This document shows, piece by piece, positions 1 through 64,000 of a DNA stretch of 64,000 bases. The notes below the pieces were generated by a model. The model saw only the letters and a list, made by a program, of their open reading frames with translations, was not told the origin of the DNA and did not search any database. Source of the DNA: Fructilactobacillus hinvesii. GTDB lineage: Bacteria; Bacillota; Bacilli; Lactobacillales; Lactobacillaceae. The DNA lies in the NCBI RefSeq assembly GCF_024029435.1, contig NZ_CP097118.1:682001-746000 (forward strand), in the 5' to 3' direction. Position 1 is the stretch's first letter; each line of letters begins with the position of its first letter. The translations under genes and the position numbers were made by a program.

Positions 1-1065
1 AGATTGCTCGGGATCAATCTTACTTTCAACGGTCGAAGCGAGATGCATGACTTGTTGGTATTTGTGCAACCGCATATGCTCGGTGACCCGAACGGAGTTA
101 AATTGGCTCACAGCTCCTAGATCATTACGACCTAGGTCGACGAGCATGTTGTGCTCGGCACTTTCCTTGGGATCGCTTAGTAGTTCTTGCGCCATTTGTT
201 CGTCTTCAGCCTTATCTTTGCCCCGGCGCCTGGTTCCGGCTAACGGAAAAGTGGCGAGGTGCGAGCCCTTCTTTCGCAGTAAGGTTTCGGGCGAAGCGGT
301 GGCTGCTTGAAATTCGCCACATCTGAAGTAACAATGGTAGTTACCCGTGAGTTCCTGGTACAACGCGAGCAGACTCCCCGTGGCCTGACCGACCAGGGGA
401 TTGGACAAGATGAGTTGGAAAATATCACCTCGATAAATATGGTCGACAACTTGATCAATCAATCGGGTATAGGTCGGTTGGTCGTAGCTTGGTTGCAGGG
501 GATGCGTTAGGTGCAATGTGGGTGCAGTGGTAAAACTAGCCTGTAAGCGCTGCAGCTCCTGCCGCAATTCTGCTAACGTGTCCGGTTCACCCTCGGGCAG
601 ATTCTGAATCAGAGTAACTTCGTTCGTTTCTGGAGCAAAGCCCACTACTTCTGTGAAGAGGAGAAAGGCGGCATCAGCAAAATCGTATGGATTAGCCACT
701 GCCGGAATGTTGGGAACGAGTTCACGACTATAATCATAGGCCAGGTACCCCACCAATCCGCCAGAAAAGGGAAGCGGTTGGTCCGCTGCATCGAAATGAT
801 ATTTCTGCAGTAATTGTTCGAGGTAGGGTTGCAGTTTTTTTGAAATAGAGTGCCCGTTGGTTGTAATCACGCCTTCCCGGTAGGTAATTTGGTGTTGCGG
901 ATGCAAGCCAAGGTAAATAATGTGCTGTTGATCAAAGGGTGGTTGCCCCGTGAGATCAAACAGGTAACCAGCGCCGGGATGTTCTTGATGAGCCTGCGCC
1001 ATGATCTGAGTGGGATTAAAGCCTGGATCGTAATACTTAAAAACGTGTCTTACATAATTTGTCAT
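1..1065 (-). CDS. trpE: Anthranilate synthase component I, partial at the left edge
   Basis: This is the catalytic subunit that makes anthranilate from chorismate, the first committed step of tryptophan synthesis. 355 codons are visible; the family is about 450-500 aa, so the C-terminus lies left of the window. Translation shows the chorismate-binding signatures in order: PFSGGLVGYLAYD (about residues 98-110), YRGDIFQLILSNPL, ASPETLL, PLAGTRRRGKDKAEDE, DPKESAEHNMLVDLGRNDLG. The ATG at 1065 follows GGAGG at 1073-1077. It points away from trpDCFBA and has its own T-box. The glutamine amidotransferase trpG is not in view and may lie downstream, outside the window. The N-terminal region reads PGAGYLFDLTG where well-studied enzymes carry an LLES-type feedback motif, so inhibition by Trp may differ (inference). 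Identity is firm. Confidence 0.93.
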   Translation of the reverse strand, partial: MTNYVRHVFKYYDPGFNPTQIMAQAHQEHPGAGYLFDLTGQPPFDQQHIIYLGLHPQHQITYREGVITTNGHSISKKLQPYLEQLLQKYHFDAADQPLPFSGGLVGYLAYDYSRELVPNIPAVANPYDFADAAFLLFTEVVGFAPETNEVTLIQNLPEGEPDTLAELRQELQRLQASFTTAPTLHLTHPLQPSYDQPTYTRLIDQVVDHIYRGDIFQLILSNPLVGQATGSLLALYQELTGNYHCYFRCGEFQAATASPETLLRKKGSHLATFPLAGTRRRGKDKAEDEQMAQELLSDPKESAEHNMLVDLGRNDLGAVSQFNSVRVTEHMRLHKYQQVMHLASTVESKIDPEQS

Positions 1066-1091
1066 TGTGTAACCTCCAAAATAAAGAGCAT

Positions 1092-1411
1092 AAAAAAGTC
1101 CGCCCATAACAAGTAATTGTTAAGGACGGACAGTTTGATCCGCGGTGCCACCTTAATTGGAGGGTGCTTAAAAAAGCCCCACCCGCCTCAGCGAAGAACA
1201 ATCATTCTCCCGGAAACTGACGTATTCCAACACGTCACTAAGTACTCGGCGCTCGGCCTTTGATAGTGCCCTCGGTGGTCCATTTAACTACGGGTTGCTT
1301 GACTGATCTCTCACCACCATCAGTTCGCTGACAAGGCCGCGTAATCTTGATCTCCACGTCATCGGTTTGGATAACTAGTTTGGTTGTAGTTATCGACGGT
1401 TCAAATTGATT
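1092..1411 (-). promoter_or_regulatory. Trp-specific T-box leader of trpE
   Basis: The leader RNA read on the minus strand carries the T-box core AAGGTGGCACCGCG (complement of 1141-1154). A terminator follows, with arms at about 1092-1104 and 1120-1132 and a T run. A stem I specifier region places UGG (complement of 1280-1282) just before ACC. The variable base of the UGGN bulge is C, which fits the G discriminator base usual for bacterial tRNA-Trp. T-boxes allow read-through when uncharged tRNA binds, so trpE should be induced by Trp starvation. Confidence 0.92.
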
Positions 1412-1417
1412 TTTCTT

Positions 1418-1446
1418 AGCCTAAAACATTTCAAAGTTAATGTCAA
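1418..1446 (-). promoter_or_regulatory. Promoter of the trpE T-box transcript
   Basis: On the minus strand a perfect TTGACA (complement of 1441-1446) lies 17 bp from a weaker TAGGCT (complement of 1418-1423), immediately upstream of the minus-strand T-box. It nearly abuts the promoter of the opposite arm. Confidence 0.65.
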
Positions 1447-1471
1447 TGCTAAAAAAATTTTAAATTTATTC

Positions 1472-1500
1472 TTGACAAGGATTTCATTGCTCGTTATGAT
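1472..1500 (+). promoter_or_regulatory. Promoter of trpDCFBA
   Basis: TTGACA at 1472-1477, a 17 bp spacer and TATGAT at 1495-1500 form a near-consensus vegetative promoter. It lies just upstream of the plus-strand T-box and about 25 bp from the -35 of the divergent trpE promoter. Confidence 0.85.
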
Positions 1501-1506
1501 TAGCAA

Positions 1507-1816
1507 CAACTAAATCCAACCCACAGAAACCGTTGAGATGGAGATTAAAACTAATGTGCCCGCCCAGAGAGTTGCCGGTGGTGAGAATGGCAGCCGAACG
1601 CAGTTAGTTAAATGGACCATCGAGGGCAAACCGGAACGCAGTGCAAGTATGGTTTGACGTGCAGACATACGTCAGTTGTCAGGAGGATGATGGTCCTCTG
1701 TTAAGTGGGGTAAACTACGATTCTTTCACTGGGAAGGACCGTTTTTTACCCAAATTCAAGGTGGCACCGCGGGAAACCGTCCTTAACTACAACAGTTAGT
1801 TAAGGGCGGTTTTTTT
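1507..1816 (+). promoter_or_regulatory. Trp-specific T-box leader of trpDCFBA
   Basis: The T-box core AAGGTGGCACCGCGG lies at 1758-1772. The intrinsic terminator follows at 1776-1816, with arms ACCGTCCTTAACTA and TAGTTAAGGGCGGT and a T7 tail. The specifier UGG is at 1613-1615, directly followed by ACC, in a context almost identical to the minus-strand T-box. UGGC in the bulge matches a G discriminator base. Starvation for Trp should let transcription continue into trpD. Confidence 0.94.
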
Positions 1817-1849
1817 GTTGGTTGGAAAATTCAGGGAGGAATGCAACTC

Positions 1850-1897
1850 ATGAAAAGCAAACGATGGCAACGCCGGATTGAAGCTGATCGACACTAG
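1850..1897 (+). CDS. Small ORF (15 aa) between the T-box and trpD
   Basis: The reading frame MKSKRWQRRIEADRH ends in TAG, 21 bp before trpD. A strong Shine-Dalgarno sequence, GGGAGGA at 1834-1840, gives 9 bp spacing to this ATG; an in-frame ATG at 1841 sits directly against the SD and is less likely. The peptide is basic and has one Trp codon. It could be a translated spacer that couples into trpD, a minor leader peptide, or chance. No homology is claimed. Confidence 0.4.
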   Translation: MKSKRWQRRIEADRH

Positions 1898-1918
1898 GAA
1901 TAATAAAAGGAGTTAACC

Positions 1919-2941
1919 ATGATTAAAACCGCAATTACGTTATTGAGCCAACGCCACGATTTAACCGCCGTCCAAACCCATGCTGTATTAGATGAAATGA
2001 TGAACGATAGAACGACCCCCAGCGAACAAGCCGCCTTTTTAATGGGTCTCGCCAGCAAGGGTGCTACGGTAGCTGAAATTAGTGGGGCTGCCGCTTCGTT
2101 ACGCGAACACGCCACCCAGATTCAACCGCATCAGAACGTGCTCGAAATTGTCGGCACGGGTGGGGACCACGCCAATACCTTTAACATTTCGACGACCACG
2201 GCGTTAGTGGTAGCTGCTACCGGCATCGTCCCGGTGGCTAAACATGGTAACCGCGCCGCCAGCAGTAAAAGTGGGGCGGCAGACGTGCTCGAAGCCCTGG
2301 GCGTCAACCTAGCAACAAGTCCTTCCCAAGCAACTCACACTTTGACAACCGAAGGGATTTGTTTCTTATTTGCGCAAAAGTATCATCAAGCCATGCGTTT
2401 CGTGGCGCCGGTGCGTCGCGAACTAGAGATTCCCACTCTGTTTAACTACCTGGGACCGCTGGCCAATCCGGCTGGCGCTACCTACCAACTATTGGGGGTG
2501 AACGACGTCAGTTTGGTAGAGCCAATGGCGCAGGTGTTAGACCAACTGGGAGTCAAAGAGGCGCTGGTGGTCCACGGTGATGACGGCTTAGACGAAGTTA
2601 CTTTGACAACCACGACGCACTTTGCCCGGTTACATCAGCACGAAATTACTACGGGAATCATTGATCCGGAAGCATTGGGACTTTCCCTGTGTCAACCGGA
2701 GGACTTAGTCGGTGGCACTCCACAAGAAAACGCTGAGATTACCCGCGCCATCTTGCGGGGCGAGCGAGGTCCCCGCCGAGACGTGGTGCTACTAAACGCC
2801 GCTTGTGCCTTACACGTGGCTCAACCTGATTTAACGATTGAGGCCGGCTTAAAGGTAGCTGCAGCAACGATTGACAGTGGCAAGGCCGCGCAAAAACTAG
2901 CGGAGTTTGTGGCCGCAACCAACGAGGAGGATGACGCATGA
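1919..2941 (+). CDS. trpD: Anthranilate phosphoribosyltransferase
   Basis: It transfers phosphoribose from PRPP to anthranilate, the second step of the Trp pathway. At 340 aa it is the normal family length. The PRPP loop GTGGD (about residue 79) and KHGNRAASSKSGAADVLEALG (about 108-128) are both present and intact, and the RRELEIPTLFNYLGPLANP segment is typical. The ATG follows AAAGGAG with good spacing. It is the first structural gene of trpDCFBA and overlaps trpC by ATGA. Expression should depend on the T-box upstream. Confidence 0.97.
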   Translation: MIKTAITLLSQRHDLTAVQTHAVLDEMMNDRTTPSEQAAFLMGLASKGATVAEISGAAASLREHATQIQPHQNVLEIVGTGGDHANTFNISTTTALVVAATGIVPVAKHGNRAASSKSGAADVLEALGVNLATSPSQATHTLTTEGICFLFAQKYHQAMRFVAPVRRELEIPTLFNYLGPLANPAGATYQLLGVNDVSLVEPMAQVLDQLGVKEALVVHGDDGLDEVTLTTTTHFARLHQHEITTGIIDPEALGLSLCQPEDLVGGTPQENAEITRAILRGERGPRRDVVLLNAACALHVAQPDLTIEAGLKVAAATIDSGKAAQKLAEFVAATNEEDDA

Positions 2942-3723
2942 TTTTAGATGATTTAACCAACGTAACTAAAGCACGCGTTGCCCGAGCTAAAGAGCAGCAA
3001 CCGCTGGCAGAATTACGATCCCATGTAGAAGAACTGGACCTGACCACCGACTTTCCGTTTGAACAAGCCCTGCGCCAACCCCAACTGAGCTTTATTTGTG
3101 AAATTAAGCGCGCATCTCCGTCTAAAGGAGACATTAAAACCACGATTGACGTGCCCCAACTAGCCCGGGATTATGCAGCGGCGGGTGCCGATGCTATTTC
3201 GGTTCTGACGGAACCTGATTATTTTAAGGGCAGCCTGGCTGATTTAGAGGCCGTTACGCAAACCGTCTCGTTGCCGGTGTTACGCAAGGACTTTACGGTG
3301 GATCCGTACATGATTTATGCGGCGAAACGCGCGGGAGCGAGTGCCATTCTGTTAATTTGTGCGATTTTATCCGATCAGGAGCTACGCGAGTTCTTCGCAC
3401 TAGCAGATCATTTAAGCTTGTCAGCCATCTTTGAAGCGCATAATGCGACGGAGGTCCAACGGGCAATTGCCGCGGGGGCACGGATCATCGGGATTAATAA
3501 TCGGAATCTGAAAAACTTTACGGTGAACTTTGACAATGCCAAGCAACTTCGAGAAGCGGTTCCTGCCGACACATTGATGATTGCGGAAAGCGGGGTTAAA
3601 ACAGCGGCTGACATTAAGGAACTAAGTGGACTAGGTGTCGACGGTGTTTTAGTCGGCGAAACGATGATGTTAGCCCCAGATCCCAAAGCCAAACTACAGG
3701 AGTTACGTGATGGTGAAAATTAA
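2938..3723 (+). CDS. trpC: Indole-3-glycerol-phosphate synthase
   Basis: It closes the indole ring of CdRP in the fourth step of the pathway, as a cytoplasmic (beta/alpha)8 enzyme of 261 aa. Visible motifs are EIKRASPSKGDI (catalytic Lys region), FKGSLADLE, LRKDFTVDPYMIYAAKRAGA, NNRNLKNFTV and IAESGVKT. It overlaps trpD by 4 bp and the start of trpF by 14 bp, so translation of the three genes is probably coupled. It is a stand-alone protein, not fused to TrpF as in enteric bacteria. Confidence 0.97.
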   Translation: MILDDLTNVTKARVARAKEQQPLAELRSHVEELDLTTDFPFEQALRQPQLSFICEIKRASPSKGDIKTTIDVPQLARDYAAAGADAISVLTEPDYFKGSLADLEAVTQTVSLPVLRKDFTVDPYMIYAAKRAGASAILLICAILSDQELREFFALADHLSLSAIFEAHNATEVQRAIAAGARIIGINNRNLKNFTVNFDNAKQLREAVPADTLMIAESGVKTAADIKELSGLGVDGVLVGETMMLAPDPKAKLQELRDGEN

Positions 3724-4285
3724 ACTGTGTGGGTTGCACACCACTGCTGATATTGCCAAGGCTAACCAGGTTCACCCCGATTTTGTAGGATTGGTCTTTG
3801 CTCCCAGTCAACGACAGGTTGATCTCAAGACGGCCCGGATTTTAACTCAGGATTTAGATCCTACCATTGCCGTAGCGGGAGTGTACGTAAACGCAAGCAC
3901 GGAGACCGTGATGGCTGCCGTAACGGATCGGGTACTTCAACTAGTTCAGTACTATGGTGCATTACCTGCCAACTTAATTGCTCAGTTACACGAGCAGCAT
4001 GTGCAGTTAATCCAGGTAGTTCAGACAGAAACAGATGTTGATCCGGAGGCGGACTACGTGATGTTTGATGCGAGTCGCGGGCGGGGGCAGGCGCCCGCCC
4101 AATTTCAAAAACATGCTGTAACTCAGCCGGAGATTTTATCAGGCGGGATCACCTTAGCCAACGTTCAAACGGCCGTAGCAATCGTGAAGCCGGCGGTGGT
4201 GGACATCTCCAGCGGAGTAGAAACGGACAGTCATAAGGATTTAGCCAAAATGCAAGCACTAACAGACTTGGTACATCGACTATAA
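3710..4285 (+). CDS. trpF: Phosphoribosylanthranilate isomerase
   Basis: It isomerises PRA to CdRP, the third step of the pathway. KLCGL near the N-terminus carries the catalytic Cys, FDASRGRGQA carries the catalytic Asp region, and SGGITLANV plus VDISSGVE form the phosphate-binding end of the barrel. At 191 aa it is slightly short of the usual 200. Possible starts are GTG 3707, ATG 3710 and GTG 3713. AGGAG at 3698-3702 gives 7 bp to ATG 3710, so that is chosen. The gene begins inside the end of trpC. Confidence 0.93.
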   Translation: MVKIKLCGLHTTADIAKANQVHPDFVGLVFAPSQRQVDLKTARILTQDLDPTIAVAGVYVNASTETVMAAVTDRVLQLVQYYGALPANLIAQLHEQHVQLIQVVQTETDVDPEADYVMFDASRGRGQAPAQFQKHAVTQPEILSGGITLANVQTAVAIVKPAVVDISSGVETDSHKDLAKMQALTDLVHRL

Positions 4286-4300
4286 AAGGAGGAAATCAAA

Positions 4301-5488
4301 ATGACAACCAACGGTAAATTTAACGGGTACGGCGGTCAATTTGTTCCAGAAACGCTAATGCAGGAATTACATGAAATTGAAACAACCTACCTCAAGTTAC
4401 GTGCTGATCCAAAATTTCAAGCAGAGCTCCACGACCTGCTGGATAACTATGCCAACCGCCCCTCGTTGTTGTACCACGCTCAGCACATGACGGAAAAATT
4501 AGGGGGAGCGCAAATCTACTTGAAGCGGGAAGATTTGAATCATACCGGTGCTCACAAGATTAATAATGTGTTGGGGCAGGCCTTAGTGGCTCAGTACATG
4601 GGGAAACGGAAGTTAATTGCCGAAACCGGAGCCGGGCAACACGGTGTGGCGACGGCGACCGTTGCCGCCCTGTTAGGCATGGATTGTGAAATTTACATGG
4701 GCAAGGAGGATACCGAGCGCCAACGGCTGAATGTCTTCCGGATGGAACTATTGGGAGCTAAGGTTCACGCGGTGACGAGTGGTTCCATGGTTTTGAAAGA
4801 TGCGGTCAACGCGGCCATGCAGGCTTGGGTTGCCAATGTGACTGACACCTTCTATGTTTTAGGTTCTGCCGTTGGCCCACATCCGTTTCCGATGATGGTC
4901 CGGGATTTTCAAAGTGTGATTAGTAAAGAGGCAAAACAACAAATTCTGGCTGAAACGGGGCGGCTGCCAGATGCAGTCGTGGCCTGCGTTGGGGGTGGAA
5001 GTAATGCCATCGGGAGCTTTGCTGCTTTTCTGGATGATGAAGCCGTCCAGCTAATTGGATGTGAAGCAGCTGGAAAGGGCGTTCACACTAAGCAACAAGC
5101 CGCCACGATTACCAACGGAACCGATGGGATTTTTCACGGCATGAAGTCGAAGTTTTTACAAAACTCAGCTGGGCAAATTGATGAAGTTTATTCAATTTCG
5201 GCGGGGTTAGATTATCCGGGAATTGGACCTGAACACGCGGCATTAGCGCAATCGGGACGCGCCCAGTACGTGCCGATTACTGATGATGAAGCCGTCCAAG
5301 CCTTTGAATTCATTGCTAAAACGGAAGGGATCATTGCGGCAATTGAAAGTGCCCACGCGATTGCTTACGTGGAAAAATTAGCGCCGACGATGCGGCCCGA
5401 TCAGACGATTATCTGTACGTTGTCGGGACGAGGAGATAAGGACGTGGCGTCCATTGCGCGCTACAAAGGAGTGAAAATCGATGAGTAA
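4301..5488 (+). CDS. trpB: Tryptophan synthase beta chain
   Basis: It condenses indole and serine to tryptophan with PLP. At 395 aa it is typical. The PLP lysine lies in [13 protein letters not shown] (about residue 86), and the phosphate-binding glycine loop is [10 protein letters not shown]. It has a strong AAAGGAGG ribosome-binding site. The stop overlaps trpA by 8 bp, as expected for subunits of one alpha2beta2 channel enzyme. No degenerate residues were noticed. Confidence 0.98.
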
Positions 5489-6254
5489 ATTGGAACAAGT
5501 TTTTGTAGACCAGCAAGCGTTTGTCGGTTTTGTCGTGGCGGGGGATCCCAGCCTGGATGCGACCGTGGACAATATTTTGGCGCTGGCTGCTGGTGGGGCA
5601 GATTTAGTTGAAGTTGGGATTCCGTTTTCCGACCCAGTGGCAGATGGGCCGGTGATTGCAGCCGCAGATAAGCGAGCCCTAGATCGCCAGGTGACAACCG
5701 ATGACGTTTTTAACGTGATTCGGCGGGTACGGGAGCAATCAGACGTGCCGCTGGTCTTTTTGACCTACGTAAACTTAGTTTACCAGGTTGGGTACCGGGA
5801 GTTTTGCCGCCGTTGTGCGGAATTGAACGTGGCCGGCATGATTATTCCTGATTTACCGTACGAAGAACAAGCTGAGTTATTAGCTGCTACGCAAGAATTT
5901 AACCTGGATCTGGTTCAACTGATAGCTCCGACTTCTCAGGCGCGAATCAAAAAAATTGCAGAACGAGCGACTGGGTTCATTTACCTGGTCTCTTCAATGG
6001 GAACAACCGGAACGCGGGATGAATTTCAAACTGATTTGCAGGCAGTGATAACCGAAATTCGCCGGTACACGTACACGCCCGTTGCAATTGGCTTTGGGAT
6101 TCATACTCCAGAACAGGCCCACGCGATGATTCAGGTGGCCGATGGGGTCATCGTCGGGAGTCAAATTGTAGATTTAATTGCAAAGGCAGGAACACAAGCG
6201 CCGGAGCAGTTGACTGCTTACGTGCGGGAGATGAAACAAGCGGTTGCGAAATGA
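5481..6254 (+). CDS. trpA: Tryptophan synthase alpha chain
   Basis: It cleaves indole-3-glycerol phosphate to indole, which tunnels to TrpB. The gene encodes 257 aa. The catalytic Glu is in [22 protein letters not shown] sequence (here VIAAAD), the catalytic Asp in [10 protein letters not shown], and the phosphate site is [10 protein letters not shown]. It is the last gene of the operon. I see no clear intrinsic terminator between its stop and the leu promoter at 6341. Confidence 0.97.
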
Positions 6255-6340
6255 GGCAGTGCTAGTTCTGTACAAGTAAATTGTGTCTATTATAATTTTT
6301 ATCATTTAGAAAAAATAAACGTTCGAAACAAAATTAAAGA

Positions 6341-6369
6341 TTGACTTAAATATTTAATCATGATAAACT
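6341..6369 (+). promoter_or_regulatory. Promoter of the leu-suf operon
   Basis: TTGACT at 6341-6346, a 17 bp spacer and TAAACT at 6364-6369 lie just upstream of the leader peptide. The -10 is moderate, the -35 strong. Confidence 0.6.
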
Positions 6370-6406
6370 TCAAACAATAAAATTAATAAGAAAGGAAATA
6401 TAACCC

Positions 6407-6475
6407 ATGATTTGCACAAACATTATGTATTCAAATAATGCGTTATTACTCAACTTATTAGATCATTTGACCTAA
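6407..6475 (+). CDS. Leucine leader peptide (22 aa)
   Basis: A short ORF starts at ATG 6407 behind AAGAAAGGAAA. It contains the run NALLLNLLDHL, so 6 of its 22 residues are Leu, clustered near the end. The stop TAA (6473-6475) lies within the first of a series of mutually complementary RNA segments that ends in an intrinsic terminator before leuA. This is the usual design of ribosome-mediated attenuation; the peptide itself probably has no other role. Confidence 0.85.
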   Translation: MICTNIMYSNNALLLNLLDHLT

Positions 6476-6593
6476 CGAGTTGAGCTATTTGGATGCGCAG
6501 TCGTTAGGCAACCTAGTCTAACGACTGAGTGAGATTCTGAGGTTATATTTCAGGCTCTCGGTTAGTCTTTAGACTAATCGGGGGCCTTTTTTT
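6471..6593 (+). promoter_or_regulatory. Leu attenuator (five pairing segments, terminator)
   Basis: Segment 1, CCTAACGA (6471-6478, over the leader stop), is complementary to segment 2, TCGTTAGG (6501-6508). Segment 2, as AGTCGTTAG (6499-6507), pairs with segment 3, CTAACGACT (6518-6526). Segment 3 (CTAACGA) can pair with TCGGTTAG (6558-6565, one bulge), which is part of the terminator 5' arm. The terminator itself is 6553-6568 with 6571-6586, followed by T7. A stall at the Leu codons frees segment 1 and should lead to read-through. The 3:4 pairing is the weakest link. Confidence 0.8.
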
Positions 6594-6619
6594 ATTACAA
6601 CTTTTTTACGGAGGAAAAT

Positions 6620-7786
6620 ATGAAAGCAATTACCTTTTTTGATACCACTCTACGAGATGGGGAACAAACAATTGGCGTAAACTTTACAACCGCAGAAAAA
6701 CAAGCAATTGCCCAAGCATTGGATAAATGGGGAGTTGCCACTATTGAAGCGGGTTTTCCCGCAGCATCTGCTAAAGATTTTGCAGCGGTTGCTCAAGTAG
6801 CTGAAGTAGTTAAGCATGCTAACGTAACGGGACTGGCTCGCTTGAAGCGGACTGACATTGACGCAGCGGTTCAGGCAGTAGCAGCAGCCAAACATCCGTT
6901 GATTCACGTATTTATTGCCACTTCACCGATTCATCGTGATAGTAAACTGCACATGTCGAAAGCCGAATTATTGCAAAAAATTGCAGCAGATGTTGCTTAT
7001 GCCAAGCAATCCATTGACCAAGTGATGTTCTCGCCGGAGGATGCAACCCGCACGGAACCAGATTTTTTGGTAGAAGCCGTGACAACTGCAATTAATGCCG
7101 GAGCTACTCATATTAATATTGCTGACACGGTTGGCTTTAGCACTCCTACTGAATTTGCAGCACTATTCAAAAATTTGCAGGAACAAGTTCCCCAATTTGA
7201 TGAAATTACCTGGTCGACTCATACCCATGATGATTTGGGAATGGCAACTGCAAACGCTCTAGCTGGAATTGCGAATGGAGCGACTGAAGTGCAAGGGACC
7301 ATTAATGGAATTGGAGAACGAGCGGGTAATTCAGATTTGATTGAGGTCGCCGCTGCATTGCATGTAAAGCACGCAACCTACCAAGCTGTTGAACCGGTGG
7401 AATTGTCCATGAGCAAACAAATTTCTAATCGCGTAGCGCAAGCCACTAATATTCCGGTTTCACCTAATAAGGCCATTGTTGGTAAAAATGCCTTTTCTCA
7501 TGAATCGGGAATTCATCAAGATGGTTTTTTGAAGAATCCAGCAACCTATGAAGTTCTCACTCCGGAAACGGTTGGAATGGTTTCAAATCTTCCACTCGGA
7601 AAATTATCTGGATCTCATGCTGTCATGAGCAAATTAAACGGGATGGGATATCAAGTTACGAAAGCAGAAATGGCTGATATTTTTCCCGTCTTTAAGCAGA
7701 TTGCTGAAAGAACAGATGTGGTTTCTGATCGAGAGTTGCGGGATATGATGAAAGTTGTGCAAGCACAAGCAACGGAGGGGCAATAG
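6620..7786 (+). CDS. leuA: 2-isopropylmalate synthase, short form
   Basis: It condenses acetyl-CoA with 2-oxoisovalerate, the first committed step of leucine synthesis. The catalytic DRE-TIM barrel is complete: DTTLRDGEQTIGVNF near the N-terminus, the metal-binding HTHDDLGMATANALAGI, and GIGERAGNSDL. Linker-domain sequence NAFSHESGIHQDG follows. The protein ends at 388 aa, whereas the common form is about 510 aa with a C-terminal leucine-binding regulatory domain. The allosteric domain is therefore absent and leucine control may rest on the attenuator. A homocitrate-synthase-type activity is less likely given leuBCD downstream. Confidence 0.9.
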   Translation: MKAITFFDTTLRDGEQTIGVNFTTAEKQAIAQALDKWGVATIEAGFPAASAKDFAAVAQVAEVVKHANVTGLARLKRTDIDAAVQAVAAAKHPLIHVFIATSPIHRDSKLHMSKAELLQKIAADVAYAKQSIDQVMFSPEDATRTEPDFLVEAVTTAINAGATHINIADTVGFSTPTEFAALFKNLQEQVPQFDEITWSTHTHDDLGMATANALAGIANGATEVQGTINGIGERAGNSDLIEVAAALHVKHATYQAVEPVELSMSKQISNRVAQATNIPVSPNKAIVGKNAFSHESGIHQDGFLKNPATYEVLTPETVGMVSNLPLGKLSGSHAVMSKLNGMGYQVTKAEMADIFPVFKQIAERTDVVSDRELRDMMKVVQAQATEGQ

Positions 7787-7788
7787 TC

Positions 7789-8844
7789 GTGAAAGCTAAA
7801 GAAATTGCGGTCTTGCGTGGTGATTACATTGGACCAGAAATTATGGAAGCGGGGCTGCAAGTTTTACAAGCAGTTACAGCCGGGAAGAACGTTCATTACA
7901 ATCTTTCTGAATATCCGTTTGGTGGGGCTGGGATTGATCAAAGCGGTGAACCATTCCCAGCTTCGACAAAGGCCGGGGTTTTAGCAGCAGATGCTGTTTT
8001 GCTTAGTGCGATTGGTGGTCCCAAATGGGATCAAGCCACGATTCGTCCAGAAACCGGTTTATTGCAGCTTCGCAAAACATTAGGAGTCTTTGCAAATCTT
8101 CGGCCTACGGTTGTCAATCCAGCGTTAATTGAGCGTTCGCCATTAAAAGCACAAATAGTAGCAGATACAAATTTTTTGATGGTTCGCGAGTTAACCTCTG
8201 GCGCTTACTTTGGAGAACCGCGCCGGCTAACTCAACAGGATGCATTGGATACTATCTATTACAGTCGTCAAGAAATTGAACGGGTCATGAAAGTGGGCTT
8301 TCAGTTAGCTCAAACGCGGAAGCAACACGTCACAATTGTGGATAAATCAAACGTACTCGCTACTTCTAAGTTGTGGAGACAAGTTGCGCATGAACAAGTA
8401 GCGCAATTTCCAAACGTAACGGTCGATGATTGTTATGTAGATGCGATGGCGATGAATCTTTTGTCCCAGCCAAACCAGTTTGACGTTATTATTACGCCAA
8501 ATTTGTTTGGCGATATTCTTAGTGATGAAGCAGCCGAACTAACCGGGTCCATTGGAACAATTCCGTCCGTTTCTTTAGGAAAAGGGCAACGAGCTTTGTA
8601 CGAACCCATTCATGGTTCGGCACCAGATATTGCTGGAAAAGGCATTGCCAATCCGTTTTCCATGATTAATACAATTGCATTGTTGTTAAAGCACACATTT
8701 CACCGGCCGGAGTTAGCCACTAAAATCGATGGGGCATTAACTCGAACCATTGAAAGTGGAGTGGTTACCCCCGATTTAGGCGGTAGTGCAATAACGACGG
8801 AAGTAACTCAGACCGTCATTCATAATTTAGAAGGGGGAGCCTAA
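7789..8844 (+). CDS. leuB: 3-isopropylmalate dehydrogenase
   Basis: It oxidises and decarboxylates 3-isopropylmalate with NAD+. At 351 aa it is typical. [13 protein letters not shown] at the N-terminus, [17 protein letters not shown], the [14 protein letters not shown] lysine region, the metal-binding [14 protein letters not shown] and [18 protein letters not shown] are all present. The start is GTG at 7789 behind a strong GGAGGGG (7774-7780). The stop shares one base with leuC (TAATG). Confidence 0.97.
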
Positions 8845-10226
8845 TGGGAAAAACCATGTTTGATAAATTGTGGGATGACCATGTCATTACTGGAAAAGTG
8901 GGAGAACCGCAACTGTTATACGTGGACCTTCATTTAGTTCATGAAGTGACATCACCACAGCCATTTGAATCGTTACGAACCAACCATAGACGAGTACGTC
9001 GTCCAGATCTAACCTTTGCCACAATGGATCATAACGTCCCCACTAAAGATATTTTTAACGTTCAGGATCAAATGTCGAAATTACAAATGGAAACCCTGAA
9101 GCGTAATACCGATGAATTTGGAATCGAGTTGGCGGCCGTGGGAGAGGCTGATCAGGGAATTGTGCACGTCATTGGACCAGAGCGCGGATTAACCCAACCC
9201 GGAAAAGTAATTGTGTGCGGCGATTCACATACGGCAACCCATGGAGCCTTTGGTGCACTGGCGTTTGGAATTGGAACGTCTGAGGTTGAACACGTTTTGT
9301 CTACGCAAACGATTTGGCAGGTAAAACCTAAAACGATGGGGATTAAAGTGACAGGAAAGTTGGCTCCCAATGTTTCAGCTAAGGATTTGATTATGGCCTT
9401 GATTGCTAAATATGGAACTTCTTTTGGAACTGGATATGCAATTGAATTCTATGGAGAAACGATTGAACGACTAACGATGCCAGAACGAATGACGATTTGT
9501 AACATGTCCATCGAAGCAGGTTCTAAAACGGAAATGGTACGCCCAGATCAAACAACCTTTGACTTTGTTAAGGGACGTCAACATGCTCCACACCGAATGG
9601 AAGCTGCCATTGCCGATTGGAAACAGTTATACACGGACGATGAAGCTGATTTTGATCAGGTGCTGCACTTGGACGTTAGTAACCTCAAACCGATGGTAAC
9701 TTGGGGGACTAATCCAGGTATGGCGGTTGCTGTGGATCAACGACTACCTGAAATTTGTAATGATGACGATCAAAAAGCATATGAATACATTGGCTTACAG
9801 CCGGGAATGCAAGTCACAGAAATTCCTTTGGATTATATCTTTATCGGTTCTTGCACTAATGGTCGCCTGGAAGATCTCCAAATGGCAGCAAATGTAATGA
9901 AAGGAAAACATTTAGCCCCTAACATTACCGCTTGGATTGTCCCCGGTAGTCGTAAGGTACGCAATCAAGCCATCCAGTTAGGCTTGGATTGTATTTTTAA
10001 AGCAGCTGGATGTGAATGGCGTGAGCCAGGATGTTCGGCTTGCTTGGCAATGAATCCGGATAAGATTCCAGCTGGAAAGCACGTTGCGTCCACATCAAAT
10101 CGGAACTTTGAAGGTCGGCAGGGAGCCGGTTCACGAACTCATTTGGCTTCACCAGCGATGGTAGCTGCGGCTGGAATTAACGGACATTTCGTTGATATTA
10201 GTAGTGATACTGAAGAGGAATTTTAG
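8844..10226 (+). CDS. leuC: 3-isopropylmalate dehydratase large subunit
   Basis: This is the 4Fe-4S aconitase-family subunit that isomerises 2- to 3-isopropylmalate together with LeuD. It is 460 aa. The three cluster cysteines are in IGSCTNGR and GCSACLAMN (C-x2-C). The [33 protein letters not shown] block is classic. It is followed almost directly by a sufT-like gene and then leuD, so the Fe-S client and an assembly factor are made together. Confidence 0.97.
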
Positions 10227-10227
10227 A

Positions 10228-10539
10228 ATGGAACAACCAACCCAACTGCAGCAGCAAATGTTGGAATGCCTTTCTTCCGTAGTTGATCCGGAACTGGGCG
10301 TAGACATTGTGAATCTTGGCCTCATTTACAAATTAGCGTTTGTGTCCGGAACGGTAACCGTCCAACTGACATTGACTACGATGGGATGCCCTTTAATAGA
10401 GGAATTAGAGCAAATGATTCGGCAGGCATTGTTACATCTGAAGTCGGTCAAAACGGTTCAGATTGAATTAGTTTGGGAACCAGCCTGGACACCGCAACGG
10501 ATGAGTCGAGCGGCTCGTTTAGCACTTGGAATTCATTAA
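10228..10539 (+). CDS. SufT/MIP18-type Fe-S assembly factor (DUF59)
   Basis: A 103 aa protein with the MIP18 family pattern [15 protein letters not shown] (about residues 20-34) and TTMGCPL (conserved Cys). Relatives (SufT, PaaD, CIA2) help deliver Fe-S clusters to target proteins. The ATG at 10228 follows the leuC stop by one base, with GAGGAA inside the leuC end. Its place between leuC and leuD, and upstream of sufCDB, suggests it matures LeuCD (inference). The family is clear; the exact role is not. Confidence 0.85.
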
Positions 10540-10565
10540 TTGAAAGCATAGCAAAGGAGCAAACA

Positions 10566-11150
10566 GTGGAAGCATTTGTTACAGAAACAGGAAAAGCAGT
10601 GGTATTACCACGTGATGACATTGATACTGATTTGATCTTACCGAAACAATTTTTAAAGAACATTCTCAAAACGGGATTTGGAGTGGATTTGTTTTATGAC
10701 TGGCGTTACTTGGATGATGGTAGTCCAAATCCAGACTTTGCGCTAAATCGACCAGAGAATCAGGGAGCAACGATTTTAATTACTGGCTCGAACTTTGGAG
10801 CCGGTTCTTCGCGAGAACATGCTGTTTGGGCTTTAACGGGTTACGGATTTAGGGCAGTCATTGCTGGCAGTTTTTCAGATATTTTTTACATGAATGCCAC
10901 TAAGAATGGATTACTACCAATTCAATTACCTAAGGAACAACGGGAATTCTTAGAAACGGTGCGTCCAGAGGAACGAATTTACATTGACTTACCCCATCAA
11001 ACGGTGACACTACGAGAGCATAGTTTTTCGTTTGAAATTAATCCCCAATGGAAAAATAAATTTATCAATGGAGAAGACGACATTGATATTACGATGAAAT
11101 ATGAACAACAAATCACAGAATTTGAACAACAGCGACCAAATTACGATTAA
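10566..11150 (+). CDS. leuD: 3-isopropylmalate dehydratase small subunit
   Basis: This is the swivel-domain partner of Leu[18 protein letters not shown] near the N-terminus and [17 protein letters not shown] are the family signatures. The chosen start is GTG 10566, which has AAGGAG at 10554-10559 with 6 bp spacing and gives 194 aa, the usual length. Longer in-frame readings would overlap the sufT-like gene and add unrelated residues. It is followed after 18 bp by a YrdC-like gene. Confidence 0.95.
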
Positions 11151-11168
11151 AGATTATAGGAGAAGAAC

Positions 11169-11945
11169 ATGAATAAACACATTAATTGGAATGGTAATGT
11201 CCAACCTGAAGCAGTAGAAATTTTAACTGGTGCAGGAGGAATGATTGTGAGTCCAACAAAAGTCGGATACATTATCATGACTTCTGATAAAGCAGGCTTG
11301 GAACGTAAATTCACAGCAAAACAACGGAAGAGAAACAAACCAGGAGTCGTTTTGTGTGGCTCGTTGGAAGAACTGGATGAATTAGCTGAAATGACACCCA
11401 CCATCCGAAAAATGTATCAAGAACATTGGGACCAAGATATTTTGTTAGGTTGTATTTTGCCATGGAAGGCTAGTGGTAAGGAAAAATTACCAGCGGATGG
11501 TAGTCAAGAATTGATGATGGACCGACGTGAAACTAGCTGTTTTGTGATTAAATTTGGGAAACCAAGTGAAATGATTGCCAAAGAATTGTGGGAAAAGGAA
11601 GGTCAGTTTGCCTTTGCTAGTTCTGCTAATCCATCTGGTAGGGGAAATAAAGGTAAAGTGAAAAACATTGGGGATCGAATTGAATCTCAAGCCGATTTGA
11701 TCATTGAAGCTGATGATTATGTGGCTTCCATTCAACCAAACGAAACTGAGCAAACGCGGTATGAGCAAGGAGTGATGGTTTCGATGGTGGATGAACAGGG
11801 CAAGTTGATCTCAGAACAAGTTCAAGCCATGGAAAAACAACCAGTTCCAGTTGTGATTCGCAAGGGATTGGATGTGGATAAGATTATGAAAATCATGAGT
11901 GATCTGTTTTGGAGTTGGGATTATCGCCAGGGAGCATATTACTAG
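11169..11945 (+). CDS. Sua5/YciO/YrdC family protein
   Basis: A 258 aa protein of the YrdC fold. GAGGMIVSPTKVGYIIMTSD (about 21-40) replaces the usual PTDT-YG nucleotide-binding start, KRNKPGVVLCGSLEEL matches the KxRxxxKP region, and FASSANPSGRGNKG is the conserved Ser-Ala-Asn-Pro motif. TsaC/Sua5 members make threonylcarbamoyl-AMP for tRNA t6A. This one is divergent (PTK instead of PTDT), so it may be a paralogue with another substrate. Its position between leuD and sufC in a tight operon is unusual and its role there is unknown. Confidence 0.75.
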   Translation: MNKHINWNGNVQPEAVEILTGAGGMIVSPTKVGYIIMTSDKAGLERKFTAKQRKRNKPGVVLCGSLEELDELAEMTPTIRKMYQEHWDQDILLGCILPWKASGKEKLPADGSQELMMDRRETSCFVIKFGKPSEMIAKELWEKEGQFAFASSANPSGRGNKGKVKNIGDRIESQADLIIEADDYVASIQPNETEQTRYEQGVMVSMVDEQGKLISEQVQAMEKQPVPVVIRKGLDVDKIMKIMSDLFWSWDYRQGAYY

Positions 11946-11955
11946 GAGGGTTTTA

Positions 11956-12732
11956 ATGACGACATTAACGATTAAAGATTTGCACGTAGAAGTAGAAGGT
12001 AAAGAAATTTTAAAGGGTGTGAATCTAACCGTAAAGACGGGAGAAGTTCATGCCATCATGGGACCAAATGGAACCGGGAAATCAACTCTTTCTCAAACCA
12101 TTATGGGTCATCCTGCCTATAAACGTACTCAAGGCCAGATTTTACTAGACGAACAAGATATAGACGAATGGACCGTTGATGAACGAGCTCGGGCTGGCTT
12201 ATTCTTAGCAATGCAATATCCAGCAGAGATCCAAGGGGTTACGAACGTAGAATTTATGCGTGCGGCGATGAATGCACGCCGCAGTGATGATGATCAAATT
12301 GGAATTACCGAATTTTTACGTCAATTGGATCAGAATCGCGAAATTTTATCGATGCCAGAAGAAATGACGGAACGTTATTTAAATGAAGGTTTTTCTGGTG
12401 GAGAAAAGAAGCGAAATGAAATTTTACAGATGATGATGATTAAACCAAACATTGCTATTTTGGATGAAATTGATTCAGGGTTAGATATTGATGCCTTAAA
12501 GGTAGTTGCTCGAGGAGTTAATTCAATGCGCTCACCTGAGTTTGGGGTATTGATGATTACTCATTATCAACGCCTGCTTGATTACATCGAACCGGATTTT
12601 GTGCACGTTATGATGGGGGGCCGAGTGGTTAAAACCGGGGGATCAGAATTAGCTAAACGACTAGAAGAGAATGGTTATGCACAATTACGTGATGATTTAG
12701 GCCTCAACATTAAACTGACAGATGAAAATTAA
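11956..12732 (+). CDS. sufC: Fe-S assembly ATPase SufC
   Basis: ABC-type ATPase of the SufBCD scaffold, 258 aa. It has Walker A GPNGTGKST, the SufC-specific signature FSGGEKKRNEILQM, Walker B IAILDEIDSGLDIDAL and the His loop ITHYQRLL. The ATG at 11956 follows AGGAGGG; a longer in-frame reading has no such support. It starts 10 bp after the YrdC-like gene and 11 bp before sufD. Confidence 0.97.
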   Translation: MTTLTIKDLHVEVEGKEILKGVNLTVKTGEVHAIMGPNGTGKSTLSQTIMGHPAYKRTQGQILLDEQDIDEWTVDERARAGLFLAMQYPAEIQGVTNVEFMRAAMNARRSDDDQIGITEFLRQLDQNREILSMPEEMTERYLNEGFSGGEKKRNEILQMMMIKPNIAILDEIDSGLDIDALKVVARGVNSMRSPEFGVLMITHYQRLLDYIEPDFVHVMMGGRVVKTGGSELAKRLEENGYAQLRDDLGLNIKLTDEN

Positions 12733-12743
12733 GGAGGGTCAGG

Positions 12744-13952
12744 ATGACAGATTTGCAAACGTTCAAACGAAAACTGGCTAGCGGTGAACCGCAGTCAGAA
12801 GCTGATCCGACTTTTGCTAAAGTACGATACCATAGCTGGCATTTAGAGCAACTTCATTCGGTTGCAACCGGAAATACTGAATTGCCTAGTCGTCCGCTCC
12901 CCAATGGAATCGAGTTAGTCCAAGCCCAAGTACGTTGGAGTCATTTGACGGAAAAGCTAACTAAGCAGGGTATAGTTGTTTGTGATTTTCAAACCGCGCT
13001 TAGTCATTTTCCTAACGTATTGCAGCGGAGCTTGGGCCAAGTAATTGGGCCTCATGCTAACACATTAGCCGCCATTAATTGGAAGGAATTTACGAATGGA
13101 ATTCTGGTTTGGGTTCCTGCAGAAACTCATGTCACGGAGTTAATTAATGTTATTCAAACAATAACTGCTGATTTAGCTAGTCGATTGATTGTTTACGTGG
13201 AAAATCAGGCTCAGGTTACCATTTTAAGTCAGTTACGATCCACAGAAATTGCTCAAGGAAAGAGTTCATTAGTGATGGAAGTAGTTGCAGAACCTGGCGC
13301 CGAAGTTAATTTGATTACGGTTGATGAAATTGGACCCCAGCTTCAGGGAAGTATTTTTCGTAAAGCAACCGTGAGGCAGGGAGCTCAGGTAAATTGGTAC
13401 AATGCCGAGTTGAATCAAGGCAATCAACTGATTGATTTACAAAGCCAATTGGTGGGAACTGGCGCTCAATCTTTAACGAACGTGATTGCCTTAACTAGTG
13501 ATAAACAGATTCAGGGACTCAATACTAAAATTCTGAACCAAGCCCCGCATACCGTTGGGAATATCCTACAACGAGGAGTTATATTGGATCGTTCCCGGTT
13601 AGTTTTTAATGGAATTGGAGAAATAAAACAAGGGGCTGTGGGTTCTGATGCGCAACAAGAATCTCGGGTTTTGATGCTTAGTAAGTATGCCCGTGGAGAT
13701 GCTAATCCGTTGTTACTAATTGATGAAAGTGACGTTACCGCGGGACATGCTGCTTCAGTGGGACGTGTGGATGCTGACCAACTTTATTACCTCATGAGTC
13801 GTGGTATTGATAAAAAAACAGCGCAACGATTAGTGATTAGAGGATTTTTAGGACCAGTGGTGGTTAAGATTCCGACTAAAGAAGTTCAGCAAGAAGTGAT
13901 TAATTTAATTGAAAAGAAGTTAGTGGCTGCCGAGTTACAGGGGGAGGATTAA
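12744..13952 (+). CDS. sufD: Fe-S assembly protein SufD
   Basis: SufB/SufD beta-helix family, 402 aa, partner of SufB and SufC in the scaffold complex. The C-terminal [28 protein letters not shown] block is diagnostic. The ribosome-binding site is AAGGAGG. In most Firmicutes sufS (desulfurase) and sufU follow here, but the next gene, 4 bp on, is sufB. Sulfur must therefore come from a desulfurase encoded elsewhere. Confidence 0.94.
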
Positions 13953-13956
13953 GGAG

Positions 13957-15387
13957 ATGGAAATAGAACGCGAGGATGCACTGCGTAAGACGAAAGAAGC
14001 CATTGGTGCCGATCAAGAATATCAGTTTGCATTTCAAGATGATTTTACCCCAGAATTTTCGACTGGAAAGGGAATTTCCGAAGAGATTATTCGTAAAATT
14101 TCTGCCCATAAAAATGAACCTGAGTGGATGCTTGAATATCGATTAGAAGCTTATCGAGCTTATCAAAAAATGCCGATGCAAACATGGGGTCCAGATTTAA
14201 GTGCGATTGATTTTGACGACATTTATTACTACAACAAACCGACGGCTGAAAAGTATCGTGATTGGGAAGACGTTCCCGAACAACTTAAGGAAACATTTGA
14301 AAAACTTGGAGTTCCAGAGGCAGAACGACGCTGGTTGGCTGGATCATCTGCTCAGTATGAGTCAGAAGTAATTTACCACCGTATGAAAGAAGAGTTTGAT
14401 AAAACAGGAATTGTTTTTACAGACACAGATACAGCGTTACAACAGTATCCAGAGCTCATGAAAGAATACTTTGGAAGTCTGGTAAAACCCACTAATAACA
14501 AATTAGCAGCCTTAAATGCAGCCGTGTGGTCGGGAGGAACCTTTATCTATGTTCCTAAAGGAGTTCACGTTACCACCCCAATCCAATCTTACTTTCGTAT
14601 TAATCAAGAAAATGAAGGTCAATTTGAACGAACGCTAATTATTGTGGATGAGGGGGCTCACGTTGATTATGTAGAAGGATGTTCTGCCCCAATGTATTCT
14701 GGGGATGCACTGCACGCGGCCGTCGTTGAAGTAATTGTAAAGAAAGATGCTTATTGTCGTTATACAACCATTCAAAATTGGTCAAATAATGTTTATTCTC
14801 TAGAAACCAAGCGTGCGGCTGCTGCTGAAAATGCCACCATGGAGTGGGTGGATGGTAACTTTGGTTCAAAAACAACTATGAAGTACCCATCTGTTTACTT
14901 AAATGGAGAAGGCGCCCGGGGAACGATGCTATCGATTGCAGTAGCAGGGAATGGAGTTAATTTGGACTCGGGGGCGCAAATGATTCACAATGCTCCTAAA
15001 ACATCTTCTTCGATTATTTCTAAATCAATTGCTCACGATGGGGGAGCAACCGATTACAGAGGAACAGTGAAATTTGGTCGGGCTGCTGACGGGTCCTTTG
15101 CGCACGTGGAATGCGATACGATTTTGGTTGATGATGAATCATCAGCAGATACGATCCCTTATAACACCATTTTGAATGGGAATGTAACAATGGAGCACGA
15201 AGCTAAAGTTTCTAAGGTATCAGAAACGCAGCTTTATTACCTGATGTCGCGGGGAATTTCAGCTGCCAAAGCAACAGAAATGATTATTATGGGATTCGTG
15301 GAACCGTTCACTAAGGAATTGCCGATGGAATATGCGGTTGAACTGAATCGGTTAATGAAATTTGAAATGATTGGTTCCGTTGGATAA
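13957..15387 (+). CDS. sufB: Fe-S assembly scaffold protein SufB
   Basis: Scaffold subunit on which clusters are assembled, 476 aa. [20 protein letters not shown] and the [19 protein letters not shown] region carry the Cys residues corresponding to those implicated in sulfur transfer and cluster building in E. coli SufB. The C-terminus repeats [15 protein letters not shown]. It is the last gene of the leu-suf operon. The next frame downstream is a broken oxidoreductase. Confidence 0.97.
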
Positions 15388-15420
15388 GAAGTGAAACTGT
15401 AATTGAAGGAAGGGAAAAAG

Positions 15421-15963
15421 ATGGTAGTTAGTGATTTGAGTACTCTGGTTCTGGTGGCTCATCCTAGTTTAATGAGTTCGCGAATTAACGCTAGTTTAGT
15501 GAAAGCGGGAATTACGCTGCCAAACGTTACCATTCATAATTTATATGGTTGCTATCCTAACCATCAGATTGACGTTGATTTGGAACAACGGTTGGTAGAA
15601 AATCATGAGCGGATTGTCTTTCAATTTCCCTTTTACTGGAATAGTTCACCAGCTCTTTTAAAAGATTGGTTTGATAAGGTGGTTTTACATGGATGGGGAT
15701 ACGGAAGCACAGGGCGATCTTTAAATGGAAAGCAATTATAACTAGCTGTCTCAACTGGAAGTGCTGCTTCGGTCTACACCAAAACTGGTAGAATGCATAC
15801 CACTATGAATGAATTGTTAAGTCCATTCGCTTTAAATGCCGCTTTTACGAACATGGAATATAAGCAACCATTTTTGACGATGGGAACTTTTTCAATGAGT
15901 AATAGTGAATTGCAACAGCAAGAAAATAAATATCAACAGTTTTTACGGAATCAATGGTTGTAA
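15421..15963 (+). pseudogene. NAD(P)H oxidoreductase (flavodoxin-2 fold) with an in-frame stop
   Basis: Related to MdaB/YwrO/KefF-type quinone or NAD(P)H reductases: LVLVAHPSLMSSRINASL at the N-terminus and VFQFPFYWNSSPALLKDWFDKVVLHGWGYG for flavin binding. The frame is interrupted by TAA at 15739-15741, between GKQL and LAVSTGSAAS, and then stays open for 73 codons to 15963, ending as the family does. The whole would be about 180 aa, normal length. One base change (for example CAA to TAA) explains it. The ATG at 15421 has GAAGGAAGGG upstream. Read-through or reinitiation cannot be excluded. Confidence 0.8.
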
Positions 15964-15985
15964 ATTCTGCATATTTTAATCAAGT

Positions 15986-16019
15986 AAAAAAGACTAGAAT
16001 AAATAATTCTAGTCTTTTT
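15986..16019 (+). terminator. Intrinsic terminator after the oxidoreductase pseudogene
   Basis: AAAAAGACTAGAAT and ATTCTAGTCTTTTT form a perfect hairpin with a 5 base loop and a T5 tail. It likely ends the leu-suf transcript. Confidence 0.85.
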
Positions 16020-16093
16020 GCAGTTATTAACATTAGTTACGTGACTTTAATTTAGGGGGTATAGCTCATTTTGATTCCAACCTTTTTTATTGA

Positions 16094-16245
16094 TCATGAA
16101 ATTCTTAACTGATCTAGTTGATCCTTATCAGTAAAAGAAAGGAGATTAACTTGAGCTGATTCAGCAATTTTTTTTGCTCTTGGACTTGGTTTGCCAAGTT
16201 CGTCATTATAAACGATGAAATAATAGTTACAAAATAATTATGCAT
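16094..16245 (-). pseudogene. Coding-like remnant in the gap before gntK
   Basis: On the minus strand a frame without a good start reads YNDELGKPSPRAKKIAESAQ and on to DKDQLDQLRIS, ending in TGA at 16094-16096. A separate short frame from ATG 16245 (MHNYF...) could join it through a frameshift near 16228. The composition looks coding, but I recognise no family. Otherwise 16020-16463 holds only a minus-strand hairpin (16327-16359) and no further gene. Confidence 0.25.
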
Positions 16246-16326
16246 TTTTGATTGTAGCAAAAAATTAACTAAATGTTAAGTTTTGGTAAAGGAAAATTTA
16301 ACTCTTGGTTTCTTTTTTTCTGCCTA

Positions 16327-16359
16327 CAAAAAAGAACTCAGCAGCTTCCAACTACTGAG
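16327..16359 (-). terminator. Minus-strand hairpin with T tract
   Basis: Complement of CTCAGCAGCT (16337-16346) and AACTACTGAG (16350-16359) form a 10 bp stem with two wobble pairs, followed on the minus strand by a T-rich run (16327-16336). It may be a back-up terminator for gntK transcripts. Confidence 0.5.
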
Positions 16360-16464
16360 GGTCTCTTACTTCAATTAAAGTTAGTCATCCAAACTTTAGA
16401 ATGTTTTTCATAACTCAGCATTTAGTCCGCTATGGACTACTAGTGTTGATTCTGGTGATAGTAA

Positions 16465-16497
16465 AAAAGCTCAATCCCATCGTGGATTGAGCTTTTC
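16465..16497 (-). terminator. Terminator of gluconate kinase
   Basis: AAAAGCTCAATCC (16465-16477) and GGATTGAGCTTTT (16484-16496) form a perfect 13 bp hairpin flanked by A and T runs. It lies directly after the gntK stop on the minus strand and may work in both directions. Confidence 0.85.
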
Positions 16498-16502
16498 CTT
16501 CC

Positions 16503-18056
16503 TTATTTTTGTTCATCATTTTCAGTTTCATTTTGCCGTTGGAACGTTGCGATGTTCTTGTATTCTGGTTGCAAAGCCCGGCTTAAACGAATGTAAATTG
16601 GAATTAATTCGCGGTAAGCTTTGTAGTTTTCTGGGTTAGGCTTGTGCGTGTTGGTAACCCCAACAAACTTTTCAACGTCGTACAGACTGTCAATCATGTT
16701 GAAGCTGTACATTCCTAACACAGCAGCTCCCAAAGCTGTTCCTTCAACGCTTTCAGGGATGTTTACGTCTTGTTCAAAGACATCTGCTAACATTTGCCGC
16801 CAGAGTTCAGAACGAGCGAACCCACCGGTTGCTTGAATCTTAGTTGGTTCACCAACCACTTCAGAAAGAGCCAGCATGACGGTGTACAGGTTGTAAACGA
16901 TTCCTTCAAGGGCCGCACGAATCATGTTAGCCCGGGTGTGTTGCCGGGTTAACCCAAAGAAAGTTCCACGGGCATCGGCATCCCAGATTGGAGCCCGTTC
17001 TCCGCCTAAGAATGGCAGGAAGATTAAACCATCAGAACCGGCTGGAATGGAGGAAGCAATCTTAGTTAACAGGTCGTAGGCATCTAGGTTCATTTCTTCG
17101 GCTGTAACTTTTTCTGGGAGACAGATTTGGTCTCTGATCCAACGGAAGACGATTCCACCGTTGTTAACGGGTCCCCCAATGACCCACATGTCTTTAGCAA
17201 GGTAGTAACAGAATACCCGAGCCTTCGGGTCAATCCGTGGTTTATCGCTGACAATCCGGACGGCCCCAGAAGTTCCAATCGTGACCGCAATCACACCCGG
17301 TTTGATGGCGTCTACTCCCAGGTTGGCCAACGGGCCATCAGAAGCTCCGATGACAAAGGGAACGTCCTTGTCAATTCCAATCATGTTAGCGTAACGTTCG
17401 TTCATCCCTTGGAACTGGTAAGTGGTGTCCACTAATTCGGGCAGTTGATCTCGGGTTACGCCGGCTACTGACAGTGCTTGGTCGTCCCAATCCATGTTAA
17501 AAATGTTGAAGAGGGCGGTGGCATTAGCAATTGAGTAGTCTTCTTTTAGCGTGCCAAAGAGCTTGTAGTTGACGTATTCTTTGATGCCGACAAAGTAACG
17601 CGTCTTTTTGAAGATTTCTGGCTTTTCGTTCTTAATCCACATAATCTTCGTTAATGGAGTCATGGGGTGCACTGGAACTCCGGTCTTTTTGTAGAGTTCC
17701 ATTCCGATGCCGTTGTTCTTTAATTCGTCGGCATAGTTTACGGCCCGGTTGTCTGCCCAAGTGATGGCCCGGGTTAATGGTTTGTGATTTTCATCCAAAC
17801 AGATCAAGCTGTGCATCGCACAGGAGTAAGAAACACCCTTTAATTCCCCTGGCTTTAAATCAGCTTTTTCAATCACTTTAGATAATCCCGAGATGATGGC
17901 ACTAAAAATTTCTTCTGGATCTTCTTCGGCCATGTCTGGCGTATCTTGGTACAGATTGTACAAATCGTTTGAGTAGCCGCGCACCTTACCGGCTTCGTCA
18001 TAAAGTACCGTTTTGGTACTGGTAGTTCCAATGTCAAGTCCAATTACGTATTCCAT
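16503..18056 (-). CDS. gntK: Gluconate kinase (FGGY family)
   Basis: It phosphorylates gluconate to 6-phosphogluconate, feeding the phosphoketolase/pentose-phosphate route. At 517 aa it is typical for FGGY kinases. The N-terminus GLDIGTTSTKTVLYD is the phosphate-1 motif, GVSYSCAMHSL and ITWADNRA are gluconokinase-like, and FLPFLGGERAPIWDADARGTFFGL plus ATGGFARSELWRQMLADVF are FGGY signatures. The start ATG 18056 has AAGGGG upstream. It is monocistronic. A gluconate permease gene lies separately at 37313. Confidence 0.93.
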   Translation of the reverse strand: MEYVIGLDIGTTSTKTVLYDEAGKVRGYSNDLYNLYQDTPDMAEEDPEEIFSAIISGLSKVIEKADLKPGELKGVSYSCAMHSLICLDENHKPLTRAITWADNRAVNYADELKNNGIGMELYKKTGVPVHPMTPLTKIMWIKNEKPEIFKKTRYFVGIKEYVNYKLFGTLKEDYSIANATALFNIFNMDWDDQALSVAGVTRDQLPELVDTTYQFQGMNERYANMIGIDKDVPFVIGASDGPLANLGVDAIKPGVIAVTIGTSGAVRIVSDKPRIDPKARVFCYYLAKDMWVIGGPVNNGGIVFRWIRDQICLPEKVTAEEMNLDAYDLLTKIASSIPAGSDGLIFLPFLGGERAPIWDADARGTFFGLTRQHTRANMIRAALEGIVYNLYTVMLALSEVVGEPTKIQATGGFARSELWRQMLADVFEQDVNIPESVEGTALGAAVLGMYSFNMIDSLYDVEKFVGVTNTHKPNPENYKAYRELIPIYIRLSRALQPEYKNIATFQRQNETENDEQK

Positions 18057-18113
18057 AATAATTCCCCTTAATTGTGTATTTTGGCTGGGTCAACCAACTT
18101 TTTTTCACTTTAT

Positions 18114-18154
18114 TGTAACGCTTACATTATATGGGAAATTGGCAAGCACTTCAA
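18114..18154 (-). promoter_or_regulatory. gntK promoter with operator palindrome
   Basis: On the minus strand TTGAAG (complement of 18149-18154), 17 bp and TATAAT (complement of 18126-18131) form a good promoter. The palindrome TGTAA-GCG-TTACA (18114-18126) begins at the last base of the -10. It resembles a cre site but is one base shorter than the usual 14-mer, so CcpA or a gluconate regulator are both possible. Confidence 0.7.
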
Positions 18155-18223
18155 GCGAGAGCGCGCTAATCATGGTAAGATAAAGGTAATCTTAAACTAT
18201 ACGATGGGGGACTGACAAACGGA

Positions 18224-19012
18224 TTGAAACGCGTGGATTACCAACGAAAACAATTACACCACCAGCGGCGTAAAAACTGGCTGACCGGGGGAATTTGCCT
18301 TTTCCTGTTGGTGCTGGGGGTAGTGGTGTACAACCAGATTGTGAACCGCCATCAACGCCAGCAGGTCTTTTTGCGAAATTATCCGGTGCGGGGCGTTTTA
18401 ATTGATCAAACCGATGAATACGCGGATTTTAACCAACTGCAAACTAACGGGATGCGGTACGTTTACATTCGCGCGACGCAGGGGGCCACTTTGACGGATG
18501 ACGATTTTAACGACAACTATACCCGCAGCATTGGTTCGGGACTCAAGGTCGGCGTTTATCATCAATATAGTTTTAGTAGTTCCATCAAGGAACAGGAACA
18601 AAACCTGAAACATACGCTCGGAAATAACATTGGCGATCTTCCCATTATGATTAACGTTTCTTATTATAATGACTATAATGCAGAAAACGTTGATCAAAAG
18701 CGATTGGAACGTCGTCTGCGGGAATTAGTGGCCTGGACTTCTAAGTATTCAAATCGACCGGTATTAATTAAGACCAGTCGGACCAATTATCGGGCGCTCC
18801 GTCACATTCCCAATACGGAGTTTATGCTTCCTAAGGCGACGACCGGGAAAAAGGCAACCTTTGCGAGTCTGAATCAGCGCGACCAGCTTTATAATAATGG
18901 TAAGGGGAGCGATTTTCGGATGACGGCCTTTCGCGGGAGTAAGGTACAATGGAATCGGTACCTCCAAGAATTAAAACAGAATGAAAGCAGAAAGAGTGAA
19001 TTAAATGATTAG
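18224..19012 (+). CDS. GH25-like membrane-anchored protein, probably catalytically dead
   Basis: A 262 aa protein with an N-terminal transmembrane anchor (about residues 19-37, WLTGGICLFLLVLGVVVY) and an outside GH25 muramidase-like domain: RGVLIDQ, YVYIRATQGATLTDDDF, SGLKVGVYHQYSFS. Active GH25 enzymes have D-x-E after the third strand; here the site reads LPIMINVSYY, with Asn and Ser instead, so the acid residues are missing. The start is TTG 18224 with only a weak AAACGGA upstream. It overlaps the next gene by 8 bp. Cell-wall binding without hydrolysis is a guess. Confidence 0.75.
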   Translation: MKRVDYQRKQLHHQRRKNWLTGGICLFLLVLGVVVYNQIVNRHQRQQVFLRNYPVRGVLIDQTDEYADFNQLQTNGMRYVYIRATQGATLTDDDFNDNYTRSIGSGLKVGVYHQYSFSSSIKEQEQNLKHTLGNNIGDLPIMINVSYYNDYNAENVDQKRLERRLRELVAWTSKYSNRPVLIKTSRTNYRALRHIPNTEFMLPKATTGKKATFASLNQRDQLYNNGKGSDFRMTAFRGSKVQWNRYLQELKQNESRKSELND

Positions 19013-20009
19013 ATTAGGAACGATTGGAACCAACTGGATTACAGAACGGATGATTGAAGCGGCTCATGCAGCCGGCGAATACAAGCTAACCGCAGTCTAC
19101 TCGCGACACGAAGCTAGCGGCCAAGAAATTGCGAAGGGTCATGGCGACGTCCAGATTTACACCGATTTAGACCAATTTTTATCAGTAACCGACGTGGATG
19201 TGGTTTACATTGCCTCTCCTAACGTGTTACACCATTCCCAAATTGTCCAGGCAATTCAACACGATAAGAACGTGATTGTAGAAAAGCCAGCAGTGCTAAC
19301 GCAGTACCAATTTCAAAACATTCTTGATGAATTGGCGCACCACCCAGGAGTGCACTTCTTTGAAGCAGCTCGAAACGTTCACATGCCGGCTTTTCAAGTT
19401 GTAACGGATTATTTAGACCAACTAGATGAAATCGATGGGGCTGACTTTACCTTTAGCCAGTACTCGTCTCGTTACGACAAGGTCTTAAACGGAGAAGTGC
19501 CAAATGTTTTTAATCCTCAGTTTGGGGGCGGGGCGTTGGCTGACCTTGGAGTTTACCCAGTTTATGATGCAGTGGGCTTATTCGGGGTTCCAGAACGCCT
19601 AGCTTACTACCCAACCATGATTTCCACCGGAGTGGACGGTAAGGGAACTGCCATTTTAAACTACGGAGATTTTGACGTGACGCTTAACTTTAGCAAGCTC
19701 TCAACGTCAACGCATAACTCAGAAATTTACCATGGTCGTGAAGTAATCACGCTTGATAGTGCAGGAGAAGTGACTGAAGCTTCGATTATCCGGGAAAACC
19801 AACGGCAAATTCTGAGCCCATTGTATGGCAAGAACCCGATGATTCCTGAAATGATGGACTTTGCACGGGTACTGAATGATCCTGCTGATGAACAAAATCA
19901 AGCGGACTACCACCGCTGGTTAGACCAGATGCAAAACGTAAATCTCGTGTTGAGTCGGTTAGCAAACTTCGCCGGCATCGAATACCCCACTAAACTGGAG
20001 GAAGATTAA
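19005..20009 (+). CDS. Gfo/Idh/MocA family oxidoreductase
   Basis: A 334 aa NAD(P)-dependent dehydrogenase family member. The Rossmann start LGTIGTNWITERMIEAA (GxGxxxxx variant), DVVYIASPNVLHHSQI and the conserved EKP motif NVIVEKPAV are present. GGGALADLGVYPVYDAVGLFG is the usual substrate-domain segment. Substrate cannot be told from sequence; sugars, inositol and biliverdin-like compounds all occur in the family. It is cotranscribed with the GH25-like gene (8 bp overlap) and cshB-like gene (2 bp gap). Confidence 0.88.
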   Translation: MIRLGTIGTNWITERMIEAAHAAGEYKLTAVYSRHEASGQEIAKGHGDVQIYTDLDQFLSVTDVDVVYIASPNVLHHSQIVQAIQHDKNVIVEKPAVLTQYQFQNILDELAHHPGVHFFEAARNVHMPAFQVVTDYLDQLDEIDGADFTFSQYSSRYDKVLNGEVPNVFNPQFGGGALADLGVYPVYDAVGLFGVPERLAYYPTMISTGVDGKGTAILNYGDFDVTLNFSKLSTSTHNSEIYHGREVITLDSAGEVTEASIIRENQRQILSPLYGKNPMIPEMMDFARVLNDPADEQNQADYHRWLDQMQNVNLVLSRLANFAGIEYPTKLEED

Positions 20010-20011
20010 TC

Positions 20012-21295
20012 GTGTTAGAACAATTTGCCACGCGCTTCGCCCAGCTGGGGTATAATGCGCCTACAGCCATTCAAACGGCGGTTTATGAACCGATGATTGA
20101 CGGGGGTACTGACATTGTGGGGCTATCTCCGACGGGTTCTGGAAAAACGGTTGCCTTTTTGATGCCAATTTTGGCGAACTTAATGCCCGGAGAAGGCCCA
20201 CAAGCAATTGTGTTAGAGCCCTCGCAGGAATTGGCGATGCAGGTAACCAATGTGATTCGGGACTGGGGAGCGCCCTTTCATGCTAAGGTACTGCCCATCA
20301 TTGGAGGCGCCAACGTTAAACGGCAACAAGAAAAATTAAAAAAACGCCCTGAAATTATCGTGGGAACCCCTGGTCGGGTGTTAAGTTTGCTGCAAGATCA
20401 TAAACTGAAGGCGCAAAACATTGAAACCGTAGTGGTTGATGAGGCGGACGATTTACTTCAGGACGATTCGTTAGAAAAGGTGCGCCAGATTGTGGCAACC
20501 GTTCCGCGCGATGCCCAGGTGGCTTACTTTTCTGCCACGGAGAGTGAAATTTTACATCATCTTGACGAGGAAATGGGGAAACCAGCGCAGATTATCGACG
20601 TGCGCGACCAAGATCGGACGCGCGGAGCGGTTCGACACGGTCAATTTCAAGTATCGCGAGGTAAACGGAATGACGTCTTGAACCGCTTGACCAAGCTTCC
20701 CAACTTTAAGGCACTGGTCTTTTTTAACCAAACAACCGAGTTGAACCGGTCGTACAATTTCTTTAAGCACCAGGGGTATGCCCGAGCCGAAAAGTTAAGT
20801 GGAACGGAAAGTAAACTGCAACGGGAGCGGGCGTTAAAGGCCTTTCGGAAAGGACAGCTTAAATTATTACTCACTACCGATGTGGCGGCGCGGGGACTGG
20901 ACATTCCTAAGCTCCCAGTGGTGGTTAACTATGATTTGCCGACCGATGCTAATACCTACGTTCACCGGGTGGGACGGACCGGCCGGATGGGAGAACCGGG
21001 ACTAGTCATTAACTTTGGAGATGACCATGACCTTCGGGATTTAAAGAAGCTTTTAAGAGAAACGGAGTATGATTTGCAACCGATTTACTACTACCGCGGT
21101 CAGTTAGTTGATCATGTTGATGCTCCCCAGGAAAAGCAGCCTACCCCAGCCACTCCACGGGCCACGGCACAGCCAGGCGATCAGGTAGAGTCGACTAAGT
21201 CTACCCCCGTTCAACCCAATCCGCCGAAACAACGAAAGCGTAAGAAGAATCGGCGACGAGACCAAAAGAACAAGGGAAAGCGGCGGCACTCCTAA
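20012..21295 (+). CDS. cshB: DEAD-box RNA helicase (CshB-like)
   Basis: ATP-dependent RNA helicase, 427 aa. Motifs in order are Q-motif PTAIQ, motif I SPTGSGKT, PSQELAMQ (Ia), GTPGR (Ib), VVDEADDL (II), FSATES (III), VFFNQT (IV), TTDVAARGLDIP (V) and HRVGRTGRMG (VI). The tail from about residue 370 is basic and repetitive (KQRKRKKNRRRDQKNKGKRR), as in cold-shock helicases that act on structured RNA. The start is GTG 20012 behind GGAGGAAG. The symbol is by length and layout; cshA or other paralogues are possible. Confidence 0.88.
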   Translation: MLEQFATRFAQLGYNAPTAIQTAVYEPMIDGGTDIVGLSPTGSGKTVAFLMPILANLMPGEGPQAIVLEPSQELAMQVTNVIRDWGAPFHAKVLPIIGGANVKRQQEKLKKRPEIIVGTPGRVLSLLQDHKLKAQNIETVVVDEADDLLQDDSLEKVRQIVATVPRDAQVAYFSATESEILHHLDEEMGKPAQIIDVRDQDRTRGAVRHGQFQVSRGKRNDVLNRLTKLPNFKALVFFNQTTELNRSYNFFKHQGYARAEKLSGTESKLQRERALKAFRKGQLKLLLTTDVAARGLDIPKLPVVVNYDLPTDANTYVHRVGRTGRMGEPGLVINFGDDHDLRDLKKLLRETEYDLQPIYYYRGQLVDHVDAPQEKQPTPATPRATAQPGDQVESTKSTPVQPNPPKQRKRKKNRRRDQKNKGKRRHS

Positions 21296-21345
21296 CCACC
21301 TTTACGGAACTAAATTTTCATGAGAAAATAACTAGGAAGTTAATT

Positions 21346-21418
21346 GGCCCCATAGCACAACTGGATAGGGCATCCGCCTCCTAAGCGGCAGATCTCAGTT
21401 CGAGTCTGAGTGGGGTCA
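21346..21418 (+). tRNA. tRNA-Arg (anticodon CCT)
   Basis: The acceptor GGCCCCA pairs with TGGGGTC, followed by discriminator A. The anticodon loop CTCCTAA gives CCT, and TTCGAGT is the T loop. CCA is not encoded. It stands alone downstream of the helicase gene and just upstream of the IS element. Confidence 0.95.
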
Positions 21419-21457
21419 TTTACGTTCCTAGTTGATAGATAAACTAAATCGGGGACT

Positions 21458-21474
21458 AAAAAAGCACGGAACTA
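21458..21474 (+). terminator. Left arm of a terminator split by the IS
   Basis: AAAAAAGCACGGAACTA is the exact reverse complement of the sequence at 22959-22975. Before the insertion the two arms were separated by a 5 base loop (gTTTg) and made a 17 bp bidirectional terminator serving tRNA-Arg/helicase and the hydroxyacid dehydrogenase gene. The IS with its duplicated TTT now sits in that loop. Confidence 0.85.
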
Positions 21475-21530
21475 GTTTTGTAGTGCCCCATAAAAGTTAG
21501 ACAAAATCTAATTTTTATGGGGTATTTTTT

Positions 21531-22073
21531 ATGACTAAATACGATACAAAATTCAAAATTAAAGTAGTTGAATTTTACTTGAATAACCCGGTTTCCATTA
21601 GGGAAACCGCTAGAAAATTTAACATCAAATCTAATACTAATCTATTGCAATGGATCGAAATTTATAAATCGGAAGGACCGTTAGGGCTAAAAGTTAATCG
21701 ATCACATAAAATTTATTCCAGAGAATTTAAATTAAGCGTGGTAAACTACTATAAAACTCATGAAACTAGTATTCGGCTTACAGCATTAGAATTTAAACTC
21801 AATCAAAGTCAAGTACAAAATTGGATTTATCAATTTAATCATTTTGGTGCTGAGGCGCTCTTACCGAAAAGGCATGGTAGACCATCAATGAAGAAAAAAT
21901 ATAAAGATTCACCCTTATCACAAGATAAGGAGTCAGCTTATTTAGATGAAATTTCTAAGCTAAAAGCTCAAATTAATGAAAATCAGATGGAGATTGATAT
22001 CTTAAAAAAACATCTAGCCTCAGAGTATGGCATAAAAATTGGACAAAACGACAATTGGAAGCACAGGTCATAG
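21531..22073 (+). CDS. IS3-family transposase OrfA
   Basis: A 180 aa protein with two helix-turn-helix units (KIKVVEFYLNNPVSIRETARKF at the start; a second about residues 65-95) and a C-terminal leucine-zipper-like coiled coil (YLDEISKLKAQINENQMEIDILKKHL). It binds the IS ends. An A7 run at 22004-22010, in phase as A AAA AAA, is a probable -1 slippage site producing the OrfAB fusion with the downstream frame. Confidence 0.92.
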   Translation: MTKYDTKFKIKVVEFYLNNPVSIRETARKFNIKSNTNLLQWIEIYKSEGPLGLKVNRSHKIYSREFKLSVVNYYKTHETSIRLTALEFKLNQSQVQNWIYQFNHFGAEALLPKRHGRPSMKKKYKDSPLSQDKESAYLDEISKLKAQINENQMEIDILKKHLASEYGIKIGQNDNWKHRS

Positions 22074-22924
22074 ATACTTTGAGGCATAAGTATTCGCTCA
22101 AACAGCTTTTTCGTTACTTTTCAATGGCTCGCTCAACCTTCTATTACAATCTTAAACGAGCCAAACAACCAGATAAATATCAGCAAGTTAAATCAGAAAT
22201 TAAATCCATTTTTAGTAAAAATCTAGAAACCTTCGGTTACAGAAGAATCTGGTTGAAATTGGTTAAATGTGGAATTAGTATTTGTCCAGAAACAGTTAGA
22301 AAATTAATGACTCAATTGGGAATTAAAACTAAAGTGTATTCTAAACCTACCAGCAAAAGATATAGCTCGTTTCGTGGCAAAGTGGGGAAAATTGCGCCTA
22401 ACTTATTAAAGCAACACTTTAGTGAAAAGATACCGTTTAAAGTGCTGCACACTGATATTACCCAGGTTCAACTAGTTGACGGTAAGAAGGCTTATATTTC
22501 GGCTATTATTGATGAAGCTTCTAGTGAAGTCATTTCATTAGTAGCAGATAATAATGAAAGGTTTCAGTTAGTGGAAAGAATGTTAAATGAAACTAAGATC
22601 AAAATAAAAGACTTGAAGCAAGTAACAATTCACTCAGATCAAGGATTTCATTATCAAATTCCAGCATATCAAAGCTGGATTAAAGCTAATCACGTAACTC
22701 AAAGCATGTCTAGGAAAGGTAATTGTCTTGATAATGCGCCAATTGAAAGTTTTTTTAACTTGTTGAAACGAGAATGTTTAAATCGAATTAAATTGACCTC
22801 TTTAACTTCGTTAAAGCAGGTCTGCCAAGAATATGTTAAATGGTTTAACAAGGAAAGAATTTCAGGTAACAAAAAAGGACTTACTCCGATTGAATATCGG
22901 AATAAATCCTTAAAAACTGAATAA
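22055..22924 (+). CDS. IS3-family transposase OrfB (DDE integrase)
   Basis: A 289 aa rve-type catalytic domain in the -1 frame relative to OrfA. The triad is visible: HTD in VLHTDITQV, HSD in TIHSDQGFHY and E in NAPIESFFNLLKRE, with the usual downstream Lys. The frame is open upstream to the A7 slippage site, so the active protein is probably a fusion; the TTG at 22055 is only the first possible internal start. The group resembles IS150. Confidence 0.93.
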   Translation: MEAQVIDTLRHKYSLKQLFRYFSMARSTFYYNLKRAKQPDKYQQVKSEIKSIFSKNLETFGYRRIWLKLVKCGISICPETVRKLMTQLGIKTKVYSKPTSKRYSSFRGKVGKIAPNLLKQHFSEKIPFKVLHTDITQVQLVDGKKAYISAIIDEASSEVISLVADNNERFQLVERMLNETKIKIKDLKQVTIHSDQGFHYQIPAYQSWIKANHVTQSMSRKGNCLDNAPIESFFNLLKRECLNRIKLTSLTSLKQVCQEYVKWFNKERISGNKKGLTPIEYRNKSLKTE

Positions 22925-22958
22925 TGTCATGTCCAACTTTTATAGGGCACTACATTTG

Positions 22959-22975
22959 TAGTTCCGTGCTTTTTT
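22959..22975 (-). terminator. Right arm of the terminator split by the IS
   Basis: TAGTTCCGTGCTTTTTT pairs perfectly with 21458-21474. It is only a few bases beyond the hydroxyacid dehydrogenase stop, so that gene has lost its compact terminator through the insertion. Confidence 0.85.
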
Positions 22976-22982
22976 GCGTTAA

Positions 22983-23915
22983 TTAGTGAACGGGCCATTG
23001 GGGTTGTTTTCCATCGGCAACCCGGATGATTTCTTGGGCTGCATCGGTTGCCATCCGATTAGTACATTCAACGGTATTGGAAGCAATGTGTGGAGTCATC
23101 AAGACGTTGTCAAGGTCATAGAGGGGACTGGATTGGGGAAGTGGTTCATCATCAAAGACGTCTAATGCAGCTCCTCGAATTGCCCCCGTTTTTAACGCCG
23201 TGACGAGGTCGGGAGTATTGACCACGGCTCCCCGAGCAAAGTTAATCAAGACGGCTGAGTCTTTCATCAACTCAAACTCGCGGGCGGCAATGGAATGCTT
23301 GGTTTCCGGACGGACTGGCATGTGGAGGGTCACCACGTCTGACTCGCGGAGTAAGGTGTCACGATCGACCACGGTGCCAAACTTAGCGGTTGTCGCATGG
23401 GGAGAAGTTACTAGAATCCGCATGTCTAAGGCGCTCATTTTCTTTTCAACCATCTTCCCAATCCGGCCATAACCGATGATCCCCAGCGTTTTACCGGCTA
23501 GGTCAAAACCGTGGTGCTGGCGTGCCGCTGCCCAGTGACCGGCCTGCATTTCGTTTGTTGCGGTAACTAGTTGTTTAGACAGAGCCAGGATGGATGCCAT
23601 GGTGGTTTCGGCAACCGTTCCAGCGTTAGCCAAGGGGGTGATGGTTACGGCAATCCCGTGGGCGTTTAGGTAGGGAACGTCAAGGTTATCGTAGCCGACT
23701 CCGTTTCTGGCAATGATTTTAAGGTTCGGCATGTGTTCAATCGTTTCGTTGGGAAACGGGGCCGTATAAAGAATCACCCCCATGGCATCTGGGGCTAGTT
23801 CTAAGAGGGTACTTACTTTTTGGTCAGGTAATTCCACAACCGTTAACCCGTGGTCTTTTAAAAGTTGCTTTCCGGCAGCTGCCAGGGTTTGTGGCACGGC
23901 GATTTTTGGTGACAT
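22983..23915 (-). CDS. D-2-hydroxyacid dehydrogenase (phosphoglycerate-dehydrogenase-like)
   Basis: A 310 aa NAD-dependent enzyme of the SerA/LdhA superfamily. It has the Rossmann motif GIIGYGRIG, the catalytic Arg in NFARGAVV, the Glu region in DVFDDEPLP and the His in TPHIASNT. It lacks the C-terminal ACT domain of long SerA. The start ATG 23915 is chosen because GAAAGAAGG gives 6 bp spacing; ATG 23921 abuts the SD. It could make phosphohydroxypyruvate or reduce another 2-oxoacid. No serB or serC is adjacent. Confidence 0.88.
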   Translation of the reverse strand: MSPKIAVPQTLAAAGKQLLKDHGLTVVELPDQKVSTLLELAPDAMGVILYTAPFPNETIEHMPNLKIIARNGVGYDNLDVPYLNAHGIAVTITPLANAGTVAETTMASILALSKQLVTATNEMQAGHWAAARQHHGFDLAGKTLGIIGYGRIGKMVEKKMSALDMRILVTSPHATTAKFGTVVDRDTLLRESDVVTLHMPVRPETKHSIAAREFELMKDSAVLINFARGAVVNTPDLVTALKTGAIRGAALDVFDDEPLPQSSPLYDLDNVLMTPHIASNTVECTNRMATDAAQEIIRVADGKQPQWPVH

Positions 23916-24087
23916 AATCATCCTTCTTTCGTTTATTTTGGCAATCTTCTCCTTCATTGTACAAGAGATGGGAACCGTTAGAAACGAAGTTGCTTCAGCT
24001 GGATCTAACTGAAACTTAACTAAATTTTTCTTAGTTTTGGGCAACTGGTGCTATACTAGAATAAATGAAATAGAGAGGGTTGACGTC

Positions 24088-24693
24088 TTGAACACGATAA
24101 AAAAATACCGCAAACAAATCGGGATGGGAGTTCTGATTCTGGTGGTTTTAATTGTGGGCATTTTGACCGGAGTGAACCGGTATCAACTGTACCAGGAACA
24201 GACCAAGGCCGATAATTTGCACACGAAGTATCACATGTTGAAAAAATCATACGATGAAATGACAACTGATGACGTGACGTATCAGGAAAATTTAACGTAT
24301 GAAAACATGAAAACGATTGCTAAAACGAATAACGAGGCCCTTACCAAGGCGTTGCAGGCCACGTTTGGGGATTATCCAACGGAAGATGCTAAACAAAAGG
24401 CGATTACAACCGTCCAAAAGCAATACATGTCGAAGGCAGATGCAACGGCTTTGATTAATTCAGTTCCGGGACCGACCCAACTGAATAACGTCAGTATCTA
24501 CAACTACAGTAGTCAAGAAGCTCGAGACGGGCACTATTACTACTCTAACGTCACGGTGACTTACTACGGTCGGCATCACCGGCGTTTGCACACCAACCGG
24601 TACCTCTTTAAGGTGGACTTAAACCGTGGGGACTTGAATTCTAACAAGATCCGGTTCCACTTGATTCAAATCTTTAGGGGGCAGAAGCAATGA
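24088..24693 (+). CDS. Hypothetical bitopic membrane protein
   Basis: A 201 aa protein with one transmembrane helix (about residues 11-29, IGMGVLILVVLIVGILTGV). An extracytoplasmic region follows that is rich in Lys, Asp and Thr and ends in a beta-like segment with many Tyr (HYYYSNVTVTYYGRHHRR). No known domain is recognised. The start is TTG 24088, with AGAGAGGG 8 bp upstream. It overlaps the following small gene by ATGA, so the two probably work together at the cell surface. Confidence 0.75.
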   Translation: MNTIKKYRKQIGMGVLILVVLIVGILTGVNRYQLYQEQTKADNLHTKYHMLKKSYDEMTTDDVTYQENLTYENMKTIAKTNNEALTKALQATFGDYPTEDAKQKAITTVQKQYMSKADATALINSVPGPTQLNNVSIYNYSSQEARDGHYYYSNVTVTYYGRHHRRLHTNRYLFKVDLNRGDLNSNKIRFHLIQIFRGQKQ

Positions 24694-24947
24694 TTAAAAA
24701 AATCAGACAAGCAATTACGTTAGATCGAATCATTGTGGTGGTGGCCCTGATTATTTTAGTGGCCTTGGTGATTTGGAACGTTGTTATTTTTAACCAACGA
24801 AAATCGGCACAGGCGGATGTTACGACCACCCAACAAAAGATTAATAAGGTTAGCAAGGACTTCACGCCTAAATACCGGAAGACGGAGGCTAAGGCGCGGG
24901 AAGAATTTAAGCAAACCCATAGTGATCCTTTAAATCAGAATAATTAA
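24690..24947 (+). CDS. Small membrane protein, partner of the preceding gene
   Basis: An 85 aa protein with a single transmembrane helix (about residues 14-33, IIVVVALIILVALVIWNVVI) and a charged, probably outside coiled tail (QADVTTTQQKINKVSKDFTPKYRKTEAKAREEF). Topology resembles its upstream neighbour, to which it is translationally coupled. I do not recognise it. A strong terminator follows. Confidence 0.75.
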   Translation: MIKKIRQAITLDRIIVVVALIILVALVIWNVVIFNQRKSAQADVTTTQQKINKVSKDFTPKYRKTEAKAREEFKQTHSDPLNQNN

Positions 24948-24990
24948 GAAAATGAGCGTTCGCGAACGGCGGGCGCTCATTTTCTTAATT
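24944..24990 (+). terminator. Intrinsic terminator
   Basis: The arms AAGAAAATGAGCG and CGCTCATTTTCTT form a long stem around the loop TTCGCGAACGGCGGG. It separates the small membrane genes from the Met T-box operon. Confidence 0.85.
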
Positions 24991-25006
24991 AATTTAAAAT
25001 TAACGG

Positions 25007-25034
25007 TTGACAATATATCCGAACCATATATAAT
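25007..25034 (+). promoter_or_regulatory. Promoter of the luxS operon
   Basis: TTGACA at 25007-25012, a 16 bp spacer and a perfect TATAAT at 25029-25034, just upstream of the T-box leader. Confidence 0.85.
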
Positions 25035-25040
25035 AAATAC

Positions 25041-25322
25041 CAACAATTAAATGTAAAACATAAACAAAAAGAACGGGAGAGTAACAAATGTTCGATAGTT
25101 CAGAAAGTCTACGGTTGCTGCGAGTAGATCGAATCGACGTTTGCGAATATGGCCCGCAAATTGGCAGCATTGAGATTTAAATGCTGATGGGGTGGCAACC
25201 ATTATTCACTGCACGCGTTATTAGAGTGACGTTGGTGAGGATAACTGTGTAAGCAGTTGTCGAAGTAGAATGGTACCGTGGAGAAATCCGCTTCTAGTTA
25301 ATGACTAGGAGCGGATTTTTTT
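25041..25322 (+). promoter_or_regulatory. Met-specific T-box leader of luxS operon
   Basis: Stem I features are visible: an AGAGTA motif (25078-25083), the AGAAAG/GGTTGCTGCGA distal loop (about 25102-25124) and AUG as probable specifier at 25149-25151. The antiterminator bulge UGGTACC is at 25271-25277, with U in the variable position matching the A discriminator of tRNA-Met. The flanking bases are less canonical (ACCGTGG instead of ACCGCGG). The terminator AAATCCGCTTCTAGT/ACTAGGAGCGGATTT spans 25284-25322. Uncharged tRNA-Met should induce the operon. Confidence 0.85.
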
Positions 25323-25394
25323 GTTGCTCGGGTTTTTTAGGATGCATTTAATTGCGTGAGTTAACTGAGCGAGAAAGAAGAGAGGAGTTTCAAA

Positions 25395-25868
25395 ATGACA
25401 AAAGTAGAAAGTTTTACGTTAGATCACACCAAGGTGCAGGCTCCGTACGTACGGTTAATCACCAAGGAAGCGGGGCCACAGGGCGATGTGATTTCTAATT
25501 TTGATTTACGGCTCGTGCAACCCAATGCCAACGCGATTCCGACGGCAGGGCTGCATACGATTGAACATTTGTTAGCTGGGTTATTGCGAGATCGGTTGGT
25601 TGGTGTGATTGACTGTTCGCCGTTTGGATGTCGAACCGGATTTCACCTAATTATGTGGGGAACTCCGACAACAAAAGAAGTTGCCCAAGCTCTGAAAGAA
25701 TCGCTGACTGAGATCCGGGATCAGATTGAATGGGATGACGTGCAGGGTACCGATCAATACAGTTGTGGGAACTATCGTGATCACTCCTTATTCTCGGCGA
25801 AGGAATGGTCTAAAACCATCCTCGACCAGGGAATTAGTGCTGATCCATACGAACGGAAATTAGTTTAG
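25395..25868 (+). CDS. luxS: S-ribosylhomocysteine lyase
   Basis: It splits S-ribosylhomocysteine to homocysteine and DPD, the AI-2 precursor, as part of SAM recycling. At 157 aa it is typical. The metal site HTIEH (about residues 54-58), the CRTGFHL region and the second metal ligand in [12 protein letters not shown] are present. It is the first gene behind the Met T-box; the next gene, a MetE-like protein, could use the homocysteine it makes. Confidence 0.97.
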
Positions 25869-25879
25869 GAGGAAAAATT

Positions 25880-27013
25880 ATGGCATTACAAAATCATTTT
25901 GACATCGTTGGCAGCTTTTTACGACCAGAACGGCTCAAGGCAGCGCGAGCCCAACGAGCAACTGGGACGCTGAGTGCAAGTGAGTTAAGGGACGTGGAAA
26001 ACGAAGCAATTCAGGATTTGGTACAAAAAGAAGTCGCAGTTGGCTTAGAAACCGTAACAGATGGTGAATTTCGGCGCAGTTACTGGCACCTGGATACCTT
26101 CTGGGGCTTTGATGGCATTCAGCATACCCACCAGGAACACGGCTATCAATTCCACGGGGTTGAAACGCGAAATGATTCCGCCCAGGTCGCGGGTAAGATT
26201 AAATTTAATCCGCACCATCCGGACTTAGAAGCCTTTCGCTACCTCCAATCCGTGGTGCAACAATATCCGGGGATCATTGCCCGCCAAAGCATTCCGTCTC
26301 CCGCCCAACTCTACGCGGAATTAGTTCGGGGACCGGAAAACATTGCGGCAGTCAACCAGTACTATCCAGACCATCAGGAGTTAGTTCATGACATTGGTCA
26401 GGCTTATCACGATTTGATTATCGCCCTTTACGAAGCGGACTGTCGGGACGTGAAGCTCGATGACTGTACCTGGGGGATGTTAGCGGATCACGATTTTTGG
26501 CAGTTAATGACGGATCAAGCTGAAGACATTGAGCAGTTACAACAAGAATACGTGGCCTTTAACAACGCGGCCCTGGTTGATTTACCGGCGGATCTGCGAA
26601 TTAGCACTCACGTATGTCGCGGGAATTACGCTTCGACCTGGGCCGCCCAGGGTGGTTACCAACCAGTGGCCCAAACGTTGTTTAACAAGGAGAACGTGGA
26701 AAATTATTACCTTGAATTTGACGATGACCGGTCCGGGGATTTTCAGCCGTTGGCGGAAGTACCAGAGCCAAAGAACGTGGTGCTCGGATTAGTTACTTCC
26801 AAACGACCCGAGTTAGAAAAGCCAGAAACGCTGAAAGAGCGCGTAAAAGAAGCCAGCCAATACGTTGATTTAGATCGATTGGGCTTGAGTACTCAATGTG
26901 GTTTTGCCTCGACGGAAGAGGGTAATCATCTTACGGAAGCTCAACAGTGGGACAAGATTAAACTCGTGATTCAAACGGCCAACCAAATTTGGCCAGCAAC
27001 CAAGGAGGACTAA
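25880..27013 (+). CDS. MetE C-terminal-domain-like methyltransferase
   Basis: A 377 aa protein of the cobalamin-independent methionine synthase family, C-terminal barrel only (YxjG/YxjH type). FDIVGSFLRPERL at the start, VTDGEFRRSYW and the zinc ligands His and Cys in STHVCRGNY plus Cys in STQCGFAST are visible. Such short forms methylate homocysteine from donors that are often not methyl-folate; the donor here is unknown. Strong context: luxS 11 bp upstream and a Met T-box controlling both. Confidence 0.88.
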   Translation: MALQNHFDIVGSFLRPERLKAARAQRATGTLSASELRDVENEAIQDLVQKEVAVGLETVTDGEFRRSYWHLDTFWGFDGIQHTHQEHGYQFHGVETRNDSAQVAGKIKFNPHHPDLEAFRYLQSVVQQYPGIIARQSIPSPAQLYAELVRGPENIAAVNQYYPDHQELVHDIGQAYHDLIIALYEADCRDVKLDDCTWGMLADHDFWQLMTDQAEDIEQLQQEYVAFNNAALVDLPADLRISTHVCRGNYASTWAAQGGYQPVAQTLFNKENVENYYLEFDDDRSGDFQPLAEVPEPKNVVLGLVTSKRPELEKPETLKERVKEASQYVDLDRLGLSTQCGFASTEEGNHLTEAQQWDKIKLVIQTANQIWPATKED

Positions 27014-27015
27014 TG

Positions 27016-27792
27016 ATGCCAAAAAAAGTAGCAATTATTACCGGAAGTGGGCGTGGAATTGGAGCGGCAATTGCTAAACAGCTGGCCGGAGAAGGATACG
27101 CGATTGCGGTGGCAGACATTAATCCAGACACCGCTGATCAAGTTACTAAAGACATTAATCAGCAAGACGACCAAACCGCCCGTTCGTACGTGGTCGATGT
27201 GGCAGAGCGTGACGAAGTGTTTCGCTTAGTCAACGAGGTGGTGCAGGATTTCGGACAATTGGATTTATTTGTCAATAACGCGGGGATTGCCTTTATTGCC
27301 TCAATCGTGGATAGTGACCCAGAACAAGTCCAGCGGCTCTTGAATGTCAACTTGTTAGGCACTTTTTGGGGAATCCAGGCGGCGGCTACGCAGTTTAAAA
27401 AGCAGGGATCTGGGGGAAAAATCATTAATGCGGCTTCCCTCGCTTCAGTAGAAGGTTCGGCCTTACAAGGTGCTTACTCTGCTTCGAAGTTTGGGATTCG
27501 TGGTTTGGGCCAGTCGGCAGCCAAGGAACTGGCACCCGACCACATTACCGTTAATGCCTATGATCCAGGGATTGTACTGACCCCATTACGGGATGGGATT
27601 GACGAAACTACCGCAAAAATCAAGCACACGACCTTTGATGAACAACGCCAAGGAGTGGTGGATGAGATTGCCTTAAAACGGGCTGCTACTCCCGAGGACG
27701 TCGCTCAGGTAATTTCCTTCTTAGCTTCGCCAAAGGCTGACTACATTACCGGCCAGTCCATTCTGATTGATGGAGGGATGCGCTTCCACTAG
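27016..27792 (+). CDS. Short-chain dehydrogenase, acetoin/diacetyl reductase-like
   Basis: A 258 aa SDR. The cofactor motif TGSGRGIG, NNAG in VNNAGIAF, Ser in NAASLASVEG and YSASK (catalytic Tyr and Lys) are intact, and the C-terminal ITGQSILIDGGM is typical. The length and sequence style match acetoin/diacetyl reductase (ButA). The start ATG 27016 has AGGAGG 7 bp upstream, and the gene sits 2 bp after the MetE-like stop. Why such an enzyme should be under Met control is unclear; it may act on another carbonyl compound. Confidence 0.85.
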   Translation: MPKKVAIITGSGRGIGAAIAKQLAGEGYAIAVADINPDTADQVTKDINQQDDQTARSYVVDVAERDEVFRLVNEVVQDFGQLDLFVNNAGIAFIASIVDSDPEQVQRLLNVNLLGTFWGIQAAATQFKKQGSGGKIINAASLASVEGSALQGAYSASKFGIRGLGQSAAKELAPDHITVNAYDPGIVLTPLRDGIDETTAKIKHTTFDEQRQGVVDEIALKRAATPEDVAQVISFLASPKADYITGQSILIDGGMRFH

Positions 27793-27826
27793 TTGTAAGG
27801 TAAAAACTAGAAGGGAGAGTATTTTC

Positions 27827-28687
27827 ATGAAAAAAGGAAGAAAGATTTGGATCGTAGTTATTCTCGTGGTGGTGGCGTTGGGGGTGTGGACCTTTTGGGG
27901 GCACGCGCACCAGCAAAAGAACGAAATCACGTTGGGAACGATCGGCTCGGATGCCAAGATTTGGAATTACATTGCTAAACAGCCAGCCACGAAAAAGGCA
28001 CACATCAAGTTGCAGGTGAAGAGTTTTACAGATGGGGTGGCGCTGAATACGGCGACCGCACAGGGCAAGGTGGATGTGAACGCCTTTCAATCGGATGCTT
28101 ACTTACAGGCTTATAACCAGAAGAATCCAAAGCAGCAACTTAACGTTATTGGAACGACGTACTTGGAGCCGTTAGGCATTTATTCCACGAAATACAAACA
28201 GCTCAGCCAAATTCCGGATGGCAGTACGATTGCAATCGCGGATAATCCGGCTAACACCGCCCGGGGACTGAAGTTATTGGCACAAGCAGGATTGATTACG
28301 TTAAAACCCAACTTTGGTACGCTGTCGGGTCTAAACGGGATTGCAAGTAATCCCCATCAGTTTAAGTTTCAAGAAATCGATGATACCACTGGCCCGCGGA
28401 TCATTAAGGACCAAAAGGTTGCCGCCGCTTTGATTAGCAATACGATTGCACTGGAAGGCCACCTCAATGTGTTAACGGATTCGTTGTACCACGAACAGGT
28501 CAACCAATCGACTAAGGCCAACATTAACGTGCTGGCGACTGCTAAAAATGCCTCAAAGCAGCAGAAGCAAAAGTACCAAAAGTTGTTGCAGATTTATCAC
28601 AGTAAGGCCGTGCAAAAGTACGTCCGGCATGAATTTGATGGGACGAAGCTTGAGGTTCAAAAGCCGGTCAGTTATTTAGAAAATTAG
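27827..28687 (+). CDS. NlpA/MetQ-like substrate-binding protein, membrane-anchored
   Basis: A 286 aa ABC-importer binding protein of the NlpA family (methionine and related ligands): ITLGTIGSDAKIW, VDVNAFQSDAYLQAYN, YSTKYKQLSQIPDGSTIAIADNPANTARGL. The N-terminus is a plain transmembrane helix (about residues 7-24, IWIVVILVVVALGVWTFW) with no lipobox Cys, so it is probably held by an uncleaved anchor rather than as a lipoprotein. No metN or metI is adjacent. It is the fourth gene of the Met T-box operon, which supports a Met-type ligand. Confidence 0.88.
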   Translation: MKKGRKIWIVVILVVVALGVWTFWGHAHQQKNEITLGTIGSDAKIWNYIAKQPATKKAHIKLQVKSFTDGVALNTATAQGKVDVNAFQSDAYLQAYNQKNPKQQLNVIGTTYLEPLGIYSTKYKQLSQIPDGSTIAIADNPANTARGLKLLAQAGLITLKPNFGTLSGLNGIASNPHQFKFQEIDDTTGPRIIKDQKVAAALISNTIALEGHLNVLTDSLYHEQVNQSTKANINVLATAKNASKQQKQKYQKLLQIYHSKAVQKYVRHEFDGTKLEVQKPVSYLEN

Positions 28688-28717
28688 CGTTGCCGCCTGG
28701 AAATGAAGTGAGGAAAG

Positions 28718-28864
28718 ATGATTTTACTGATCAAAATAATGGCATTCATCAGCTTTTGGCTTGTTTATTTTTGGGTGGTTGCTAAGGCATATCATGTTGA
28801 TATCATTCGGGAAATTACGTTAAAAATTAAAGAAAAGTTAAAAAAGTTTGGGTTTCTTTGCTAA
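28718..28864 (+). CDS. Small membrane protein (48 aa)
   Basis: The frame begins at ATG 28718 with GTGAGGAAAG upstream. It encodes a transmembrane helix (about residues 2-22, ending FWLVYFWVVAKAY) followed by a basic amphipathic tail (KIKEKLKKFGF). Placed 30 bp after the NlpA-like gene, it is probably the last gene of the Met T-box operon. Unrecognised; it could be an accessory peptide for the transporter, but that is a guess. Confidence 0.55.
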   Translation: MILLIKIMAFISFWLVYFWVVAKAYHVDIIREITLKIKEKLKKFGFLC

Positions 28865-28877
28865 TCCGTGGTATACT
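28848..28877 (+). promoter_or_regulatory. Promoter of the second NlpA-like transcript
   Basis: TATACT at 28872-28877 with a weak TTGGGT-like -35 (28848-28853, 18 bp spacer). It overlaps the end of the small membrane gene and precedes the leader peptide. Confidence 0.5.
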
Positions 28878-28908
28878 TATTAAAAATTAGTAAAGGGGTT
28901 CTACGAAG

Positions 28909-28947
28909 ATGGTTATGCTACTGGGTTGTTGTTCAATGTCAAACTAA
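28909..28947 (+). CDS. Met/Cys-rich leader peptide (12 aa)
   Basis: The ORF MVMLLGCCSMSN has three Met and two adjacent Cys in twelve residues, far above chance. AAGGGG lies about 11 bp upstream. Its stop TAA (28945-28947) lies inside the first of several complementary RNA segments that end in a terminator before an NlpA/MetQ-like gene. Ribosome stalling on Met or Cys codons would therefore report sulfur amino-acid supply. Confidence 0.8.
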   Translation: MVMLLGCCSMSN

Positions 28948-29099
28948 TCAATGTTGAAAGCAGATGAATTTTCTCATTGATTAGTGTCGCCACTGAGTTA
29001 GACGAGAGAATTCATATTGAACCCAAACCCATTTTCGCGGAAATTAGCTTAATTACGAAAAAAGGTCGCTGTCAGTATGAATTGACGGGGACCTTTTTT
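28944..29099 (+). promoter_or_regulatory. Met/Cys attenuator (five pairing segments, terminator)
   Basis: CTAATCAATG (28944-28953, over the leader stop) pairs perfectly with CATTGATTAG (28975-28984). The competing stem is ATGAATTTTCTC (28964-28975) with GAGAGAATTCAT (29004-29015), one wobble. AATTCATATTGA (29009-29020) pairs over 12 bp, one wobble, with TCAGTATGAATT (29072-29083), which is the loop and inner arm of the terminator. The terminator stem runs 29058-29074 with 29083-29099, ending in T6. The order of pairings predicts read-through when the ribosome stalls early. Confidence 0.8.
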
Positions 29100-29113
29100 A
29101 CGTGAGGAGGAGC

Positions 29114-29179
29114 ATGATGAACCAAAGGCTAGTTAATTTATTGGGAAAATATCGAGGCGGCAAGTCCTGTTTCAGTTAG
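29114..29179 (+). CDS. Small ORF after the attenuator, possibly frameshifted
   Basis: A strong GAGGAGGAG precedes ATG ATG at 29114. The frame MMNQRLVNLLGKYRGG ends in TAG at 29177-29179 after 21 residues. Shifting frame near codon 13 opens a second stretch, EAASPVSVSYAAHDLLKRL, that runs on to a TGA at 29223-29225 beside the start of the NlpA-like gene. Either a short peptide or a frameshifted protein of about 37-40 aa was intended. No family recognised. Confidence 0.4.
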   Translation: MMNQRLVNLLGKYRGGKSCFS

Positions 29180-29227
29180 CTATGCAGCACATGATTTGCT
29201 AAAACGATTAATTGAAGGAGCTTGATG

Positions 29228-30049
29228 ATGAAGAAAAAATATCTCTTTGGTGGCATCATTGTCATTTTTGTTTTGCTGTTCGTCTTTACGTTCGTGATTA
29301 AACCCAAACAGGATAACGATAAAACGATTCGCTTGGCCTCCTCACCAGGTCCGTACAGTGAACTATTCTTAAAGGGTGTCAAGCCCATCCTAGAAAAAGA
29401 AGGCTACAAGGTGAAGAACCAATCCTTTAGTGATCTTTCCTTAGCCGACGTGGCCATCAATAACGGGGAAGCTGATTTGAACGTTGACCAGCACACCGCC
29501 TACATGAACAACTTTAACAACGAAAAGCACGCTCATTTAGCGGCCTTAACCAAGATCCCAACGGTTCCAACTGGAATCTATCCTGCTCGAAAACACAGCC
29601 TCAAAGAAGTAGCCGATGGGGATAAGGTAGCGATTCCAAACGATCCTTCCAACATGGCGCGGGCTTATAACGTGTTAGTGAAAGCTGGCTGGATTACCCT
29701 GAAACCAGGGGTTGACCCGATCAAAGCCACCAGTAAAGACATTGCCACTAACAAGGACAACTTAAAGATTACGGAAATGCAAGACGTGCAGATCCCGCGT
29801 TCTCGTTCCGATTTTGACTATGTGATTTTACCTGGTTCCACTGCCTATCCGGCTAAGATTTCGACGAAGACGATGTTATTGCCAGAAGACATCAAACCGG
29901 ATTACTATCTCGTTGCAGCTGTGGACAAAAAGAGTGAAAACAAGAAGTGGGCTAAGGCCGTAAAGAAGGCTTACCACTCCAAGGAATTTAAACAATACCT
30001 GAAGGATCACAACAAACAGAGTTTCTGGAAGACCCCCAAGGGCTACTAA
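29228..30049 (+). CDS. Second NlpA/MetQ-like binding protein, membrane-anchored
   Basis: Same family as 27827-28687: IRLASSPGPYSELFLKGVKPIL, ADLNVDQHTAYMNNFN, PTGIYPARKHSLKEVADGDKVAIPNDPSNMARAYNVL. About 273 aa. The N-terminal helix (LFGGIIVIFVLLFVFTFVI) again has no lipobox Cys. Possible starts are TTG 29222, ATG 29225 and ATG 29228; GAAGGAG ending at 29220 best suits 29228. It is controlled by the Met/Cys leader peptide rather than a T-box, suggesting a ligand such as Met, Cys/cystine or a derivative. Confidence 0.88.
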   Translation: MKKKYLFGGIIVIFVLLFVFTFVIKPKQDNDKTIRLASSPGPYSELFLKGVKPILEKEGYKVKNQSFSDLSLADVAINNGEADLNVDQHTAYMNNFNNEKHAHLAALTKIPTVPTGIYPARKHSLKEVADGDKVAIPNDPSNMARAYNVLVKAGWITLKPGVDPIKATSKDIATNKDNLKITEMQDVQIPRSRSDFDYVILPGSTAYPAKISTKTMLLPEDIKPDYYLVAAVDKKSENKKWAKAVKKAYHSKEFKQYLKDHNKQSFWKTPKGY

Positions 30050-30060
30050 AAATAATTTAG

Positions 30061-30096
30061 AACGGCTCCCACCAATTAAGGGGGGCCGTTTTTTAG
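30061..30096 (+). terminator. Terminator of the second NlpA-like gene
   Basis: AACGGCTCCC and GGGGGCCGTT form a GC-rich hairpin followed by T5. The following gap to 30245 holds only a possible weak promoter (TTGCAA at 30192, AATAAT near 30214). Confidence 0.85.
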
Positions 30097-30245
30097 TTTA
30101 AAGAGGGGCTGTTAACTAGTAGTTGCGTGGTTGCAACGAGGAATTGCGGTTAGAAACAAGAGTGCAACCGCTAAGATTAAAAAAATGCTTTGCAAATTAA
30201 GCGTAATTGGGAATAATGAGATTAACCTAGAAGGGAAGTGGGAGA

Positions 30246-30584
30246 ATGGAAAATCAATTCGCCAGTCAATTAAAAAAATTACGAACGCAGCACGGTTGGT
30301 CGCAGGAAGACCTTGCTCAAAAACTGTTTCTTTCGCGGCAGGCCGTTTCTCGCTGGGAGGCCGGGACGGCTAGCCCGGATTTAGCCACATTGATCAAATT
30401 GACCGAACTTTTAGATTGCTCGCTAGATGAATTGGTCTTTGCTAAAACCAGTGAAGAAGAGCCCAGGTCTCAATCAAGGAGAATGAACTTTTGGGAGTTT
30501 ATTCATCTTGATTGGTGGTTAATTTTTGCATTTGGAGGCTTTTTTATTTGGATGCTACGGGCAGTGGTAAGAATATTTCAGTAA
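30246..30584 (+). CDS. XRE-family regulator with C-terminal membrane helix
   Basis: A 112 aa protein with an N-terminal Cro/C1-type helix-turn-helix (about residues 8-60: LKKLRTQHGWSQEDLAQKLFLSRQAVSRWEAGTASPD). A short linker and one transmembrane segment near the end (LDWWLIFAFGGFFIWMLRAVV) follow. Membrane-tethered XRE regulators of this size are common in lactobacilli. The target is unknown; it may control the padR block that follows. GGGAG precedes the ATG. Confidence 0.85.
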   Translation: MENQFASQLKKLRTQHGWSQEDLAQKLFLSRQAVSRWEAGTASPDLATLIKLTELLDCSLDELVFAKTSEEEPRSQSRRMNFWEFIHLDWWLIFAFGGFFIWMLRAVVRIFQ

Positions 30585-30666
30585 TGATACTAACTGATTT
30601 TTATTGGGCTATTTTCCAAGCGTTCTCAAATTAGAAAAAAGTTTTTATTTTCCAGGCCAAGACGAT

Positions 30667-30672
30667 TATAAT
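30667..30672 (+). promoter_or_regulatory. -10 element before padR
   Basis: A perfect TATAAT lies 36 bp upstream of the padR-like start; I see no convincing -35. PadR proteins usually repress their own promoter. Confidence 0.45.
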
Positions 30673-30707
30673 AACAACAACGATAGAGACACAGGAGGGC
30701 CGACGGA

Positions 30708-31223
30708 ATGAAGGGAAAAGAAATAATTTTGGGACTACTGGACACCCAGGGACCACTTACCGGCTATGAGATTAATGAAATCATTCAGAATCAGTTAAAT
30801 CACTTTTACGATGGTAGTTACGGAATGATTTATCCAACGTTACGCAAGCTTGAAGAAGAAGGACTAGTTGATAAACAGCAGGTTAATCAGACCGAAAAGC
30901 CCAACAAAAACGTTTTTTCCATTTTGCCAGAGGGAAAAGCACTGTTTCAAAAGGCCCTTCATGCTGACTTAAAGGGAGAAACGTTTAAGTCTGATTTCTT
31001 GTTGAAGCTCTACTTTGGTGATCAACTAACCAAGCAACAGCGGCGCAATTTATTGCAGCAAGAATTGGATTTTAAACAGCTGAAGCTGGATGCGTTGCAT
31101 GCTAACCAAGATGAATGGCAACGAAATGGGATTACGGAAAATCAACAGTTTACCGTTGATTATGGGATTGCGACTTATACCGCGCAGATTCAGGTTTTGA
31201 AAAAAGAATTACAACGCTTATAA
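30708..31223 (+). CDS. PadR-family transcriptional regulator
   Basis: A 171 aa protein. The N-terminal winged helix is classic PadR (ILGLLDTQGPLTGYEINEII, FYDGSYGMIYPTLRKLEEEGLV), followed by an alpha-helical dimerisation domain. Members repress phenolic-acid decarboxylases, multidrug pumps or their own operon. The ribosome-binding site is GGAGGGCCG-like. The likely target is the small membrane gene just downstream, which has a strong SD. Confidence 0.9.
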   Translation: MKGKEIILGLLDTQGPLTGYEINEIIQNQLNHFYDGSYGMIYPTLRKLEEEGLVDKQQVNQTEKPNKNVFSILPEGKALFQKALHADLKGETFKSDFLLKLYFGDQLTKQQRRNLLQQELDFKQLKLDALHANQDEWQRNGITENQQFTVDYGIATYTAQIQVLKKELQRL

Positions 31224-31287
31224 AAAATGGCTAGAGCAATCACGACTAATTAAATAGCGATGGTTAATAAATAAAGGAGGAAATCAA

Positions 31288-31452
31288 ATGAAAATTTTAA
31301 TGCAAATAATTTCCGCAGTTATTTTTGCGATTTCATATGCTGTTGTTTTTAAGGATGATCCATTTGTTATGTGTATTTTTAAATCAATTATAGTAACTGG
31401 ATTGTTGATGGTTCCAATTATCTATTTGTATCGGTTTAGTAGAAAAAGATAA
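31288..31452 (+). CDS. Small two-helix membrane protein (54 aa)
   Basis: ATG 31288 has an ideal AAAGGAGG. The product MKILMQIISAVIFAISYAVV then FKDDPF and a second helix (SIIVTGLLMVPIIYLY) ends in SRKR. It is 64 bp downstream of padR and ends at a terminator. No family recognised; small membrane proteins after PadR genes are often co-regulated. Confidence 0.7.
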   Translation: MKILMQIISAVIFAISYAVVFKDDPFVMCIFKSIIVTGLLMVPIIYLYRFSRKR

Positions 31453-31494
31453 AAAATGGCTAGGATTTGATTTTTCAAATCCTAGCCATTTTTA
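31452..31494. terminator. Bidirectional terminator
   Basis: AAAAATGGCTAGGATTTGA (31452-31470) and TCAAATCCTAGCCATTTTT (31475-31493) form a perfect 19 bp stem with A/T flanks. It ends both the padR unit (plus) and the aminotransferase operon (minus), overlapping the aminotransferase stop. Confidence 0.9.
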
Positions 31495-32664
31495 TTTAGA
31501 AATTATTTTTGCATGTATTGCTGAATTCTTGGCTTCCTTGAGATTATCCATCGAAGTGGCGTAACTGATCCGCACGTAACCTTCTCCACCCGGTCCAAAG
31601 GCCTTACCAGGAACAACGGCAACTTTGGCTTGGTTTGCTAAGTCATAGCTAAAAGCAAAACTATCCTGATTATAGCCAGCCGGAATCTTGGCGAAGATGT
31701 AGAATGCTACATCAGGATTGGCTAATTCAAAGCCCGCTTTTTGTAGTTCCTTGACCATAAAATCTCGGCGTTTTTCGTATTCGGATTTCATCTGAGCCGT
31801 GTCAGTACTCCCATTTTGTAATGCTTCTGCGGCGGCTGCTTGGGCATTGGTGGTCGTCGATGTAATCGTAAACTGATCGATTTTTTCCAGTTGATCAGTA
31901 ATCTCTTGGGGCGCCGCCATGATTCCGATTCTCCAGCCGGTCATCGCATGTGACTTGGAAACCCCATTGAGTAAAATGGTTTGGTCGGGCAAGAGACTCG
32001 CAATTGAAACGTGAGCACCAGTGTAAGTTAGTTCACTGTAAATTTCATCGGAAATAACAAAAATTTCATGTTGTTTGAGAATGTCTGCCAGCTTTTGGAG
32101 GGCTTTTTGGTCATACGTTTTTCCAGTTGGATTCGAAGGGAAGTTTAAAACGATGGCTTTGGTGTGAGGATGTGCTGCTAACGTTTCCTTCAGTTGTTCG
32201 GGAGTCAAGACAAAGTCCGTCTTTGAAGTATCCATAAAAACTGGATGAGCGCCCCGTAACTGGGTGACTGGAATGTAGAGAGGAAAGATGGGCGTTGGAA
32301 TCAAGACGTCATCGCCGGGATTGAGGATGGAGGTGAGGGCGGTGTAAATGCCACCGGTGGCTCCCGCCGTCATAATGATTTCCGTTTCAGGATTGTAGTT
32401 TAGTCCGTAGCGGTCGTTTAAGAAATTAGCGGCCGCTTGGCGTAATTGTAAGGTTCCACGGGTCGGAGCGTAGTGGCTTTCATCGTGATTGATGCTGGCA
32501 ATGGCGGCCTGTTTAACGTTTTCCGGAGTCGGGAAATCTGGTTCTCCTAGGGTTAGTGGGATTAGGTCCGGAATCTGACTGACATCGTCGTTGAATTTTA
32601 AAATGGCGGATGGAGATAATTCAAGCATTTCGTGATTCATTTTGGTAACTAATGGATTAGTCAT
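31492..32664 (-). CDS. Class I/II aminotransferase, probably aromatic
   Basis: PLP-dependent aminotransferase of 390 aa. PLP lysine in NGVSKSHAMTGWRIG, NFPSNPTGKTYD (Asn), ISDEIYSEL (Asp, Tyr), and the C-terminal Arg in YVRISYATS. The family covers aspartate and aromatic transaminases (AraT/PatA). The leader peptide at 33945-33874 is rich in Phe, Tyr and Trp and its attenuator controls this operon, which favours an aromatic substrate. It lies 17 bp after the EIIC_2-type gene. Confidence 0.85.
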   Translation of the reverse strand: MTNPLVTKMNHEMLELSPSAILKFNDDVSQIPDLIPLTLGEPDFPTPENVKQAAIASINHDESHYAPTRGTLQLRQAAANFLNDRYGLNYNPETEIIMTAGATGGIYTALTSILNPGDDVLIPTPIFPLYIPVTQLRGAHPVFMDTSKTDFVLTPEQLKETLAAHPHTKAIVLNFPSNPTGKTYDQKALQKLADILKQHEIFVISDEIYSELTYTGAHVSIASLLPDQTILLNGVSKSHAMTGWRIGIMAAPQEITDQLEKIDQFTITSTTTNAQAAAAEALQNGSTDTAQMKSEYEKRRDFMVKELQKAGFELANPDVAFYIFAKIPAGYNQDSFAFSYDLANQAKVAVVPGKAFGPGGEGYVRISYATSMDNLKEAKNSAIHAKIISK

Positions 32665-32681
32665 AAGAAAACTCCTTTTTA

Positions 32682-33725
32682 TTATTGGTAATTAATTTGA
32701 AAATCTTTAGCGGTTTGCAAATGCAACTTATTGGTAAAGAGGTAACGACTGAGAAAGGCCAAAGCAACTGGTAACACGATAAAGAGCAGCAAGCTAATGA
32801 TGATGGTACTACTAGTGTGATGCGGATGGGCTGACAGGTTAGCAAGTGGTCCCACTAACCCGGAAAGACCAAAACCGGCACTTACCGGGGTTCCCTTGAC
32901 GTTGAAAAGGGCGCCCAGGCTACCAACAATCGCAGCGTTAATGATGGAAGGAATAAATAATTTTGGTTTCTTTAAAACGTTAGCCATTTGAATTTTGGGC
33001 GTCCCGACGAAGTGTGAGATGGTGGTTCCGAGCGAATTAACCGAAGCGCCTGCAATGGCCACTGTAAATGCCGCTGCAGTAATTCCCAAGTTTGCTGATC
33101 CAGCTGCAATGCCGGAAATTCCGATGGCAGTTGCAATTCCGACCGAACTAATTGGAGAAAGCACCAGAATCGCAAAGCAAATTCCTATTACCGCTCCCAT
33201 TAGTAACGGTTGTAAGCCCGTGAACTGCATGATCAGTTTGCCAATTGCCTTGGTAAAGGCGGTGACAGGTCCTAGCGTGAGCAAACCAATCCCCCCACCA
33301 ATTAGCAGGGTTAAAGTCGGTAAAAGTAAAATCGTGTAACCGTGCAGGTGTTTGCCCACCAAGATAATCAAAGCGTAGGCCACCGCAATGGTAATCCCAA
33401 TGTTGAGCACGTTGCCGCTTCCGGTTACTGCAATTTGTCCTTGATTAAAATGGGCGTTTCCAGCACCGACCGCTGCGGCCAGGGCGAGACAAGTGGTCTG
33501 AATCGGGGTGAACTTGGCCAGCATCCCTACACAAACGGCACTGGTGGCTGGAAGCAACATCGCAGCGATACTGGTCATGGCGAGAATGATACCTAGTAAC
33601 GGGAACTGAGTTACAAACGGTTTGATGATGGCGTTCAGAATGGCTCCTGGAACGAGCGCTACGATTAAGCCAATCGAGATCCCGTTTAAAATATTGTTAG
33701 TAGCAGTTTTGATGGAATTAGGCAT
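32682..33725 (-). CDS. EIIC_2-type (PF13303-like) integral membrane protein
   Basis: A 347 aa polytopic protein with about 8-10 helices, Gly-rich. It resembles the PTS_EIIC_2 family (ILNGISIGLIVALVPGAILN, AAAVGAGNAHFNQGQIAVTGSGNV, GTTISHFVGTPKIQMANV). No EIIA, EIIB or ptsI is nearby, so phosphotransferase function is unproven. Sharing an aromatic-residue leader and a transcript with an aminotransferase suggests it moves an aromatic amino acid or its oxo/hydroxy acid (inference). The start ATG 33725 has AAAGGA upstream. Confidence 0.75.
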   Translation of the reverse strand: MPNSIKTATNNILNGISIGLIVALVPGAILNAIIKPFVTQFPLLGIILAMTSIAAMLLPATSAVCVGMLAKFTPIQTTCLALAAAVGAGNAHFNQGQIAVTGSGNVLNIGITIAVAYALIILVGKHLHGYTILLLPTLTLLIGGGIGLLTLGPVTAFTKAIGKLIMQFTGLQPLLMGAVIGICFAILVLSPISSVGIATAIGISGIAAGSANLGITAAAFTVAIAGASVNSLGTTISHFVGTPKIQMANVLKKPKLFIPSIINAAIVGSLGALFNVKGTPVSAGFGLSGLVGPLANLSAHPHHTSSTIIISLLLFIVLPVALAFLSRYLFTNKLHLQTAKDFQINYQ

Positions 33726-33758
33726 AAGCTGTCCTTTCTAAATTAAACAATGATAAAC

Positions 33759-33860
33759 AAAAAGCCTAGTTAGAACCGTGATTCTAACTAGGCTAGTTGT
33801 ACAGAAAATTCAAATTCAATCGAACTGCCTAGTTAAAATCATTTCAGATCTAACTAGGCA
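33759..33860 (-). promoter_or_regulatory. Aromatic attenuator: competing hairpins and terminator
   Basis: Read on the minus strand. Segment 1, AGATCTAA (complement of 33878-33885, inside the leader ORF end), pairs with segment 2 (33846-33859). The 2:3 hairpin is a perfect 10 bp stem (33851-33860 with 33826-33835). Segment 3 (33827-33835) can pair 9 bp with segment 4 (33785-33793). The terminator 4:5 is a perfect 13 bp stem (33782-33794 with 33763-33775) followed by T5. The repeated CCTAGTTAG words make the alternatives nearly isoenergetic, as expected of an attenuator. Confidence 0.85.
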
Positions 33861-33873
33861 ACCAAAAATTACC

Positions 33874-33945
33874 TTACTTAGATCTGCGCGGATTCCAAGT
33901 AAAGTAAAAATAGAAACTAGGTTGGTGCGTCAACTGACTGGTCAT
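33874..33945 (-). CDS. Aromatic leader peptide (23 aa)
   Basis: ATG at 33945 follows AGAAAGGAAAG. The peptide contains PSFYFYFTWNP: three Phe, two Tyr and one Trp in seven residues, then RRSK and TAA (33874-33876). The aromatic run lies upstream of segment 1 of the attenuator, so a ribosome stalled there would leave segment 1 free. It is the sensor for the aminotransferase/EIIC_2 operon. Confidence 0.85.
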   Translation of the reverse strand: MTSQLTHQPSFYFYFTWNPRRSK

Positions 33946-33978
33946 TTGAACTTTCCTTTCTAAAATTAAATTGGTTTA

Positions 33979-34007
33979 ATTAAACAATGATTAAGAATGA
34001 TTGTCAA
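33979..34007 (-). promoter_or_regulatory. Promoter of the aromatic leader transcript
   Basis: On the minus strand TTGACA (complement of 34002-34007), 17 bp, and TTTAAT (complement of 33979-33984). It lies directly after the preceding dehydrogenase stop and about 30 bp before the leader ATG. Confidence 0.8.
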
Positions 34008-34015
34008 GGGAAATT

Positions 34016-35017
34016 TTAAATTACGGCGTTTGGACAAGTTCCGGTGGCAATTGTGGTCGCAAAATTTTGGTAACTAATCGTAATCATGTCGGTTAGTGCG
34101 GGCTCGGTGAACGAACCCACGTGTGGGGTAATAATGACGTTCGGGAATTGCTGCATTAGGGTTAGTAGTTCAGCATTCGGCAGTTGATCTAAACTAGCGA
34201 AATCTTTTCCGATGATTTGGGATTCAGCAACAATGACGTCAGCCCCATAGCCACCGATGGTTTGCGCTGCTAAAGCTTGATTAACTGCCGGTAAGTTGAC
34301 GACCTGCGAACGTGCCGTGTTAATTAAAATGGCATCAGACTTCATTTCCCGTAGTTCAGCTTGGTCAATTAAATGCTCCGTTTTCCCGGGAATAAACGGA
34401 ACGTGGAGCGAGACAATGTCAGCTTCATTCAGTAACTCAGGTAAGCTGACTAGGTCGATCCCATTTTTATGGTGGGGATCGGCAGAATTAGGATCGTACC
34501 CGATAACCGTGGCCCCGAGACCAGCATAAAGTTCTCCTTCTGCAGCTCCAATTCGGCCACAACCGATGATTCCCACTGTAGAACTATGAATTTCTTTACT
34601 AAAATATTGATCTAATACCCGAAAGTTGCCGGTGTGGGTGTTGGTAATTTCCGCAGCGACCTTTCGAAATAAGGACATGCCCAACGTTAAGGCTAGTTCA
34701 GCCACCGCATAGGGAGAGTAACTGGGAACCCGAGCAACCTTTAATCCTAGTTCTTTTGCCGCATCTAAATCGAGATGATCAACGCCGACAGTTCGGGTAA
34801 AGACGTATTCAATGCCCCATGCTTTAAATTTTTCCAGATTCGTTCGATCACCTAAACAATTTCCCCGCAGGAGTACGCCGGTTGAACCCTTGGCAACGTT
34901 AGCATTGTCGTGGTCTAAAAGTTCCGGCACCAAGTTTAATTCGTAATGTTCGGTATTTAATTTCTTAAAGTAAGGAACCTCAATGGGACGAACTCCGTAT
35001 GCAGTAATTTTAACCAT
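34016..35017 (-). CDS. D-2-hydroxyacid dehydrogenase (D-LDH family)
   Basis: A 333 aa NAD-dependent 2-oxoacid reductase. YVFTRTVGVDHLDLDAAKELGL, the Rossmann motif GIIGCGRIG, the catalytic Arg in NTARSQVVN, the Glu in ADVIVAESQ and the His in TPHVGSFTEPAL are all present. Members reduce pyruvate, branched or aromatic oxoacids. Its neighbour on the left is the aromatic aminotransferase operon and on the right, 14 bp upstream, an AEC carrier. Phenylpyruvate or a related oxoacid is a reasonable but unproven substrate. Confidence 0.9.
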   Translation of the reverse strand: MVKITAYGVRPIEVPYFKKLNTEHYELNLVPELLDHDNANVAKGSTGVLLRGNCLGDRTNLEKFKAWGIEYVFTRTVGVDHLDLDAAKELGLKVARVPSYSPYAVAELALTLGMSLFRKVAAEITNTHTGNFRVLDQYFSKEIHSSTVGIIGCGRIGAAEGELYAGLGATVIGYDPNSADPHHKNGIDLVSLPELLNEADIVSLHVPFIPGKTEHLIDQAELREMKSDAILINTARSQVVNLPAVNQALAAQTIGGYGADVIVAESQIIGKDFASLDQLPNAELLTLMQQFPNVIITPHVGSFTEPALTDMITISYQNFATTIATGTCPNAVI

Positions 35018-35031
35018 GGTAAATTTCCTTT

Positions 35032-36111
35032 CTATTTCAAGATCCCGGTACTATTAATAACCTGCAGGAGGGCAATCCAGATTGGCATCATGATAACGGC
35101 GAGAACCGTCGAAATCAGAGAAGCATTGGAAGCTAAGACCGCGTTCCGATTAAAACTAATTGCATAGGCGGAAGCAACCGTTGCCGTGGGCGTTGCCATC
35201 ATGATTACCATTGTTGCAATTGCAACAAAGCTCATTGGAAGCACTCCTAGTGCGGAAAGGCCACCGGCTAAAATTAAGGTAACCAAGGGTACCAAAATTA
35301 CCTTATTAAAACCGTAGTACCAAGAAATTTTACTTCCAGCTGCTTGCTTAAAGGAAAGCGATCCAAGGGTCACACCAATTGAGAGCCATGCTAGTGGTGA
35401 GGCAAGTTGAGCTAGATAATTAAGCGGAGTCCATAACCATAATGCCGTTTGATCAATTCGGAAAAAGGCCACTGAATGAGTTCCAGCACTTTGATCAATG
35501 ACCCCTTTCACAAAGGTCGGAACCGTCACGTGGGGAACGTAATCCTGGATTAGCCACAGGACTAAACCTAGAAAAGTGGCAATGACAACGGGATTTAATA
35601 ACATCTTTTTGACGTTTTTTAATTCCATTTTGAGCCCCGACATCTTGATGTATGCATACGAATACAGGAAAACGCGGTAACCGATGTTAAAGATGGAACT
35701 GTACATAATTCCCTTTGGTCCTAAGACGGCTCCGACAATTGGGATTCCAAAAAATGTGGTAGAACCAAACGTTGTTAAAATGCTCATTACGTCCCGTTCT
35801 GACTTAGGTAATTTAATGTATAAGAAGGGGGACACGATGAGAAAAATGATGATGATTAAGAATCCCCAGATTAGGACGCTCATACCCTCCGACAGTGTTT
35901 TTCCATCGATTGGAGCCATAAAAGAATTGAGTGCTAAGGCGGGAATCGCGACGGTCAAAGTTACCTTGGCAAGTGTTTTGCCAAATTGTTCGGAAAAAAT
36001 GTTGTGTTTTCGCAGGAAAAAACCGAGCAAAATAATAAAAATGGTTGATGTAATGGCACTAACGATGCTGGGATTAGTTAGTGTTTTCACGAATGCAGCA
36101 GTAATACTCAT
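35032..36111 (-). CDS. AEC-family (auxin efflux carrier type) transporter
   Basis: A 359 aa protein with about ten helices of the AEC/malate-permease type (FIILLGFFLRKHNIF, KVTLTVAIPALALNSFM, TTFGSTTFFGIPIVGAVLGPKG, ATPTATVASAYAISFNRNAVLAS). These carriers move organic anions such as malate, lactate or other hydroxyacids. It starts at ATG 36111 behind CGGAGG and sits 14 bp before the D-2-hydroxyacid dehydrogenase, so it may export the hydroxyacid made by that enzyme. Confidence 0.87.
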   Translation of the reverse strand: MSITAAFVKTLTNPSIVSAITSTIFIILLGFFLRKHNIFSEQFGKTLAKVTLTVAIPALALNSFMAPIDGKTLSEGMSVLIWGFLIIIIFLIVSPFLYIKLPKSERDVMSILTTFGSTTFFGIPIVGAVLGPKGIMYSSIFNIGYRVFLYSYAYIKMSGLKMELKNVKKMLLNPVVIATFLGLVLWLIQDYVPHVTVPTFVKGVIDQSAGTHSVAFFRIDQTALWLWTPLNYLAQLASPLAWLSIGVTLGSLSFKQAAGSKISWYYGFNKVILVPLVTLILAGGLSALGVLPMSFVAIATMVIMMATPTATVASAYAISFNRNAVLASNASLISTVLAVIMMPIWIALLQVINSTGILK

Positions 36112-36231
36112 ATGATCCTCCGTATCTATTTTAAAAGTATTCTCATTCTGCCAGATGACATTAGACGATTTTTATTCTAGCATGAAGTGATGATGATTGT
36201 GAATCTATTTTCAAATTTTGTGGTAAAAATT

Positions 36232-36268
36232 AAAAAGCACTCCTTGTTATCAAACGAGGAATGCTTTT
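36232..36268 (-). terminator. Terminator of the zinc-ribbon gene
   Basis: AAAAAGCACTCCT and AGGAATGCTTTT form a hairpin with one mismatch in the stem; on the minus strand it ends in T5. It lies just beyond the stop at 36295. Confidence 0.75.
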
Positions 36269-36294
36269 AATTTGCAATCTAGTTTAGTTAGTAA

Positions 36295-37158
36295 TTATTG
36301 ATCACGACTGTTCAACGATACGTTTCCCTTGTCGACTTGTAAAATTGGTTGCCCGGTATCATCGCGCATCACTTTGATGTTGGAATAATCATCGTTACCA
36401 GTGGAATTCTTGCTAATTTCCTGCGAAATGGTTTGTAATCCTTTTACCATTGCATTCCATACTTGTGGAGATCCGGTCTCAGCACTTTTAACCACTGGAG
36501 AAGAGGCTGGGAGGTTCACGTTAACCGTTTGCGCATTCGGATCCCATTTGACGCTTGATCCGGAACTATCAGGGATTTTGTCAACCACTTTTTGAACGTC
36601 TTGGGCAGCATCTTGACCAGATTCATACTTATTATTTTGGGTAAACGACTTCACAATTTCGACGATGTTATTTTGTGGTTTGCTTTGTTTAGCTTGAGAT
36701 TTATTGGCATCATTTTTGGCAGTCTGTTCCTGGTTAGCTTGGTTTTGGTTCGATTGGATTTGGCTGTTGTGATAGTTCTGGTAGGTAAAGAACGCAATGA
36801 TGGCTAACAAGATGACCACTAGCAACACAATGACATTGCGCCAGAAGTGGGACTTGTGTTGGCGCGGATGGTTAGACTGGTTGGTCTGATCTTGCGCCGT
36901 CTTTGCCGGTTGCCCAGTTGATTGTTGATGATTGTTATTTTGACTTCTCGTCTGGGGTTCATCACAGTACGGACAATAGGAAACTCCGTCGGGAATTACG
37001 TTTTTGCACCGAGGACACTGGTGGGTGCTTACGTCACTTCGATTGAGGTAGGTCGGTTCGAGGCTAGGCTGCTTGGTATTACAGTACGGGCAATATTGCG
37101 CAGTTTGCGGGATCTCTTTTCCACAGTTAGTACAGAATTTTGTGTTTTCTGAGTTCAT
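36295..37158 (-). CDS. Double zinc-ribbon membrane protein
   Basis: A 287 aa protein. Two N-terminal zinc ribbons are visible (FCTNCGKEIPQTAQYCPYC, residues 8-26; CPRCKNVIPDGVSYCPYC, 48-65), then a polar linker rich in Asn and Gln, one transmembrane helix (about 107-127) and an outside domain of about 120 aa (EIVKSFTQNNKYESGQDAAQDVQKVVDKI). This architecture is common in lactobacilli, but the function is unknown. Monocistronic with its own terminator. Confidence 0.8.
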   Translation of the reverse strand: MNSENTKFCTNCGKEIPQTAQYCPYCNTKQPSLEPTYLNRSDVSTHQCPRCKNVIPDGVSYCPYCDEPQTRSQNNNHQQSTGQPAKTAQDQTNQSNHPRQHKSHFWRNVIVLLVVILLAIIAFFTYQNYHNSQIQSNQNQANQEQTAKNDANKSQAKQSKPQNNIVEIVKSFTQNNKYESGQDAAQDVQKVVDKIPDSSGSSVKWDPNAQTVNVNLPASSPVVKSAETGSPQVWNAMVKGLQTISQEISKNSTGNDDYSNIKVMRDDTGQPILQVDKGNVSLNSRDQ

Positions 37159-37230
37159 GGTAATTCTCCTTTAGGTGTTTGCTTTTATTTTATCATACTA
37201 AGCATATTCACAAAATTAACAATAAAATGC

Positions 37231-37259
37231 TTGAAATTAGCAATGAAAACGCATACAAT
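37231..37259 (+). promoter_or_regulatory. gntP promoter with cre site
   Basis: TTGAAA (37231-37236), 17 bp and TACAAT (37254-37259). TGAAAACGCATACA at 37244-37257 matches the CcpA cre consensus in all but one position and overlaps the -10, so glucose repression through CcpA/HPr is likely. Confidence 0.75.
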
Positions 37260-37312
37260 AATGAATGTGCTAAAAATGGTACCGATTAAAAGAAAGAGAA
37301 GAGGAACTAAAG

Positions 37313-38668
37313 ATGATGCCGTTTGTAGTTTTGATTTTAGGAATCATATTGTTGCTATTTTTAATCATCAAACTCAAACTGAATACGTTTGTGTCGTTAA
37401 TTGTAGTAGCAATCTTAGTGGCATTGGGACTGGGAATGAATCCAGCTTCCATTGCTAATACCATTAAATTGGGAATTGGAAACACGCTGGGAGAACTAGC
37501 GGTCGTCTTCGGGTTTGGAGCCATGATTGGACGATTGGTTTCTGACTCTGGTGGTTCGTACCGAATCGCGCAAACTTTAATCCAAAAGTTTGGGAAGAAA
37601 CGGTTACAATTAGCCATCGTGGTGGCTTCCTTCATTATTGGGATGTCATTGTTCTTTGAAGTAGGACTGGTATTGTTAACTCCAATCGTGTTCGCAGTTG
37701 CTTTGGAAGCTGACGTTCCGTTCCTATACTTAGGAATTCCAATGGCGGCCGCTTTATCAGCTACCCAGGGATTCTTGCCACCGCAACCAGCCCCAACGGC
37801 CGTTGCTACGGCACTGGGAGCAAACATTGGTCAAGTGCTGTTATTTGGGATTATCGTTGCGATTCCGTGTGTAATCGTGGCAGGTCCATTATGGACGAAG
37901 GTGGTACGGCGCTTCTTCCCGGATGCTTTCGTAGTGAAAAAGAGTCTTCCAGCCTTTGGTGAAGTGAAGGAATACGATTTGAAGGATACCCCTAGTTTTG
38001 GGTTATCAGCTTTAACTTCCTTACTGCCAGCTATTTTTATGGCTGTGAACACTGTTTACCAATTAGCAGTTCACGGTGGAAAAGAAATTAAAAACCCACA
38101 TGGTTTTGATGCCGTTGTTTCCATGTTAGGAAACCCAATGATTGCCATGGTAATCGCCTTACTCTTCGCCATCTGGTCCATGGGCTTCCATCGTGGTCGG
38201 GATATGAAACAAATCTCTAACAGTATCGTTGAAGCCGTGAAGTCCATTGCTATGCTTCTGCTGGTAATTGCCGGTGGAGGAGCCTTCAAACAGGTCTTAA
38301 TTGATGGTGGAGTGGGAGATGCCGTTAAGGGCTTGATGATGCACTCCAGCCTTTCTCCAATCCTCTTAGGTTGGTTAGTAGCTGTAATTCTGCGGGTCTC
38401 ACTTGGATCAGCTACGGTGGCCGGGATGACGGCTGCCGGACTGGTAACTCCATTGATGGCTTCCTTAAACGTGAACCCCGTTATGATGGCATTGGCTATC
38501 GGGGCTGGTTCATTAGCTGCTTCCCACGTGAATGATGCTGGATTCTGGATGTTCAAAGAATACTTTGACTTGGACATCAAACAAACGTTAGGAATCTGGA
38601 CGACGTTGGAAACCGTAATTTCGGTGACTGGGTTGATTGTGGTATTACTACTCAACTTGGTTGTGTAA
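37313..38668 (+). CDS. gntP: Gluconate:H+ symporter (GntP family)
   Basis: A 451 aa permease with about 12 helices: FVVLILGIILLLFLIIKLKLNTF, GFGAMIGRLVSDSGGSYRIAQTL, GMSLFFEVGLVLLTPIVFAVA, LPPQPAPTAVATALG, AGSLAASHVNDAGFWMFKEYF. These are strong GntP-family signatures. The ATG at 37313 (or 37316) is preceded by GAGG. It imports gluconate for the kinase encoded at 16503-18056, which is not linked. A cre site overlaps the promoter. Confidence 0.93.
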   Translation: MMPFVVLILGIILLLFLIIKLKLNTFVSLIVVAILVALGLGMNPASIANTIKLGIGNTLGELAVVFGFGAMIGRLVSDSGGSYRIAQTLIQKFGKKRLQLAIVVASFIIGMSLFFEVGLVLLTPIVFAVALEADVPFLYLGIPMAAALSATQGFLPPQPAPTAVATALGANIGQVLLFGIIVAIPCVIVAGPLWTKVVRRFFPDAFVVKKSLPAFGEVKEYDLKDTPSFGLSALTSLLPAIFMAVNTVYQLAVHGGKEIKNPHGFDAVVSMLGNPMIAMVIALLFAIWSMGFHRGRDMKQISNSIVEAVKSIAMLLLVIAGGGAFKQVLIDGGVGDAVKGLMMHSSLSPILLGWLVAVILRVSLGSATVAGMTAAGLVTPLMASLNVNPVMMALAIGAGSLAASHVNDAGFWMFKEYFDLDIKQTLGIWTTLETVISVTGLIVVLLLNLVV

Positions 38669-38681
38669 AAATTAAATTAGT

Positions 38682-38716
38682 AAAAAAGCAATTCGCATTA
38701 GCGGATTGCTTTTTTG
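38682..38716 (+). terminator. Terminator of gntP
   Basis: AAAAAAGCAATTCGC and GCGGATTGCTTTTTT form a 15 bp stem (one wobble) around ATTA. Confidence 0.9.
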
Positions 38717-38900
38717 TTTGTTTAACGAGAATTGGTTAGGTAAAAACGTTGCGAAAAGATGAGAAAACTGACGATCATTGGAAAAAGGCTATCTTTTTAC
38801 TAGTAATTTTGCTATGCTGTGACTTAATTATGAATTAGTTGTAATTACTAGGACAATTATTGCAGCAAAATCCGAATGAAATTTAAAGAGGTGACCTCTG

Positions 38901-38936
38901 ATGGTGAAGAAAAGAATCCCATTAAAATGGGACTAA
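38901..38936 (+). CDS. Leader peptide of the ABC exporter (11 aa)
   Basis: ATG 38901 follows AGAGGTGA. MVKKRIPLKWD is a short, basic peptide whose last codons lie inside two mutually exclusive hairpins. It shows no enrichment in one amino acid, so it is more like the leader peptides of antibiotic-inducible resistance genes, where drug-stalled ribosomes change RNA folding. Confidence 0.7.
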   Translation: MVKKRIPLKWD

Positions 38937-38966
38937 AAATTTAACGCACGGCAAAGTCCCATTTTT
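38917..38966 (+). promoter_or_regulatory. Attenuator of the ABC exporter
   Basis: TCCCATT (38917-38923) pairs with AATGGGA (38926-38932). The same AAAATGGGACT (38924-38934) alternatively pairs over 11 bp with AGTCCCATTTT (38955-38965), followed by Ts, as a terminator. The two cannot coexist. The leader ORF covers the switching region. The 38969-39017 remainder holds only the SD of the ATPase gene. Confidence 0.75.
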
Positions 38967-39017
38967 AAATCAAATTAGAAGCGGAAGTTAATTGGTTTAA
39001 TTAAAAGGGGAATTTAG

Positions 39018-39935
39018 ATGCCTAAAATTGAATTACATGCACCACAGCTTGGATATCGTGACGAACATAAAGTGGTTTTGCGTGATGCCGACCTAACTTT
39101 GACGGGCGGTAACGTATATGCCCTCGTGGGATCAAACGGAGCAGGGAAGTCAACGTTATTGAAGACTTTAATTGGAGTGTTGCAACCATTGACGGGGACG
39201 GTCTGCGTTACCGTTCCTGATTCACAACGCCCGGCTTTTGGCCAAATTGGGTTTTGTCCGCAGTTTCCGTTGGTAGATTGGTATACGCGGGTCTATGATA
39301 ACGTCCGCTTAGGACCATTGTTGGCCGGCCAATCTTGGAAAACTAGTCGCCAAAATGTAGCGCGGAGTTTACGGTTACTTGGAATTGAAAAATTACAAAA
39401 GGCAGCAATGGATCATATTTCTGGTGGACAACAGCAGCGGGTGCAACTAGCGCGGGAATTAGCCAAACGACCCGAAATTTATCTTTTGGACGAACCGACT
39501 ACTGGTCTAGACGTTGAAACAATTGAACGGCTTTTTACCTACTTACAACAGCAAGCACAAGCCGGAGCGTTAGTTTTAATTGCTAGTCATGATTTAACCA
39601 GCGTGGAAGCGTACGCCAACCAGTTGATTTTTTTAGACCAAGGAGTGGTTCAATATCAAGGTTCTGTGGCTGGGTTCGTTCAGAACGATTTGATAGAACC
39701 GAGTGTACACGTAACAATTTGTGGAAATAGCCAGCAATTGGCGGACTTAAATAAGTTTTTATCCAGAACGGTTACAGCGGATGGAAGTTTTCGGATTCCC
39801 CAACGGCAACTGGAGCAGGTATTATCATTTTTAACAAAGCATCAGTTGCGGATTGTCAAGTTGGAAGCCATTCACCCGAGCCTTCGGACTCGTTACTTAC
39901 AGTTGAAACGAGGGGAGGCTACCCATGAATCCTAG
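39018..39935 (+). CDS. ABC transporter ATPase (exporter type)
   Basis: A 305 aa ATP-binding subunit. Walker A GSNGAGKST, Q loop FCPQFPLVDWYTRVYDNV, signature SGGQQQRV, Walker B YLLDEPTTGLD and the His switch ASHD. The C-terminal 90 residues are an extra domain often seen in drug-export ATPases (DrrA/CcmA type). It overlaps the permease gene by 11 bp. Control by a short leader peptide/attenuator upstream suggests induction by a ribosome-acting compound. Confidence 0.92.
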   Translation: MPKIELHAPQLGYRDEHKVVLRDADLTLTGGNVYALVGSNGAGKSTLLKTLIGVLQPLTGTVCVTVPDSQRPAFGQIGFCPQFPLVDWYTRVYDNVRLGPLLAGQSWKTSRQNVARSLRLLGIEKLQKAAMDHISGGQQQRVQLARELAKRPEIYLLDEPTTGLDVETIERLFTYLQQQAQAGALVLIASHDLTSVEAYANQLIFLDQGVVQYQGSVAGFVQNDLIEPSVHVTICGNSQQLADLNKFLSRTVTADGSFRIPQRQLEQVLSFLTKHQLRIVKLEAIHPSLRTRYLQLKRGEATHES

Positions 39936-40722
39936 TCATTTTCGCCAGCAATCATTAGGACGACGGGGATTACTGGTGGTAGTGTTAAATGAAATTCAAG
40001 CTTTTCGTAGTAATTTAGGATTACTGGTCTCTATGACCATGCAACCACTTTTATACTTTGCTTTTCTGGTAATGGGAATTTCTGCGACGACTGGTTCTGT
40101 CCGGTACGCTGGGCAACGATTGCCGTATGCTTCCTATGCTGTGATTGGAGTCATTGGATTGATTATGATGACCCAAATGTCACAAGCAATCTATCGCAGT
40201 ACGGTTGATAAGCAGTTTGGTTTGTTAGCTGTGAAATTTATGAGTGGGGTTCAGCCAGGTGATTACATCATGGGCATGAGTGTTTTTCCGCTACTAGGCT
40301 ATTTTTATCAATGCCTAATTTTAACGGCTTTAGCCTATGGAACTGGACTTAGACTCAACTTGGTTGGCTGGGGGATAACGATTGGGGCTGGTTCAGTCTT
40401 TTTGTTATTTTGGAGCTCATTAGGCATTATTTGTAGTGCTTGGTTTAAAAATTATCAGCAACGGGATGTGGTCATGCAGCTGCTATTTTCGCCAATTGCA
40501 TTTACCGCGCCATCATTTTACGTTGATGGACAGGGTCCAACCTATTTGCGGTGGTTGGCTAATTTAAACCCGCTAACATATCAATTACGGGCGTTACGAG
40601 CTTTGGCTTATGGCAATTTTACCGGATCAGTTTTACTGGTGGGGTTCATTCCTACGGTCGTTATGATTACGATTGCCATCTTGATCTTGAGACGGTTGCC
40701 ATTAACTTTACAGGAACATTAA
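39925..40722 (+). CDS. ABC-2 type permease
   Basis: A 265 aa protein with six predicted helices and the ABC-2 membrane family style (LNEIQAFRSNLGLLVSMTMQPLLYFAFLVMGI, LLFSPIAFTAPSFYVDGQGPTYLRWLANLNPLTYQLRALRAL). It pairs with the ATPase just upstream to form a half-size two-gene exporter. Substrate unknown; DrrB/NodJ-like drug or lipid exporters are closest in layout. Confidence 0.9.
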   Translation: MNPSHFRQQSLGRRGLLVVVLNEIQAFRSNLGLLVSMTMQPLLYFAFLVMGISATTGSVRYAGQRLPYASYAVIGVIGLIMMTQMSQAIYRSTVDKQFGLLAVKFMSGVQPGDYIMGMSVFPLLGYFYQCLILTALAYGTGLRLNLVGWGITIGAGSVFLLFWSSLGIICSAWFKNYQQRDVVMQLLFSPIAFTAPSFYVDGQGPTYLRWLANLNPLTYQLRALRALAYGNFTGSVLLVGFIPTVVMITIAILILRRLPLTLQEH

Positions 40723-40730
40723 CTAAAATA

Positions 40731-40768
40731 ATAGGGAGCTTCCATTTTTACGGAAGTTCCCTATTTTA
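40731..40768. terminator. Terminator between the ABC exporter and arcA
   Basis: ATAGGGAGCTTCC (40731-40743) and GGAAGTTCCCTAT (40752-40764) form a stem flanked by A and T runs. It can serve both converging genes. Confidence 0.85.
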
Positions 40769-40777
40769 ATTTTGAAT

Positions 40778-41977
40778 TTATAGTTCGTCCCGCCACAATG
40801 GCTGTGACATGCATCGGGCACCACCGCGTCCCCGAGCGAGTTCTGAGGAAGGAATTTCATGAACCGTGAGGCCGTGATCGCGCATCAATTGAATGGAACG
40901 ATAGTTACGGTCGTACGTAACCACTTCCCCTGGTGCAATCGCAAGGTTGTTAGAGCCGTCGTTCCACTGTTCTCGCGGAGCAATGATAGCATCCCCGCCT
41001 CCGGTTTCAATTAAGTCAATCTCACTGAGACCCAAGGATTCTTTTAGAACTGGTTTTAAGTAGGTTGCTTGTCTAATTTTGACCCCACCTTTATTGTTGG
41101 GTTGCAAAATTTCAATGTTTAAGTGGTAGTCCTGATCCATGATGCCGGGAAAAATAGTAAATTGATCTCGATTGACCATTGTGAAGACGGTGTCTAAATG
41201 CATCATGGCGTGATTATGAGGGATATGAATTGCAATGACCGTTTCAAAAGGAGAAGCGGGATTGTTAAACAGATGCTCTGCAAGGGTAAGAGCAGCTTCA
41301 CGGGTCGTCCGTTCAGAAATTCCGAGGGCCAGGGTTTGCTGATTAAGAACTAACTCATCACCACCCTCTAGATGAGTTGGTAGGGTGGGTTGCAACCAGA
41401 TCGGGGTAGATTGAAACCGGGGATGATGATCAACAATCCATGAAAAGATGAAGGATTCCGGCTTACGGGCCGCAAACGTCATTGGATTAACTGTGACCCC
41501 GTTACCGAGAACCGCTTGCGGATCCCTAGTGAAGTAAGCGTTGGGTAACGGTGGTAGAACAAATGGCTGTTGGTAGTTTTCCAGTAATCCCACGGTTTCA
41601 CTGCGAAGCCCGGCATAAATCGTAGTAGTGAGTGCATGAGCTGATAAAGATTGGAGGTAAGCTTGTGTGGTCTCAACTTGGATGGAGTCTAAGGTGAATT
41701 GGGCCAGATAGTCCTTGATAAAGCCAGTTTTCACGTTCCCATCACGTAAAATATCTTGCAATAGTTTTTCAATGTAAACCGGTTTGACGTTGTGATTACG
41801 GAGCAAATCCGTGAATTGATCATGTTCCCGTTGTGCAATTTTTAAAAAGGGGACGTCATCAAAGAGTAAGTCCTTCATGGTGTCTGGTGTAATGTTTTCT
41901 AACTCCGGACCGGGACGGTGAACCAGCACCTCACGCAAAGTTCCGATTTCTGAATTAACCTGTAATTGACTGTTCAT
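40778..41977 (-). CDS. arcA: Arginine deiminase
   Basis: It hydrolyses arginine to citrulline and ammonia. At 399 aa it is typical. LREVLVHRPGPELENI at the start, YFTRDPQAVLGNG, HLEGGDELVLN (catalytic Glu/Asp), MMHLDTVFTMV (catalytic His) and the nucleophile Cys in RGRGGARCMSQPL are intact. The ATG has GAGGAGG upstream. The usual partners arcB and arcC are not adjacent, so it is a lone arcA here; the rest of the pathway, if present, is elsewhere. Confidence 0.95.
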   Translation of the reverse strand: MNSQLQVNSEIGTLREVLVHRPGPELENITPDTMKDLLFDDVPFLKIAQREHDQFTDLLRNHNVKPVYIEKLLQDILRDGNVKTGFIKDYLAQFTLDSIQVETTQAYLQSLSAHALTTTIYAGLRSETVGLLENYQQPFVLPPLPNAYFTRDPQAVLGNGVTVNPMTFAARKPESFIFSWIVDHHPRFQSTPIWLQPTLPTHLEGGDELVLNQQTLALGISERTTREAALTLAEHLFNNPASPFETVIAIHIPHNHAMMHLDTVFTMVNRDQFTIFPGIMDQDYHLNIEILQPNNKGGVKIRQATYLKPVLKESLGLSEIDLIETGGGDAIIAPREQWNDGSNNLAIAPGEVVTYDRNYRSIQLMRDHGLTVHEIPSSELARGRGGARCMSQPLWRDEL

Positions 41978-42050
41978 AGGATCCTCCTCGTTGCTTGTTC
42001 ACTCAAATTGTTGCTAGCATAACGCGATTATCTCCCTACGAATAGAGTTA

Positions 42051-42069
42051 ATGTCAGTTTAGATGACAT
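42051..42069. repeat. Inverted repeat upstream of arcA
   Basis: ATGTCA-N7-TGACAT is a perfect 6 bp palindrome lying about 75-90 bp upstream of the arcA start. On the minus strand it overlaps a possible CTGACA -35. It may be an operator, but no regulator family is assigned. Confidence 0.4.
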
Positions 42070-42120
42070 CTAAGTTGAATTTTATAGAAGTGATTTCTCT
42101 TAAATGGTTTGGAAGAAATC

Positions 42121-42234
42121 ATGAATAAGCTGGGATCCAGCAATTTTAATGTCAAAATTACCGTTAGCAAAGCACCAGCTAAGCATCATCCCACGAAAGC
42201 ACAACCGGCATTCCAAAAATGGGTAGAAGGTTAA
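42121..42234 (+). CDS. Small ORF (37 aa), doubtful
   Basis: ATG 42121 to TAA 42234, with a weak GGAAG 5 bp upstream. It encodes MNKLGSSNFNVKITVSKAPA and a His/Lys-rich middle, ending in FQKWVEG. It lies in the 340 bp gap between arcA and the acetyltransferase pseudogene. There is no recognisable domain; it could be a gene fragment. Confidence 0.3.
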   Translation: MNKLGSSNFNVKITVSKAPAKHHPTKAQPAFQKWVEG

Positions 42235-42271
42235 CTAGTAGTGAAATTAGTTAACTAAGGAATTAGAGCAA

Positions 42272-42318
42272 AAAAATATCGAGGAAATTAGTCAAAATCT
42301 AGTTTCCTCGATATTTTT
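42272..42318 (-). terminator. Terminator of the acetyltransferase pseudogene
   Basis: AAATATCGAGGAAA and TTTCCTCGATATTT form a long stem around TTAGTCAAAATCTAG. It lies at the stop of the minus-strand gene. Confidence 0.85.
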
Positions 42319-43132
42319 ATTTTTGCTTTCGCTGAAAATGCTTCAAAGCTGTTTTCACTACCGTTTGAAAATCATAAACCGCAGCGTTACCTCGATAAAT
42401 TGGTTCGGTTTGATAGGAGAGCGGCTTTTGATATTCAACCTGAATTTCTAAAAAGTCGTCATAAATATCCATGTCAATGTCTTGATTTTGACGTTGCACG
42501 GGTTCACCGTTTTCAAGAACGCAGACCATTTGGGTAACGGTCGGTCGTTGCAACCAGTATTCCGCCAGATGAATGGAGGTGTTGGTTTCAAAATCCGTTC
42601 CAATCATGAGAATCTTAGCAGGAATTTGATTGGTATAAAGAGTGCCGAGCGGAGAATTGGGACCTAAACCAAAGTGAAAGGCATGCGGAGCTAGTTCAGC
42701 TTGCCGAGCGCCATAGATGGCAAACGAGTACAACGGATGTGTGGTCCGAATCACGTTGGGATATTTCCGAAAGGTTTCTGGAATGATTCCGATGCCCGTG
42801 GAGACTGGAGTCGTTTCTGGATTATAGGGGAGCTGATGGTCGCGAATGTACTGCCAATCTTTGGGATCAGCGGGAGGATAACCCCAGGTGTTGGGATCGC
42901 TTCTTTCCACCGATTGAGTCGGCATCATGATGGTGCCGGTCTCTCCCACCCGATTGATTAAAGACTGAATGACAGCTTCTGGACCACCCAGCACGAATCC
43001 TAATGACTTTAGTGAGGAGTGGACGATTAACGTATCCCCCACGTTAATTCCTAATCGAGACCAGAGTTACTCTAAATCTGATTGGGTAATCAATGGTTTT
43101 TCGTCAATTTGACGTTGCTTAGAATGAGTCAT
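42317..43132 (-). pseudogene. AAC(3)-family N-acetyltransferase with an in-frame stop
   Basis: Aminoglycoside 3-N-acetyltransferase/YokD family: GDTLIVHSSLKSLGFVLGGPEAVIQSL, GTIMMPTQSVERSDPNTWGYPP, IRTTHPLYSFAIYG. The original start is ATG 43132, with GGAGG upstream. After 21 codons (ending QSDLE) a TAA at 43067-43069 interrupts, then LWSRLGINVGDTL continues in frame to 42317. The whole would be 271 aa, normal. One change (for example CAA to TAA) explains it. A GTG at 43042 might allow a shortened product, but no SD is evident. Confidence 0.8.
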
Positions 43133-43176
43133 TATGACCTCCAATCTGCTGGGTCAGTAAAGCGGGAAGCAATGAA

Positions 43177-43620
43177 TTAGTGAGACGAATTCTCTTTTTT
43201 TCGAAAGGAAATTAGGATTGCCCAGAAGTAGTTGAGAATGATCACCACTATGTTTTGAACCACGTTAACTAAGTTTTTGCCAAGGCTTGAATCAAACTTT
43301 AAAATGCTAACCCCAACCATTAAAATGCCAGCTCCAATGATAAAGGTTAAAAACCGGCCAGCAAAAAAGGTTGCTAGCTGGTACCAAAATTCCTTGGTGG
43401 AATGGTGTTGATTATGAAAGACAAAGTATTTGTTGGTGTAAAAGGCGAATAGCACGGTAATTACCCACGCAATGGAGTAGTTAATTACGTAGTTTAAATT
43501 GGTATAACGATCTAATAGATAGAAACTTACCAGGTTGACAACCGTAGCGGCGACTCCCCAGAAGAGGTAGGGAATGACATCTCGATGTTTTTGGTACAGT
43601 TGGACTAATTTTTCAATCAT
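43177..43620 (-). CDS. GtrA-family membrane protein
   Basis: A 147 aa protein with four transmembrane helices and the GtrA pattern (YLFWGVAATVVNLVSFYLLDRYTNLNYVINYSIAWVITVLFAFYTNKYFVFHN). GtrA-like proteins help flip undecaprenyl-linked sugars. It overlaps the upstream glycosyltransferase by 4 bp (ATGA), forming a GtrA/GtrB-type pair for cell-wall glycosylation. Confidence 0.9.
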   Translation of the reverse strand: MIEKLVQLYQKHRDVIPYLFWGVAATVVNLVSFYLLDRYTNLNYVINYSIAWVITVLFAFYTNKYFVFHNQHHSTKEFWYQLATFFAGRFLTFIIGAGILMVGVSILKFDSSLGKNLVNVVQNIVVIILNYFWAILISFRKKENSSH

Positions 43621-44555
43621 TTTTGTTCCTCAATAATGTATTGCGGACGACGCTTCGTTTCGAGGTAAATCTTACCAATGTATTTTCCTACAATCCCCAG
43701 GCAGAACAGTTGGATTCCGCCCATCAGTAGGATAATTGAAACCATGGATGGCCAGCCGGCAACTGCGTCACCAAAGAACAAAGCACGAAAGACCACGATG
43801 ATAATCCCAATCATGGCTAAAAAGCACGAGAATCCTCCTACAAAGGTAGCAATGCGTAACGGAGCATCCGAAAAATCTACGATTCCTTCAATCGAATATT
43901 CAAACAATTGAATCATTGACCAGTGGGTTTCACCAGCGGCTCGCGGTCGACCTTGGTACTTAATGTACTTAGTTTGAAAACCGACCCAGCTAAAGATTCC
44001 CTTGGAAAAGCGGTTGTATTCGGCCAGTTCGTTGACTGCGTTAACGTATCGTTTCGTCATGAGGCGGTAGTCTCTAACGTTTGGTTTAATTTTGACGTCG
44101 GATAGACTGTCAATGACCTTATAAAAACTAGCAGAAAGAAAAGCCCGAATCGGGTTTTGTTTCCGACTGGTTTGGATGCATCCCACACAGTCATACGGTT
44201 CGTTGTTAATGATTTCTAACATTTTGGCCAATAACTCTGGGGGATCCTGTAAGTCGACGTCCATCAAGGCCACATAGTCTCCCTGGGCATTGCGAAGTCC
44301 AGCGGCCATGGCTGCTTCTTTACCGAAGTTTCGGGAAAAAGAAATGAAGTGAACTGTGTCTGGATGTTGTTCGTGAAGCTCATGAATGATTTTGATGGTC
44401 TCGTCGCTTGAGCCATCGTTGATAAAAAGGTAGTCCGGTTGGTATTGGACGGTGTTGCTGTTCATTTGGGCGAAGACTTTTTCGACCGTGTCAAAGAATA
44501 ATTGAATTGATGCTTGTTCGTTATAACAAGGGACAATCAAACTGATTGTTTCCAA
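43617..44555 (-). CDS. GT2 glycosyltransferase, GtrB/DPM1-like
   Basis: A 312 aa family-2 transferase: ISLIVPCYNEQASIQLFF at the start, FINDGSSDETIKII, ALMDVDLQDPPELL (DxD) and two C-terminal helices (residues about 230-290). It probably loads a sugar onto the polyprenyl phosphate carrier. The TTG at 44555 is chosen as start because GGAGG lies 8 bp upstream; the longer frame from ATG 44615 adds unconserved residues and lacks an SD. It is cotranscribed with gtrA-like. Confidence 0.88.
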   Translation of the reverse strand: METISLIVPCYNEQASIQLFFDTVEKVFAQMNSNTVQYQPDYLFINDGSSDETIKIIHELHEQHPDTVHFISFSRNFGKEAAMAAGLRNAQGDYVALMDVDLQDPPELLAKMLEIINNEPYDCVGCIQTSRKQNPIRAFLSASFYKVIDSLSDVKIKPNVRDYRLMTKRYVNAVNELAEYNRFSKGIFSWVGFQTKYIKYQGRPRAAGETHWSMIQLFEYSIEGIVDFSDAPLRIATFVGGFSCFLAMIGIIIVVFRALFFGDAVAGWPSMVSIILLMGGIQLFCLGIVGKYIGKIYLETKRRPQYIIEEQK

Positions 44556-44716
44556 ATTAGTTCCTCCTTGGTGCTTTTCAAATGGGACTTGAAAAGGATA
44601 AAATACTGATTTCATTTTAGCATTAATTAGGGTAATTCGATATCTGAATTTCTGCTACAATGGTAATTAATTGCTTAATCATTTTTTAACAATTCATTTT
44701 TAAGGGAGGGTGACAC

Positions 44717-45619
44717 ATGGCAACCCGCAAACAAAACTGGATGAAATTTTTTAAAATCTTATTGAAGCGGTTTACTCAGGGAGATGTTTCTGATTCTGCC
44801 GTAGTCTTTGCGTACTACGTATTGTTTTCACTATTTCCAATTTTAATCATTATCGGAGGAATTATTCGTCTGACTAACTCCAACGTGGGTCATGTCTTGA
44901 GCTTTATCCGATCTGTGGTTCCCACATCGATTTACCAAGGCATTGCTCCGATTGCTCAATCAATTTTTACGGGGGACGGGGGTAGCATTTTATCAATCGG
45001 GATTATCATCGTGATCTGGTCTGCTAGTAGCTCAATGGCTGCCTTTCAACGTTCGGTAAACCGGATTTACGGTGTCACCAAGCAAAGTTCGCTGATGAAC
45101 CGCCTAACGTCCTTTATTTGGATGTTGCTATTAGTAGTGCTGTTGTTGGTGCTCATTATTTTAATGGGATTTGGTCGACTGTTGTTGAATTTTGCGCATC
45201 ATGATCTGCACGTTCCCATGAATTTAATTAACCTCTTGAATGACGTGCGCTTACCAATTACCTTGGTAATTTCCATCGTAATTTTGACCCTGTTATACTA
45301 CTTTGTGCCTAGCGTAGAAACAAAACTGAAGTATACGGTTTGGGGGGCCGTTGTGGCGTTAATTGGGTTACTGGTTCTAACGCAGGTCTTCTCGTTAATT
45401 ATTAGCTCCTTTTTCCGCAACATTTCGGCTTATAAAACGCTTGGAACTGTAATGGTATTGATGCTGTGGCTGAACTTTACCGGAACCATTCTTTTGAGCG
45501 GGGCCGTTTTAAACGCTAGCCTCCAAGAATATTTTGGCGGTTCTTTACCTGAATCAGCAGCGCAAACGTCACTAAAAGCTCTCTATGAAAAAAGCCCACA
45601 CCGAAACCGGCAGGACTAG
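44717..45619 (+). CDS. YihY/BrkB-family membrane protein
   Basis: A 300 aa protein with six transmembrane helices and the YihY pattern (DSAVVFAYYVLFSLFPILIIIGGII, WSASSSMAAFQRSVNRIYGV, LTLLYYFVPSVETKLKYTVWGAVVA, GTVMVLMLWLNFTGTILLSGAVLNA). The molecular function of the family is unsettled; older names as RNase BN are mistaken. SD is GGGAGGG. A possible -10, TACAAT at 44655, precedes it. Confidence 0.9.
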   Translation: MATRKQNWMKFFKILLKRFTQGDVSDSAVVFAYYVLFSLFPILIIIGGIIRLTNSNVGHVLSFIRSVVPTSIYQGIAPIAQSIFTGDGGSILSIGIIIVIWSASSSMAAFQRSVNRIYGVTKQSSLMNRLTSFIWMLLLVVLLLVLIILMGFGRLLLNFAHHDLHVPMNLINLLNDVRLPITLVISIVILTLLYYFVPSVETKLKYTVWGAVVALIGLLVLTQVFSLIISSFFRNISAYKTLGTVMVLMLWLNFTGTILLSGAVLNASLQEYFGGSLPESAAQTSLKALYEKSPHRNRQD

Positions 45620-45624
45620 GATGC

Positions 45625-46080
45625 TTAGTTAGAATTCGTTGTGTTATCAACGAGGGTTTTTGAGAACTGATCGAGCGTTTCGATGTCTGCTTCATCGGGA
45701 TCCAAGTTAATCTTAACGTTGGGAGCTCCTTGCTTGGCCCCCGTGTTAGCAAGGGCTTCAGCAAATTTATCCACGGCAACGTTATAAAATTCTTGGTAAA
45801 AAACGTCTCCTGATCCGGCAACACCAAACGTTTTACCAGTGAGATCAAGGTCCGAAAGGTCGTCAAAGAAGTCTAAACCTTCTTCCGGAAGATTTCCTTC
45901 ATCGTAAGTATAAGGACAGATCACCACGATGTCTGCATCCTTAAGTTCAGCCGCATCTGTTTGCGAGATTTCGGTCTCTTGAACCGTAACCCCGAGGTCT
46001 TCCAAACCTTCGGTGACAATGTCTGCAATGTCTTCGTTGTTTCCGGTGATGGTTGCAAACACCACGTGTGCTTTAGTCAT
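45625..46080 (-). CDS. Flavodoxin
   Basis: A 151 aa electron carrier. The phosphate-binding loop VVFATITGNNEDIAD (TITGN, residues about 10-14), the FMN-binding CPYTYDEGNLPEE and GSGDVFYQEFYNVAVDKF are clear. The start ATG 46080 has GAAGGAAG upstream; the longer in-frame reading is not supported. A flavodoxin suits organisms with SUF/Fe-S enzymes or with low iron. Convergent with the YihY gene and divergent from recX. Confidence 0.92.
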   Translation of the reverse strand: MTKAHVVFATITGNNEDIADIVTEGLEDLGVTVQETEISQTDAAELKDADIVVICPYTYDEGNLPEEGLDFFDDLSDLDLTGKTFGVAGSGDVFYQEFYNVAVDKFAEALANTGAKQGAPNVKINLDPDEADIETLDQFSKTLVDNTTNSN

Positions 46081-46158
46081 TGGGGCACTTCCTTCGATTT
46101 TTCTTCTTAGTATAGCAGAACCAGGAATGATTGTGAATTTTAGAAAGGACGCGATGAA

Positions 46159-46974
46159 ATGGCACAGCAATCCCAATTACTACGGATTACGAAGGTAGAA
46201 GCTCAAAAACGCCCCGGCCGTTATAACGTGTACCTAGATGGGGAGTACGCCTTTCCGGTCAGTGAAGAGATCTTGATTCAGTACCATTTATTTAAGGGAC
46301 AAACGCTGACTAGAACCCTGGTACAGACCATTCAAGCAGCCGACCAGCAATCTAAGTTGTTTGCTAAAGCAGTTGATTTCATTTCTTATCGGAGTCGTAC
46401 GAAGGTAGAGGTCCAAACGAAGCTGAAGGATCTTTCTGATGACCAGGATTTGATTGCAGCTGTGGTGGAGCGGTTACAGAAACTAGATTTATTAAATGAT
46501 CAACAGTATGCCGAACGCTACGTGCAACAGATGGTCCTCTCCGGAAAGAAAGGACCTAGAGCAGCCTTTCGCTATCTATTGCAAAAGGGGATTAGCGAAG
46601 CGCAGGCCCAAACGGCAGTCAATCAATTCTATTCTGCGGAGCAGGAGATTAGTAATGGGCTGGCATTGGCACAAAAGGCGTTTGACCAGTATTCCCGTTA
46701 CCCATATAATAAAAGAATTGAAAAGACCAAGCTCAACTTAGTTCGGAAGGGGTTTGATTTTCAGACCATTGATGAAATTCTGCCCGAACTGGATGATACG
46801 GTTGATGCGCAGCACCAACGAGAACTGTTAGAAAAAGCGGGACACAAAGCGTGGCACCGTTATCGGAGCGCTGATCCGTTTCAGCGCCGGCAGAAGGTGA
46901 AACAAGCCCTCATGCGGCAGGGATTTTCATTTGCTGACATTGATCAATTTTTAGAGGAAATCGAGGAACCATAA
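46159..46974 (+). CDS. recX: Regulatory protein RecX
   Basis: It modulates RecA filaments. 271 aa, the long lactobacillar form with three-helix RecX repeats. The N-terminal ITKVEAQKRPGRYNVYLDGEYAF extension is typical of Gram-positive RecX. AVDFISYRSRTKVEVQTKL, LNDQQYAERYVQQMVLSGKKGPRAAFRYLLQKGI match the core. The stop overlaps the next start by one base (TAATG). Confidence 0.92.
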   Translation: MAQQSQLLRITKVEAQKRPGRYNVYLDGEYAFPVSEEILIQYHLFKGQTLTRTLVQTIQAADQQSKLFAKAVDFISYRSRTKVEVQTKLKDLSDDQDLIAAVVERLQKLDLLNDQQYAERYVQQMVLSGKKGPRAAFRYLLQKGISEAQAQTAVNQFYSAEQEISNGLALAQKAFDQYSRYPYNKRIEKTKLNLVRKGFDFQTIDEILPELDDTVDAQHQRELLEKAGHKAWHRYRSADPFQRRQKVKQALMRQGFSFADIDQFLEEIEEP

Positions 46975-48086
46975 TGAAAAATGCCAAAGGAAATCGGCTA
47001 CTGTTTTGGACGTTAGAAATTCTGTTAGTAGTGGCCATCATTTACGGATGTACTAAAATTGACTTCTTATTCCAACCGATTGGAATTTTTATTTCAACGA
47101 TCTTTGCACCACTCCTGATTGCGGGATTTTTGTACTATATGTTGAATCCAATCTTGGAACTGTTGATGAAAGTCCCCATCACGAAAACAAAACGCATTAA
47201 TCGGACGTGGGGAACCGCCATTATTTTCGTGGTTGTTTTGGGACTGCTAATCTTTATTATCATGTCCTTTATTCCCCGGTTAGTTTCGCAGATTGCAAAC
47301 ATGGCTAGTCATATGCCTCAATTTGCTGCCCACCAAGAGGACTCGTTAACGAAGTTATCCAAGCACGGTTTTTTGAAAAACATTAACTGGGATCCAATTG
47401 TGACCAAGGTCCAGAGTGAATACTCGGCATACCTGAAAAGCTTGTTAGCGCATCTTTCTTCGAGCGCGGGGGACATTATCTCAATGGCTGCGAACGTGGT
47501 GGTTACCATCATTACGGCTCCTATCATTTTGTTTTACATGCTCAAGGATGGAGATAAGTTACTGCCCAGCTTGGAAAAAATGCTTCCGACGTTGTCAGAC
47601 AGACACCGGAAACAAACTCGTCTTTTGTTAAGAAAGATGAATCAGACCTTGTCGCATTACATTGGTGGTCAAGTAATTGAATGTTTGTTTGTTGGAACGT
47701 TTACCTCAATTGGATACTTTCTGATTGGGCAAAAGTATGCGCTACTCCTCGGGGTTTTTGCTGGTTTTTGTAACTTGATTCCCTACGTTGGTCCTTACGT
47801 TGGAATTTTGCCGGCCCTGTTAGTAGCGATTACGGTTAGTCCAGCTCAAGCAATTTGGACGATTGTGGTTGTGATTATCGTGCAACAGGTCGATGGGAAC
47901 CTTGTTTACCCGAACGTGATTGGAAAGACTTTGAACATCCATCCGCTCACTATCATTATTATTTTGCTAGCGGCTGGTCACATTGCTGGATTACTCGGAA
48001 TGATCCTGGCAATTCCAATTTATGCCATTGTCAAAGTCGTGATTGGGTTCTTCTACCACATTTGGCAGTTGCAACGTGAACACTAA
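46974..48086 (+). CDS. AI-2E family transporter-like permease
   Basis: A 370 aa polytopic protein with N-terminal helices, a cytoplasmic-type middle region and the conserved C-terminal block (GVFAGFCNLIPYVGPYVGILPALLVAITVSP, VVIIVQQVDGNLVYPNVIGKTLNIHPLTIIIILLAAGHIAGLLGMILAIPIYAIVKVV). Family name AI-2E/PerM; substrates range from AI-2 export to Na+/H+ exchange, so none is assigned. It is coupled to recX. A terminator follows. Confidence 0.9.
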   Translation: MKNAKGNRLLFWTLEILLVVAIIYGCTKIDFLFQPIGIFISTIFAPLLIAGFLYYMLNPILELLMKVPITKTKRINRTWGTAIIFVVVLGLLIFIIMSFIPRLVSQIANMASHMPQFAAHQEDSLTKLSKHGFLKNINWDPIVTKVQSEYSAYLKSLLAHLSSSAGDIISMAANVVVTIITAPIILFYMLKDGDKLLPSLEKMLPTLSDRHRKQTRLLLRKMNQTLSHYIGGQVIECLFVGTFTSIGYFLIGQKYALLLGVFAGFCNLIPYVGPYVGILPALLVAITVSPAQAIWTIVVVIIVQQVDGNLVYPNVIGKTLNIHPLTIIIILLAAGHIAGLLGMILAIPIYAIVKVVIGFFYHIWQLQREH

Positions 48087-48094
48087 TCCTACCG

Positions 48095-48120
48095 AAAAAT
48101 CCGGATCTCCGGATTTTTTT
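48095..48120 (+). terminator. Terminator after the AI-2E permease
   Basis: AAAAATCCGGA and TCCGGATTTTT pair perfectly around a two-base centre, with T7. Confidence 0.85.
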
Positions 48121-48158
48121 ACTAATTTGCGCTTAGCCATTAACTAAAGGAGGAAACA

Positions 48159-49736
48159 ATGCCAAATAAGCAGCTGCAAACGGAGGTCGACAAGCGTCGG
48201 ACCTTCGCCATTATTTCTCACCCGGATGCCGGGAAAACGACCATTACCGAACAGTTACTGCTGTTTGGGGGGATTGTCCGTGAAGCTGGAACCGTGAAGG
48301 CGAAAAAAAGTGGCAATTTTGCTAAATCAGACTGGATGGAAATTGAACAAAAGCGGGGGATTTCTGTGACTAGTTCCGTCATGCAGTTTGACTACGCCGG
48401 CAAACGGGTCAACATTTTGGACACCCCAGGGCACGAAGACTTCTCGGAAGATACGTATCGAACCTTGATGGCGGTGGACTCGGCCGTCATGGTCATTGAT
48501 GCCGCCAAGGGGATTGAGCCCCAAACGAAGAAACTCTTTCAAATCTGTAAGATGCGGGGGATTCCGATCTTTACCTTCATGAACAAGTTAGACCGGGATA
48601 GTCGTCCGCCGATGGAACTGGTTGATCAGCTAGAAGAAGTGTTAGGGATTGAAGCCTATCCGATGAACTGGCCAATTGGATCCGGACGGATTTTTAAGGG
48701 TCTGTATGACCGGTACAATCACCGGATTGAAAAGTTTCAACCAGAATCAGAGGGACGGGCTTTTCTGCCGTTAAATGACGAAGGCCAGATTGCTGAACCC
48801 AACGACTTAGAGGGTGATGATATCTATGCGGAAGCCAAGGATGAGATGGACCTGATTTCAGAAGCCGGCAACCAGTTTGATCGTGACAAAATTGCCCATG
48901 GGGATCAAACTCCGGTCTTCTTTGGGTCGGCCCTAGTTAACTTTGGGGTGCAAACCTTTTTAGATGCCTATTTGAAGCTGGCCCCAGCTCCCGGTCCCCA
49001 CAAAACTACGGCGGGGACGGAAGTAGCCCCTACGGCAGCTGAATTTTCGGGCTTTGTGTTTAAGATTCAAGCTAACATGAATCCGCAACACCGAGATCGA
49101 ATTGCGTTCGTACGGATTTGTTCGGGTGAATTTACCCGGGGAATGGACGTGACTCTAAACCGAACCCAAAAAGCCATCCGCCTTTCAAACGTAACCGAAT
49201 TCATGGCTAATACACGTGAAAACGTGCAGACCGCCGTGGCTGGTGATATCATTGGGTTGTACGATACCGGTAATTTTCAAATTGGCGATACGATTTACAC
49301 CGGCAAGCAGTCTCTGCAGTTTGAAAAACTGCCCCAGTTTACACCAGAACTTTTCATGCGAGTTTCTCCTAAAAACGTGATGAAGCAAAAATCGTTTCAC
49401 AAGGGAATTCAGCAGCTGGTTCAGGAAGGGGCAATTCAGCTCTACACCACCTACGATACCGGACAATACATCCTGGGTGCTGTGGGACAGTTGCAGTTTG
49501 ATGTTTTTCAGTTCCGGATGCAGAATGAGTACAATTCAGACGTGCTGATGGAACCAATGGGGCATCGAATTGCCCGGTGGATTAATCCAGACCAACTTGA
49601 CGAAAAGATGTCATCCTCACGGAATATTTTGGTCAAGGATCTGCAGGGTGAGCCGCTATTCCTCTTTGAAAATCAATTTGCGGAACGTTGGTTCCAAGGC
49701 AAGTATCCGGACGTGCAGTTAACGGCTAAGTTATAA
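48159..49736 (+). CDS. prfC: Peptide chain release factor 3
   Basis: GTPase that recycles RF1/RF2 from the ribosome. 525 aa, normal. G1 [14 protein letters not shown]2 region [13 protein letters not shown]3 [14 protein letters not shown] and G4 [14 protein letters not shown] is AAAGGAGG. It stands between a terminator and the dipeptidase gene (19 bp), so the two may be cotranscribed. Confidence 0.97.
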
Positions 49737-49755
49737 CCAACGGAGGGGTTTAATT

Positions 49756-51183
49756 ATGAAACATTTATCAGCATGTACTAGTGTATTAGTCGGAAAGGGC
49801 GCCAGCGTAGACGGTTCAACCATGATCGCCCGCAATGACGATACGTTTTTACCCCTGACCCCCCAACGCTTTACGGTTGTGCCAGCGTACCACCAAGCAA
49901 AGAAGACGTGGCAATCAAACCAAAATGGATTTCAGATGACGCTCCCAGAAACGGGCTACCGGTATTTAGCTACTCCTAATGCCGACGTCGAGCACGCGGG
50001 CGTATTTGCAGAAAGTGGCTTTAACGAGAAGAACGTGGCGATGAGTGCCACCGAGAGTGTTTACGGAAATCCGCGGGCGTTGTCTCATGATCCCTGGGTT
50101 CCAAATGGAATTGCAGAAGATTCGTTACAATCAGTCGTGCTTCCATACATTGATTCCGCTCGTGAGGGAGTTGAATACCTTGGTCAACTGATTAAGCAGT
50201 ACGGTTCCCCCGAGGGCAACGGAGTCTTGTTTGCGGATGCGAATGACGTTTGGTACATGGAAATTGTAACTGGACACCACTGGGTTGCCGAACGTATTCC
50301 GGACGATTGTTATGCGGTGGTTGCTAACCAAGTTGCCATTCAAGAAGTTGATTTTGATGATCACAAACAATTCATGTTCTCAGACGGGATTCAGGAGTTT
50401 GTGGAAAAGTATCATTTGAACCCAACGGTTGATGAGGGCTTTAACTTTCGGCGGATTTTTGGCACGTGTAACGAAAAGGATCGCCACTATAACACCCCGC
50501 GGGTTTGGTATGGCCAAAAGATTCTAAACCCCGACGTGGAACAATCTCCGGTCTCTAATGACCTTCCTTTTTTGCGGAAGGCTAGTCGTAAAATTACGGT
50601 GATGGACGTGGAACAAATTTTGAGTTCTCACTATAACGAAACTGATTATGACCCGTTAGGGAATGGACCCGAAGCGTTAAAGACGAAATTCCGTCCCGTT
50701 TCAATGAACCGGACCCAAAATTCTCACGTGCTTCAATTTCGCAATGATGCGGAAAATCCGCAATGGGCTGCCATTATGTGGTTAAACTTTGGGGTACCCG
50801 CCTTTAGTCCATATGTTCCGTTCTTTGCAAACGTCGATCATACACCGACTACGTATGAAACCACGCCGTTGACGATGGACGATCAAAGCGCCTACTGGAT
50901 GTATCGCAAGCTTTCGATGATTGTGGAATCGCATTATCCACAGTTCATTCAAATGGCTCGGGACTTTAAGACGGAGTCCAATCAAATGTTTTTGACCCAC
51001 TTGGAAAATACCATTTATCAAGCTCGTCACCTCGAAGAAGCGGATGTTCCAGCTTTCTTAGAAAAACAAAATCAAAGTTTGACCAACGAAATGCACGATC
51101 GGGTGCACCAGTTTATGAATGAGTTAATGAGTAAGGGGTTAACCTTATCTAAGTTAACGTATGATATGGACAAGAACCTGTAA
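49756..51183 (+). CDS. pepD: C69-family dipeptidase
   Basis: A 475 aa Ntn-type dipeptidase. Cys7 in MKHLSACTSVLVGKGASVDGSTMIARNDD is the expected nucleophile after N-terminal processing, and the sequence through YRYLATPNADVEHAGVFAESGFNEKNVAMSATES matches lactobacillar PepD. It probably releases amino acids from imported dipeptides in the cytoplasm. SD is GGAGGGG. Confidence 0.93.
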   Translation: MKHLSACTSVLVGKGASVDGSTMIARNDDTFLPLTPQRFTVVPAYHQAKKTWQSNQNGFQMTLPETGYRYLATPNADVEHAGVFAESGFNEKNVAMSATESVYGNPRALSHDPWVPNGIAEDSLQSVVLPYIDSAREGVEYLGQLIKQYGSPEGNGVLFADANDVWYMEIVTGHHWVAERIPDDCYAVVANQVAIQEVDFDDHKQFMFSDGIQEFVEKYHLNPTVDEGFNFRRIFGTCNEKDRHYNTPRVWYGQKILNPDVEQSPVSNDLPFLRKASRKITVMDVEQILSSHYNETDYDPLGNGPEALKTKFRPVSMNRTQNSHVLQFRNDAENPQWAAIMWLNFGVPAFSPYVPFFANVDHTPTTYETTPLTMDDQSAYWMYRKLSMIVESHYPQFIQMARDFKTESNQMFLTHLENTIYQARHLEEADVPAFLEKQNQSLTNEMHDRVHQFMNELMSKGLTLSKLTYDMDKNL

Positions 51184-51190
51184 TCAAAAA

Positions 51191-51222
51191 CAGTGCCAAT
51201 CTGATGATTGGGGCCGTTTTTT
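51191..51222 (+). terminator. Terminator after the dipeptidase
   Basis: GCCAATC and GATTGGGGC-type arms with a T6 tail form a moderate hairpin directly after the stop. Confidence 0.7.
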
Positions 51223-51250
51223 GGTTGTTAATAAAAATTTAAATTAACTA

Positions 51251-51291
51251 AAAAAATCCAATCGTTGTTGCTAGCAACGATTGGATTTTTT
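51251..51291 (-). terminator. Terminator of clpE
   Basis: AAAAAATCCAATCGTTG and CAACGATTGGATTTTTT form a 17 bp perfect stem, ending next to the clpE stop on the minus strand. Confidence 0.9.
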
Positions 51292-51293
51292 AG

Positions 51294-53309
51294 TTATTGT
51301 GCTGTAACGCGAATTTGTTGTTCTTTGTTGACATCTGCAACTAATTTCTTAGTTGCAGGGTGATCCAGTAGATAACTAGCAGTAGGATCTTCAATTTGCT
51401 CTTGGATTATTCGCCGTAATGGCCGTGCTCCCATAGCAGGGTTGTAACCTAATTCCACTAGTTTTTGCTTAGCTGGTTGGGTAACGGCAACGTTAATGCC
51501 AGCATCCTGAAGATTTTGATTCATGTCGTCTAACATGAGATCCACAATCTTAACTAAGTCGGTTTTCTTCAATGGATTGAATTCCACAATCCCATCGAAC
51601 CGGTTTAAAAATTCAGGTTTGAAGTAAGCTCCCAGTTTGTCTAAAACGGAGTGGGTTTTGCCGCTGGCTTCGGCACCGAATCCAACGTTTGAACCGGCGT
51701 TCGTTCCCGCGTTACTGGTCATGATGATAACTGTATCTTTAAAGGAAACCGTCCGTCCCTGTGAATCGGTTAAGCGACCGTCATCTAAGACTTGTAAGAA
51801 GGTGTGTAATACGTCGGGGTGTGCTTTTTCAATTTCATCGAACAGAATTAAGCTGTATGGGTGCCGCCGTACTTTTTCGGTTAATTGTCCGGCTTCATCA
51901 TAACCCACGTATCCAGGGGCTGCTCCAATTAATTTTGCAACTGATTGTGGCTCTCGATATTCAGACATATCAAACCGAATCAGCGCGTCTCTGGAACCAA
52001 AGAGTTGGTTGGCCAGTTGCTTGGCTAACTCAGTTTTTCCCACACCCGTTGGGCCAACAAACAGGAAGGAACCGATTGGCCGACCGGATTTGTTGAAACC
52101 AATCCGATTCCGTTGGATGGCTTTGGCAACCTGAGAGACGGCTTGATCTTGACCAATCACGTGTTTTTCTAGGTTGTGATCCAACTGTTTCAGTTGTTCT
52201 TTTTCTTGGTCTTCAAGGTCACCAACGGGAATATCAGTGATTTCTTCAACAACCTGTTGCATGTCATTTTCGGTAACCGTGTTGTTATTAGTGTTGTAAT
52301 TATGAGCCCCCCGATCACGTTGAGCTTCTAGTTGCTTCTCTTGATCACGGTAGAAAGCAGCTTGTTCATAATCTTCCTTGTGTAAAGCTGCTTCTTTATT
52401 TTTCTCCGCCTGGGCAATTTCCTTTTCAATGGCCTGCGGGTCAATGATGTTTAGAGTTAGGTTCTTGCGCGATCCGGTTTCATCCATAAGATCGATCGCC
52501 TTATCTGGCAAATAACGCTCGTGAATGTAGCGGTTCGAAAGGTTGACAGCCGCTTCAATCGCCTTGTCCGTGTAGTGAACTAAGTGGTAGTCTTCGTAGT
52601 TTTTTTGGAGTCCCCGCAGAATTTTAACGGCTTGTTCTGGAGTCGGTTCGTTCACCATAATAGGTTGGAATCGTCGAGCTAACGCCGAATCCTTTTCAAT
52701 TTCTCTGTATTCTTTGAGGGTCGTAGAACCAATTAACTGGAAATCCCCGCGGGCAAGGGAAGGTTTCAAGACGTTTCCGGCATCGAGTCCGCCTTCAGAG
52801 TTACCAGCTCCCATGATTTCGTGAATTTCATCAATGAAGAGGATGATGTTTGGATCAGCCTTCACTTCCTTGATGAGTTGTTGCATTTTCTTTTCAAATT
52901 GACCTCGAATTCCGGTTCCTTGAATGATCGATACCATGTCAATTTGGATAATCCGTTTGCTTTGGAGCTTCTGAGGAACCGTGCCATCAGCAATTTTTTG
53001 CGCTAATCCTTCTACAATTGCTGTTTTTCCGACCCCAGCTTCCCCAATTAAAACGGGATTATTCTTGGAACGGCGATTTAAAACTTCGATGGCGCGGGCA
53101 GTTTGATCATCCCGACCAATCACTGGATCGAGTTTCCCAGCCCGAGCGAGTTTCGTTAAATCAGTTCCGTAAGTAGCTAAAATTCCTTTTTGACCGTTGC
53201 CGCCGTTACTGCCTTGGCTTCCGGCAGCTCCGTTTTGATTACTTCCTTGCATGGAGCGAATTAAATCATCAAGATTTCCAAATTCGTATGCACCTTGTTG
53301 TCCTTCCAT
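51294..53309 (-). CDS. clpE: Clp protease ATPase ClpE, without N-terminal zinc finger
   Basis: HSP100 unfoldase with two AAA+ modules, 671 aa. D1 has GEAGVGKTA and [13 protein letters not shown]-like coiled middle follows ([20 protein letters not shown]). D2 has GPTGVGKTE and [14 protein letters not shown]. The N-terminus ([19 protein letters not shown] and a Gly/Asn linker) aligns with ClpE, but the CxxC zinc finger normally preceding it is absent, and an in-frame TGA just upstream rules out a longer reading. The ATG has AAAAGGAGG. A CtsR box overlaps the transcription start region. Confidence 0.92.
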
Positions 53310-53339
53310 GGTACAACCTCCTTTTAATCAATGGTCATA

Positions 53340-53400
53340 TTTGACCTTTGTTGACTTTTATTTGTGATTATTATTATACTCACCTCTAATTTTGATTCAA
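53340..53400 (-). promoter_or_regulatory. clpE promoter with CtsR operator
   Basis: On the minus strand TTGAAT (complement of 53395-53400), 16 bp, and TATAAT (complement of 53373-53378). The CtsR-type direct repeat AGTCAAC-AAA-GGTCAAA lies at 53340-53356, downstream of the -10. Heat and stress induction through CtsR is expected; ctsR itself is not in the window. Confidence 0.85.
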
Positions 53401-53474
53401 GGATTTGCACCGCTTCCTAATTTGAGTGGGAACTATGGTAAAATAAATGAGGAAAAAGAAAGGAAGCGAATCCA

Positions 53475-53669
53475 ATCGAAGCAACGAAGGAAACGTTTAC
53501 AAAAAAGCTAGAAGAGTTACAAGCTGGAACGATTCAAGAACTCACGGTTCAGCCAGATCAATTTTTTGTGTTTCAGCAGGCTTTCATGGATTATCCGACC
53601 CGAAAACGGGTGGTAGGAACCGCTTTTGAGAACGGGGTGGTAGTGTATCATTACGCCACGGATAATTAA
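53475..53669 (+). CDS. Small conserved-looking protein with probable AUC start
   Basis: A frame of 64 codons reads IEATKETFTKKLEELQ, then AGTIQELTVQPDQFFVFQQA and FMDYPTRKRVVGTAFENGVV, ending HYATDN and TAA. It has no ATG, GTG or TTG start: the frame opens at a TGA at 53448-53450 and the first suitable codon is ATC at 53475, 8 bp after AGGAAG (53461-53466). It looks like a real, folded small protein rather than chance. Either AUC initiates, as AUU does for infC, or the start codon has been lost. Function unknown. Confidence 0.65.
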   Translation: MEATKETFTKKLEELQAGTIQELTVQPDQFFVFQQAFMDYPTRKRVVGTAFENGVVVYHYATDN

Positions 53670-53775
53670 TTAAGGAAAGTTTAATAATTTGTGCTAAGGC
53701 GCAAAAACTTGTATTTTAGCTGATATATTGGTACTCTTAGAGTATAAATATGGTTAACAAAGGGGTGCGTTTATT

Positions 53776-54042
53776 ATGGAAAAACGTCAATTTAAAATCA
53801 CTGCAGAAACTGGGATTCACGCTCGTCCGGCCACTTTTTTAGTGCAAACTGCTAGTAAATTTGATTCTAACATTACATTAGAATACGAAGACAAGACGGT
53901 GAACCTGAAGTCAATTATGGGAGTAATGTCACTTGGGGTTGGTCAAAATGCAGTTATTACCATTACTGCTGATGGTGATGACGCTAAGGATGCCTTAGAA
54001 GCCATTGCTAAAACCATGAAAGAAGAAGGCTTAATCGAATAG
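53776..54042 (+). CDS. ptsH: Phosphocarrier protein HPr
   Basis: An 88 aa protein. The phosphorylated His is in [12 protein letters not shown] (His15) and the regulatory Ser is in [14 protein letters not shown] (Ser46). In Gram-positives P-Ser-HPr is the CcpA corepressor. ptsI, usually directly downstream, is missing: a terminator and a glycosyltransferase operon follow instead. In this strain HPr may serve mainly in regulation. Two cre-like sites in the window (gntP, gntK) would be its targets. Confidence 0.95.
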
Positions 54043-54056
54043 TCGATTTGATGCTT

Positions 54057-54083
54057 AAAGAGTTGCTCCGGCAGCTCTTTTTC
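54057..54083 (+). terminator. Terminator of ptsH
   Basis: AAAGAGTTGC and GCAGCTCTTT with the loop TCCG and a T-rich tail; it makes ptsH monocistronic. Confidence 0.75.
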
Positions 54084-54097
54084 TTTAGGGACATAGT

Positions 54098-54126
54098 TTG
54101 CAAACCATCTCTGAAACCAATATAAT
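54098..54126 (+). promoter_or_regulatory. Promoter of the lipoteichoic-acid operon
   Basis: TTGCAA (54098-54103), 17 bp, TATAAT (54121-54126), about 40 bp upstream of the first glycosyltransferase start. Confidence 0.8.
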
Positions 54127-54164
54127 TTAGTTGTTTATCGTCAATTGAAAGGGTGAACCGGCGC

Positions 54165-55349
54165 TTGAATATCGGCTTATTTACAGATACATATTTTCCG
54201 CAAGTGAGTGGAGTGGCGACTTCCATTAAAACGTTGAAGGATGAGTTAGAACGACGGGGGAATCACGTTTATATCTTCACCACCACGGATCCTAATGCAG
54301 ATGAAGAGCAAGAAGCAGGAATTTATCGTTTTTCCAGTATTCCCTTTATCTCATTTACAGAACGTCGAATTGCGGTTCGAGGGCTTTTTCAGGCCACTCA
54401 AATTGCGAAAAAGCTTGACCTAGATTTGGTTCATACGCAGACGGAATTTTCGATGGGCATGATTGGAAAGTTCGTAGCCAGAAACTTGAACATTCCTTGT
54501 GTCCATACTTATCACACGATGTATGAGGATTACCTGCACTACGTTGCTAACGGTCATTTATTAAAGCCGATCCACGTGAAAGAAGGAACATTAGCTTTTT
54601 GTCGCCATTTAGATGGAATTGTGGCCCCTAGTAAACGCGTTTTGGATAAACTGACCGATTACGGCGTTAAGAGCCCCATTCGCATTATTCCAACTGGAGT
54701 TGATTTAAATCATTATGAAGCTAAAAGTTCTGTCGATATTCGGAAACAACTAGGATTAACCCCAACGCAGCCGGTTTTATTATCATTAAGTCGATTGGCA
54801 TACGAAAAAGACATTGATACTTTGATTGGTCAGATGCCTTCCATTTTAGAAGCGATTCCGACGGCCCACCTCGTAATTGTTGGAGATGGACCAGCTGCTC
54901 AAGATTTACACGATCAAGTCGCTCGTTTGGGACTCCAACAACACGTCACCTTTACCGGTGAAATTAATAACCAAAAGGTGAATGCTTATTATAAAATGGC
55001 AGATTTGTTTGTTTCAACCTCAAACTCTGAATCCCAGGGATTAACCTATATTGAAGCCATGGCGGCTGATACTAAGGTGGTAGTGGCTGCCAGTCCCTAC
55101 ACGGATGATTTAATTACGGATCCGTCGTTAGGGATGACGTTTACCACCCTAGCTGAGTTTAGTCAGGAGGTAATTAATTACCTGCAACATCTTGCAGACT
55201 ATCCAGATCAGCCAGAGTTACGGCGCCGTAAGCTGCATGACATTTCAGCAGATTATTTTGTGGAACAGGTATTAGTTTTTTATCAAGACGTCATTACTCG
55301 TTACGTAGGGACCGACGATAAGGAGTCAAATTATCATGCTCAAAATTGA
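54165..55349 (+). CDS. GT4 glycosyltransferase, diacylglycerol glucosyltransferase type
   Basis: A 394 aa transferase: NIGLFTDTYFPQVSGVATSIKTL at the N-terminus, VHTYHTMYEDYLHY, APSKRVLDKL, RIIPTGVDLNHY, LSLSRLAYEKDIDTLI and the E(x7)E-type SNSESQGLTYIEAMA. This matches monoglucosyl-diacylglycerol synthases (LafA/AlMGS type) that start the LTA glycolipid anchor. TTG 54165 is chosen as start because AAAGGGTG sits 8-9 bp upstream and the family begins at this point; GTG 54153 is the alternative. It overlaps the next gene by 14 bp. Confidence 0.88.
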   Translation: MNIGLFTDTYFPQVSGVATSIKTLKDELERRGNHVYIFTTTDPNADEEQEAGIYRFSSIPFISFTERRIAVRGLFQATQIAKKLDLDLVHTQTEFSMGMIGKFVARNLNIPCVHTYHTMYEDYLHYVANGHLLKPIHVKEGTLAFCRHLDGIVAPSKRVLDKLTDYGVKSPIRIIPTGVDLNHYEAKSSVDIRKQLGLTPTQPVLLSLSRLAYEKDIDTLIGQMPSILEAIPTAHLVIVGDGPAAQDLHDQVARLGLQQHVTFTGEINNQKVNAYYKMADLFVSTSNSESQGLTYIEAMAADTKVVVAASPYTDDLITDPSLGMTFTTLAEFSQEVINYLQHLADYPDQPELRRRKLHDISADYFVEQVLVFYQDVITRYVGTDDKESNYHAQN

Positions 55350-56391
55350 TATGTTCTCAACGGCCACTAAGGTGAAAGGTCAGGGAGTAGGAAGTGCCTA
55401 CCTGGAATTAATTCGGTTGCTACGTGAGCGCTTTCCCACTGAATTTCAACTTGAGATTAACCAGTATGATCGAGCTGACCTTAGTCACTATCACACGATT
55501 AATCCAACGTTTTATTTATCAACCTTTAGTAAACGGCGGGGACGTAAAATTGGTTACGTCCATTTTCTTCCTGAAACCTTAGAAGAAAGCCTACAGCTAC
55601 CGCCGGTTATTAAACAACTTTTTTATAAGTACGTGATTGCTTTTTACAAACGAATGGATCAAATTGTGGTGGTGAATCCCACCTTTATTCCTGAGTTAGA
55701 AAAATATGGCATTCCAGCCCAGAAGGTCACGTATATTCCAAACTTTGTGAGCAAAACGGAATTTCATCCGGTGACCGAATCCCACAAAGCAGTACTCAGA
55801 GATCAATATGGTTACGAACGGAAACGGTTTACCGTAATTTGCACGGGCCAGGTGCAAACCCGCAAGGGTGTTCTTGATTTTGCAAAGCTTGCTCGGGAAA
55901 ATCCAGACTATCAGTTTATCTGGGTTGGAGGATTTTCATTTGGAGGGATGACCGCTGGGTATACTGAACTAAAGCGATTGGTAGCAGATCCACCGGCCAA
56001 CTTGAGTTTTCCTGGAATTGTGGAGCGGGATCAATTAGTTGATTATTATGACCTGGCGGATGTTTTTTTACTGCCGTCGTATAATGAACTATTTCCAATG
56101 TCAGTGTTAGAGGCTTTTTCCTGTGGTCTGCCGGTGATTTTACGAAATTTGCCACTCTATCAACAAATTATCTCGGGCTATTATGCCCCCGCGAAAGCTG
56201 AACCAGAAATGAATACCTGGTTACGACGGTTTGCGACTGATGCTGAATTAAGAAGTGATTACGCGCAAAAAGCACAAGCGGCCTCTAATTATTATTCAGA
56301 AGATCACTTGGCCCAGATTTGGCATGACTTTTACATTCAACAGGCTCAGATTCAAGCCAAAAAGGGGAGAAACCATGTCAAGAAGCAATAA
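55336..56391 (+). CDS. GT4 glycosyltransferase, second glycolipid step
   Basis: A 351 aa transferase: IDMFSTATKVKGQGVGSAYLELI, KIGYVHFLPETLEESL, VNPTFIPELEKYGIP, CTGQVQTRKGVLDFA and the nucleotide-sugar Glu motif SYNELFPMSVLEAFSCGLPV. It resembles LafB-type enzymes that add the second sugar to the monoglycosyl-diacylglycerol. The tight overlap with both neighbours (14 and 17 bp) supports a joint pathway ending in LtaS. Confidence 0.87.
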   Translation: MLKIDMFSTATKVKGQGVGSAYLELIRLLRERFPTEFQLEINQYDRADLSHYHTINPTFYLSTFSKRRGRKIGYVHFLPETLEESLQLPPVIKQLFYKYVIAFYKRMDQIVVVNPTFIPELEKYGIPAQKVTYIPNFVSKTEFHPVTESHKAVLRDQYGYERKRFTVICTGQVQTRKGVLDFAKLARENPDYQFIWVGGFSFGGMTAGYTELKRLVADPPANLSFPGIVERDQLVDYYDLADVFLLPSYNELFPMSVLEAFSCGLPVILRNLPLYQQIISGYYAPAKAEPEMNTWLRRFATDAELRSDYAQKAQAASNYYSEDHLAQIWHDFYIQQAQIQAKKGRNHVKKQ

Positions 56392-57412
56392 AATTTCATT
56401 ACTCCTCATGATTGCCATCGGAATCTTGATTTCGTGGTATGCCGTGCGGGACATTAAGTTTAGCGTGCTAATTAATGACCTGTCTTCTGTGAATTTAGGT
56501 TGGTTAGCCGTGGCGCTCGGGTGCATTCTACTTTATTTCTTTTTTGAATCAGTGGTAACTTACATTTTAGTGAGGAGTAGTACTCCGACTTTTTCGTTTC
56601 GGGATGCCATTCGAGTTCCATTAGTTGAACAGTTGTTTAATGGGATTACTCCGTTTTCAAGCGGGGGTCAGCCAGCCCAATTGGTAGTTCTTTTGCAGGC
56701 AGGAGTTGATGGTGGAAAAGCAAGTTCCGCCCTTTTAATGAAGTTTGTGATTTACCAGGCCATGATTGTTTTAAACTTTGTGGTTAGTTTGATCATTGGC
56801 TTTCATTATCTAGTTGATACGGTGCATTCGTTAGCCATTTTTGTTTTGTTCGGCTTTTTGATTCATCTAGTGGTGATTGTTGCCCTTTTGATGATTATGT
56901 ATTGGTATTCGATGACAAAGAAGCTCGTCAACGGTTGTTTTAAAGTGGTGGGCTGGTTTGTCAGTGCGCCGAAGTATCACCGGTGGAAACGAACTTTAGA
57001 TCAGAAGATTGATAATTTTCACGAAGAAAGTATTCGGATTGGGCACGAAGGGAAACTGATGGCCAAGGTGTGTGGATTAACCTTTCTGCAGTTGTTTTTT
57101 TACTACTTAATTCCGTACTTTGTCATGTTGGCCCTCGGTTATCACAATGCAAACGTGGTGATGGTTACCAGCTTAGACGTTTTAATTTTCTTAGTAATTT
57201 CAATGTTTCCCATTCCGGGGGGAGCAGGAGGGGCCGAGTACAGTTTTGAAAAGTTGTTTCGAAGCTATATTCACAGCTCCAGCAAATTAGCACTAGCCAT
57301 GATTTTATGGCGATTATTAACTTACTATTTAGGATTGGTGTTAGGATTGGTTGCCTTAGTCATCAAACCACACCGTGTGCATGATAATGAAGCAAAAAGT
57401 ATGGAGGAATAA
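56375..57412 (+). CDS. Flippase-like / LPG-synthase TM domain protein (UPF0104)
   Basis: A 345 aa polytopic protein with about 8 helices (LLLMIAIGILISWYAV, WLAVALGCILLYFFFESVVTYIL), NGITPFSSGGQPAQLVVLLQ and the conserved PIPGGAGGAEYSFEKLF. The family includes the flippase domain of MprF and YbhN-like proteins. In this operon it may move the glycolipid anchor across the membrane (inference). ATG 56375 has AAAGGGGAG upstream; it starts inside the end of the second glycosyltransferase. Confidence 0.85.
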   Translation: MSRSNKISLLLMIAIGILISWYAVRDIKFSVLINDLSSVNLGWLAVALGCILLYFFFESVVTYILVRSSTPTFSFRDAIRVPLVEQLFNGITPFSSGGQPAQLVVLLQAGVDGGKASSALLMKFVIYQAMIVLNFVVSLIIGFHYLVDTVHSLAIFVLFGFLIHLVVIVALLMIMYWYSMTKKLVNGCFKVVGWFVSAPKYHRWKRTLDQKIDNFHEESIRIGHEGKLMAKVCGLTFLQLFFYYLIPYFVMLALGYHNANVVMVTSLDVLIFLVISMFPIPGGAGGAEYSFEKLFRSYIHSSSKLALAMILWRLLTYYLGLVLGLVALVIKPHRVHDNEAKSMEE

Positions 57413-57414
57413 GC

Positions 57415-59475
57415 ATGGCTGCTTTTTTTAAGCGAATCCGCCAATTCTTCAATACGACGATTGGATTTTACGTGCTGGTCGTCGTCTTGTTTTGGCTCAA
57501 AACTTATTATTGTTACAAAACTGATTTTACCCTCGGAGTGGCTGGGGGAACTCAAGAATTTTTACTGGCAGTGAACCCGTTGCCATCAGCACTCTTACTG
57601 TTTGGAATTGCTCTCTATTTTCGGGGGAAATTAGCCTACTGGTTAATGCTCATCATTGATTTTTTACAATCGACGTGGATTTTTGCAAACATTTTGTACT
57701 ATCGAGAATTTTCCGACTTCATTTCAATGGGGATTATTCAAGGAACTGGGAACGTTCAAAATAACCTTGGCAAGAGTTTCGTGGAGATTTTACGACCGAC
57801 AGACTTTATTGTGTACGTTGACATCGTAATTTTGATCCTCCTACTTTTATTTGGGGTAATTAAAATTAGTAAAAAGCCGCTCAAATTACGGTATGCGGTT
57901 GGAATTACACTGTTATCGTTTATCCTAATGTTTGCCGAATATAATGTTGCTAATGCCGATCGTTCGGGATTATTAACGCGAACCTTTGATAATAACTACA
58001 TTGTTAAGTATTTGGGGTTGAATGAATATGCAGCATTTAGTGCATACCAAACCCATCAAGAATCAACAACCAGGGCGAAGGCGAAAGCCCAAGACTTAAA
58101 GGGGGTTGAGAAATTTGTCAAGCAAAATTACGCTAGTCCTAACGTCAGCTATTATGGTAAAGAAAAAGGAAAAAACGTTTTCATCATTCATTTGGAAAGT
58201 TTCCAGCAGTTCTTAATTGATTATAAGGTAGATGGTAAAGAGGTTACGCCAAACATCAATAAGTTCTACCATGATCAACATACCCTTTCTTTCGATAATT
58301 TTTACCACCAAGTGGCGCAAGGAAAAACTTCTGATGCGGAAATGATGTTGGAAAACTCACTCTATGGATTGCCGCAAGGATCAGCGATGGTTACTTATGG
58401 CGGACAAAACACGTATCAAGCCGCTCCTTCAATTTTGGACCAGAAGGGGTATACAACGGCCGCCTTTCATGGAGATGTACCAACCTTCTGGAATCGGAAC
58501 AATGCTTATAAATCGTGGGGATATGACTATTTCTTTAGCGAATCTTACTATAAGAATAAACCGAACTATAACATTGGCTATGGGATGAAAGATAAGATTT
58601 TCTTCAAGCAGAGTATTCCTTACATTCAACAATTACCACAGCCATTTTATGCGAAATTAATTACATTAACGAACCATTATCCGTATGAATTAGATAAGCA
58701 AAACACGGACTTCCCAGCAACAACCACAGGTGATAATACGGTGGATCCGTATGTGCAAACTGCTCACTATTTGGACCAAGCCTTTGGAGAATTTGAAGAC
58801 TACTTGCAAAAGAGTGGATTAGCGAAGAATAGCGTTGTGGTTCTGTATGGTGATCACTATGGGATTTCTAATAATCACCGACCGGCAATTGCTAAATTGT
58901 TAAACAAGAAGAGCGTTAATAAGTACGATCTCGCTCAATTCCAAAAGGTTCCGTTCATGATTAATGGAGCTAACATTCAGGGCGGCATTGACCACACTTA
59001 TGGTGGTGAAATTGATGTCTTGCCAACTTTGTTGCACCTGTTGGGTGTGAACAACCAAAACATGATTCAGTTTGGTCAAGATCTTTTGAGTAAGGATAAT
59101 AACCAGATTGTACCGTTTAGAAATGGCGATTTTGTTAGTCCTAAATACACTAAGGTTGGTTCAACTGTTTACGACACGAAGACGGGAACTGAGCTGCATC
59201 TAAACGGCCAACAGAAAAAAGAGGTTGCTAAGTTGCAGACCTATGTGAATGATTCATTGTCGAATTCAGATAAAGTTGTTTATGGGGACTTACTACGTTT
59301 CCACAATCTACCTGGTTATCGTGACGTTAATAAAAAGTCATTTAACTATAATAAAAAAGATGCTTTGAAGCAGTTGCAAAAGACTGATCAAAAGAAAAAG
59401 ACTGATTTGGTTAATCAAAACGGGGGTAAGTCCACTGAGTCTGATTTCCAAACAGATGCACCAGAATTAAAATAA
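57415..59475 (+). CDS. LtaS-family lipoteichoic acid synthase
   Basis: A 686 aa sulfatase-fold glycerolphosphate polymerase. Five N-terminal helices (to about residue 180) are followed by an outside catalytic domain: metal ligand Glu in IIHLESFQQFL, the nucleophile Thr in QGKTSDAEMM, WNRNNAYKSWGYDYFF and YGDHYGISNNH. It makes or primes the polyglycerolphosphate chain on the glycolipid. The polar Lys/Gln tail is unusual but low in complexity. Last gene of the operon; a second LtaS paralogue elsewhere is possible. Confidence 0.92.
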   Translation: MAAFFKRIRQFFNTTIGFYVLVVVLFWLKTYYCYKTDFTLGVAGGTQEFLLAVNPLPSALLLFGIALYFRGKLAYWLMLIIDFLQSTWIFANILYYREFSDFISMGIIQGTGNVQNNLGKSFVEILRPTDFIVYVDIVILILLLLFGVIKISKKPLKLRYAVGITLLSFILMFAEYNVANADRSGLLTRTFDNNYIVKYLGLNEYAAFSAYQTHQESTTRAKAKAQDLKGVEKFVKQNYASPNVSYYGKEKGKNVFIIHLESFQQFLIDYKVDGKEVTPNINKFYHDQHTLSFDNFYHQVAQGKTSDAEMMLENSLYGLPQGSAMVTYGGQNTYQAAPSILDQKGYTTAAFHGDVPTFWNRNNAYKSWGYDYFFSESYYKNKPNYNIGYGMKDKIFFKQSIPYIQQLPQPFYAKLITLTNHYPYELDKQNTDFPATTTGDNTVDPYVQTAHYLDQAFGEFEDYLQKSGLAKNSVVVLYGDHYGISNNHRPAIAKLLNKKSVNKYDLAQFQKVPFMINGANIQGGIDHTYGGEIDVLPTLLHLLGVNNQNMIQFGQDLLSKDNNQIVPFRNGDFVSPKYTKVGSTVYDTKTGTELHLNGQQKKEVAKLQTYVNDSLSNSDKVVYGDLLRFHNLPGYRDVNKKSFNYNKKDALKQLQKTDQKKKTDLVNQNGGKSTESDFQTDAPELK

Positions 59476-59479
59476 AATT

Positions 59480-59526
59480 GAAAAGACTAGCTGTCGCGGG
59501 TTTTCCGCGACAGCTAGTCTTTTTTA
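59480..59526 (+). terminator. Terminator of the LTA operon
   Basis: AAAAGACTAGCTGTCGCG and CGCGACAGCTAGTCTTTT form a very strong perfect stem with T6, well placed to insulate the rRNA promoters that follow. Confidence 0.95.
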
Positions 59527-59538
59527 TTTAAAAAAGTG

Positions 59539-59567
59539 TTGACGAAGTTTAGATAAGTTGATAATAT
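59539..59567 (+). promoter_or_regulatory. rRNA operon promoter P1
   Basis: TTGACG (59539-59544), 17 bp, TAATAT (59562-59567). Tandem promoters are usual for rRNA operons. Confidence 0.7.
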
Positions 59568-59622
59568 AAATCTTGTCGTTGAGAGCGATTGCCAAGTACT
59601 AAATAAGAAATGAAAAAAGCGC

Positions 59623-59651
59623 TTGACTTTCTGTTCTAAACATTGTATGAT
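59623..59651 (+). promoter_or_regulatory. rRNA operon promoter P2
   Basis: TTGACT (59623-59628), 17 bp, TATGAT (59646-59651). A boxA-like antitermination site (GTTCTTTGAAAACTGAA) follows near 59685. Confidence 0.85.
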
Positions 59652-59815
59652 AATAAAGTTGTCAAGTGATTGGCGGCTGAGTAGTTCTTTGAAAACTGAA
59701 CAAGATTTTGATTACAAAAAGTGTAAGGAATTTTTAAACTAGCGTTTAAAAATTAAACATTTGCGAAGTCAATTCGCTTAATTAACAAATAAAGTAGAGC
59801 TAGTAAAGTTCTCAT

Positions 59816-61399
<1,584 letters not shown>

Positions 61400-61479
61400 A
61401 TAATACGGAACTTTACACCGATCAAAGTCTTGTTTAGTTTTGAGAGAACTACTCTCATAAGTTACTATCTGCGCTTTTT

Positions 61480-61554
<75 letters not shown>

Positions 61555-61586
61555 TCGCCGACGTTTCGGCATGATAATTGAATTTT

Positions 61587-61659
61587 GGGGAATTAGCTCA
61601 GCTGGGAGAGCACCTGCTTTGCAAGCAGGAGGTCAGCGGTTCGATCCCGCTATTCTCCA
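61587..61659 (+). tRNA. tRNA-Ala (anticodon TGC)
   Basis: The acceptor GGGGAAT pairs with ATTCTCC, the anticodon loop TTTGCAA reads TGC, and TTCGATC is the T loop. Second spacer tRNA; a boxA-like TTCTTTGAAAACTAG follows before the 23S. Confidence 0.97.
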
Positions 61660-61829
61660 TTGGTACTAATTAGTTAGTACCACTTGGTTCTTTGAAAACT
61701 AGATAATATTATTTTCTGTAAGAATTATATTGATTGATATAATTTTAACCGAGAAAACCATTGTGTAATTTGAGTTTTTTTAATGTGTTTAATCGCTAAA
61801 CTCAATAATTTATAATCCGTAGGATTATA

Positions 61830-64000
<2,171 letters not shown>

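Follow-up and report, generated by a model that had tools for sequence, protein, structure and literature searches.

A probable aromatic leader-peptide attenuator before EIIC_2 and aminotransferase genes in Lactobacillaceae

In Fructilactobacillus hinvesii, an operon encoding a PTS_EIIC_2 membrane protein and an aminotransferase is very probably (about 0.88 by our estimate) controlled by a ribosome-mediated transcription attenuator that senses the supply of charged Phe, Tyr and Trp tRNA. The region in question occupies positions 34007-33759 on the minus strand of the window, i.e., the 64,000-nucleotide stretch analysed here, which belongs to a genome of 1.465 Mb assembled as one contig. It contains an ORF with clustered aromatic codons preceded by a Shine-Dalgarno (SD) sequence, an intrinsic terminator before the first gene and, in silico and on transcripts ending before the 3' arm of the terminator, an antiterminator whose strength depends on the position of the ribosome. 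Judging from the codons, the physiological trigger would be aromatic starvation, and the hairpins would form in order during transcription, not reaching equilibrium.

The first gene of the controlled operon (32682..33725, minus strand; 347 aa) matches the PTS_EIIC_2 profile PF13303 with an E value of 1.3e-88 and is followed by a gene for a class I/II aminotransferase (31492..32664, minus strand; 390 aa), in agreement with the operon proposed in an earlier, sequence-only reading of this DNA. The nearest named relatives of the EIIC_2 protein, from Lactobacillus sp. S2-2 and three Fructilactobacillus species, share 63-71 % identity with it, and identity reaches 91 % in further genomes of this genus. 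Among NCBIfam models the aminotransferase fits NF005588 (PRK07309) best, with a score under the model cut-off; its closest solved structure is 4my5, a putative amino acid aminotransferase, and more distant solved relatives are 1gd9, labelled aspartate aminotransferase, and 1dju, labelled aromatic aminotransferase. Upstream of the leader lie genes for a D-2-hydroxyacid dehydrogenase family protein (34016..35017, minus strand), with (R)-2-hydroxyglutarate dehydrogenase 1xdw as nearest PDB entry, and for an AEC-type transporter. Since a terminator scan found no terminator-like site between the dehydrogenase gene and the leader promoter, read-through from the transporter and dehydrogenase genes (34016-36111, minus strand) would meet the attenuator too.

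The promoter named in the sequence-only reading is indeed present on the minus strand (33979..34007): TTGACA (34007-34002) is separated by 17 nt from TTTAAT (33984-33979). The pattern TTGAC(A/G)-17 nt-TTTAAT is kept in six of seven Fructilactobacillus leaders, the seventh (L032) being a weaker match. A stock promoter scan missed it because that scan requires an A at position 2 of the -10 hexamer. An SD-like sequence, GAAAGGAAAG (33951..33960, minus strand), precedes the leader peptide ORF MTSQLTHQPSFYFYFTWNPRRSK (33874..33945, minus strand), whose 23 codons run from an ATG at 33945 to a stop at 33876-33874, with the aromatic cluster at codons 11-17 (33915-33895). This ORF, too, had been predicted, and orthologous leaders keep it. 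Among SD-preceded ORFs of 8-40 codons on both strands of the 64-kb window, just the leader and two others reach 5 aromatics in 8 residues, and the leader alone has 6 or more. The 13-mer TCATTGTTTAATT, which contains the -10 region of the leader, occurs at 33990-33978 and again at 33753-33741 (minus strand), the second copy immediately before the EIIC_2 ribosome site; a small duplication or a second promoter element are candidate readings of this repeat.

The 218-nt leader RNA is far more stable than expected by chance (folding z = -7.6; none of 200 shuffles was equally stable). Within it six arms, all on the minus strand, can be distinguished. Arm A, ACTTTACTTGG (33895..33905), lies within the aromatic codons (codons 14-17) and is complementary to CTAAGTAAGGT around the stop codon. 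Arm B, CAGATCTAAGTAAGGT (33871..33886), comprises the end of the ORF and its stop codon and can pair either with A (through 33881-33871) or with C (through 33886-33878). Arm C, GCCTAGTTAGATCTG (33845..33859), pairs with B for antitermination or with D for termination, and arm D, TTTTAACTAGGC (33827..33838), with C for termination or with E as antiterminator. Arm E, AGCCTAGTTAGAAT (33781..33794), is the 5' arm of the terminator and is shared between D and F. Arm F (33776-33763), located by the terminator scan together with the T-run that extends to 33759 (33759..33776), is the 3' arm. The terminator hairpin (33794-33763) has 14 pairs, namely the 13 Watson-Crick pairs noticed in the sequence-only reading plus one G-U. 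That reading had recognized five complementary segments; all of them exist and correspond to B-F, but its count was short by one, arm A within the aromatic codons having been missed.

The terminator set would thus consist of A:B, C:D and E:F, and the antiterminator set of B:C and D:E. When the leader is untranslated, A would hold B, C:D would form and E:F would then terminate transcription; it is the addition of arm A that makes termination the default state of an untranslated leader, an outcome that five arms alone would not give. A ribosome that has reached the stop codon would cover B, so that C:D forms as D emerges and E is left for F, again leading to termination. A ribosome stalled on the aromatic codons for want of charged tRNA would instead cover A and free B. 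Once B:C has formed, D would take E before F competes, and the polymerase would read into the EIIC_2 and aminotransferase genes. Between 33859 and 33763 (minus strand), GCCTAGTTAG is common to arms C and E, and AACTAGGC to D and F; C:F and D:E can consequently form together, exchanges being built into the sequence, and the two hairpins, CD and EF, give the impression of a unit that was duplicated.

An alignment of seven Fructilactobacillus leaders shows that all five pairings of arms A-F are possible in each of them. A:B is complete in six leaders, F. florum alone falling to 9 of 11 pairs; 9 or 10 of 10 pairs are retained in C:D, 9 to 12 of 12 in D:E and 11 to 14 of 14 in E:F. For B:C, 6 to 9 of 9 pairs were counted, the low value resulting from an aligner gap inside arm C. 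The sequence-only reading had staked its case on conservation of the alternative pairings, and in Fructilactobacillus these are kept with compensatory changes. In D:E, two pairs are changed on both sides in L032, L034 or L035. In B:C, where the double changes were read directly off the aligned sequences, two pairs are likewise changed on both sides in L032, L033 and L035, the window type AGATCTAA/TTAGATCT becoming GTATCTAA/TTAGATAC. Since the latter exchange turns a leader Arg codon into Val, it is the RNA, not the peptide, that seems to be constrained here.

Relatives of EIIC_2 were sought in 301 Lactobacillaceae genomes, of which 193 matched at E 1e-3. The better-scoring EIIC_2 places together with the window gave 91 places for examination, 19 named loci being included in the material; a few places of similar score (G016, G112, G118, G142) were left out. 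An aromatic leader was found at 73 of the 91, window included. It is present at 58 of the 64 places that have an aminotransferase in the fetched stretch and at 15 of the 27 that have none there. The leader precedes EIIC_2 where EIIC_2 is the first gene and the aminotransferase where the latter comes first; when 33 aminotransferase-first loci with a truncated or short upstream part were re-examined with longer sequence, 32 of them had a leader. A relaxed scan of 27 loci lacking a convincing match added L126 and the Oenococcus leaders, which the first filter had missed because they have no SD. The leaders of this group (L045, L046, L078, L084) carry an AT-rich stretch directly before the ATG, and they may be leaderless transcripts. 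Six places have an aminotransferase and no leader was found there (G040, G106, G161, G009, G048, G079); none was found either at 12 places without aminotransferase, among them the second EIIC_2 of the window genome (L111; strict scan).

In a separate search starting from the aminotransferase, 126 of 151 genomes matched at E 1e-100 and 20 new loci were picked from the better matches. Fifteen of them have a leader, L205 with only 4 aromatics in 8 residues and L211 with no SD within the searched stretch, and none was found at L200, L213, L215, L217 and L219. L200, from a genome of the same genus (G144), encodes an aminotransferase 81 % identical to that of the window; this genome has no leader at the locus and, at E 1e-3, no match to EIIC_2, which may reflect a joint loss of leader and transporter. 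In the window genome itself, the aminotransferase paralogue L196 has no leader by the relaxed scan. At another paralogue, L197, a 13-residue aromatic ORF starting with TTG was set aside: it has no visible ribosome site and sits at a hairpin with a T-run, probably the terminator of the preceding gene.

Outside Lactobacillaceae, 27 EIIC_2 loci of the order (L164-L191 minus L186) were taken from the best of 59 matching genomes among 148 searched. In the 550 nt upstream of these loci no SD-preceded ORF attains 5 aromatics in 8 residues, one with 4 of 8 being present at L165 and at L166, and no aminotransferase was found in the 1.5-kb flanks of any of the 27. The joint absence of leader and aminotransferase at these loci indicates that the leader goes with the aminotransferase operon and not with every EIIC_2 gene. 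One record, L044, is titled Faecalicatena absiana and has a Lactobacillus-like aminotransferase/EIIC_2 operon with the leader MKLTNAQQNSFFSFYYWA; its title may be wrong, or the genes may have been acquired.

The aromatic cluster is kept across the leaders, with Phe, Tyr and Trp interchanging, as illustrated by those of F. sanfranciscensis (MNSQMINQTSFYFYFAWYDNVSK), F. lindneri (MDNHMINQNSFYFYFAWYDSVSK), Ligilactobacillus agilis (MLKKTTLQLNNYYYFYFFRKGL), L. delbrueckii (MNALISKNAKFFSFYYWN) and Oenococcus kitaharae (MADQMSQMHSYYYWFTR). All 73 distinct peptides contain Phe, 71 contain Tyr, 53 Trp and 51 all three. The N-terminal half is, by eye, mostly variable between genera. A hairpin with a T-run, sought between the leader and the next gene, is present at any strength for 69 of the 73 leaders and at -12 kcal/mol or better for 65. 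Conservation of the aromatic run was the other point on which the sequence-only reading could have failed, and run and following terminator are kept together in these 65 leaders from 19 genus groups. In L125, L126, L134 and L156 the terminator and the ORF that follows are 142-288 nt apart, a gap that could accommodate an additional element.

The dependence on ribosome position was modelled on the 65 leaders with a terminator of -12 kcal/mol or better. Eight of the 73 were dropped beforehand, four having no terminator and four (L031, L053, L071, L139) only a weak one; the 19 genus groups were assigned by hand, L044 being placed with Lactobacillus. The folded RNA began 13 nt downstream of the first base of the A-site codon and ended in the terminator loop, i.e., before the 3' terminator arm exists, and the strength of the antiterminator was taken as the free energy needed to free the 5' terminator arm. 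Mean strength was 4.70 kcal/mol with no ribosome, 8.78 with the ribosome on the first aromatic codon, 10.46 in mid-run and 5.21 at the stop codon, compared to 4.96, 4.94 and 4.81 kcal/mol (none, first codon, stop) for shuffled controls, 12 per leader; 30 of the 65 leaders exceed all 12 of their shuffles. In 45 leaders the value at the first aromatic codon is more than 1 kcal/mol above that at the stop codon, and the reverse holds in 6. Along the ORF, the mean stays at about 5.5-5.9 until two codons before the run, reaches its maximum of 10.6 at the fourth codon of the run and is down to 5.2 by the ninth; it climbs again well beyond the stop codon, where no ribosome would go. In 55 of the 65 leaders (19.3 expected) the maximum falls inside the aromatic cluster. 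The idea that stalling favours the antiterminator is thereby borne out in the model. By a cruder measure, the mean pairing probability of the 5' arm, the values were 0.58 with no ribosome, 0.73 at the first codon and 0.63 at the stop.

With one value per genus group, the effect is positive in 15 of 19 groups at the first aromatic codon (p 0.001) and in 16 of 19 in mid-run, the leaders being related by descent and p values in this analysis therefore optimistic. The groups not positive at the first codon are Lactobacillus proper (4.4 vs 5.2), Ligilactobacillus (5.6 vs 6.1), g9 (5.7 vs 10.0) and g30 (4.3 vs 4.6); the first three are not positive in mid-run either, whereas g30 fails at the first codon only. 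The reversal in g9 may reflect a wrong choice of terminator, those of L115 and L116 being long and irregular. Fourteen further leaders behaved like the first set, more weakly (4.49, 6.35, 8.13 and 4.25 kcal/mol for none, first codon, mid-run and stop); 13 of the 14 peak inside the cluster (4.2 expected), and 7 gain and 2 lose more than 1 kcal/mol. The freedom of arm D before E emerges differs weakly between the stalled and the stop state (18 up and 9 down of 61 leaders, with a likewise optimistic p of 0.015).

For the window leader the corresponding strengths are 3.0, 13.8, 18.0 and 4.8 kcal/mol, and values of 8.4-11.2 kcal/mol are already attained with the ribosome on codons 1-10, before the aromatic run. 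In the growing RNA, when D has just emerged, the mean pairing of C:D is 0.83 both without a ribosome and with one at the stop codon, compared to 0.01 with a ribosome stalled on codon 13, in which case B:C stands at 0.98. With E half out, D:E reaches 0.5 if the ribosome is stalled and is 0 otherwise. In this model, the order of pairing in the growing window RNA is the order that the mechanism needs. The earlier proposal that a ribosome at the stop codon leads to the terminator is, however, not borne out at equilibrium for the finished RNA. Once E is out, the stop state at equilibrium prefers D:E (0.89), and the best fold of the finished RNA with the ribosome at the stop, D:E plus C:F (-46.7), lies 6 kcal/mol below C:D plus E:F (-40.7). 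Conversely, in the finished stalled RNA the probability of E:F at equilibrium is still 0.67. Since these equilibrium folds oppose the model, the mechanism needs early hairpins that persist as the polymerase passes.

Could the peptide, rather than the supply of its codons, be what matters? In a TnaC-type arrest, the aromatic C-terminus of the nascent peptide would stall the ribosome when a metabolite, either a free aromatic amino acid or a 2-oxo acid, is in excess, and the operon would be induced by that excess. The peptide end is in fact recurrent (YFW[FY]F in 32 of the 73 peptides, [FY]F.[FY][FW] in 51) and is preceded by a QLN triplet in 23, and the relative of the hydroxyacid dehydrogenase found in the fetched stretch at 41 of the 64 aminotransferase places would suit a catabolic use induced by excess. 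However, QLN excepted, the stretch expected to line the tunnel varies, by eye, from genus to genus, and the aromatics interchange (FYFYFTW, FFSFYYW, LYLAFIW, YYYWFTR), as the counting of codons predicts. RNA pairing can also yield a recurrent order, at least 5 nt of the run being paired with downstream RNA in 50 of the 65 leaders, a figure computed without shuffled control. Taken together, we regard nascent-peptide arrest as improbable. Less probable again, at a few chances in a hundred, is that the aromatic codons are a by-product of a U-rich pairing arm, the ORF having no role and the site being a plain terminator or the target of a protein antiterminator. Arm A is U-rich and does lie within the aromatic run. 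Nevertheless, dinucleotide-preserving shuffles, whose U content is unchanged, rarely produce such ORFs: of 3650, 11 gave an SD-preceded ORF with 5 aromatics in 8 residues and none gave one with 6 of 8. The corresponding counts among the 73 real regions are 68 and 51; these regions had been selected for having a leader, so that 73 of 91 is the fair prevalence. In addition, synonymous codons for Phe and Tyr vary (TTT 175, TTC 42, TAT 100, TAC 65).

T-boxes are the usual amino-acid sensors in Firmicutes, and a T-box or another riboswitch binding a tRNA or a metabolite would be the conventional expectation for this locus. Yet Rfam release 15, at gathering score, returned only rRNA and tRNA in the window and no T-box, riboswitch or leader family; outside L131-L163, the scan gave one rRNA only in 20 related loci and nothing in 20 further loci and three stretches of the window genome itself. 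We consider this explanation to have a next to negligible probability, and the attenuator reading charged Phe, Tyr and Trp tRNA as by far the best account.

The enteric pheA, pheST and trp attenuators combine a translated leader rich in regulatory codons, alternative hairpins and a terminator before the first gene. The lactobacillus attenuator shares with them the short translated leader, the alternative hairpins and the intrinsic terminator. However, the enteric leaders belong to different bacteria, read mainly one amino acid each where the lactobacillus leader mixes Phe, Tyr and Trp codons, and were not matched by Rfam in the scanned stretches. In topology the switch corresponds to the his attenuator of Salmonella and E. 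coli, with six arms in which A:B, C:D and E:F compete with B:C and D:E; amino acid and operon are different. Leader-peptide attenuation in Firmicutes is described for the ilv-leu leader of S. aureus (PMC5794164) and for Listeria Rli60, likewise an attenuator of ilv-leu (PMC5864092); both rely on branched-chain codons, whereas the lactobacillus leader is aromatic. As predicted branched-chain leaders of Lactococcus lactis and Streptococcus are cited in PMC5794164, the device is not foreign to Lactobacillales. In Bacillus, hisS/hisZ and his operons use His leader-peptide attenuation in place of a T-box, with histidine codons and other genes than here, and T-boxes are reported for his genes of Lactobacillales (PMC2965389, PMC9413887). 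Finally, the uORFC-13-1 motif before aroF in Acholeplasma is proposed (PMC8632094) to contain a uORF coding for at least one Phe before a terminator. It thus likewise places a Phe uORF and a terminator before an aromatic pathway gene, but in another lineage, before another gene and with no Phe/Tyr/Trp run in the described motif. The open-access literature searched, judged by titles and abstract openings, reports no aromatic leader in lactobacilli. Compared to these systems, the lactobacillus leader is very probably a new and widespread leader-peptide attenuator, unusual both for its lineage and for combining three amino acids. It would give food and gut lactobacilli, in which one would expect T-boxes, a family-wide sensor that reads three amino acids at once, and the 73 and 14 distinct leaders are enough for RNA family entries, genus by genus.

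The following proposal on what the operon does for the cell is, in our estimate, clearly less likely to be right than wrong. Lactobacillaceae may share one pan-aromatic attenuator that has stayed with the aminotransferase through operon reordering, and the aminotransferase, the D-2-hydroxyacid dehydrogenase and EIIC_2 might act together in salvage, taking up aromatic 2-oxo or 2-hydroxy acids (phenyllactate, for example) and converting them into Phe, Tyr and Trp. The direction of salvage is suggested by the opening of the attenuator on shortage. The aminotransferase/hydroxyacid dehydrogenase route is tied to phenyllactate and flavour compounds; salvage, if true, would turn around the usual picture, in which these enzymes produce phenyllactate. 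The attenuator offers a direct and cheap test of the direction of this route in the cell.

The biosynthetic genes of the window genome bear on this point. One stretch (L193; G000:C1:418000-437000) encodes, at 10455-15053, chorismate synthase, an ORF without Pfam match, EPSP synthase, prephenate dehydrogenase and shikimate kinase. Prephenate dehydratase (PF00800) was not found in the window genome by a search that was positive in 14 of 14 control genomes. Given the presence of the dehydrogenase and the lack of a PF00800 match, the genome probably allows Tyr synthesis by way of prephenate dehydrogenase and an aminotransferase, while Phe can probably not be formed from prephenate by the dehydratase route. 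An aminotransferase whose expression opens on shortage fits the last step to Tyr, as well as the formation of Phe from imported phenylpyruvate, if its substrates are aromatic. Neither an Rfam leader nor an aromatic leader was found before the shikimate cluster. Elsewhere in the same stretch there is one 10-residue ORF starting with GTG.
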